Source: Candidatus Eisenbacteria bacterium (GTDB lineage Bacteria; Eisenbacteria; RBG-16-71-46; SZUA-252). Taken from it: a stretch of DNA of 35,629 nt. This document shows positions 1 to 35,629 of this stretch, piece after piece; positions within the stretch are counted from its first letter, which is position 1, and each line of letters opens with the position of its first letter. A program made the translations under genes and the position numbers. Under the pieces are notes generated by a model. The model worked only from the letters and a program-made list of their open reading frames with translations, did no database searches and was not told the DNA's origin. Location: positions 1 through 35,629 of the forward strand of contig DASTBC010000016.1 in NCBI GenBank assembly GCA_035712245.1, in the 5' to 3' direction.

Positions 1-572
1 GCCTCCTCGGCGCTCGCCGAGATCTCGATCGGGACGCCGGCGCTCGCGGACTGCTCGCGGGCGAAGCGCTCGGCGTTCTCGCGGCTCCGGCTCCACACGC
101 GCACCCGCCGGAGCGGCCGCACTTCCTTCATCGCGGCAAGATGCGTCCCCGCCTGAACGCCGGATCCGACCAGCGCGAGGTCTCCCGCATCTTCTCGCGC
201 CAGCGCGTCCGTCACGGCGCCCGAGGCCGCGGCCGTGCGGATCGCGGTGATGGAGGAGGCATCGAGAATCGCGAGCGGCTCCCCGCGCTCCACTCCGAAC
301 AGCATGACGACGCCCTGGTGCGAATCGTACGGGGTTCCATGATTCCCGGGCATCACGGTCACGACCTTGAGCCCGAAGCTTCGCGGCTCACCCAGATACC
401 CGGGCATCAATCCCAGGATGCCGGAACCGTCCGGGAGCCGCATCAGGCTCCGAAGCGGCTGGACCACCTCCCCTCGCGACAGCGAGGTGAGCGCGTCGCG
501 CATGAGCGGCACGCACACGTTCATCGTGAGGAGCCGCCGAACGCCCCGTTCGTTCACGAAGAGGACCTTCAC
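1..572 (-). CDS. Ornithine cyclodeaminase / mu-crystallin family protein (3' end outside window)
   Basis: About 190 N-terminal codons are visible; the gene continues past position 1. The family uses NAD(P)(H) for cyclodeamination of ornithine or for imine/amino-acid reduction in the cytoplasm. Visible family marks are the N-terminal dimerisation region, the segment FGLKVVTV with its conserved Lys near residue 69, the stretch DASSITAIRTAAASG near residues 104-118, and a Rossmann nucleotide-binding turn GSGVQAG at about 137-142. The GTG start at 572 overlaps the TGA of the upstream dehydratase in a GTGA tetranucleotide, so the two are probably translationally coupled. A dehydratase followed by an OCD-like gene recalls the EutB/EutC pair of ectoine utilisation, but such pairs also occur in other amino-acid pathways and no other ectoine gene is visible. 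Family assignment is secure; substrate is unknown. Confidence 0.9.
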   Translation of the reverse strand, partial: MKVLFVNERGVRRLLTMNVCVPLMRDALTSLSRGEVVQPLRSLMRLPDGSGILGLMPGYLGEPRSFGLKVVTVMPGNHGTPYDSHQGVVMLFGVERGEPLAILDASSITAIRTAAASGAVTDALAREDAGDLALVGSGVQAGTHLAAMKEVRPLRRVRVWSRSRENAERFAREQSASAGVPIEISASAEE

Positions 573-1540
573 CTTTCCCCCTTCTCCGATGCGACCGCGG
601 CGAGCGCGCGCTCGGGATCCACGTTCCCGCCGGACACGATGCTCACGACCACGTCGTTCGGCCGCACGACCACCTTCCCCGAGAGGAGCGCGGCCGTCGC
701 CACGGCGCCGGATCCTTCCACGTAAAGTTTCGCGCGGACCATGAGCGCGCGCATCGCTTCGACGATCTCACCTTCCGTCACGAGCGCGATCCCGTCGAGC
801 GCGGTGCGCGCCACTTCGAGCGCGATTGAGCCCACGAAGGGCGGCGTCAGGCCGTCGGCGAGCGTGCTCGAGGGACGCGGAACGGGAATCGGCTTCCCCG
901 CCTCGAGCGCCGGCGTCATGCCCGGACCCGCCTCCAGCTCCACGCCGACGACGCGGCACGCGGGCTTCATGGCCTTCACGGCCGACGCGACTCCCGCCAT
1001 CAATCCTCCGCCGCCGATCGGAACGACGACGAGGGTGACGTCCGGCGCCTGCTCCACGATCTCGAGCCCCAGCGTGCCCGCCCCCGCCACGCCGATGGGA
1101 TCGTCGAAGGGATGCACGAACGCCGCGCCGGTTCGGGCTTCCTCCTCGCGGAGCCGGTCGAACAGGGTGGCCCGGTCTTCGTGCGAGACGATCGTGCCGC
1201 CATAGCCTCGCACGGCCGCGGTTTTCGATGTCGGCGCGTCCGCCGGCATCACCACGGTGCACGGCACGTCCAGGGCGTGAGCGGCCCACGCCACGGCCGC
1301 GGCGTGATTCCCCGCGGACACGGTGATGAGGCCCCGGGCACGCCGGGCCGGGTCCATCGAGAGCACGACGTGCAGCGCGCCACGCGGCTTGAACGATCCC
1401 GTCTTCTGGAAGCTCTCACACTTGAGGAGCATCCGCGCGCGGACACGCTCCCCCAGATTCGCCGAGGAGAACACGGGCGTGCGGTGGAGACGGCCTCCGA
1501 TGCGAGCCGCCGCGCCGCGGATACTCTCGAGGGGGATCAC
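569..1540 (-). CDS. Threonine/serine dehydratase-like PLP enzyme (fold type II)
   Basis: A cytoplasmic PLP enzyme of the threonine ammonia-lyase / serine racemase family, 323 residues from the chosen start, the usual length for forms lacking a C-terminal ACT regulatory domain. The Schiff-base lysine lies in SFKPRGA (Lys about 51), the residues SAGNHAAAVAW follow, and the phosphate-binding glycine loop is GGGGLMAG. The reading frame is open far upstream, but that part is arginine-rich and overlaps the next gene; the first sensible start is GTG at 1540, directly before the conserved helix. The end overlaps the OCD-like gene by four bases. Lack of an ACT domain argues for a catabolic or specialised enzyme rather than the isoleucine-biosynthetic IlvA; an EutB-like role is possible. 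Start choice is moderately sure, family is very sure. Confidence 0.9.
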   Translation of the reverse strand: MIPLESIRGAAARIGGRLHRTPVFSSANLGERVRARMLLKCESFQKTGSFKPRGALHVVLSMDPARRARGLITVSAGNHAAAVAWAAHALDVPCTVVMPADAPTSKTAAVRGYGGTIVSHEDRATLFDRLREEEARTGAAFVHPFDDPIGVAGAGTLGLEIVEQAPDVTLVVVPIGGGGLMAGVASAVKAMKPACRVVGVELEAGPGMTPALEAGKPIPVPRPSSTLADGLTPPFVGSIALEVARTALDGIALVTEGEIVEAMRALMVRAKLYVEGSGAVATAALLSGKVVVRPNDVVVSIVSGGNVDPERALAAVASEKGER

Positions 1541-1586
1541 TTCCGGACGGCCCGCGTCCCTCGACGGCGCACGGTTCCTGTCGCGT

Positions 1587-2732
1587 TCATCTCGATCGCG
1601 CCGAGTCCGGGGCGGCGTCCCGATAGGCGGACGTGACCGCGGGACCCTGAACGTACATGTCGAACAGGGCGCGGCGCACCTTCGAGTCTCCCGCCATCCG
1701 GGTTCGGTGCTCGATGAGGTTGACCCGCGGCCGCGTCTCTTCCAGCGACTTCCCCTCGGCCACGGCCGCACGCGTCTGACCGGTCACGCTGTCGAAGAGC
1801 CGAACGAGCTGGGCCAGGTAGCCATCCCCCTTCTCGACAGGTCCGTGCCCCGGCACGATCGTGCGCGCGCCGAGGGAGCGGACACGCTCCAGCGTGGCGC
1901 TCCAGTCGCCGACATGGGACTGGTCTCCTCCCACGAGCGGGATGGGCCAGACCACCAGATCGCCGGCAAAGAGGACGCGCTCGCGGGGGAGATAGACGAC
2001 CAGATCGCCCCTCGTGTGGCCACGGCCCGGATGGAGGATGCGGATCTCCCGCGTCCCCGACCGGAGGGTCATGCGGTCCTGAACCACCGCCGTCGGAAGC
2101 ACGATCTCGGCTCCAGGGACCACATCGAGATAGTGTTCCACGAGCCGGATGTCGCTCTCCATGCTTTCACGCTCCTCCGGCGTGATCGTGGAACCGTCCA
2201 GTCCCTTGCCGGAGACCAGAAGGCTCTTCAGGTACTCGACTCCCTGTGGCGCTTCCCGGAGCATCCCTTCTCGTGCCTTGAGCCCATCCACCGGGAGATA
2301 GTCGCGAACGGCGGCGTGCGCGATGAACTCGACCCCGGGAGACGCGTCACGGTAGACCTGGTTCCCGATGATGTGATCGTCGTGCCAGTGCGTGTTGATG
2401 ACCGTGCGGATCGGTTTCTTCGTCACCTTGCGAATCGCGGCGAGCACTTCGGCGGATGACTCGGGCGCGTCGATGACCACGACCCCGTCGTCGTTCACGA
2501 CGAAGCCGCTGTTGCCGTCGCACATCATCCCGGGAGGGTCGTTTCGGAGCACGGCGTAGACCCCGTCCGCGAGCCGCTCCACGCGGAAGTTCGCGGCGAC
2601 CGGATGCGTCGCGCCGGTGCTCCTCGAGGTCCCCGAGAAGGCGGGGCGCGTCACCGCGACGAGTACGAGCACGCCACGGAGAAGGAGGGAGCCCGTTCGC
2701 CTCATCTCGCGCGCTCGTTGTCCAAGGGTCAT
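1587..2732 (-). CDS. Secreted metallo-beta-lactamase-fold hydrolase
   Basis: The MBL zinc site is complete: HWHDDH (His115, His117, Asp119, His120 from this start), a downstream His in GRGHTRGD, the bridging Asp in FAGDLV and the final His in VPGHGPV. The N-terminus has a basic stretch, a hydrophobic core LLLRGVLVLVAV and a small-residue cleavage region, so export to the periplasm is likely. No good Shine-Dalgarno is visible; ATG at 2732 is preceded about 8 nt upstream by TACTACAAT, a possible -10, which would make the message nearly leaderless. An internal ATG at 2705 is an alternative start. The subgroup resembles the broad class of periplasmic MBL hydrolases that includes B3-like and quinoprotein-relay-like proteins; antibiotic hydrolysis cannot be inferred. 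It ends 46 bp before the dehydratase gene. Confidence 0.88.
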   Translation of the reverse strand: MTLGQRAREMRRTGSLLLRGVLVLVAVTRPAFSGTSRSTGATHPVAANFRVERLADGVYAVLRNDPPGMMCDGNSGFVVNDDGVVVIDAPESSAEVLAAIRKVTKKPIRTVINTHWHDDHIIGNQVYRDASPGVEFIAHAAVRDYLPVDGLKAREGMLREAPQGVEYLKSLLVSGKGLDGSTITPEERESMESDIRLVEHYLDVVPGAEIVLPTAVVQDRMTLRSGTREIRILHPGRGHTRGDLVVYLPRERVLFAGDLVVWPIPLVGGDQSHVGDWSATLERVRSLGARTIVPGHGPVEKGDGYLAQLVRLFDSVTGQTRAAVAEGKSLEETRPRVNLIEHRTRMAGDSKVRRALFDMYVQGPAVTSAYRDAAPDSARSR

Positions 2733-2869
2733 GGTGCGCGATTGTAGTATGGGCGGCCCGGATCGTGCCAGAAGTGGACGCAACCTCGGCGCGGCGGATA
2801 GCATGAACGGGAGCTTGGCGGGCTTGCTGGCTCCACGCGGTGCTTCGATTGGGGCGAAGGGGAACGACG

Positions 2870-3361
2870 GTGGCCGACGATGCCGAGGAAGTCAGGGCCG
2901 GAATGACCGAGACCGAGATGAGGTCCAACCTCCTCCGCCTCGTGTTCGGCGGCAGCGAGGAGCTCTTCGAGGAGTTCCGGAGCGCCGTGGAAGCCATACT
3001 CCCGCCCGACGCTGCCGCCGTGGTGCGCGGAAGCTCCGTCACGGGACGACGCCACGAGGACCAGAGTCCGTTCGACTCGAAGGGCCCGGGAACCAGCGAC
3101 GTGGACCTCACGCTCGTGGGAAGCACCGTGCTCGACTGGTTCACCGAAGAAGGCTTCTACATACCCGGCGTGCACTCGAAGCCTCTGAGCGAGGAGCATC
3201 CCGACGTCGCCCCGGGGCTCGTTCCGCTTCGCCGGAAGCTCATCTCGATCGTCGCGCGCCCCGTGAACATCCAGGCCACCCGTGACTTCGCGATGTTCCT
3301 GAAGGAGGTCCTCTTCGGGCAGCCCTATCTCACGATCGTCGGGAAGATCGAGTCCGCGTGA
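2870..3361 (+). CDS. Putative nucleotidyltransferase (pol-beta-like fold)
   Basis: A 163-residue protein with the split signature of the polymerase-beta nucleotidyltransferase superfamily: RGSSVTG at about 53-59 followed by SDVDLTLVG at 76-84, whose two Asp residues (77, 79) would bind the metal. The spacing between the GS element and the SDxD element is about ten residues longer than in minimal nucleotidyltransferases, and I do not see a clear third acidic residue, so activity is uncertain. GTG at 2870 is chosen because AAGGGGA sits six bases before it; ATG at 2903 is an alternative. The end overlaps the following phosphoesterase gene as GTGA, suggesting the two products are made together. 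The substrate is unknown. Confidence 0.65.
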   Translation: MADDAEEVRAGMTETEMRSNLLRLVFGGSEELFEEFRSAVEAILPPDAAAVVRGSSVTGRRHEDQSPFDSKGPGTSDVDLTLVGSTVLDWFTEEGFYIPGVHSKPLSEEHPDVAPGLVPLRRKLISIVARPVNIQATRDFAMFLKEVLFGQPYLTIVGKIESA

Positions 3362-4101
3362 CGGTCCGGATCCTGAGCTACAACATCCGGTACGGAGGGG
3401 TGGGACGTGAGGAAGCTCTCGCCGAAGTGGTCGAAGCCGCCGCTCCGGACCTGGTCGTGCTCCAAGAGGCCAACCGTCCCGAAGTCGTGAAGCGTCTCGC
3501 GGAGCGCACCGGGATGAGCGCCTGGGCCTCCTCGCCGAAGCACTCGGTGGGCTTCATGAGCCGGCTCGAGACCCGTGGGCACGAGTGGCACCGGCCCCGC
3601 GGCTGCCCGAGAGCGCTCCTCCAAATCGACCTCGTGGCCGGGGATCTCACCGTGTTCGGAATCCACCTGAGAGCGATCCACAGCAACTGGTCCGAGCGGA
3701 GCCGAGCCCGGGAGCTCACGCTGGCGCTGCGCTCCATCGAGCGGCATCGCGAGGGGATCCACGTGCTGGCCGGCGACTTCAACACACTCGCTCCCGGGGA
3801 GAGCCTGGATCTCCGGCGCCTTCCCCGCCGTCTCCAGCTCCTGACCTGGATCCTGGGCCGAACGATCCAGTGGAAGACGATCCAGTCGCTGCTCGATGCC
3901 GGGTACGTCGACGGCTTCCGCCACCTCCATCCCGACGTGACCGGTCACACGTTCCCGACCTGGAATCCGCACGTTCGGCTGGACTACTTCTTCGTTCCGG
4001 TTTCGGCGGTGGATCGCCTGGTGTCGTGCGAAGTGCTCGTGGGCGGCGGCTCGAAGCACGCCTCCGATCACTTTCCCCTGCTCGCGGGCTTCGACGTGTA
4101 G
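3358..4101 (+). CDS. Endonuclease/exonuclease/phosphatase (DNase I fold) family protein
   Basis: A 247-residue protein covering one complete EEP domain with no signal peptide. The catalytic landmarks are in order: SYNIRYGG (Asn9), LQEANR (metal-binding Glu37), GIHLRA (His103), AGDFNT (Asp140, Asn142) and the terminal SDHFPL (Asp237, His238). Members cleave phosphodiester bonds in nucleic acids, inositol phosphates or sphingolipids, and the sequence does not say which. The GTG start overlaps the TGA of the nucleotidyltransferase-like gene, so a shared function such as processing a nucleotide or nucleotidylated product is a reasonable inference. The next gene is convergent. Confidence 0.88.
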   Translation: MTVRILSYNIRYGGVGREEALAEVVEAAAPDLVVLQEANRPEVVKRLAERTGMSAWASSPKHSVGFMSRLETRGHEWHRPRGCPRALLQIDLVAGDLTVFGIHLRAIHSNWSERSRARELTLALRSIERHREGIHVLAGDFNTLAPGESLDLRRLPRRLQLLTWILGRTIQWKTIQSLLDAGYVDGFRHLHPDVTGHTFPTWNPHVRLDYFFVPVSAVDRLVSCEVLVGGGSKHASDHFPLLAGFDV

Positions 4102-4216
4102 CTGGAGGATTCCCTGTAAGCATGGGGTCAAGACGGCCGAGGAAACGCGGACGTCCAGGTGTTCGGGCTACGGAGGCGGGAGCGGGAGGCGGTTCGGAAA
4201 TGCGAGCACGGCGAGC

Positions 4217-5173
4217 CTAAGGGTTTCGGTCGAGCTGAGCCGCGAACGTGGTGAGTGTCGGAAACCGCTCCATGCCCGGGACCTCCGGCGCTCCGGCACC
4301 GCCGAACCAGAGCCGAACCCGTTTGGGAAGGCTCTCGCGCAATCGGTGAGCTTCCTGTTCGGCGCGCGCTCGCGGAACCGCCGCGGACACACTGATGACG
4401 ACTGCTTCGGCTCCCCCCGAGGAGATGGTGGCCGCAACCTGCTCGGTCGGCGTGTCGGCACCGAGATAGATCACGCGGTATCCCCGCACCGCGAGGAGCA
4501 CGCTCACCATGAGGAGCCCCCCCTCGTGCGTGTCCCCCGGAAGAAGCGCCGCCGCCACGCGAGCACCATTCGCTTCGCGGTCGAAGGGCTCCCGGACCTC
4601 TCGGAGGAAATCCGAGAGACAGGCCGAAGCGAAATGCTCGTGACGGATCTCGATGCGACCCTCTTCCCACTCGTGTCCGACACGTGTCATGAACGGTCCC
4701 GAGATCTCCTCGAGGAACCGGAGCGGTCCCATGCGTCCCCAGGCCGCACGCAGCTCGCGCATCAGAGAGCCGCGATCGAACCGGATCGAGGCATGGAGGA
4801 GGGTTTCCTGGAACCGCCTGACCTCGCCTTCCTGGAAGGCCGTCGCGCCCCTCTCGGGAGGTGCTCCTACCGCCGGTTCGTTCAGCGAGAGAAGCGAGTC
4901 CAGCTGGGAGACCGGGAGATTCAGAACGTCGGCCGGACGATGCCCTTGCGCGAGGAGCCTCGCGACGCGCCGGAGCCGCTCGACGAAGGCCGCCGGGTAG
5001 AGCCGATGCCCGGACGGCTTTCGCTTCGGCCTCGGGTTACCGTAACGGCGCTCCCAGGTGCGAAGGGTCTCGGCGGGGATCCCCGTGGCGCGTGACAGGG
5101 CCCCGATCGAGAGCGGCCTCGCGAGCGTCTTGGGGTGAGGGATCCCGTCCTGGTGCTGCTTCTCGTCAGGCAA
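4217..5173 (-). CDS. MerR-family regulator with B12-binding photoreceptor module (CarH/LitR-like)
   Basis: A 318-residue cytoplasmic regulator. Residues about 20-90 are a MerR winged helix (LSIGALSRATGI, TLRTWERRYG, RLYP). Residues about 115-200 form the helical cap and about 205-318 the cobalamin-binding Rossmann domain. The diagnostic residues of adenosylcobalamin photoreceptors are present: Trp169 followed by nine residues and Glu179-His180 (Wx9EH), and DTHEGG, whose His216 is the expected lower axial cobalt ligand. In known CarH/LitR proteins the dark tetramer represses and light breaks the Co-C bond to release DNA. The TTG start at 5173 follows GGAGAGGTGGAA; a longer in-frame extension to 5317 has poor composition. 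No carotenoid gene lies nearby; the adjacent barrel, fasciclin and DUF378 genes are plausible targets. Confidence 0.9.
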   Translation of the reverse strand: MPDEKQHQDGIPHPKTLARPLSIGALSRATGIPAETLRTWERRYGNPRPKRKPSGHRLYPAAFVERLRRVARLLAQGHRPADVLNLPVSQLDSLLSLNEPAVGAPPERGATAFQEGEVRRFQETLLHASIRFDRGSLMRELRAAWGRMGPLRFLEEISGPFMTRVGHEWEEGRIEIRHEHFASACLSDFLREVREPFDREANGARVAAALLPGDTHEGGLLMVSVLLAVRGYRVIYLGADTPTEQVAATISSGGAEAVVISVSAAVPRARAEQEAHRLRESLPKRVRLWFGGAGAPEVPGMERFPTLTTFAAQLDRNP

Positions 5174-5268
5174 GATGGTTCCACCTCTCCGAGGCACGAC
5201 GCCGATGCCGGCGCGCGTACTGTAGCCCAACGCGCGCCGGCGGGTTGAATGTTTGCTCGTGGGAACCG

Positions 5269-5913
5269 CTAGAACCCGAACGCAAGACCCCATGAGGCTT
5301 GAAAGCTGTTCGGCCACCAGCTCGTCTCGGCGCCGGAGTCGTCCACCTTCGCCACCCCGAAGGTGTGGCCGACCTGGCCCATGATGCCGACGGTCTCGGA
5401 GAGCATCATGAATCCTCCGATCCGACCCGAGACCCCGAACCGGGTCACCGACTCGGACTCGGTCTCGGAGCCGCCGACGTCCAGCTTCTGCTCACCGGAC
5501 CAGTACTCGACGCCCGGTCCCAGGAAGAACTGCAGCCGGTCACCGACATTCCCGACCTTGTCCACCCCGAGCCGGAACTTGAGCGACGTTCCGGTCGCGT
5601 CGATCTCGGGATCCGCCGACGTGGCGCCCTTCCAGTTCATGGACGAGAACCCGTACGCACCCGAGATCGCGAGCGCGTAGTCGGGGCTCAGGGACCGCCA
5701 GTACTCCGCGTTCACGTTGGTCTCGGGCGATGTCGTCGGGGCGAGGTACGTCCCCGTTCCGACCGACGTCGGAGCATATCCGTCCGCCGTTCCCTGGCCG
5801 AGACCGATCGACAGGCGGTTCTTCATGGCGCTGGCCGTTTCAGACTGGGCGTAGGCGGGAACCGCGCAAGCCGCCACGCCCAGGGCGATCACTCCGATCA
5901 AGGCTCGATTCAT
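5269..5913 (-). CDS. Outer-membrane beta-barrel protein, small OmpW/OmpX-like size
   Basis: A 214-residue exported protein. The signal peptide runs MNRALIGVIALGVAAC to about the AYAQ cleavage site. The mature part alternates hydrophobic and polar residues in short strands with Asp/Ser/Gly-rich turns and ends in a terminal aromatic (GLAFGF), the pattern recognised by the BAM machinery. A strong AGGAGAGGAG precedes the ATG. The gene is followed after about 95 bp by the CarH-like regulator and preceded by the fasciclin gene only 33 bp away, so fasciclin and barrel are probably cotranscribed. No ligand or channel role can be read from sequence. Confidence 0.75.
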   Translation of the reverse strand: MNRALIGVIALGVAACAVPAYAQSETASAMKNRLSIGLGQGTADGYAPTSVGTGTYLAPTTSPETNVNAEYWRSLSPDYALAISGAYGFSSMNWKGATSADPEIDATGTSLKFRLGVDKVGNVGDRLQFFLGPGVEYWSGEQKLDVGGSETESESVTRFGVSGRIGGFMMLSETVGIMGQVGHTFGVAKVDDSGAETSWWPNSFQASWGLAFGF

Positions 5914-5946
5914 GATGGGACTCCTCTCCTTTCGTTGGCCGCGCCG

Positions 5947-6453
5947 TTACTGCGGCAGCAGCACCGTATCGATGACGTGGATGACACCGTTCCGGGCGGT
6001 GATATCGGTGGCAGTGACGTTAGCGTCGTTGACCTTGACGCCTCCAGCCGTGCTGATCGTCAGGCTCTGACCGTTCGCGGTCGGCAGGGACGGACTCGTG
6101 ACGACCCTGGCCGCCGGATACTCTCCCGGCACCACGTGGTAGAGCAGGATCTGCTTCAGGGCGGCCGGATTGTTCAGGAGCGACTGGAGCGTCGCAGGGT
6201 CGATCTTCGCGAACGCCTCGTCCGTGGGAGCGAAGACCGTGAACGGTCCCTTACCCTGCCCCGACAGTGTGCCCACGAGATCGGTGGCCTCGAGAGCCGT
6301 GAGGAGCGTGTTGAAGGACCCGGCCTCCCGCGCGACCTGAACGATGTTCTTCTCCTTGGAGCTCTTCCCCGAACCCGCGGTCGCATCCGACGGAACGATA
6401 CCGCTGAGAGCGATGAGGCCAGCAGCCGCGAGCACGACACCAGACTTGAGCAT
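5947..6453 (-). CDS. Secreted fasciclin (FAS1) domain protein
   Basis: A 168-residue protein with a signal peptide (MLKSGVVLAAAGLIALSG) and one complete FAS1 domain: FTVFAPTDEAF (H1 box), LLYHVVPGEY and the terminal NGVIHVIDTVLLP (H2 box). FAS1 proteins act outside the cytoplasm in adhesion or small-ligand binding. The start at 6453 has AGGAGG at the right distance; the open frame extends to 6603 but that part crosses the regulatory region. It lies 33 bp upstream of the barrel gene. The upstream gap carries a TTTGAA-N5-TTCAAA dyad over a possible -35 element, so the gene is a candidate for repression by a dimeric regulator. Confidence 0.92.
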   Translation of the reverse strand: MLKSGVVLAAAGLIALSGIVPSDATAGSGKSSKEKNIVQVAREAGSFNTLLTALEATDLVGTLSGQGKGPFTVFAPTDEAFAKIDPATLQSLLNNPAALKQILLYHVVPGEYPAARVVTSPSLPTANGQSLTISTAGGVKVNDANVTATDITARNGVIHVIDTVLLPQ

Positions 6454-6533
6454 GACGACTTCCTCCTTTGGACCTACCGGTTGCGAACGAACCTCTTCGA
6501 CCACTTGGACGACGCCCCCTATGATGCCCATGT

Positions 6534-6550
6534 TTTGAACAGGATTCAAA
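6534..6550. promoter_or_regulatory. Inverted repeat TTTGAA-N5-TTCAAA, candidate operator
   Basis: Perfect 6-bp arms with a 5-base spacer. It overlaps the possible -35 of the fasciclin promoter and lies about 80 bp from that start codon. The sequence TTTGAACA recurs at 6691-6698, overlapping the end of the TATAAT on the other side of the gap. The CarH-like regulator 1.4 kb away is the nearest candidate binder, but no experimental operator is matched here. Confidence 0.4.
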
Positions 6551-6685
6551 CAGGTTTCTAAGGCTGGCTCGACTAACGGGGTCCGAGGCGATTTCTTCAG
6601 CATAAATGATTGTTAATCAGTTATATATGGCTTGCCCGACGGTCCCAGCGGGGGTGGGGCCTCGTTCGAGGTTCCTAGAATCGAA

Positions 6686-6691
6686 TATAAT
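6686..6691 (+). promoter_or_regulatory. TATAAT -10 element for the DUF378 gene
   Basis: A perfect consensus -10 hexamer in an A+T-rich island about 92 bp before the DUF378 start codon. No convincing TTGACA is found 16-18 bp upstream, so the promoter is either activator-dependent or weak. The downstream TTTGAACA overlaps the last T. Confidence 0.4.
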
Positions 6692-6783
6692 TTGAACACA
6701 TCTGAAGCAACGCGCGGGCGGCACCACGGCGCGCGTGACACGGTGGTGAACCGTTCCACAGGTCCCTGGAAGGAGGGTTCCAC

Positions 6784-7008
6784 ATGAAGGCTCTAGAAGT
6801 ACTGGCAGCGGCGCTCGTGATCGTGGGTGGGTTGAACTGGGGGCTCGTTGCGGTTGCGAACTTCGACCTGGTAGCGCTTCTCACCGGCGCCGGCGACTTC
6901 GGGTCGAAGAACGTTCTCGGGGCCGTGATCTATGGGCTGGTGGGGGTCTCGGCCGTGTACCAGATCCTCACCTGGAGGCGCGCACAAAGGCAAACCGTGG
7001 AGCCGTGA
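6784..7008 (+). CDS. DUF378 family small membrane protein
   Basis: A 74-residue protein with two predicted transmembrane helices (about 5-27 and 43-62). It has the family hallmark GGLNWGLVA near residues 15-23 and a second small-residue helix LGAVIYGLVGVSAVYQI, followed by a basic tail. The start has GGAAGGAGGGTT upstream. The function of the family is not known; members are often found in stress or envelope contexts. The gene is transcribed alone and is closed by a strong hairpin 31 bp downstream. Confidence 0.88.
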   Translation: MKALEVLAAALVIVGGLNWGLVAVANFDLVALLTGAGDFGSKNVLGAVIYGLVGVSAVYQILTWRRAQRQTVEP

Positions 7009-7038
7009 CACGCAGGCACCGTCCGCCACCCATCAAAT

Positions 7039-7069
7039 GGCGCCCCACAGGTTCCACCCGTGGGGCGCC
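7039..7069. terminator. Hairpin terminator between convergent genes
   Basis: Ten-base-pair perfect stem GGCGCCCCAC / GTGGGGCGCC with an 11-nt loop, lying between the DUF378 stop (7008) and the stop of the minus-strand secreted protein (7096). It can serve both directions. No long T-run follows on either side. Confidence 0.75.
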
Positions 7070-7095
7070 TCAACCCTTTCGCCTGGGGGCTGCGT

Positions 7096-7650
7096 CTACT
7101 CCCGATCGTCCTTCCCACCGGCCGGGTTCAATCCCACCGCCACCCGCCCCTGCTCCTTGATCGCGTCCTCGAAGTCCTCCATCCGAAACTGGAGTCCGTA
7201 GGCGATCGCGGCCCATCCGAAGCCGTCCTCCCGCAGCCCCGCGAGATCCGTGGCCGCCAATCCCTGGGTCGAGTTGGCGAGGAGCGTATGGGCGACCAGA
7301 ACCTCTCCCCAGCTCCAGCCATGGGTCCCCTTCTCCTCGAGGATCGCCTCGCTCGTCATGGAGAACTCGGCCGCCGCACGTGCCGCGACCGCGGTCGAGC
7401 TCTGCGCCGCGGCGCGCGCGTTCACGCGCTCGATCGTCGCGGCGATCCGCTTGTCCATGTCGATCCGCGCGTCGACCGGCATCGAGCCCGCCCGCTGACG
7501 GATCGCCCGCATGTCGACCGCGCCGCGCTCCGCGGCCCGTGCCGCGGGAGCCCCGCCGCGCGCAACCGCGGGCGCGAGCACCGCATGGCTCGAAACGACC
7601 ACGAGGGCGAGCGCGGCCGCCCGGCTCCAATGCAGACTCGTCTTCTTCAT
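7096..7650 (-). CDS. Secreted protein of unknown function
   Basis: A 184-residue exported protein: signal peptide MKKTSLHWSRAAALALVVV to about an AVA-R cleavage site, an Ala/Arg-rich helical middle (residues about 35-100), then a compact C-terminal part with Trp/Gly-rich motifs WSWGEVLVAH and GFGWAAIAYGLQF. The C-terminal pattern of a helix ending in an LVAHxLA-like motif and a second one starting GxGW..IA looks like a repeated helical module, but I cannot name a family. The GTCGGGAGGTG Shine-Dalgarno fixes the start at 7650; the longer frame to 8487 is antisense to the kinase gene and is rejected. It diverges from the large kinase gene across 174 bp. Confidence 0.75.
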   Translation of the reverse strand: MKKTSLHWSRAAALALVVVSSHAVLAPAVARGGAPAARAAERGAVDMRAIRQRAGSMPVDARIDMDKRIAATIERVNARAAAQSSTAVAARAAAEFSMTSEAILEEKGTHGWSWGEVLVAHTLLANSTQGLAATDLAGLREDGFGWAAIAYGLQFRMEDFEDAIKEQGRVAVGLNPAGGKDDRE

Positions 7651-7824
7651 GTGCACCTCCCGACGTCCATGGTTCGCACCCCGATGATCGGCACTCGCCG
7701 CCGCGCGCTTGAGGCATTCCCGGCCGTCTTCCCTGTTCTGAAACGGGCCCGGATCGGGTATCCTTGACAGCCCGCTGCAGCACACGAAATCTCGACCCGA
7801 ACCGATTCGAGGACCGTCACCGGC

Positions 7825-10800
7825 ATGGTCGGCAAGAAGCTGCGCGCATACGAGATCACCGAGGAGATCGGCTCCGGCGGCATGGCCACCGTGTTCCGGG
7901 CCTATCAGCCGAGCATGGACCGGCACGTGGCGATCAAGGTCATCCGCTCGTCCATCCTTCACGACCGCGCCCTCCGGGAGCGCTTCCAGCGCGAGGCGCG
8001 GCTCATCGCGCGGCTCGAGCACCCGCATCTCCTTCCCGTCTACGACTTCGACGGGGAGCACGATCCCCCGTACATCGTCATGCGGTACCTGGACGGGGGC
8101 ACCCTGAAGCAGGTGCAGCAGCGTGGCAGCGTGCCCCGAGGAGAGTTCCTCTACATCCTCCGCCAGCTCGCGGGGGCGCTCGACTACGCGCACCGCCAGA
8201 GCATCGTGCACCGAGACCTCAAGCCCTCGAACGTGATGATCGACAAGGAGGGGAACGCCTTCCTCACGGACTTCGGGATCGCGCGCGCCGCCGGCGGGGA
8301 CAAGGACCTCACGGGCACCGGCCTCATGATCGGGACCCCCGGCTACATGGCGCCCGAGCAGGCCCGCGGAGACGGACAGGCGGACAAGGCGGCGGACATC
8401 TACTCGCTCGGCGTGATCGCCTTCGAGTCGCTCACGGGCTCCGCTCCGTACGAGCACGAGAGCAGCTTCGAGATCATCCTCGCTCACATGAACTCACCGG
8501 TGCCCAAGGCGAGCGAGCGAGCCAAGGACCTGCCCAAGGGCGTCGACGGCGTGCTCGCCCAGGCGCTCGCCAAGGATCCCAAGCGGCGGTTCGCCACCGC
8601 GACGGAGTTCGTGGACTCGCTCGCGAACGCCCTCAAGATCAAGCCCAACGAGGCTCGCTCGGCGCTCCAGTCCATGACGCAGACGATCTCGGTCGACCAG
8701 CTCGCGGCGTTCCGCGCCCAGACGGGCGAGTCCGACACGCCCAGCTCGGCGACGCCTTCCGACCAGCAGCGCCAGATGACCGCGGTCTCCGTGGACGTCA
8801 AGGAACTGGCCGAGATCCTCTACGAGGGCGGCGCCGACACGGAGCGCGCCAAGGCGACGCTGGACGCGCTCTGGACCGCGTTCGCCGAGATCGCCAAGGA
8901 GTCCGGCGGCGTGCTCCAGAGCCGCGTGGAGGCGACGGGGCTCTTCCTCTGGGGGCGTGACCGCTCCCGCGAGGACGACGCCGAGAACGCCATTCGCGCC
9001 GCGCTCCGGATGCAGGACCGAACCCTTGCCGAGACGCGCAAGGTGCTCGGGGCGTCATGGGAGCCGACCGAGGAGAATCCGCTCCCCTTCGCATCCGGCA
9101 TCACGACGGGCCCGGTGCTCCTCGAGCGAGACACTCATAGCGGCTCCTACAACGCGAGCGGCGCCCCGATCACGCTCGCCGTACGGCTGAAGGACACCGC
9201 TCCTCCGGGAGGGGTCATCGTCGCGCACGAAACCTTCACGCTGGTGCGCGGCGTGTTCAGCGTCTTCCAGAGGGAGCCCCTGCGCGTGCGGGGCCGCAAG
9301 GACCCGATCGAAACCTATCTCGTCACCCAGGTGCGGCCGCGGGCGTTCCGTCTACGCGCCATGGGGATCGAGGGCGTCGAGACGAAGATGATCGGGAGGG
9401 AGATCGAGCTCCGGCTCCTCCAGGAGGCGCTCACCCTCACGCTCGAGGACGGCGAGACCCAGGTGGTCACCGTCGTGGGCGAGGCGGGAGTCGGAAAGTC
9501 ACGGCTCCTCTTCGAGTTCAGCAACTGGACGGACATCATGGAGCAGACCGTCTGGTTCTTCCAGGCCCGCGCCACGCAGCCCTCGATGCTGCAGCCCTAC
9601 TCCCTCACTCGTGATCTCTTCTCGTTCCGCTTCAAGATCCTCGACTCGGATCCGCTCTCGGTCGTGCACGAGAAGTTCGTGAAGGGCGTCGAGGAGTTCA
9701 TGGGGGCCGGTTCCGAGCGACAGGCACATTTCATCGGACAGCTCGTCGGATTCGACTTCACCAGCAAGCCCGAAGTCGAGGCCGCCCTGAGCGACGGCGA
9801 GACCTTCCGGCACATGGCCCAGCAGTATCTCGGAGAGCTCTTCAAGAGCGCGTCGCAGGTGAATCCCGTGATGATTCACATCGAAGACATCCACTGGGCA
9901 GACGACCGGTCGCTCGATCTGATCAACAACCTGGTCCGCGACAACACGAACCTTCCCTTGTTCGTCCTCTGCATGGCGCGGCCGAGCCTCTACGAGCGCC
10001 GGCCCCAGTGGGGGGAGGGGCAGCGCTTCCACGAGCGGATCCAGCTCGAGCCCCTGTCTCAGCTCTCGAGCCGGCGACTCGTGAGGGAGCTCCTCAAGAA
10101 CGTTCCCGAGGTGCCCACGGCCCTGCGCGACCTCATCGTGGACCGGGCCGACGGGAATCCGTTCTACATCGAGGAGCTGATCAAGGCACTCATCGACGAC
10201 CGCGTGATCGTGAAGGGTGATCCTCACTGGTCGGTCGACACGACCCGCCTTTCGACGGTGCGGGTGCCGGCCACGCTCACCGGGGTGCTGCAGGCACGAC
10301 TCGATACCCTTCCCCAGCCGCTGCAGCAGCTCCTCCAGCGCGCTTCCGTGGTGGGCCGGATCTTCTGGGATGCCGCGGCCATCCATCTGAGCCGGGAGTC
10401 CGCCGGGCTCACCGCCGACGAGGTGCAGGACAGGCTTGCGGACCTGCGCGACCGCGAGATGATCCTGCAGCGGGAGGAATCCAATTTCGCCGGGACGGTG
10501 GAGTACGTCTTTCGGCACGCCATCTTGCGCGACGTGACGTACGACACGGTGATCCCCCGGCAGCGGCGTGCCCTGCACAAGCTGGTTGCGGACTGGCTGA
10601 TCGAGGTGGGAGGCGAGCGCGCCGGCGAGCACACGCTCCTCGTGGCCGAGCACTACGCCCGGGCCGAAGAGGCGTCCCTCGCGTCCGGGCAGCTGGCGAA
10701 AGCCGGGGAGCGCGCGTTGCAGCTCTCGGCCCTGGACGAGGCGGGGACGCTCCTCCAGCGTGCCCGCGAGATGCTGACGGGCCCCGAGCACACGGAACAG

Positions 10801-11757
10801 CGGATCCGTGTCGATCTTCTCCGCGCCGATCTCGAAGGAATCCGAAGCACCTATGACAAAGCCACCGAGATCCTCAAGCCGGCTCTGGAGGATGCCCGCT
10901 CGATCGGGAACGCGACCCTTCAGGCCCACATCCTCGGACAGCTCGGAAGACTATGCATGTGGCGGGCCGATGCGGCGGGGGCCAAGAAATACCTCGAGGA
11001 AGCGCTCGCGATGGCTCGTACCGCCAACAATACGGAAACCCTGATCTTCAACCTCCGCCAGCTGGGGAACGCCCTCACGCTGCACTCCCCTGCCGAGGGA
11101 ATTCGCTATCTCGAGGAGAGCGTGGATCTCGCGCGAAAGCATGGCGATCAGCTCGCCGAGGCGCACGGACTGAACTCCGTGGCCATCGCGCAGAGTCTCA
11201 TGGGCGATCTCGTGCAGGCGGAGGCGACCTACGTCCGGGGACTCGAGCTGAATCGCGTCCTCAAGAACCGGGTCTCGGAGACCATGATCCTCGGCAATCT
11301 CGCGGGACTCCACGCGGCGACGGGGGATCTCGACCGCGCCGAGCGGGAGGCGCGCGAGGCGATGGCGATCGCGAAGGAGATGGCTTCGCCGCCGCTTCGA
11401 ATGAACTGCGAGGTTGCATTCGCGGACATTGCCCTGCGACGGAAGCACAACGAGGAAGCGATAAAGTGGATCCGGGCGTCGACCGACTCGATGCGGGAGA
11501 TCGGCACTCGCCCGACGGCCATCCCCTTGATGCACGGAATCCTCCGCGCACGGGCGGGCGATCGAGCCACGGGCTTGCGGTGGATCGGCTTCACCATGGC
11601 GAACGACTCGAACAAGAAGGAAATGGAGCTGTTCCTGAAGGGATTCATGGACGAGGTTCGCGGCGACTGGACGGAGGATCAGGCCCAAGCGGCCATGCGC
11701 GAGGGAGAGACGCTGAACCTCGAGGAGATCCTGGCGGAAGCCGAACGGACGGGCTGA
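7825..11757 (+). CDS. Ser/Thr protein kinase fused to degenerate nucleotide cyclase, AAA/STAND ATPase and TPR repeats
   Basis: A 1310-residue cytoplasmic signalling protein. Residues about 9-275 are a complete Hanks-type kinase: GSGGMATV loop, Lys38 in VAIK, HRDLKPSN with Asp131, DFG at 149-151, APE at 177-179. Residues about 310-510 align with a class III adenylate/guanylate cyclase (TAVSVDV, GLFLWG, ASGAPITLAVRL), but the second metal Asp position of the usual GDG is a Thr-Gly (ATG) and the Asn of VNLAARL is Thr, so catalysis is doubtful. Then an ATPase module with Walker A GEAGVGKS (about 551-558) and Walker B/sensor IHIEDIHWAD (about 688-697). The last 350 residues are TPR-like helices. 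Transcribed alone; length matches this multidomain class. The kinase is probably active, the cyclase probably a ligand-sensing or regulatory relic. Confidence 0.93.
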   Translation: MVGKKLRAYEITEEIGSGGMATVFRAYQPSMDRHVAIKVIRSSILHDRALRERFQREARLIARLEHPHLLPVYDFDGEHDPPYIVMRYLDGGTLKQVQQRGSVPRGEFLYILRQLAGALDYAHRQSIVHRDLKPSNVMIDKEGNAFLTDFGIARAAGGDKDLTGTGLMIGTPGYMAPEQARGDGQADKAADIYSLGVIAFESLTGSAPYEHESSFEIILAHMNSPVPKASERAKDLPKGVDGVLAQALAKDPKRRFATATEFVDSLANALKIKPNEARSALQSMTQTISVDQLAAFRAQTGESDTPSSATPSDQQRQMTAVSVDVKELAEILYEGGADTERAKATLDALWTAFAEIAKESGGVLQSRVEATGLFLWGRDRSREDDAENAIRAALRMQDRTLAETRKVLGASWEPTEENPLPFASGITTGPVLLERDTHSGSYNASGAPITLAVRLKDTAPPGGVIVAHETFTLVRGVFSVFQREPLRVRGRKDPIETYLVTQVRPRAFRLRAMGIEGVETKMIGREIELRLLQEALTLTLEDGETQVVTVVGEAGVGKSRLLFEFSNWTDIMEQTVWFFQARATQPSMLQPYSLTRDLFSFRFKILDSDPLSVVHEKFVKGVEEFMGAGSERQAHFIGQLVGFDFTSKPEVEAALSDGETFRHMAQQYLGELFKSASQVNPVMIHIEDIHWADDRSLDLINNLVRDNTNLPLFVLCMARPSLYERRPQWGEGQRFHERIQLEPLSQLSSRRLVRELLKNVPEVPTALRDLIVDRADGNPFYIEELIKALIDDRVIVKGDPHWSVDTTRLSTVRVPATLTGVLQARLDTLPQPLQQLLQRASVVGRIFWDAAAIHLSRESAGLTADEVQDRLADLRDREMILQREESNFAGTVEYVFRHAILRDVTYDTVIPRQRRALHKLVADWLIEVGGERAGEHTLLVAEHYARAEEASLASGQLAKAGERALQLSALDEAGTLLQRAREMLTGPEHTEQRIRVDLLRADLEGIRSTYDKATEILKPALEDARSIGNATLQAHILGQLGRLCMWRADAAGAKKYLEEALAMARTANNTETLIFNLRQLGNALTLHSPAEGIRYLEESVDLARKHGDQLAEAHGLNSVAIAQSLMGDLVQAEATYVRGLELNRVLKNRVSETMILGNLAGLHAATGDLDRAEREAREAMAIAKEMASPPLRMNCEVAFADIALRRKHNEEAIKWIRASTDSMREIGTRPTAIPLMHGILRARAGDRATGLRWIGFTMANDSNKKEMELFLKGFMDEVRGDWTEDQAQAAMREGETLNLEEILAEAERTG

Positions 11758-11777
11758 GCGCGAGAACCTGCGAGCCG

Positions 11778-11793
11778 CGCGCTCTAGAGCGCG
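11778..11793. terminator. 16-bp perfect palindrome at the junction of convergent genes
   Basis: CGCGCTCTAGAGCGCG lies 21 bp after the kinase stop and contains the TAG stop codon (11784-11786) of the convergent metallopeptidase. As RNA it can form a six-pair stem with a CTAG loop. A bidirectional terminator is the simplest reading, though there is no T-run. Confidence 0.4.
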
Positions 11794-12626
11794 TCCGTCG
11801 AAAAGGTATCTCCCTGCGACGGATCGCCCGACTCGAATCCCTTCCGGAACCACCGCACGCGCTGCTCCGACGTGCCGTGCGTGAACGAATCCGGCGTCAC
11901 GCGCCCCGAGGTCTGACGCTGCAGCCGGTCGTCCCCGATGGCGGTCGCCGCGTTCAGTGCCTCTTCCAGATCCCCGGGCTCGAGCACCTGTTTCGACGCC
12001 TGCGCGTGGTGCGCCCACACCCCCGCGAAGTAGTCAGCCTGTAGCTCGACTCTCACCGAGAGCTCGTTCCGTTCCGCCTCCGAGAGCCTCCCCTGCATCC
12101 CGGCCACCTGCTCGTGAACGCCGAGCAGGTTCTGCACGTGATGCCCCACCTCGTGCGCGATCACGTACGCCTGCGCGAAGTCTCCGGGCGCGCCGAAGCG
12201 GCGATCGAGGTCTTCGAAGAACGAGAGATCGAGGTACACCTGCGCGTCCGAGGGACAGTAGAAGGGTCCCATCGCGGACGCTCCGTAGCCGCAAGCGGAG
12301 GAGACGGCCTCGCTGTAGAGAACCATCCGCGGCTCCTGATAGTCCTGACCCTGCCGCCGGAAGAGCTCGTTCCACACGTCTTCCGTGTCCTGGAGGACGA
12401 CCGAGACGAACTGCTTCTTCTCTTCCTGGGCCGGGTCCAGCGGGGCCTGGACGGACGAGCTCGTCTCGTCCTGCAAGGTCGGCATCTGACTCAGGTCACC
12501 GCCCATCAGCACGTACACGGCGAGCAGGATCAGTCCCCCGATCCCTCCTCCGATCGCCATCCCGCCCCGGCCGAGCCCGCGCCGGTCCTCGATGTTTCCG
12601 CTTCCTGTCCTTCCTCTCCAGCGCAT
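11784..12626 (-). CDS. ypfJ: YpfJ-type putative neutral zinc metallopeptidase, membrane anchored
   Basis: A 280-residue protein of the neutral zinc metallopeptidase family. Arg/Gly-rich N-terminus (MRWRGRTGSGNIEDRRG), then one transmembrane helix at about 24-41, then a linker and the catalytic domain facing the periplasm. The zinc motif is HEVGHHVQ near residue 157, with the downstream acidic ligand in ELQADYFAGVWAHHA. Conserved cysteines lie in SSACGYG and FYCPSD, and the family C-terminal GTSEQRVRWFRKGF is present. Length matches the family. GGGAGGATCGCG precedes the ATG. Its physiological substrate is unknown. Confidence 0.92.
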   Translation of the reverse strand: MRWRGRTGSGNIEDRRGLGRGGMAIGGGIGGLILLAVYVLMGGDLSQMPTLQDETSSSVQAPLDPAQEEKKQFVSVVLQDTEDVWNELFRRQGQDYQEPRMVLYSEAVSSACGYGASAMGPFYCPSDAQVYLDLSFFEDLDRRFGAPGDFAQAYVIAHEVGHHVQNLLGVHEQVAGMQGRLSEAERNELSVRVELQADYFAGVWAHHAQASKQVLEPGDLEEALNAATAIGDDRLQRQTSGRVTPDSFTHGTSEQRVRWFRKGFESGDPSQGDTFSTDAL

Positions 12627-12782
12627 CGCGATCCTCCCCTCGGCTCGGGTGGCCTTCGGGCCGCCATCCCGCTCCCGACGTCACCAGCGCCCGGGAACGA
12701 ATTTCAACCAGGAACGCCCTTCGAGGGAGAGAAGCAGGAGGCATACCAGCCAAGGTCCGGATGGCCCTCGCCGCAACGACCG

Positions 12783-12812
12783 CGGGCGTCGAGCCCGAAG
12801 GCCCGACGCCCG
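12783..12812 (-). terminator. Hairpin downstream of the peroxiredoxin gene
   Basis: Nine-base-pair perfect stem (CGGGCGTCG / CGACGCCCG) with a 12-nt loop, 22 bp past the peroxiredoxin stop codon. No T-run follows. The rest of the 12627-12834 gap shows no coding character. Confidence 0.5.
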
Positions 12813-12834
12813 AGTCGCTTACCAGGACGGAAGG

Positions 12835-13518
12835 TTACGACTTCGGCTGCGGCACGATCCGGAGGTACGGCTTCGGCGCCTTCCACCCCCCCGGATACGT
12901 CTTCTTCGCCTCGTCATCCGAGACCGAGCCCGCGATGATCACGTCGTCCCCCTGCTTCCAGTTCACGGGCGTCGCGACCTTGTACTTCGCCGTGAGCTGC
13001 AGGGAGTCGATGACGCGGAGCACCTCGTCGAAATTCCTCCCCGTGGTCATCGGGTAGGTGATCATGAGCTTGATCTTCTTGTCCGGTCCGATCACGTAGA
13101 CGTTTCGCACCGTCTGGTTGTCCGCCGGGGTCCGGCCGTCGCAGGATCCCTCGAGGTCCGCGGGGAGCATCCCGTAGAGCTTGGACACCGAGAGTGACGG
13201 ATCGCCGATCATCGGATAGTTCGGCGCCATGCCCTGCGTCTCCTGGATGTCGCTGGCCCAGCGCTTGTGATCGTCCACCTTGTCCACGCTCAGCCCGATG
13301 ACCTTGGTGTTCCGCTTGTCGAACTCGGATTTGAGCTTCGCCATGTATCCGAGCTCCGTCGTGCAGACCGGCGTGAAGTCCTTGGGATGGGAGAAGAGCA
13401 CCGCCCACGAATCGCCGATCCACTCGTGAAAGCGGATGCGTCCGTCGGTCGTGTCGGCCTCGAAGTCGGGCGCCACGCTCCCGATCGTGAGGGCCGGAGC
13501 GCTGGTCTGAACCGTCAT
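12835..13518 (-). CDS. 1-Cys peroxiredoxin (Prx6/AhpC-TSA family)
   Basis: A 227-residue cytoplasmic peroxidase that reduces H2O2 and organic peroxides. The catalytic motif is FTPVCTTELG with peroxidatic Cys52, followed by the long C-terminal domain typical of Prx6 (DNQTVRNVYVIGPDKKIKL and a terminal GGWKAPKPYLR). A second Cys in GSCDGR is not at the resolving position of 2-Cys enzymes. The start at 13518 is fixed by GGAGGTG six bases upstream; the longer open frame (to 14220) lies antisense to the AlkB-like gene. It diverges from that repair gene over a 150-bp gap, in keeping with a shared oxidative or alkylation stress theme. Confidence 0.95.
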   Translation of the reverse strand: MTVQTSAPALTIGSVAPDFEADTTDGRIRFHEWIGDSWAVLFSHPKDFTPVCTTELGYMAKLKSEFDKRNTKVIGLSVDKVDDHKRWASDIQETQGMAPNYPMIGDPSLSVSKLYGMLPADLEGSCDGRTPADNQTVRNVYVIGPDKKIKLMITYPMTTGRNFDEVLRVIDSLQLTAKYKVATPVNWKQGDDVIIAGSVSDDEAKKTYPGGWKAPKPYLRIVPQPKS

Positions 13519-13668
13519 GCGACACCTCCATGGAAACCGTCCCGGCGCGGCGACGGGCCCCTGCCGTGGCCGCGAAACGTCAGGACATTTCGAAATGGGA
13601 AGCCGAGAGGATAGCAGGCGCCGCGGACGCCTGGCTACCCGCCGTCTCTCCTGGCGTAGACTGTCCCC

Positions 13669-14286
13669 ATGGTCTCGAATCGCGGAAGCGGCAGGAGCAC
13701 GAGGGTTGTGCGCCGCCAGCTCGGACTGTTCGGGCAGGGCGGTCCCGCCCTGCCGGAGGGGTTTCGCTATCAGGAGGAGATGCTGAGCCCGCTCGAGGAG
13801 CGGGCGCTCCTCGGCACGTTTGCCGAGCTCCCCTTTCGCGAGTTCGAGTTCCACGGTTACCTCGGGAGGCGCCGGGTGGTCTCGTACGGCTGGATGTACG
13901 ATTTCGAGGACCGGGCGCTGCACGAGGCCGCGGACGTGCCGCCCTTCCTCCTCCCTCTTCGCGAGAAGGCGGCTCGCTTCGCCGAGATCGACCCGGAGCG
14001 GCTCGTGCACGCGCTCGTGACGGAGTACTCGGCGGGCGCCGCGATCGGCTGGCATCGCGACAAGGACGTGTTCGGGGACATCGTCGGGATCTCGCTCTGC
14101 AATCCATGCGCCTTCCGGCTTCGTCGCAAGCGTGCCGCCGGCTGGGACCGCGTCTCCATCACGGCCGAGCCGCGTTCGGTCTATCTCCTTCGCGGCCCCT
14201 CCCGCTGGGAATGGGAGCACAGCATTCCCGGGGTGGACGCGCTTCGATATTCCGTGACCTTCCGCACCCTTCGCGACGCCGGATGA
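13669..14286 (+). CDS. AlkB-like Fe(II)/2-oxoglutarate dioxygenase
   Basis: A 205-residue protein of the AlkB family, which oxidatively removes alkyl groups from DNA or RNA bases. The facial triad is visible: His129 and Asp131 in GWHRDKD and His184 in WEHSIPG, with the 2-oxoglutarate-binding Arg residues in RYSVTFRTLR (Arg193, Arg199). The nucleotide recognition lid includes SYGWMYDF. The first 30 residues are basic and may be disordered. The TGA stop overlaps the ATG of the following FEN-type nuclease as ATGA, so the two are translationally coupled. Substrate among AlkB subgroups cannot be assigned from sequence alone. Confidence 0.92.
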   Translation: MVSNRGSGRSTRVVRRQLGLFGQGGPALPEGFRYQEEMLSPLEERALLGTFAELPFREFEFHGYLGRRRVVSYGWMYDFEDRALHEAADVPPFLLPLREKAARFAEIDPERLVHALVTEYSAGAAIGWHRDKDVFGDIVGISLCNPCAFRLRRKRAAGWDRVSITAEPRSVYLLRGPSRWEWEHSIPGVDALRYSVTFRTLRDAG

Positions 14287-15113
14287 TCGTCCACCTCGTC
14301 GACGGCACGTACGAGCTCTTCCGCCACTTCTACGGGCTTCGCCGCTTCCACAAGGGACCCGACCGACCGTACGGCGCCGTGACGGGCGTGCTCGGCACGG
14401 TGCTCGAGATGATCGAAGGCGGGGCGACGCACCTCGGCGTCGCGACCGATCACGTCATCGAGTCCTTCCGGAACGAGCTATGGGACGGGTACAAGACCGG
14501 GGAGGGGGTCGAGCGGGCCCTCCTCGCGCAGTTCCACCCGCTGGAGGAAGCGCTCGCAGCCATGGGTGTCGCGGTCTGGCCCATGGTCGAGCTGGAGGCG
14601 GACGACGCGCTCGCATCGGCGGCGCACCGCGCGGCGCGCGACAAGCGCGTGGAGAAGGTCTGCATCTGGACGCCGGACAAGGACCTCGCGCAGTGCGTCC
14701 AGGGGGATCGCGTCGTGCAGGTGGATCGAAGAACGAAGAACATCCGGAACCAGGCCGGGGTCGTCGAGAAGTTCGGCGTGGAGCCCGCGCTGATCGCCGA
14801 CTATCTGGCTCTCGTGGGCGACACCGCGGACGGGTTTCCGGGTCTGCCGGGAATCGGGCCGGCCGGGGCCGCGCGGCTCCTTCGCGCGCACGGTCCCCTC
14901 GAGCGATTCCCCGAGGAGGTGCTCGGCGCAAAGCGCGAGATGGCGCTCCTCTTCAAGACGCTGGCCACGCTTCGTACGGACGCTCCCCTCTTCCGGCGCG
15001 TGGACGAGCTGCGATGGATGGGCCCCACCGGGTCGTTCGCGGGGTGGGCCGAGCGAATGGAGGCGCCGCGCCTGCTCGAGCGGGCGAACAAGGCGCTCGC
15101 GAAGATCACGTGA
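14283..15113 (+). CDS. FEN/5'-3' exonuclease family protein (PIN-H3TH)
   Basis: A 276-residue stand-alone 5' nuclease resembling the N-terminal domain of DNA polymerase I. Acidic metal-binding residues appear in order: VDGTYELF (Asp7), ATDH, ELEADDALA, TPDKDLAQ, and GDTADGFPGLPGIGP, the last leading into the helix-hairpin DNA-binding motif. Stand-alone members process flaps or RNA primers. The ATG at 14283 sits inside the stop of the AlkB-like gene; an open frame reaches back to 13530 but is a shadow of AlkB. The end overlaps the convergent kinase gene by eight bases. Pairing with an alkylation-repair enzyme suggests a DNA repair role. Confidence 0.92.
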   Translation: MIVHLVDGTYELFRHFYGLRRFHKGPDRPYGAVTGVLGTVLEMIEGGATHLGVATDHVIESFRNELWDGYKTGEGVERALLAQFHPLEEALAAMGVAVWPMVELEADDALASAAHRAARDKRVEKVCIWTPDKDLAQCVQGDRVVQVDRRTKNIRNQAGVVEKFGVEPALIADYLALVGDTADGFPGLPGIGPAGAARLLRAHGPLERFPEEVLGAKREMALLFKTLATLRTDAPLFRRVDELRWMGPTGSFAGWAERMEAPRLLERANKALAKIT

Positions 15114-17463
15114 GTCCGACCCGCGCGAGAAGGGCGCTCCATCTCGGATCGCCGTGGAGCGACCGGAACGATGGCTCCGGTTTCATCTCGGAGAGCCCGC
15201 CGTCCTTCAGCTCGTAGGCGCGCTCGAGCCACCGGAAGGCCGCGTCCACCTCGCCGCGCGCCGCGTAGACCTCCGCGACCTGGTACGCGCCACCGTCGCC
15301 GTACTTGCGAATGAGCTCCTGGAGCGCCGCCTCCGACTCCTCGCCTCGGCCAAGGTGATGCAGGATCACCGAGGAGGACCAGAGCCGGTACACTTCCTCT
15401 CGCTCGAGCCGGGCCTGATCGAGCGCTTCCTCTCCGCGCCCTCTCGCCAGGAGCACGAGGGCGAATCCGTAATGGACACCCATCCGGTCCGGGCCGAGCT
15501 CGATCGCCATCCGGAACGCTTCTTCCGCCTCCTTGAGGCGGTCGGCCGCGTGGTACGCGATCCCCAGCACCTGGTACCCGGCCGCGCTCAAGGGATCCTG
15601 CTCGACCGCGCGGCGGTAGAGCTCGATCGCCTCGTCGAGGCGACCGAGATTCGAGATGAGATTGCCGGCGAGCCGCAGAACGGACGGGTTCCCCGGCGCC
15701 GCGTCGAGCGCGCGGCGAAAGGACGCCTCCGCGGCCTTCCAGTCCCGGTCGTAGTTCATCTGCACCGCGCCCAGCCGGACGTGCCCTTCGGCAAGGTTCG
15801 GCTCCAGCTCGAGGGCGCGCATCGCGGCCTTCCTCGCGCGCTCGTTGCCCGCGTCGATCGGGTACCAACCGTATCCCGCTTCCATGGCGTACGCGGCGGA
15901 GAGATCCGCCCACGCGAGCGCGAGCGTCGGCTCGAGCTGGAGCGCCTCGATGAGGTATCCCACCCCCTTCGTGAGATCCTCGTGACTTCCCCGATGGACG
16001 AGATGCCTCCCGTGGAGGAGGAGCCGGTAGGCCTCGCCGCTCTCCCCCCGTCCTCGGGCCGCGGTCGCGACGTCCGCGCGCGCGGCCGCTCCCGCCCTGG
16101 AGTCCGGGGCCTCTCCGAGGAGCGTGGTGCGGAGCTCCTTCACCACGCTCTGCGCGATGTCGTCCTGCACCGCGAAGATGTCGTCCAGCATCCGGTCGTA
16201 CGATTGAGCCCAGAGGTGATAGCCGTCCGAAGCCTGGACCAGCTGGACCGAGATGCGCACGCGGTTCCCGGACTTCCGGACCGTCCCCTCGAGCAGCGTC
16301 GCCACGTTCAGCTTCCGCCCGATCTCGCGGAGGTCCTCGCTCCTCCCCTTGAACTGGTAGGACGAGGTCCTTCCGGCCACACGCAGCCCCGGGATCTTCG
16401 TGAGGACGTTCAGGAGCTCGTCCGCGAGCCCGTCCGAGAAGTACTCATCGTCCGGGTCGTGACTCCGGTTGGCGAACGGCAGCACCGCGATCGACGGAAG
16501 GCCCTGCACGCGCGCGGGGGCTCGCTCGTGGACGGTGGCATCGGCTGCGTGCGATGCACCGGCCGCTCCAGTGCGATCCCGGTCGAAGCCCTCCTCCAGA
16601 CGGTTTCGGTGGAGGAGGAGATCGGACCGAAGCTCGCGCGCAGAGCCGTAGCGGAGCGCGGGGTCCTTCTCGAGGCATCGTGCGACCACTCGATTCAGGC
16701 CCTCGGTGAGATCCGCCCGCAGATCGCGCGGCGGGATCGGCCGGTCGCGCAGGATCGAGGATGCGATGTCGGCGGGCGTGTCGCCGCCGAAGGGCCTTCG
16801 CTGCGTGACCATTTCGTAGAGGAGGATCCCGAGCGAGAAGAGATCGGTGCGCGCGTCCAGCTTCTCGCCCCGGATCTGCTCGGGAGCCATGTAGGGCACG
16901 GTCCCCGCGATCGAGCCCTCCTCGGAGGAGAACGATCCCTCGAGGGTCATGGCGCCTCCGTCCGTTTCCGCGGATGCATCGCGCCGCACGAGCTTCGCGA
17001 GCCCGAAGTCGAGGATCTTCACGCGCCCCTCGTGCGAGACCATGACGTTGCCCGGCGTGAGGTCGCGATGGACGATCCCCTTCGCATGCGCGGCGTCGAG
17101 CCCCTCGGCCGCCTGGGCCGCGATCTCGAGGGCATCCCGCTCGGGCAGCGGCCCCCGCTTCACGATCTCACGAAGCGTGTGGCCTTCGGCCAGTTCCATG
17201 ACCACGAAGCGGGTGCCCCGGTGCGTGCCGACGTCGAAGATCGAGACGATGTTGGGATGGTTGAGCGCGCCGGCGGCGCGGGCCTCGAGCTCGAAGCGTT
17301 GCACGCGGCGTCGGTCGCGCGCGAGATCACGGGGGATCACCTTCACGGCGACGTGGCGGCCGAGCCGGGTGTCTCGCGCGCGATAGACCTCTCCCATCCC
17401 GCCGGCGCCGAGCAGCGCGAGGAGCTCGTAGGGGCCCAGGCGGGACCCCGGTGCCAAGATCAC
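15106..17463 (-). CDS. Ser/Thr protein kinase with TolB-like domain and TPR repeats
   Basis: A 785-residue cytoplasmic protein. Kinase domain about 10-290: GAGGMGEV loop, Lys41, catalytic HRDLTPGN (Asp134), DFG 152-154, APEQ 193-196. The usual Lys two residues after the catalytic Asp (HRDLKP) is Thr136, which may weaken phosphate transfer. Residues about 322-445 hold a TolB amino-terminal-like domain (SIAVLPFANRS, EYFSDGLADEL, LLEGTVRKSG) that is common in bacterial kinases and adenylate cyclases. The rest is at least six TPR-type repeats. No transmembrane helix separates the domains. The GTG start at 17463 begins 10 bp after the stop of the SnoaL-like gene, so the two are one transcription unit. 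The stop region overlaps the convergent nuclease gene. Confidence 0.92.
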   Translation of the reverse strand: MILAPGSRLGPYELLALLGAGGMGEVYRARDTRLGRHVAVKVIPRDLARDRRRVQRFELEARAAGALNHPNIVSIFDVGTHRGTRFVVMELAEGHTLREIVKRGPLPERDALEIAAQAAEGLDAAHAKGIVHRDLTPGNVMVSHEGRVKILDFGLAKLVRRDASAETDGGAMTLEGSFSSEEGSIAGTVPYMAPEQIRGEKLDARTDLFSLGILLYEMVTQRRPFGGDTPADIASSILRDRPIPPRDLRADLTEGLNRVVARCLEKDPALRYGSARELRSDLLLHRNRLEEGFDRDRTGAAGASHAADATVHERAPARVQGLPSIAVLPFANRSHDPDDEYFSDGLADELLNVLTKIPGLRVAGRTSSYQFKGRSEDLREIGRKLNVATLLEGTVRKSGNRVRISVQLVQASDGYHLWAQSYDRMLDDIFAVQDDIAQSVVKELRTTLLGEAPDSRAGAAARADVATAARGRGESGEAYRLLLHGRHLVHRGSHEDLTKGVGYLIEALQLEPTLALAWADLSAAYAMEAGYGWYPIDAGNERARKAAMRALELEPNLAEGHVRLGAVQMNYDRDWKAAEASFRRALDAAPGNPSVLRLAGNLISNLGRLDEAIELYRRAVEQDPLSAAGYQVLGIAYHAADRLKEAEEAFRMAIELGPDRMGVHYGFALVLLARGRGEEALDQARLEREEVYRLWSSSVILHHLGRGEESEAALQELIRKYGDGGAYQVAEVYAARGEVDAAFRWLERAYELKDGGLSEMKPEPSFRSLHGDPRWSALLARVGLT

Positions 17464-17473
17464 GGGGCGCCGG

Positions 17474-17926
17474 TCAGGGCTTCTTCTCGGGACACGCGTC
17501 GCATCCCTTGTCGAAGAGGACACGCCACCTCCCGTCCGGCTCGAGCCGCCAGATGGACGTGAACGTGCCGATGAGGGCACCCGCGCGGTCGCGCACGGGA
17601 CCGCTGGACAGAGCGAGCGTCTTGGACGGGAGCACCTCCACCGTCTCCGGCTCCCACGAGAATGGAGCCTCCTTGCCCTCGTAGAACGGTTTCCACGCCG
17701 CGACGACCGCTTCGCGTCCTCGCAGGGGGCCCTTTCGGTTGAAGAAGATCGCTTCCTCCGCGACGTGGGTCGCGAACGCGGCATGATCCCGGTCCGCCAT
17801 CGTCTTGGCGAACGCGCGTTCGGCGTCTCGCACCTCCGCCGTGAGGTCGCGGTCCGCGGCGATGGAGCCGGAAGCCGCGAGCGCGCAGCAGAGCGCCGCT
17901 GGGATCACGAAGAGAAGCCTGGTCAT
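17474..17926 (-). CDS. Secreted SnoaL-like / DUF4440 protein
   Basis: A 150-residue exported protein. The signal peptide is MTRLLFVIPAALCCALAAS with cleavage near SIAA. The mature part follows the cystatin-like alpha+beta fold of the SnoaL/NTF2 superfamily: an amphipathic helix with AERAFAKTMADRDHAAFATHVAEEA, then IFFNRKGPLRGREAVV and a beta-sheet region ending in GRWRVLFDKG. A Cys pair, CDAC, lies near the end. Members include isomerases and many non-enzymatic ligand binders. GGAGGTG supports the ATG at 17926. It directly precedes the kinase gene, which makes a functional link likely but unproven. Confidence 0.85.
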   Translation of the reverse strand: MTRLLFVIPAALCCALAASGSIAADRDLTAEVRDAERAFAKTMADRDHAAFATHVAEEAIFFNRKGPLRGREAVVAAWKPFYEGKEAPFSWEPETVEVLPSKTLALSSGPVRDRAGALIGTFTSIWRLEPDGRWRVLFDKGCDACPEKKP

Positions 17927-18060
17927 GAAGCACCTCCAACAGAACCGGCCATTCGACAGGGCGGGTCGCCCGCGGGACAGAGTGTAATACGAGGGCACCG
18001 CCGCGGAACCATCGTCCCTCCACGTCTCCCCTGCGCCGCGGGTCCCGGCAGCCATACGAA

Positions 18061-18084
18061 AGGGGACCCCTTGCGAGGTCCCCT
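18061..18084 (-). terminator. Rho-independent-type terminator of the low-complexity secreted protein gene
   Basis: Perfect 8-bp stem AGGGGACC / GGTCCCCT with an 8-nt loop, about 40 bp beyond the stop codon at 18125. In the minus-strand direction it is followed by TTTCG, a short T-run. The rest of the 17927-18124 gap shows no coding character. Confidence 0.65.
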
Positions 18085-18124
18085 CGTCATCGCGGCGCCG
18101 AAGTGCCGCTTCACATGTGGTGTC

Positions 18125-19279
18125 TCAGTCCTTGAACGGGTCCTTCTCCGACTGCTTGACCTCGCGGGGCACCATGCCGTCCGGGATCGCCACGAACGGT
18201 CCGCGCCAGGAGTCGGATCTCGACCAGGTGTCGCCCTCGCGCAGGTACCACGAGTTGCCGGACTGGTAGAGATGACGCGTCATGTCCTCGACCTTGGTGT
18301 AGGTCGCGCCCACGCGCGTCCGGGTGCTCGATTCGGCCGTGTACGCGGTCGCGCCGTTCCGGTAGGTGGCGCCGTTGCCGTTCCGGTAGGCGTTCCCATT
18401 CCGGTACGCGCTCCCGTTCCGGTAACCGTTGCCGTTCCGCGAGGCGACCGCCGCGGTCGTCTTCTTGGTTCCGTTCGTCTTGCGGTACGCCGTCTTGCGG
18501 TATCCGTTCGTCTTGCGGGTGGACGTGCTCTTGTAGGTTCCGTTGGTGCGCTTCGCGGTGCCGTTCGTGTACGCCGTGCGCCCGTCCCCGTCGCGATCCG
18601 CAGGCCGCGAGAAATAGACCGGCATGAACGTGACGTTCGGCCCCTGAGGAGCGGTCGGGACCGAGGTCACGTGGCGAACCGGCCGATCGCCCGCCGCGAC
18701 CGCGAGCCAGTGCTGCTTGTACTCGGATGGGATGCTGACGACTTCCTTCCTCGAGCCGCCGGCGACGGACGCCGGCATGTTCCCGGACTCCGTCTTGTAC
18801 GAGCCGCCTTCGTCTCCGAGCACGAGTGTCTTGCCGGCGCCGGAGAGGTCGTAGCGGGGGTCATCGTTGACGTAATAGACCTTGCCGCCCTGTGAGACGT
18901 ACATCCCGCCCGGCTCGGCAACCATGACGCCCCCCGCAGGCCACGCCACTCGCTGTCCGTTCACGTTCACGTAGTAGCCGTTCCCAACCGTGTGATATCC
19001 GCCGTGATATCCGTCCGCGACCCGATGGTCGCTCGTGACGACCCGATCTCCATACGACTCGGAGACGGCTTGATCGTCGGCCGTGACGTTCTCGTCGTAG
19101 TACGTCGCCGTGGTCCGACCTTCGGTCTCGGCGACCGGCTCGACGTTGCTGGAGCTCACCGTGGTGGCTCCGTCGTAGCGCCCTTCCTGGTCCCCATTCT
19201 CGTCCGCCAGCATCAACGGAGCCGCGATCAAGGACGCGAGGAGCAGTCCACCTGTAAATCCTCCAAGAAATCCTTTCAT
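18125..19279 (-). CDS. Secreted low-complexity protein with YRNGNA repeats and SWRGPF motif
   Basis: A 384-residue exported protein of unknown function. N-terminal signal peptide MKGFLGGFTGGLLLASLIA. Residues about 25-190 are Gly/Tyr/Val-rich and include VNGQRVAWPAGGVMV, the segment GGKVYYVNDDPRY and, near residue 190, VSIPSEYKQHW. Residues about 235-320 are low-complexity basic repeats of two kinds, RKTNG-type and then YRNGNA-type. The last 45 residues hold WYLREGDTW, SWRGPF (357-362) and VPREV (370-374), which recur in the small secreted protein at 24525-24890. GGAGGGAGA supports the start. The basic repeat suggests binding to polyanions or cell wall, by inference only. Confidence 0.75.
   Translation of the reverse strand: MKGFLGGFTGGLLLASLIAAPLMLADENGDQEGRYDGATTVSSSNVEPVAETEGRTTATYYDENVTADDQAVSESYGDRVVTSDHRVADGYHGGYHTVGNGYYVNVNGQRVAWPAGGVMVAEPGGMYVSQGGKVYYVNDDPRYDLSGAGKTLVLGDEGGSYKTESGNMPASVAGGSRKEVVSIPSEYKQHWLAVAAGDRPVRHVTSVPTAPQGPNVTFMPVYFSRPADRDGDGRTAYTNGTAKRTNGTYKSTSTRKTNGYRKTAYRKTNGTKKTTAAVASRNGNGYRNGSAYRNGNAYRNGNGATYRNGATAYTAESSTRTRVGATYTKVEDMTRHLYQSGNSWYLREGDTWSRSDSWRGPFVAIPDGMVPREVKQSEKDPFKD
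18357..18442. repeat. In-gene 18-bp tandem repeat encoding YRNGNA units
   Basis: TTCCGGTA recurs at 18357, 18381, 18399 and 18417, then a variant TTCCGCGA at 18435. The last four steps are exactly 18 bp and the first is 24 bp, so the repeat keeps frame and encodes six-residue units. Repeats of this size can change copy number by slippage. Confidence 0.75.
18476..18518. repeat. In-gene short repeat encoding RKTNG-type units
   Basis: CGTCTTGCGG occurs at 18476, 18491 and 18509 (15- and 18-bp steps, both in frame). It encodes Arg-Lys-Thr-rich units next to the YRNGNA array, on the side towards the N-terminus. Confidence 0.6.
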
Positions 19280-19391
19280 AAGACTCTCCCTCCTTACGTC
19301 GCGGCAAGGGTTTAGGCCGCGCGGGGGTCGAAACTGCATGGCCCATGCCGCGGTGAGCCCAGCCTGGAGGGTTTCCCTCGGAAGATGCCGA

Positions 19392-19502
19392 TCAGTAGGT
19401 GAAGCGAGTGAAGAGGGTCGTGAAGATGTACTTCGCGGCCGCCAGCACGGCGATCAGCGTCAGGAGGTAGGCCAGTCCCGAACTTGGAGTGCGTTCACGC
19501 AT
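19392..19502 (-). CDS. Possible 36-residue single-helix membrane peptide
   Basis: The short frame has a hydrophilic start (MRERTPSSG), one hydrophobic helix (LAYLLTLIAVLAAAKYIF) and a polar end (TTLFTRFTY). The order resembles small membrane proteins of envelope or respiratory complexes. There is no clear Shine-Dalgarno, and the frame continues to 19640 with non-coding-looking composition, so this is tentative. It could be a spurious open frame in the gap between the low-complexity secreted protein and the PH-domain gene; the rest of that gap (19503-19729) holds nothing I recognise. Confidence 0.3.
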   Translation of the reverse strand: MRERTPSSGLAYLLTLIAVLAAAKYIFTTLFTRFTY

Positions 19503-19729
19503 ACCGTTGCAGTTTGCATCGGCCGTGCCAGCGCGCACCAACTTACAAAGCGTTGTGGTGCAGCCACCTACGGGCGCAGACGACCGTTCGGGGATCACGC
19601 ATTTGCGGGGAATTGCGCCCGGGAGGGTGAGATGGCCCAATCAGGCCACGTCGAAACTGCCCCCCGGGTGGGTGCGTGAGGTAGATTCCGTTCGCACCGA
19701 GCGATCGGAAGCAACCGGAGGGAGCACCC

Positions 19730-20254
19730 ATGGGATATCTCGAGCGCTGCCTCATACCCGGCGAGGAGGTGCGATACCGAGCCGGGCTTCACTGGTCGAC
19801 GATCCTGCGCCCGATCGTCGTCGGGACGTTCCTGGACCTCGCCGGCCTGGCCTGCATCATCGGATGGGCGCTCGGGCGAGACGGGACGACCTCGGCGGCG
19901 CCAATCCTCCTCGCTTCCGGCGTGGCCCTTCTCCTCGCGGGGGGCTTGGTGCTGGCGGTCGCCTCCATCCGGCTCGCGTCCACGCAGATCGTGGTAACCA
20001 CCCGCCGCGTTCTGATCAAGTCGGGAATCCTCCAGCGCCGCACGGTGGAGCTCCTGCTCTCCAAGATCGAGAGCGTGGACGTGACCGAGACCGTGTCCGG
20101 TCGGATGATGGGATACGGGAAGGTGGTGCTGCGCGGCACCGGCGGAACCCCGGAGTCCTTCGACCGGATCGCGAACCCGCTGGAGTTCCGGAGGCAGGTT
20201 CAGAGCCAGGTGGATGCCCTGACGGACGGGAGGAAAAAAATCGGGGCTTCGTGA
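19730..20254 (+). CDS. PH-domain (bPH2-type) membrane protein
   Basis: A 174-residue inner-membrane protein. Two predicted transmembrane helices (about 27-48 and 59-80) are followed by a bacterial pleckstrin-homology-like domain at about 83-165, with TTRRVLIKSGILQRRTVELLLSKIESVDV, the region most characteristic of the YdbS/YdbT-like bPH2 family. Such proteins sit at the membrane with a cytoplasmic PH domain; a few affect envelope stress responses, but the role here is unknown. GGAGGGAG lies seven bases before the ATG. The final residues include a run of seven A in DNA (RKKI). It is a single-gene unit. Confidence 0.85.
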   Translation: MGYLERCLIPGEEVRYRAGLHWSTILRPIVVGTFLDLAGLACIIGWALGRDGTTSAAPILLASGVALLLAGGLVLAVASIRLASTQIVVTTRRVLIKSGILQRRTVELLLSKIESVDVTETVSGRMMGYGKVVLRGTGGTPESFDRIANPLEFRRQVQSQVDALTDGRKKIGAS

Positions 20255-20265
20255 CCTCGGTCACG
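20250..20265 (+). terminator. Short hairpin overlapping the PH-domain gene stop
   Basis: CGTGAC-CTCG-GTCACG, a six-pair stem with a tetraloop; the TGA stop codon (20252-20254) is inside it. It follows an A-rich tract. No T-run follows, so activity is uncertain. The remaining gap to 20426 shows nothing else. Confidence 0.4.
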
Positions 20266-20426
20266 GACGCATGCCGCGGTGGGTTGCGATCCTCATCCGG
20301 TTCGAAACCGGCGGTGCTCGGCGTATCCGTTCAGGCGCCCGTCCCTCCCCACATCAGCATGCCTGCACCCACCAAGGGATCCGGCTCCTCCTCACGGGCA
20401 TGTCGACGCGCCGCCGGCCCTGATGG

Positions 20427-21134
20427 CTACTCCCGGCCGGCCATTCCTCTCAAGAGCGCCCCATCCACGAGCTCGATCCTGCCTCTCGCGAGACCGATCG
20501 CGCCGAGCCGCTCGAACTCCTTGAGGAGGCGGCTCACCACTTCCCTCGCCGTTCCGAGATCGGCCGCGATGTCGGCATGGGTGGTCTCGACCGTCTCGTC
20601 CCCATGGGCCTGGAACAGCTCGATCAGCCGCTTCGCGAGACGCTGATCCATTCTTCGAAACGCGACCTCCTCCACGAGCGACATGACCTCGGTGAGACGG
20701 GTCGAGAACATCTCGAAGATGACGGACCGGAGCGACTCGTGGGAGGCGACCCATCGCCGGAACGACGCCGCCGGCATCACGACCGCCTCGACGTCCTCCT
20801 CGACGCGCGCCATGGCCGGAACCGGACGGTCCGAGAGGATGCACGAGACATTGAGCGGACACGCCTCGCCGGCTCCGACGTGGTACAGAGTGATCTCGTG
20901 GCCGCTCTCGCCGAGCTTGAAGACGCGCATCCTTCCCGATACGACGACCGCGAAGTGACCGCACGTGTCCCCCTCGCGCAGGAAGTATGCGCCCGCGGCG
21001 AGGCGAACCACCGAAGCCGACTGCGCGATCTCACGCTGGAGTTCCGGGGGCGCATCGGCGAAGAAGGCAACCTTGGACAGGAGCTCCCATCCGGACACGG
21101 ACGGAGCGCGGCTCGGAGCGGTGATCTGGGCCAT
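20427..21134 (-). CDS. Crp/Fnr family transcription regulator
   Basis: A 235-residue regulator. The cyclic-nucleotide-binding-fold beta-roll spans about 17-145 (FLREGDTCGHFAVVVSG, GHEITLYHVGAGEACPLNVSC) and the C-terminal winged helix spans about 160-230 with recognition segment TAREVVSRLLKEFERLG. There is no N-terminal Fnr-type four-Cys cluster, so it is not an iron-sulfur oxygen sensor of the classic type; the Cys residues in EACPLNVSC are typical of a Crp/Fnr subgroup and could be redox-active. The usual Crp cAMP pocket Arg-Ser motif is not evident. AAGGAGGATTC fixes the start at 21134. It diverges from the NagB/PIG-L gene over a 157-bp gap without a visible symmetric site. Confidence 0.92.
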   Translation of the reverse strand: MAQITAPSRAPSVSGWELLSKVAFFADAPPELQREIAQSASVVRLAAGAYFLREGDTCGHFAVVVSGRMRVFKLGESGHEITLYHVGAGEACPLNVSCILSDRPVPAMARVEEDVEAVVMPAASFRRWVASHESLRSVIFEMFSTRLTEVMSLVEEVAFRRMDQRLAKRLIELFQAHGDETVETTHADIAADLGTAREVVSRLLKEFERLGAIGLARGRIELVDGALLRGMAGRE

Positions 21135-21291
21135 CGAAGAATCCTCCTTCGGGATCCGCGGTCGCGGCCGACGGCGGTGGGGTATGCCCTGGAAGCGTCG
21201 CACAGGGCGCGGAGGCGCGGCAACGTCCGAATCGGAGGCCCCTCGCCGGGATGTCCCGAGGAGCCGGGCGTGGTAGCCTGAGCCCGGAGTC

Positions 21292-23178
21292 ATGGACGAG
21301 TCCAACCCAGGAGCCGGACCTCGAATGCGGGAACGTTACGAGCGAATCGCCGTCGTGGTGGCCGATTCGTACGAGTCGCTCGCACGCCGGATCGCGGGCC
21401 GGATCGCCGAGGTCCTTCTCGCCCGCAGGGCCGAGGGACGGCGCGCGGTGCTCGGCCTCGCCACCGGGTCCACCCCGGTCGGTATCTACCGCGAGCTGAT
21501 TCGCATGCACCGCGAGGAGGGGCTCGACTGGTCGCACGTCGTGACCTTCAACCTCGACGAGTACTACCCCATGGCCCCCGACAGCCTGCACAGCTATCAC
21601 CGGTTCATGCGGGAGAACCTCTTCGATCACGTGAACATCGACCGGCGAAACGTCCATGTCCCGCGTGGAGATCTCCCACGCGACCGGATCGAGGAGCACG
21701 CGCGCGAGTACGAGGCGGCGATCGCCGACGCGGGCGGGATCGACTTCCAGATCCTCGGGATCGGGCAGACCGGACACATCGGCTTCAACGAACCCGGCTC
21801 GAGCACGTCCTCGCGCACGCGGCTCGTCGTGCTCGACTCCCTCACGCGCCGCGTGGCGGCGGCCGACTTCTTCGGGACCGAGAACGTGCCTGCCGAGGCG
21901 GTCACGATGGGCGTCGCGTCGATCCTCGAGGCGAGGGAGATCGCGCTCCTCGCGACGGGCGAGCACAAGGCCGCGATCGTGAAGCGCGCCGTCGAGGGCG
22001 AGGTGGATCCGTCCGTGGCGGCGACATATCTCCAGCAGCACCCGAACGCGACCGTCCACCTCGACCGCGCGGCGGCGGCGGAGCTGACCCGCGTGAAGAC
22101 GCCGTGGATTCTCGGCGAGGTCTCATGGACCCACCCTCTCGAGATCGAGGCCGTCGTCTGGCTGGCGCAGCAGACCGGGAAGTCGGTCCTGAAGCTCGAC
22201 GACGACGACTACCGCGAGCATCGACTCCACGTACTCCTGACGCGCCACGGATCCTCGGCGACGCTCAACGGGATCGTCTTCAACGCGCTGAGTGCCAAGG
22301 TGCGCGGGAAGAGCAAGCTCCCGCGGGGACGGCGCGTGATCGTCTTCTCGCCCCACCCCGACGACGACGTCATCTCGGCGGGAGGCGTTCTCTCGAAGCT
22401 CCGCTCCAACGAGAACGACATCTGGATCGCGTACCAGACCTCCGGGAACATCGCGGTGTTCGATCACGAGGTGCGCCGGTACGTCCGGTTCATGCGCCGC
22501 GTGGTCGAGGACTGGAACGAGGCGAGCGAGAGGCTGCGCGCCTGCTTCGACTCGATCGAGCGACATCTCGACGAGAAGCACCCCGGCGAGGTGGACGCGC
22601 CGGCGGTGCTGATGCTGAAGCGCCGCATCCGGGAGGCGGAGGCCGTGTCGGCCATCGAGACGCTCGGCTTCCGGCCGGATCAGGCGCGCTTCCTCAACCT
22701 CCCCTTCTATCAGACCGGCAAGGTGAAGAAGGACCCCGTCGGGGAGCGGGACGTCGGCATCACGCGAGAGCTTCTCGAGGAGATCCGACCCGACTTGATT
22801 CTCGTCGCGGGGGACCACTCCGATCCTCACGGCACCCACCGCATGTGCCAGGAGGCGGTGGAGCGCGCGCTCGCGCGCTACTCGGGACCCACGCCCGAGA
22901 TCTGGCTGTACCGGGGCGCCTGGCAGGAGTGGTCGGTCACCGAGGCGGACCTCCTGGTGCCGCTCTCCGAGGAAGAGCTGCGCGTCAAGATCAGCGCGAT
23001 CTTCAAGCACCAGAGCCAGAAGGACCGCGCTCCCTTCCCCGGCGTCGACGACCGGGAGTTCTGGCAGCGCGTGGAGGAACGGAACAAGGCCACCGCCGAG
23101 ACCGTGGACCGCCTCGGACTTCCCGAGTACTTCGCGATGGAGGCCCTCGTCGTGCGCGCTCCCGAGGGGGCCGGCTGA
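21292..23178 (+). CDS. nagB: Glucosamine-6-phosphate deaminase fused to PIG-L (LmbE-like) deacetylase
   Basis: A 628-residue fusion. Residues about 15-270 are Nag[22 protein letters not shown] (catalytic Asp) and [16 protein letters not shown] (catalytic His). Residues about 345-615 are a PIG-L/LmbE N-acetylglucosaminyl deacetylase with zinc motif [13 protein letters not shown] and a second site [11 protein letters not shown]. Together the halves could deacetylate a GlcNAc derivative and convert GlcN-6-P to fructose-6-P plus ammonia. The same architecture is known in some Bacteroidetes-type proteins. Start is either ATG 21292 or 21325; the AGGAG at 21309 suits the second. The stop overlaps the DnaJ gene by one base (TGATG). 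Confidence 0.9.
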
Positions 23179-24140
23179 TGGCGGTCAAGTTCCGGGACTA
23201 CTACGAGGTGCTCGGCGTGCCGCGGAACGCCTCCGCCGAGGACATCAAGAAGGCCTATCGCAGGCTCGCGCGAAAGCACCATCCGGATCTCCAGCCGCCT
23301 CAGGCGCGCGCGCAGGCGACGGAGCGTTTCCAGCAGATCAACGAAGCGCACGAGGTGCTGAGCGATCCGGAGAAGCGGGCGAAGTACGACGCGCTCGGGG
23401 AGAACTGGCGGAGCGGAATGGACTTCTCGCCGCCGGGAGCGCAGCCTGGAGCGGGCGACGGCGGAAGCGGTGGCTGGCGCACCGCGACACCCGAGGACTT
23501 CGGCGCATTCAGTGATTTCTTCGAGTCGCTCTTCGGACACGGCGCCGCGGGAGGGGCCCGCGCCGGGCGGACCGGGCGCGGCCCGCGGGGCGGCGTCCGC
23601 TTCACGATGCCGGGCTCGGACATCGAGGCGGAGCTGGCGATCACGCTCGATGAGCTCCTCCATGGGGGCAAGCGGCGCATCGCGCTCGGCGAGCGGAATC
23701 TCGACGTGACGATCCCTGTCGGCTCACGCGACGGCACCGTGCTGCGACTCGCGGGACAGGGCGAGCCGGGAGTGGGAGGCGGACCCCCTGGAGATCTCTA
23801 CCTGCGGTTGCGTCTCCTGCCCGACCCGCGCTTCCGGGTGTCCGGGGACGATCTGGAGATGGACCTTCCGCTCTGGCCATGGCAAGCGGTGCTCGGGGCC
23901 GAGGTCCGCGTCGAGACGCCCGACGGCGCGGTGAAGCTCAAGGTGCCGCCGGACACTCAGAGCGGGCGGCGGCTCCGGCTACGGGAGCGTGGGCTGCCGA
24001 ATCGCGCGGGAGCTCGCGGCGACCTGCACGTCGTGGTGCAGGTCGTGATCCCGCCACGGCCCACGGCGGACGAGCGTCAGGCGTACGAAGCTCTGAAGCG
24101 CGCGTCCCACGCGCCGCCGGACCGGCCGGCGGAGGGCTGA
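23178..24140 (+). CDS. cbpA: CbpA-type DnaJ co-chaperone
   Basis: A 320-residue Hsp40 of the type lacking the zinc finger. The J-domain at 1-72 has the HPD motif (KHHPDLQPP) needed to stimulate DnaK. A Gly-rich linker follows (about 85-140), then two C-terminal substrate-binding domains with the conserved GDLYLRLRL and the CTD II region ending [13 protein letters not shown]. The ATG overlaps the NagB/PIG-L stop and the gene is followed 14 bp later by CbpM, its usual partner. The frame runs upstream within the nagB gene, but that part is a shadow. Gene order cbpA-cbpM is standard; the upstream sugar enzyme is not. Confidence 0.93.
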
Positions 24141-24154
24141 CGGATGGAGGCCGC

Positions 24155-24490
24155 ATGAAGGATCCGGAGGAGATGCGGGGCGAGATCTTCCTCAGCTTCG
24201 AGGACCTCACGGTCGCCGCTGGAGTCCGCCCGACCCTGCTGGCGCGCCTGATCCGGCTCGGGGTCATCGAGCCGGCTCGACCCGAGTCCGCGGAATTCAC
24301 CGCCGAGACGCTCGCGAGGATTCGCCGCATGCTGAGGCTCCACGCGCAGCTCGGCGTGAACTTCACCGGCGCGGCCATCATCCTCGATCTCCTGGACCGG
24401 CTGCACCGGCTGGAGCGCGGCGGGGCGGCGTCGGCCGTCGAGGCCCGGCCGGAATCGGGCCGCCTCCCATCCGCGGGAGACGGCCCGTGA
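24155..24490 (+). CDS. cbpM: CbpM-like chaperone modulator
   Basis: A 111-residue cytoplasmic protein with the MerR-like N-terminal helix-turn-helix used by CbpM to bind the J-domain of CbpA: FEDLTVAAGVRPTLLARLIRLGVIEP, then LARIRRMLRLHAQLGVNFTGAAIILDLLDRL. It inhibits or tunes CbpA. GGATGGAGGCC supports the ATG at 24155, 14 bp after cbpA. The C-terminus is a short disordered tail. No terminator is certain in the 34-bp gap to the convergent secreted protein. Confidence 0.88.
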   Translation: MKDPEEMRGEIFLSFEDLTVAAGVRPTLLARLIRLGVIEPARPESAEFTAETLARIRRMLRLHAQLGVNFTGAAIILDLLDRLHRLERGGAASAVEARPESGRLPSAGDGP

Positions 24491-24524
24491 GGACGGCCGG
24501 GGTTCGAGGCTCGAAGGTCTCGCG

Positions 24525-24890
24525 TCACACACCCGGCCCCACCCAGTTCTTGCGGTAACCCGCCGGGATCGTCAACACCTCCCGAGGCACCGACCTCACG
24601 TCGATCCTCGCGAAGGGACCCCGCCACGAAGAGGCGCGGTACCAACCCACGCGATCGACCAGGTACCAGACCGCTCCCAGTCGGTACAGGTCGTACTCGG
24701 AATCGTCGAGCAGGTACGTGACCCGGCTGCCCGGGATGCCGGCCATTTCGGGTTCCGATGTGAAACGAACCGGCGCTTGTACCTGATGGGCGGTTGTATT
24801 CCCGAGCTTCACGGAACGCGCGGCAAGAACGGGTCCCAGGGAAGCGACCACCAGAACAAGGCCCAGGATCCATGGAATCCATCGTTTCAT
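24525..24890 (-). CDS. Small secreted protein with SWRGPF-VPREV motif
   Basis: A 121-residue exported protein of unknown function. The signal peptide MKRWIPWILGLVLVVASLG ends near VLAA. The last 60 residues carry WYLVDRVGWYRASSWRGPF (75-93), VPREV (101-105) and LTIPAGYRKNW (106-116). The first two motifs match the end of the 384-residue protein at 18125 and the third matches its VSIPSEYKQHW, so the two share a domain. The ATG at 24890 is supported by AGGAGGTCGATTCCC. It diverges from the BipA/TypA gene, 134 bp away. The aromatic-rich motif may be an SH3-like or carbohydrate-contacting module, but I cannot assign it. Confidence 0.75.
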   Translation of the reverse strand: MKRWIPWILGLVLVVASLGPVLAARSVKLGNTTAHQVQAPVRFTSEPEMAGIPGSRVTYLLDDSEYDLYRLGAVWYLVDRVGWYRASSWRGPFARIDVRSVPREVLTIPAGYRKNWVGPGV

Positions 24891-25024
24891 GGGAATCGAC
24901 CTCCTTCCCCGCCTGCGAGCAGGCGAACTGACCCCAGCCAATTCAGGATGCATCGGTCGTGCCCGGGCCCGTAGCCGGGTTCGGGCCACCACGACCGGAG
25001 CGTCTGTGATATCCTCGTTCGCTT

Positions 25025-26833
<1,809 letters not shown>

Positions 26834-26855
26834 GAACGGATCCCCCAAAAGAGAA

Positions 26856-26883
26856 GGCGGCCCCGCGTGTCTGCGAGGCCGCC
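26856..26883. terminator. Bidirectional terminator between typA and the barrel gene
   Basis: GGCGGCC / GGCCGCC perfect stem closed at 26856-26862 and 26877-26883, with inner CGC/GCG pairs separated by one mismatch. It is 23 bp after the typA stop and 24 bp before the stop of the convergent gene. An AAAA tract on one side gives a TTTT run in the minus direction, making it a good minus-strand terminator. Confidence 0.7.
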
Positions 26884-26907
26884 GTGATCCGGTAGCTCGT
26901 CCGGCGC

Positions 26908-27480
26908 CTACATCCGGAACGCGACGCCTACCTTCAGCGAGAGCTGGCTGAAGTCTTCGACGATGCTGTACCAGAGATCCCCGGCCAGCTCGGTGTTCGC
27001 GCCGATCGGCGTGCGGAACCCGCCACCGAGATCGATGCCCAACTCCGTCTGCGTATCCGAGACCGTCTCCTCGGGGAAGAACGGATCCTCGGGGAACGTG
27101 ACCTCGGCGCGGAGGAAGTGAAGTCCCAGTCCACCACCCACGAACGGCTGGAACTTGGGCGAGGAGACCGCGAACAGGTACTTGGCCCGCGTGGTGACCG
27201 AGATGTCCCGGATGGACGCCTCGACGGATCCGAAGCCGAAATCGCCCATGTCCTCGGACTTGGACCAGTAATCGATGTTCGTGCCGAGCGCCCACTGGGG
27301 CGAGAAGTTCCCCCAGTCGGCGAACACGCCGAATCCGAGCGTCTCGTCGATGTCCTCGGGGCTCACGAGGCCGGCGTTCACGCCGAGCGCCTTCAGCCCC
27401 ATGTTCGACTCCGCCATTGCATCCTGCACGGCGAACGCGCAGATCGCGAGCGCCAGTGCGAAAACCGTGAGTGCTCTCAA
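26908..27480 (-). CDS. Outer-membrane beta-barrel protein
   Basis: A 190-residue exported protein: signal peptide MRALTVFALALAICAFAVQDAMA followed by a small barrel-like pattern of alternating residues, Gly-rich turns (VGGGLGLHF) and a terminal strand LKVGVAFRM. Unlike classical barrels the last residue is Met, not Phe/Tyr, although Phe is two residues before. Only TTG at 27480 fits the signal peptide and GGGAGGGAC precedes it; an ATG alternative would lose the signal. It resembles the first barrel gene (5269) in size but not in sequence. It is transcribed alone and diverges from the sirtuin gene. Confidence 0.75.
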   Translation of the reverse strand: MRALTVFALALAICAFAVQDAMAESNMGLKALGVNAGLVSPEDIDETLGFGVFADWGNFSPQWALGTNIDYWSKSEDMGDFGFGSVEASIRDISVTTRAKYLFAVSSPKFQPFVGGGLGLHFLRAEVTFPEDPFFPEETVSDTQTELGIDLGGGFRTPIGANTELAGDLWYSIVEDFSQLSLKVGVAFRM

Positions 27481-27590
27481 GGGTCCCTCCCGCTTGACTG
27501 GCCTTGGGTTTCGCGCCGGTGTCGGTTCCTCGTCGGTGTGCCCGGCCCTGGAAGCGCAAACCCCGTGCCGCCCTGAGGTAGACTGCCGGC

Positions 27591-28322
27591 GTGGCCACTC
27601 GATCCGGGAGCGCGGCGGGGCCGCGCGTCTTCGTGCTGACCGGCGCCGGCATCAGCGCCGAGAGCGGCATCCCCACCTTCCGCGGCGTGAACGGCCTCTG
27701 GAACGGCTGGCGTATCGAGGAGGTCGCGAGCCCGCGCGCGTTCGAGCGGGATCCCCTGCTCGTGTGGCGGTTCTACTCGGAGCGGCGAGCCGGCGCGAGG
27801 GACAAGGAGCCGCACGCGGGACACCGCGCGCTTGCCGAGCTCGAGGCCGCGCTCGGCGAGCGGATGTTCCTCTGCACGCAGAACGTCGACCACCTGCACG
27901 AGCGCGCCGGTTCGCGGCGGGTGGCGCACATGCACGGCAGGCTCTTCCAGAGCCGGTGCTCGCAGCCTCGATGCACCCTGGAGCCCTTCGACGACGACCG
28001 GGTCTATCTCGAGCGGGACTCCCTTCCCACGTGTCCTAGGTGCGGATCGCTCGTACGGCCGCACATTTGCTGGTTCGGGGAAGTGCCCTTCGAGCTCGAG
28101 CGGATCGAGGCGGCGCTCCTCGCGTGCGATCTGTGCCTTGTGGTCGGGACGTCGGGTGTGGTCTATCCCGCCGCGGGCTTCGTCGAGGTCGCCGCCTCGA
28201 AAGGCGCCCGGACGGTCTACATCGGACCGGAGGAGCCGGGAAACTCCGAGGCATTCGACGAGCTCGTCCACGGCCCCGCTTCGGTGCGGCTGCCGGAGGT
28301 GGTGGCAGGGCTGATGCGGTAA
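27591..28322 (+). CDS. cobB: Sir2-family NAD-dependent protein deacylase
   Basis: A 243-residue sirtuin. NAD-binding LTGAGISAESGIPTFR (16-31), TQNVDHLHERAG (97-108), catalytic His115 in HMHG, and the zinc Cys residues C123, C128, C148 and C151. The first pair is spaced CxxxxC rather than the usual CxxC. FYSERR puts Tyr62 and Arg65 in the Y-x-x-R arrangement known from Sirt5-type enzymes, which remove succinyl or malonyl groups, so desuccinylase activity is likely along with deacetylation. The GTG start has no strong Shine-Dalgarno but fits the family's N-terminus. It converges with the hydroxylase gene. Confidence 0.95.
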   Translation: MATRSGSAAGPRVFVLTGAGISAESGIPTFRGVNGLWNGWRIEEVASPRAFERDPLLVWRFYSERRAGARDKEPHAGHRALAELEAALGERMFLCTQNVDHLHERAGSRRVAHMHGRLFQSRCSQPRCTLEPFDDDRVYLERDSLPTCPRCGSLVRPHICWFGEVPFELERIEAALLACDLCLVVGTSGVVYPAAGFVEVAASKGARTVYIGPEEPGNSEAFDELVHGPASVRLPEVVAGLMR

Positions 28323-28335
28323 AGGGGGTGCTGCT

Positions 28336-28360
28336 GCCCTCGCGTTTCAGTCTCGAGGGC
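28336..28360. terminator. Hairpin between convergent sirtuin and hydroxylase genes
   Basis: GCCCTCG / CGAGGGC perfect 7-bp stem with an 11-nt loop, 14 bp after the sirtuin stop. The stop codon of the convergent hydroxylase (28347-28349) lies in the loop. No T-run follows on either side. Confidence 0.5.
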
Positions 28361-29054
28361 GCTTGCTGTGCCTCCTCGCGATGGCCTGCGCCGACGCGGG
28401 CGTCGGCCGAGCGACCGGCATCTCCGTCACGAGCGTCCCGAGGACCAGATCCGCGAGAGGGACCAGGACGTTCAGGTTCCGGTTCATGTGGACGTGATGG
28501 ATCCGGTGGTGACGCTTCAGGAACTGGAAGGCTCGCGAGCGCTCGATGAACGGAAGCATCGGCTTGTGCATGAGGTAGTGAAACCCCTCGTAGCCGATGT
28601 AGTAGAGGATCGACGCCGTGCCGAACGAGACGAGGAACGGCAGGTAGGGGATCGCGAGACCGCTCGCGTGGAGCCCCCAGGCGAGGAGGACCCACGGAAA
28701 CAGGCCGATCGCGATCAGCGTCGGTCCTCCCCACCACGCGAAGTGGAGCGCCTCGTGCTGCTCCTCATGGGTCACGTGGAAGGTGTCGTCGAACTTGCAG
28801 AGCTGATGGTGGATCAGCGTGTGGGTGGTGAAGCAGTCCTTGGGGAGCCACGGGCGATGCAGCCAGTATCGGTGGAACGCCCATTCGAAGAAGCTCCCTT
28901 GGACAATGCCCATCAGGAAGCCGGCCAGCACAGCATAGAGGGCCAACAGGAACCCTTTCGTCAGAGTGAATGGCGTGGGACCGCGAACGGACCGTGGACG
29001 CGCCCAGCCATGCCGATCCATCGGCACATGGAGCGGCGTGCTGGAGGACGTCAT
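28347..29054 (-). CDS. Fatty acid hydroxylase / sterol desaturase superfamily membrane protein
   Basis: A 235-residue integral membrane di-iron enzyme. Four predicted hydrophobic segments and the superfamily's histidine clusters are visible: FHRYWLH, HTLIHHQL, HVTHEEQHE, and HHRIHHVH. These coordinate the two irons that hydroxylate or desaturate a lipid, sterol or carotenoid. The start at 29054 lacks a strong Shine-Dalgarno; an open frame runs to 29195 but has poor composition. The superfamily includes ceramide, fatty acid and carotenoid hydroxylases. With a light-sensing CarH-like gene elsewhere in the window a carotenoid substrate is tempting, but it lies 23 kb away, so this is not supported. 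The preceding lipoprotein is separated by a hairpin. Confidence 0.88.
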   Translation of the reverse strand: MTSSSTPLHVPMDRHGWARPRSVRGPTPFTLTKGFLLALYAVLAGFLMGIVQGSFFEWAFHRYWLHRPWLPKDCFTTHTLIHHQLCKFDDTFHVTHEEQHEALHFAWWGGPTLIAIGLFPWVLLAWGLHASGLAIPYLPFLVSFGTASILYYIGYEGFHYLMHKPMLPFIERSRAFQFLKRHHRIHHVHMNRNLNVLVPLADLVLGTLVTEMPVARPTPASAQAIARRHSKRPRD

Positions 29055-29085
29055 GGTATCACGAACCGAGGGCACTCCGGGGGCG

Positions 29086-29127
29086 AACGAAGCGCCCCGC
29101 GGGATTCGATCCCGCGGGGGCGTCGTT
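29086..29127 (-). terminator. Strong hairpin downstream of the lipoprotein gene
   Basis: CGCCCCGCGGGAT / ATCCCGCGGGGGCG, a 13-bp stem with one bulged G, around a 3-base loop, with flanking AACGA / TCGTT pairs. It lies 34 bp after the lipoprotein stop and just upstream of the hydroxylase gene, so those two minus-strand genes are probably separate units. Confidence 0.75.
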
Positions 29128-29160
29128 CCTTGGGGTTGAGTCTCGATCCGGCCGCTGGAA

Positions 29161-29718
29161 TCAGCACCCGCTCGAATCCGCGGTGGCCTCTTCACGCATC
29201 ACCTTCGGGAACACCCACACGCGCTTCCACTGATTCACGCCGTTCCTCCCGGTCACCGAGAGCGCCACGCGATCTCGGTCGACCTTCATGGGCATCCGGT
29301 AGAAGACCCGCCAGGCGCCCGTCTCCTCGATCCGTGTCATCGGATAGGTCTTGCCGCGCGAGTCGGTGACGGTCATCTCCGTCACGTCCGAGGATCCGAC
29401 CGCCGAGATCTCGATGACGGATCCCGGTAGCACGGGCTCCTCCGACACCGTGGCGTCGATCTCGGGCGGGAGCGACTCGGCGACGGCCGCGTCGATGGCG
29501 GCGTCCCGCGGGGCCTCGCCCGACTGTGCGGATTCGAGACGCGTTCCGGTCTCCGTCAGGGTGGCCTGCTCCTGCGGGCTGTGTCCCGCGAGCGCGACCG
29601 GTCCGGACCCGGGCGTCTCGGCGGTCCCCGAGGTGACCTGCCCCTCCCGCTTCTGGCCGCAGCCGACCGCCATGAAGGCGACCACGGTGAATCCCACGAG
29701 CATGATCCGAGCACTCAT
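29161..29718 (-). CDS. Lipoprotein of unknown function
   Basis: A 185-residue protein with a lipoprotein signal (MSARIMLVGFTVVAFMAVGC), the lipobox Cys at residue 20. Residues about 21-75 are Ser/Glu-rich and flexible. The last 100 residues look like an immunoglobulin-like beta-sandwich (VLPGSVIEISAVGSSDVTEMTVTDSRGKTYPM, WRVFYRMPM, RVALSVTGRNGVNQWKRVWVF), common in cell-surface or carbohydrate-contacting lipoproteins. GGAGGGAGA fixes the start. The position after +1 is Gly, so it is probably sorted to the outer membrane. It lies 366 bp from the divergently transcribed exported-protein gene. Confidence 0.75.
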   Translation of the reverse strand: MSARIMLVGFTVVAFMAVGCGQKREGQVTSGTAETPGSGPVALAGHSPQEQATLTETGTRLESAQSGEAPRDAAIDAAVAESLPPEIDATVSEEPVLPGSVIEISAVGSSDVTEMTVTDSRGKTYPMTRIEETGAWRVFYRMPMKVDRDRVALSVTGRNGVNQWKRVWVFPKVMREEATADSSGC

Positions 29719-30084
29719 CGAAGTTCTCCCTCCGGTTTGAGCACGGGTGTGCGCGGGAGCCGGAGCCCGCGTCACCCCGCCTGGGAGGGCCGTTCGGCCG
29801 CCAGGATCGCGCGTCGGCAGTGTGCCGCGCACGACCCGAGTGACCTATCAAGGTGCGTACCACGATGTTAGTCACTTTATCTACAATGGTTTAACGCATA
29901 GCAGCCCCCTCTCGTGGGACTGTTTCGTGTCAAACTTGACACGCCACCTCGCGTCCTTCAAGCTGTGGAAATCGTGAACTGTCGGTGTATTACGGGACAG
30001 CAGCGGGGTGTGGCATCCTGGACACGACGTGAGCCCCCCATCGTGACGCTCGGGGGACGCCGGCCTTCAACCGATAACTCATCC
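29719..30084. promoter_or_regulatory. Divergent intergenic region upstream of the two-component operon
   Basis: A 366-bp gap with a clear fall in G+C from about 29840 to 29940. It holds TACAAT at 29882-29887 as a possible plus-strand -10, a TTGACA at 29936-29941, and the palindrome described separately. A looser AGTGAC...GTCACT pair spans 29839-29876. No sigma-54 TGGC-N7-TTGC element was found. I see no coding frame apart from the start of the exported protein. Confidence 0.45.
29926..29943. promoter_or_regulatory. 18-bp perfect palindrome, candidate operator
   Basis: CGTGTCAA-AC-TTGACACG has 8-bp arms and a 2-base centre. It lies about 142 bp before the first gene of the two-component operon and covers a TTGACA hexamer. 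It resembles a binding site for a dimeric repressor. Hairpin formation in RNA is not favoured with a 2-base loop. Confidence 0.55.
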
Positions 30085-31239
30085 ATGTCGCTCCATCGAA
30101 TCGCCGTGGTGGCCGCGATCCTCTCGGGGATCGCCGGGGCATCCACGCTCCGCGCGTCCCCCGAGCCATGGAACGCCACCGTGCTCTGGGCGCGCGCGGA
30201 CCGCGCGTACGTGGTCCTGGCCGACTCCGCCGCCGTCGAGCCCGGCACGGCCCTGACGTTCGAGGAGGACGGAACGACGATCGCGCGCGGTGAGGTCGTG
30301 GTCGCGCACGAGGACCAGCTGATCTCGGTGCGCGTGATCTCCGGATCTCTGGCCAAGGCCCGCTCCCTCTCCAGGGTGAAGATCTTCGCGGAGCCCCCGA
30401 GCCTTCGCGCGATGCCGCTCCTCCGTATCGGATATCCGTCACCGGGTCGCCCGAACCTGCTGTTCGACTGCGCGCGCATCGTGCCTCGAGCGGGTGCTTC
30501 GGGTGACCTCTATCGCGTCGACGCGTTGAGCGACCGTTCCTACCGTTTCGTCCGAGCCGCCGGCGTACCCGCCGGCTCATGGCCCGACACGATTCTCGTC
30601 CGGCTGTATGACGTCTCCGCCGACGAGGAGATCGCCCTGGAGCGCGGCGATCTCGATGTCGCCGTGTTCTGGCCGGGGGAGCCGTCCCCGCACATCCGCG
30701 CGCACACGTCCTGGAAGGACGACCCCGCCGGATCGCTCGAGGGCGGCAGCCTCACGGTCGAGGCTCCACCAGGGACCGACGCGGAAGGGATCGTCTGGAG
30801 GAGATCGGCCGCGCAGGCCCTCCGGGCCATGAATGACGATCTCTTCCGCGGCGATCTCGCCGAGTGCGGTTCCGATCTCTCCTCCGCGACGTCCGATTCG
30901 GTACCGGTCGCCACGGCGCCCCACATCAAGTTCGACGTGAATCGGGCGATCCCGGGCTGGCAGCCGCTGGAGCGCCGGTTGAACCAAGGGCTTCCGGCAA
31001 AGCCCGGCGCCACGCTCGTGGTGCGCATGAATCGAGTGCAGCGTCCGTATCCGGCCGCGTTCTCCGGCGAGGGCTCGGGGTCGGCCGGCTCTCCCGCCGA
31101 CTCCGCACCCGGCGCGTGCGCGTTCGAGATCCGATGCCCCGTTCTCTCGGCGCCGCGGCTGCGGCCCTATCTGCACGCGCTCGGGCCGGACGCGCTGGTT
31201 CGCCTCTTCACCTGTTCTTCGAAGCAGGGCGGACGATGA
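30085..31239 (+). CDS. Exported protein of unknown function, first gene of the two-component operon
   Basis: A 384-residue protein with signal peptide MSLHRIAVVAAILSGIAGAS. The first 75 mature residues look like a small beta-domain (ATVLWARADRAYVVLADS, GTALTFEEDGTTIARGE). The middle, with GDLDVAVFWPGE, is reminiscent of solute-binding proteins, but I see no conclusive family motif. Two Cys pairs are far apart. The stop TGA overlaps the ATG of the histidine kinase gene as ATGA, so it is probably a periplasmic partner for the kinase's sensor domain. No strong Shine-Dalgarno lies before ATG 30085. The function is a guess; the reading frame itself is well supported by composition and coupling. 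Confidence 0.7.
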   Translation: MSLHRIAVVAAILSGIAGASTLRASPEPWNATVLWARADRAYVVLADSAAVEPGTALTFEEDGTTIARGEVVVAHEDQLISVRVISGSLAKARSLSRVKIFAEPPSLRAMPLLRIGYPSPGRPNLLFDCARIVPRAGASGDLYRVDALSDRSYRFVRAAGVPAGSWPDTILVRLYDVSADEEIALERGDLDVAVFWPGEPSPHIRAHTSWKDDPAGSLEGGSLTVEAPPGTDAEGIVWRRSAAQALRAMNDDLFRGDLAECGSDLSSATSDSVPVATAPHIKFDVNRAIPGWQPLERRLNQGLPAKPGATLVVRMNRVQRPYPAAFSGEGSGSAGSPADSAPGACAFEIRCPVLSAPRLRPYLHALGPDALVRLFTCSSKQGGR

Positions 31240-32891
31240 GGTCCCTCCGCTCCCGCATCATCGTCGGCTCCGCGCTGGTCGCGCTGATCCCGCTCGCGCT
31301 CGCGACCCTCGTGCTCTCGGGCAAGCTCGAGAGCATGGTGCGCGCGCAGTCCGAGGAGCGGCTCTCCGCGTCCCTCGACGCCCTGCAGGGACGTCTTCGA
31401 GCCGACGGAGACCGGATCGCGCGGCAGGTCCGGATCCTGGGCAACGACCCGACATTGAAACGGCTCTATCTCGTCCGCCAGGGCGGCGGGCGGGACCTCG
31501 CCGAGCACGCGGCGGAACGGCGCGTCTTGCTCGGGCTCGACTTCCTGGCCGTGCACGGGCCGGACGGCGTCCAGGTCGCGGGCGACTTCTCCACGGACGT
31601 CGGATCTCGCGGCATCTCGATCTCGCGGGGGGCGCCGATCGTGTACGAGGGACGGCCCGTGGGCTCCGTGGTGGGCGGGCTCGCGGTGGACTCGACCCTC
31701 CTCGCCGCCTGGAAGCGCGCGGGCGGGGTCGACCTCACGCTCCGCGACGGCGACGGCGCGGTCCTCGCCTCGACCGTGGAAGCCGCGGCGGAATCCATGG
31801 CGGACTCCGCTCTCGTGACGTCCGGCGTCGCCCGCGTGCGCGTCGGGAGGAGCTCGTTCCTCGCGAAGAGCGCGCCGCTCGGCGCGGAAGGGCCGCGCGC
31901 GGCGAGGATCACCGCGATGGTGTCGACCTCCGCCATGGACGGCGCCATCGCGGCGCTCCGCGTGACCGCGGTCGTGACGGGAGCCGCGGGGCTCGTGCTC
32001 GCGGTCCTGCTCGGCACGCTCGGCTCTTCCCAGATCTCGGGACCCGTCGAGCGGCTCTCCGCGTTCTCGCGGCGGATGGCGCAGGGCGAGTGGGACGAGC
32101 CCCTCCGGATGGAGAGCGTCCGGGAGCTCGAGTCCCTCGTGGACGCGCTCGAGCGGATGCGGCAGGACCTCACGACGTACCGCGAGCGACTCGTGACGAG
32201 CGAGCGTCAGGCGGCGTGGAGCCAGATGGCGCGCGCCGTGGCGCACGAGGTCAAGAACCCGCTCACGCCGATCGCCGTCTCCGTCGCGGACCTGAAGCGG
32301 AGCTACGACGCCAAGCGCGAGGACTTCCCGGAGATCCTGGATCAATCGGTGCGCACGATCTCCGAGGAGATCCACGCGCTCGAGCGCCTCCTGCGCGAGT
32401 TCTCCGACTTCGCCCGGCTTCCCGAGCCCCGGCTGGCGCCCGTGAAGGTGGCCGACCTCTGGGGCGATCTCCGGACGCTGTACGGACGCGAGACGGAGGC
32501 GGGCCGCTTGCGGTTCGACCCCGCCGGGTCCGATCTCGTCTTCTCCGCCGACCCGGATCAGGTTCGCCAGGCGCTGGTGAACCTGCTCCGGAACGGCTTC
32601 GAGGCGGGCGGCGGCGCCACCGTGTCCGTCTCCGCCGCGCGCGCGAACGGCCTCGTCACGCTCTCGGTCTCGGACACGGGGCCCGGGCTCGCCGCGGAGC
32701 AGCGAGCGCGGCTCTTCACGCCGGGATTCACCACGAAACCCGCGGGGAGCGGCCTCGGGCTCACGGTCGTGCAGCGGATCGTGCACGACCATCGCGGCAC
32801 GATCGACGTGGAGTCGGTGCCGGGTCTCGGCACCACGTTCCATCTCTCGTTTCCCACCGAGCCGGAGGCGCCCCCGTGCCCTCCCTCCTGA
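31236..32891 (+). CDS. NtrY-like sensor histidine kinase
   Basis: A 551-residue membrane kinase. TM1 at about 8-28, a periplasmic sensor domain about 30-235 of the Cache/CHASE type, TM2 at about 241-263, a HAMP segment at about 265-320, then HisKA with the phospho-acceptor in AHEVKNPLTP (His337). The HATPase domain shows NLLRNGFEAG (N box), SDTGPGLA (G1), FTPGFTTKP (F box) and GSGLGLTVV (G2). The NPLTP box and HAMP arrangement match the NtrY subfamily. The stop lies 16 bases inside the response-regulator gene and the start overlaps the preceding gene, so all four genes are one operon. Confidence 0.93.
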   Translation: MRSLRSRIIVGSALVALIPLALATLVLSGKLESMVRAQSEERLSASLDALQGRLRADGDRIARQVRILGNDPTLKRLYLVRQGGGRDLAEHAAERRVLLGLDFLAVHGPDGVQVAGDFSTDVGSRGISISRGAPIVYEGRPVGSVVGGLAVDSTLLAAWKRAGGVDLTLRDGDGAVLASTVEAAAESMADSALVTSGVARVRVGRSSFLAKSAPLGAEGPRAARITAMVSTSAMDGAIAALRVTAVVTGAAGLVLAVLLGTLGSSQISGPVERLSAFSRRMAQGEWDEPLRMESVRELESLVDALERMRQDLTTYRERLVTSERQAAWSQMARAVAHEVKNPLTPIAVSVADLKRSYDAKREDFPEILDQSVRTISEEIHALERLLREFSDFARLPEPRLAPVKVADLWGDLRTLYGRETEAGRLRFDPAGSDLVFSADPDQVRQALVNLLRNGFEAGGGATVSVSAARANGLVTLSVSDTGPGLAAEQRARLFTPGFTTKPAGSGLGLTVVQRIVHDHRGTIDVESVPGLGTTFHLSFPTEPEAPPCPPS

Positions 32892-34216
32892 TCGTCGACG
32901 ACGAGCCCAACATCCGGAAGAGCCTCGAGGGCGCGCTCGGCCGCGAGGGCTACGATGTGGACGGCGCCGCTTCCCTGGGCGAGGCGCGGGCGGCGCTTCG
33001 CGAGACGTACGACTTCGTCCTTCTCGACGTGTGGCTCCCGGATGGGAGCGGACTCGATCTCCTCGAGGAGATCCGCGCGCAGGCTCCCGAAACCGAGGTC
33101 CTCATGATGTCGGGACATGCCACGATCGACGCGGCGGTTCGCGCGACGCGGCTCGGCGCGTACGACTTCCTCGAGAAACCGGTGTCGCTGGAGCGCCTCC
33201 TCGTGCTGCTCCGGAACGCGGGGCGGGCGGCCGCGCTCGAGGCGGAGAATCGCCGCCTGCGCGCCTCGTGGTCACGCTCGATCGTCGGAGACGCGCCGGC
33301 GGTGCGGCGGCTCCTCGAGGAGATCGCCCTCGCGGGACCGAGCGGCGCGCGGGTGCTGATCCAGGGCGAGCACGGGACCGGCAAGGAGCTCGTCGCGCGC
33401 GCGCTCCACGACGCGAGCCCGAGACGGGGCCGCCCCTTCGTTGCCGTGAACTGCTCGGCCATCCCGGAAGAGCTGATCGAGTCCGAGCTCTTCGGACACG
33501 AGCGAGGGGCGTTCACGGGCGCCACGCAGGCGCGACGCGGCAGGTTCGAGGAGGCTCACGGCGGGACGCTCTTCCTGGACGAGGTCGGCGACCTGAGCCC
33601 GCGCGCGCAGACGAAGCTCCTCCGCGTGCTCCAGGAGGGCGAGTTCCAGCGCGTCGGCGGCAACCGCACGATCCGCGTGGACGTGCGCGTGATCGCGGCG
33701 ACGAACCGGAGCCTCATCGACCGGACGCGGAACGATCCCTTCCGGGAGGACCTGTACTTCCGGCTGGCGGTGGTGCCCATCGCCACGCCGCCGCTCCGCG
33801 AGCGAGCGGAGGACATCCCGCTCCTCGTCGAGCACTTCGCGGCGAGCCTCGCGGGCGAGAGCGGAGGACGGCCGAAGCGCTTCACGGTCGAAGCGCTGCG
33901 GCTCCTCTCCCGCCATCCCTTTCCGGGGAACGTTCGCGAGCTCCGGAATCTCGTGGAGCGGCTCCTCATCATGACCCCCTCGGGATCGATCGGTCCCGAG
34001 CACGTGCGCGCGGTTCTGCCTCGCGAGGACCGCGCGCCCGATGCCGCGAACGGCCTTCGGCTCGGGGATCTCGTCCAGCGCTTCGAGCGCGCGCAGATCG
34101 AAGCCGCGCTCGACGCCTGCGGCGGAAACGTCACGCAGGCCGCGTCGCGGCTCGGGCTCGAGCGGAGCCACCTCTACAAGAAGATGCGGAAGCTCGGCTG
34201 GAAGGCGGAGCCGTGA
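32876..34216 (+). CDS. NtrC-family sigma-54 response regulator
   Basis: A 446-residue activator. Receiver domain 1-120 with Asp8, Asp9, phospho-Asp51 (LLDVWLPDG), Ser79 and Lys101 (FLEKPV). Central AAA domain with Walker A GEHGTGKE (164-171) and the sigma-54 contact loop GAFTGA at 211-216, Walker B GGTLFLDE, arginine finger region FREDLYFRL. C-terminal Fis-type helix-turn-helix (NVTQAASRLGLERSHLYKKMRKLG). The GTG start has GGAGG in front and overlaps the histidine kinase gene by 16 bases. The final TGA overlaps the next kinase gene as GTGA. It should activate sigma-54 promoters once phosphorylated. Confidence 0.96.
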   Translation: MPSLLIVDDEPNIRKSLEGALGREGYDVDGAASLGEARAALRETYDFVLLDVWLPDGSGLDLLEEIRAQAPETEVLMMSGHATIDAAVRATRLGAYDFLEKPVSLERLLVLLRNAGRAAALEAENRRLRASWSRSIVGDAPAVRRLLEEIALAGPSGARVLIQGEHGTGKELVARALHDASPRRGRPFVAVNCSAIPEELIESELFGHERGAFTGATQARRGRFEEAHGGTLFLDEVGDLSPRAQTKLLRVLQEGEFQRVGGNRTIRVDVRVIAATNRSLIDRTRNDPFREDLYFRLAVVPIATPPLRERAEDIPLLVEHFAASLAGESGGRPKRFTVEALRLLSRHPFPGNVRELRNLVERLLIMTPSGSIGPEHVRAVLPREDRAPDAANGLRLGDLVQRFERAQIEAALDACGGNVTQAASRLGLERSHLYKKMRKLGWKAEP

Positions 34217-35629
34217 CCGCGCCGGACCATCCCGCGAGCCCGCGATACCGCGTCGTCCGGAGGCTCGGCACGGGCGGCATGGGCGAGGTGTTCCTGGCGG
34301 ACGACACGCGACTCGCGCGCCGCGTCGCGCTCAAGGTGCTCCCCATGGACGTGTGCGGGGACCCGGTGCGCCGCGAGCGGTTCCTCCGCGAGGCCCGCGC
34401 GGCCGCGATGCTCACGCACCCGAACGTCTGCGCCGTGTACGACACCGGCGAGGACGAATCCGGGTGCGTCTACATCGCCATGGAGCTGATCGAGGGCGCG
34501 ACCCTCGCCGACCGGCTGGCGGCGGGTCCCCTTCCCGAGCCCGACGTCGTCGAGATCGCGATCCAGGCCGCGGACGCGCTGGAGGACGCGCACCGGCGCG
34601 GGCTCGTGCACCGCGATCTCAAGCCGTCCAACCTCATGCTGGACGCGAGGGGGCGGGTCAAGATCGTGGACTTCGGGATCGCCTCGCGCGTGGTCGCCGC
34701 GAGCGACGAGACCGCGCCGGTCGCGCTCACGGGACCGGGCGAGATGATCGGCACGGTGGCGTACATGAGCCCGGAGCAGGCGCTCGGGCGTACCGTGGAT
34801 CCCCGCTCGGACATTTTCAGCCTCGGCGTGGTGCTCTACCAGCTCGCTTCGGGACGCATTCCCTTCCCCGGCTCGAACCTGGTCGAGACCATCGCCTCGA
34901 TCCTCCATGCGAGTCCGCCGCCGCTCGACCGGGCCCGGGTATCGGAGGGACTGGAGCGTCTGATCCGCACGTGCCTCGAGAAGGATCCCGCGCGCCGTTA
35001 TGGGTCGATGTCGGAGGTGCTCCGCGAGCTTCGGGGCCTCGGGGAGCGCGCCGGGACGCCCACGACGCCCGTCCACAACCTGCCGACTGCGACCACGACG
35101 TTCGTGGGACGCGAGCGCGAGCTCCAGGAGCTGGATGATCTCCTGGCCGCGCACCGGCTCGTCACCCTGACCGGCGCGGGAGGATCCGGGAAGACCCGGC
35201 TCTCGATCGAGCTGGCGCGACGATGCCTCTCCCGCTACCGCGACGGTGCGTGGCAGGCCTCCCTCGCGTCCCTCGAGGACGCGGGGCGGATCGCGTCGAC
35301 GCTCGCCGACTTGATCGGACTGCACGAGACGAACGAGGGCGAGGTGCTCGAGCAGCTCTCCGCGCACCTGTCCCAGCGAACCTTGCTCCTGGTCCTCGAC
35401 AATTGCGAGCACGTGCTGGCGGGCGCGGCGGCCGTGATCGAGACCCTTCTCCAGAGCGCTCCCGGGGTCAGCCTTCTCGCGACGAGCCGCGAGAGCCTGA
35501 ACGTTCCCGGCGAGCGCGTCTGGCCCGTGCCCACCCTCTCGGTCCCCGCCGCGGGCGAAGCTCGATCCCCCGGCGAGGCGCTCCGATTCGGAGCCGTCCG
35601 TCTGTTCGTCGAGCGAGCGACGGCACGGG
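34213..35629 (+). CDS. Ser/Thr protein kinase fused to a STAND/NB-ARC-like ATPase (3' end outside window)
   Basis: At least 472 residues; the gene runs off the window. Kinase domain about 11-280: GTGGMGEV loop, Lys41 in VALKV, HRDLKPSN with Asp135, DFG 153-155, SPEQ near 192. A short linker leads to FVGRERELQELDDLL, and Walker A TGAGGSGKTRL (320-330) with Walker B LLLVLDNCEHVL (about 394-405), the pattern of COG3903-type predicted ATPases in regulators. The remaining part of the ATPase plus perhaps repeats is beyond the window. It begins inside the stop codon of the sigma-54 activator, an unusual coupling of a two-component pair to a eukaryotic-type kinase. Confidence 0.92.
   Translation, partial: MTAPDHPASPRYRVVRRLGTGGMGEVFLADDTRLARRVALKVLPMDVCGDPVRRERFLREARAAAMLTHPNVCAVYDTGEDESGCVYIAMELIEGATLADRLAAGPLPEPDVVEIAIQAADALEDAHRRGLVHRDLKPSNLMLDARGRVKIVDFGIASRVVAASDETAPVALTGPGEMIGTVAYMSPEQALGRTVDPRSDIFSLGVVLYQLASGRIPFPGSNLVETIASILHASPPPLDRARVSEGLERLIRTCLEKDPARRYGSMSEVLRELRGLGERAGTPTTPVHNLPTATTTFVGRERELQELDDLLAAHRLVTLTGAGGSGKTRLSIELARRCLSRYRDGAWQASLASLEDAGRIASTLADLIGLHETNEGEVLEQLSAHLSQRTLLLVLDNCEHVLAGAAAVIETLLQSAPGVSLLATSRESLNVPGERVWPVPTLSVPAAGEARSPGEALRFGAVRLFVERATAR

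Follow-up and report, generated by a model that had tools for sequence, protein, structure and literature searches.

A CarH/LitR-type B12 regulator linked to putative envelope genes in Eisenbacteria, a candidate light-responsive repressor of its own locus

Introduction

CarH/LitR photoreceptors are known chiefly through their control of carotenoid and photolyase genes. In the Thermus thermophilus protein (TtCarH), His132 is the upper ligand of the light state (bis-His). CarH operators are tandem 11-bp repeats of the form nnnnTnnACAn, of which one or two full copies together with flanking partial ones are bound (PMC9304148; the published operator design is also given in PMC8156234). LitR light regulons extend beyond carotenoids in Pseudomonas, where class II LitR regulons include phrB, ufaM, folE and RudS; the literature that we found on these regulons does not mention fasciclin or DUF378. 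Class II LitR retains the four-helix bundle alone, which implies that it does not bind B12, whereas the regulator described here has a B12 domain.

Fasciclin (FAS1) proteins have been tied to light stress in other bacteria. RSP_1409 of Rhodobacter belongs to a singlet-oxygen sigma-factor response and is induced by singlet oxygen (log2 2.8 and 4.5; PMC7074977), and a fasciclin of Azospirillum, under the control of RpoE-ChrR, is tied to photooxidative stress and flocculation (work cited in PMC10949492); neither protein is under a B12 photoreceptor. Algal fasciclins are carotenoproteins that quench singlet oxygen (PMC7477208). Among the papers listed in the library that we searched, none pairs fasciclin with CarH/LitR and none pairs Eisenbacteria with a photoreceptor.

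Results

The stretch of DNA analyzed here (the window) comprises 35,629 nucleotides from a Candidatus Eisenbacteria bacterium (contig DASTBC010000016.1). On its minus strand, at 4217-5173, lies a frame of 318 codons with a TTG start and the Shine-Dalgarno-like sequence AGAGGTGG upstream. The product is laid out as a MerR DNA-binding domain, a four-helix bundle and a Rossmann B12-binding domain (Pfam MerR_1, 2e-13; B12-binding_2, 5.6e-10; B12-binding, 8.5e-10). A first-pass annotation had described it as a MerR-cobalamin regulator with Wx9EH and DxHxxG motifs, and the residues that it named were located exactly: W169, E179 and H180 in WEEGRIEIRHEH (residues 169-180), and D214, H216 and G219 in DTHEGG (214-219). 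The MerR domain also has the recognition-helix motif RxWERRY, as RTWERRY at 38-44. The accompanying claim of a full light-sensing signature calls for two qualifications. All four elements of the SignatureFinder signature GxxW/EH/GxxH/GxxxP, which was set by experimentally light-responsive proteins (PMC11796333), are present (G166xxW169, EH, G213xxH216, G238xxxP242), but the extended B12 motif D/ExHx2G/P-x41-SxT/V-x22-27-GG, although exact in spacing (DTHEGG, x41, SVS, x27, GG), has Ser at the last position of SxT/V, and the equivalent of His132 is E170.

When aligned to TtCarH (5c8d), with which it is about 30% identical, the regulator pairs W169 with W131, E179 with E141, H180 with H142 and H216 with H177, and further pairs E170 with His132, D240 with D201 and T215 with R176, the residue of the TtCarH dimer salt bridge. 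Domain order, fold, Wx9EH, the lower His ligand and an RxWERRY-type helix are thus shared, whereas His132 and R176 are replaced by Glu and Thr. Structure prediction, which the first-pass annotation had proposed, also places the regulator with Thermus CarH: an AlphaFold2 model built from 54 family sequences (pLDDT 92) has as its top Foldseek matches in the PDB full-length TtCarH chains, followed by the B12 domains of TtCarH and of CtMerR from Chloracidobacterium thermophilum (8jbs/8jbt), with TM-scores by target length of 0.7-0.86 and of up to 0.86 for the B12 domain. The domain orientation in the model differs from that in CarH, with full-length rmsd values of 9.6-17 Å. Both CtMerR, whose B12 domain is light-responsive, and the regulator have the complete four-element signature, at 24% identity over the B12 domain. 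Among NCBI models the CarH equivalog NF052513 fits best, yet its 119.5 bits fall far short of the cut-off of 400, which marks the regulator as a divergent family member outside the narrow core of that model. The chromophore-pocket residues and the predicted CarH fold support membership in class I LitR/CarH.

The His that directly follows the Trp of Wx9EH in TtCarH is absent from the regulator, and with Glu170 in its place a TtCarH-type bis-His light state is predicted to be unavailable. Only four of the 94 collected homologues have His at this position, and several proteins without it are light-responsive, namely CtMerR (Arg), SasPcob (Gln) and AbDPcob (Tyr) (PMC11796333), which argues that the residue concerns mechanism rather than membership. 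Against this, TtCarH carrying H132A is mostly still tetrameric in the light (PMC10442372).

The neighbors named by the first-pass annotation agree with Pfam, the barrel falling just under the cut-off. On the minus strand, a secreted fasciclin protein (5947-6453; PF02469, 1.4e-39, 135.6 bits, above the gathering score) is followed by a small outer-membrane beta-barrel protein (5269-5913; OMP_b-brl-like) and then by carH. The fasciclin gene starts at an ATG at 6453, with GGAGGAA upstream, and encodes a signal peptide. The gaps of 33 and 95 bp between the three genes are consistent with a single transcription unit, and they probably form one operon with fasciclin as its first gene. Divergent from fasciclin, and 330 bp from its start, a small DUF378 membrane protein is encoded on the plus strand (6784-7008; PF04070, 4.9e-17, 62 bits, above the gathering score). 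A sequence homologue of the window barrel was found only in G005/L056; the barrel at a Gemmatimonadales locus (L059) was considered as another and discarded, since BLASTP detected no similarity. Elsewhere in the window, at 7825-11757, 15106-17784 and 33031-35628, large frames appear by eye to contain Ser/Thr-kinase-like domains, the first of them running on into cyclase-like, ATPase-like and repeat regions.

The regulator has, as first noted, no carotenoid or photolyase gene adjoining it. In the genome assembly (312 contigs, 3.54 Mb, 96.7% complete, so that absences are provisional) no carotenoid pathway was detected and no CrtI-type desaturase reached the cut-off anywhere; two SQS_PSY genes considered as phytoene synthases proved to be HpnC/HpnD, followed by HpnE (squalene/hopanoid). 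A search with FAD_binding_7 had suggested that there was no photolyase at all, but a PF00875 match overturned this: one photolyase-domain gene lies on a different contig (C180), on which the operator pattern described below has no match. For AdoCbl there is both supply, in a BtuR/CobA-type adenosyltransferase gene on contig 42, and use, in a methylmalonyl-CoA mutase on the same contig; a PduO-type adenosyltransferase was not found in the genome. Judged by these genes, the genome can make AdoCbl.

Two operator-like sites lie in the fasciclin-DUF378 gap, both read on the plus strand. Site 1, on the fasciclin side (6521-6553), consists of ATGATGCCCAT GTTTTGAACAG GATTCAAACAG in 11-bp phase, with GTTTTGAACAG-GATTCAAACAG at 6532-6553; site 2, on the DUF378 side (6678-6710), consists of GAATCGAATAT AATTTGAACAC ATCTGAAGCAA, with AATTTGAACAC at 6689-6699, and overlaps a TATAAT at 6686-6691. 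The word TTTGAACA occurs in both, at 6534 and 6691. Each site has one full TnnACA repeat with flanking phased partial repeats, which resembles the myxobacterial CarH operators, with their one or two full repeats plus partial ones (PMC9304148), and would follow the 11-bp-phased design of T. thermophilus CarH/LitR. By a three-repeat score, site 1 alone reaches a p of about 0.04 against shuffles, and the OMP-carH and fasciclin-OMP gaps score no better than shuffles. A sigma-70 promoter search for fasciclin and DUF378 gave no convincing pair and no good -35 element. When the gap was compared with that of G005 (L035), which belongs to a different genus and aligns poorly elsewhere, just two words of at least 9 bases were common to both, TTTTGAACA and TTGAACACAT; their order is the same in the two regions, with one word by each gene.

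A pattern built from both sites occurs in the 3.54 Mb genome only at these two places, and a looser family pattern has its sole perfect genomic match in the same gap; both patterns were informed by the window sites themselves, so that this uniqueness argues for a local regulon and is no proof of binding. Other genomic targets were rejected because the remaining two-mismatch matches equal the reversed-pattern control. In a held-out test, a consensus from Eisenbacteria sites was applied to the 1 kb upstream of carH at 86 loci outside its making, among which there are close relatives: in 11-bp phase it had 13 matches, including matches at 15 of 15 positions, against 0-5 for other spacings and none for the reversed pattern. 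A phased motif of this kind was recovered upstream of Myxococcales family members.

The first-pass annotation had stated that its reading would fail if homologues never lay near fasciclin or DUF378 genes; our survey ran this check and did not overturn the reading. It covered 118 genomes and 80 named loci, with 47 genomes (G000-G046) from the class Eisenbacteria, several of which are matched by the loci named Candidatus Eisenbacteria; relatives' loci were found by an alignment-based contig scan, a single-sequence scan having given none. W, E, H and H are all kept in 83 of the 94 CarH homologues. Within the class, CarH orthologues and fasciclin each occur in 15 of 47 genomes and together in 10 (Fisher p=0.0009), and the six genomes with DUF378 are all CarH-positive (p=0.0005). 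A DUF378 copy lies at most 4 kb from a CarH gene in all six, and fasciclin is adjacent to CarH in six of the 10 genomes that have both; assuming uniform placement, chance would produce such proximity with a probability of about 1e-15. The pairing of envelope genes with CarH is not chance. Fasciclin adjoins CarH-family genes at 16 loci in several phyla, mostly within 1.3 kb of carH, and those beyond the class include Planctomycetota and a proteobacterium. On the CarH tree this linkage requires about 12 changes (shuffled labels: mean 14.2, minimum 11), a value near that of shuffled labels, which indicates repeated gain and loss rather than one inheritance.

The arrangement varies among loci. In G022, carH and a DUF378-fasciclin-DUF4397 series are divergent, and TTTCTGTACAG AAGCTAGACAA lies between them; at L059 the order is operator-like repeats, barrel, DUF378, carH. 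DUF4397 proteins, several of which start with a lipobox-like sequence, adjoin carH at L036, L039, L040, L044, L050, L055 and L057. A photolyase gene lies within 5 kb of the CarH orthologue on the same contig in G025, G026, G028 and G031, and near other family members there are genes for CMAS/cfa, RudS-type TudS-DUF1722, lipocalin and a DUF1731 SDR. In G025 (L061, 2735-3526), DUF378 and fasciclin are a single uninterrupted frame directly upstream of carH, which is either a natural fusion or a frame-keeping assembly deletion. In G001, from the same genus as the window genome, the CarH homologue (L139, 1108-2079) has Cys in place of W169, and the genome has neither fasciclin nor DUF378; these changes may reflect a loss of the system there. 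Phased 11-bp repeats lie just upstream of that homologue, at 1026-1056.

Discussion

We consider it likely that the regulator is a class I AdoCbl-binding CarH/LitR photoreceptor-repressor of a small local unit for envelope and photooxidative defense. From sequence we infer that the regulator binds AdoCbl and DNA, that light releases it, in which direction it regulates and that the regulon is protective. In the dark, AdoCbl-bound oligomers would occupy the 11-bp-phased repeats between fasciclin and DUF378 and repress both DUF378 and the fasciclin-OMP-carH operon, the regulator's own gene included. Green, blue or UV light would break the Co-C bond and the oligomer would let go, after which the secreted fasciclin, the barrel and the DUF378 membrane protein would be made and would defend the cell surface against photooxidative stress. 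The simplest account would be that the protein represses its own divergent locus in the dark and is released by light. Several observations weigh against this reading: E170 in the place of His132, given how H132A behaves in TtCarH; T215 in the place of R176; the low NF052513 score; a single full TnnACA repeat at each site; no good -35 element; and the G001 orthologue with its Cys for W169 and neither fasciclin nor DUF378 in its genome.

The adjacent targets would be envelope genes rather than carotenoid genes as for TtCarH, and where myxobacterial CarH controls carotenogenesis, the window genome yielded no carotenoid pathway. The first-pass suggestion of a response aimed at the envelope rather than at pigments has in this way gained support, from the recurrent linkage, the phased sites in 6454-6783 and the carotenoid pathway not being detected. 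By analogy, 'envelope' here probably stands for protecting the surface against photooxidation, because fasciclin is known as a photooxidative-stress protein in Alphaproteobacteria; the links of fasciclins to singlet oxygen favor such a protective role, with adhesion or aggregation as the alternative.

The regulator could instead sense the level of AdoCbl, so that the envelope genes follow B12 status and light release is incidental or lost. Glu in the place of His132 would fit such a sensor, as would the genome's use of AdoCbl in methylmalonyl-CoA mutase, but the Trp, Glu and His that hold the photolabile adenosyl group are intact, photolyases and other light-response genes adjoin orthologues, and no B12-transport or -synthesis gene was recognized in the neighborhood; we regard this as unlikely. 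It is more doubtful still that the protein represses independently of B12, as a CarA-like or degenerate paralogue under the control of another protein or a sigma factor. MerR-B12 paralogues without a need for B12 do exist (CarA and class II LitR; PMC9304148, PMC9758184), and the G001 orthologue has lost the Trp, yet what defines CarA is that it has lost the Trp region of Wx9EH, whereas the regulator keeps its Trp and most homologues keep all four residues.

A last alternative takes the linkage as shared inheritance of a stress island, with CarH controlling only itself or distant genes, and agrees with the four genomes (G012, G023, G024 and G038) in which fasciclin is on another contig than CarH. 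The scatter of fasciclin linkage over the CarH tree, the linkage of DUF378 in every class genome that has it, the candidate sites conserved between genera by both divergent promoters and the lack of another strong site in the genome all speak against it, and we find it very improbable.

Returning to the light-released repressor, the recurrence of the same pairing in several phyla suggests that light turns on the protection of the surface. More tentatively, and with somewhat more doubt than confidence, we propose that Eisenbacteria and relatives have an envelope-only B12 photoreceptor regulon (fasciclin, DUF378, DUF4397 lipoprotein and small barrel) with no carotenoid genes alongside, which would serve light-driven surface remodeling and in which DUF378 and fasciclin would act as one functional unit, as the single frame at L061 also suggests. 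The recurrent pairing offers a clue to what DUF378 and DUF4397 do in these bacteria and connects FAS1 proteins with light signaling by another route than ChrR-RpoE. It also points to candidate light sensing in a lineage that is uncultured and in which we detected no carotenoid pathway.

Further features were seen at other loci of the family. At Nitrospinaceae-type loci (L062, L064-L066, L069, L070, L072, L075, L076 and L110), no more than 100 bp separate the CarH homologue from a following gene that by eye is CbiX/ferrochelatase-type-like. Often, a conserved secreted protein that has no Pfam match (L065, 1691-2398) precedes the homologue at loci of this type. At the myxobacterial/deltaproteobacterial loci L081, L088, L106, L109, L113 and L119, the gene immediately before the CarH homologue resembles that of an ECF-type sigma factor, and several of these loci have TGAACAG repeats, in phase, some 620 bp before carH. 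Two Planctomycetota loci, L103 and L104, have a near-identical imperfect inverted repeat, GTCYAGAAAAATAMTTRGACAY, before fasciclin, where the repeats at other loci are direct.
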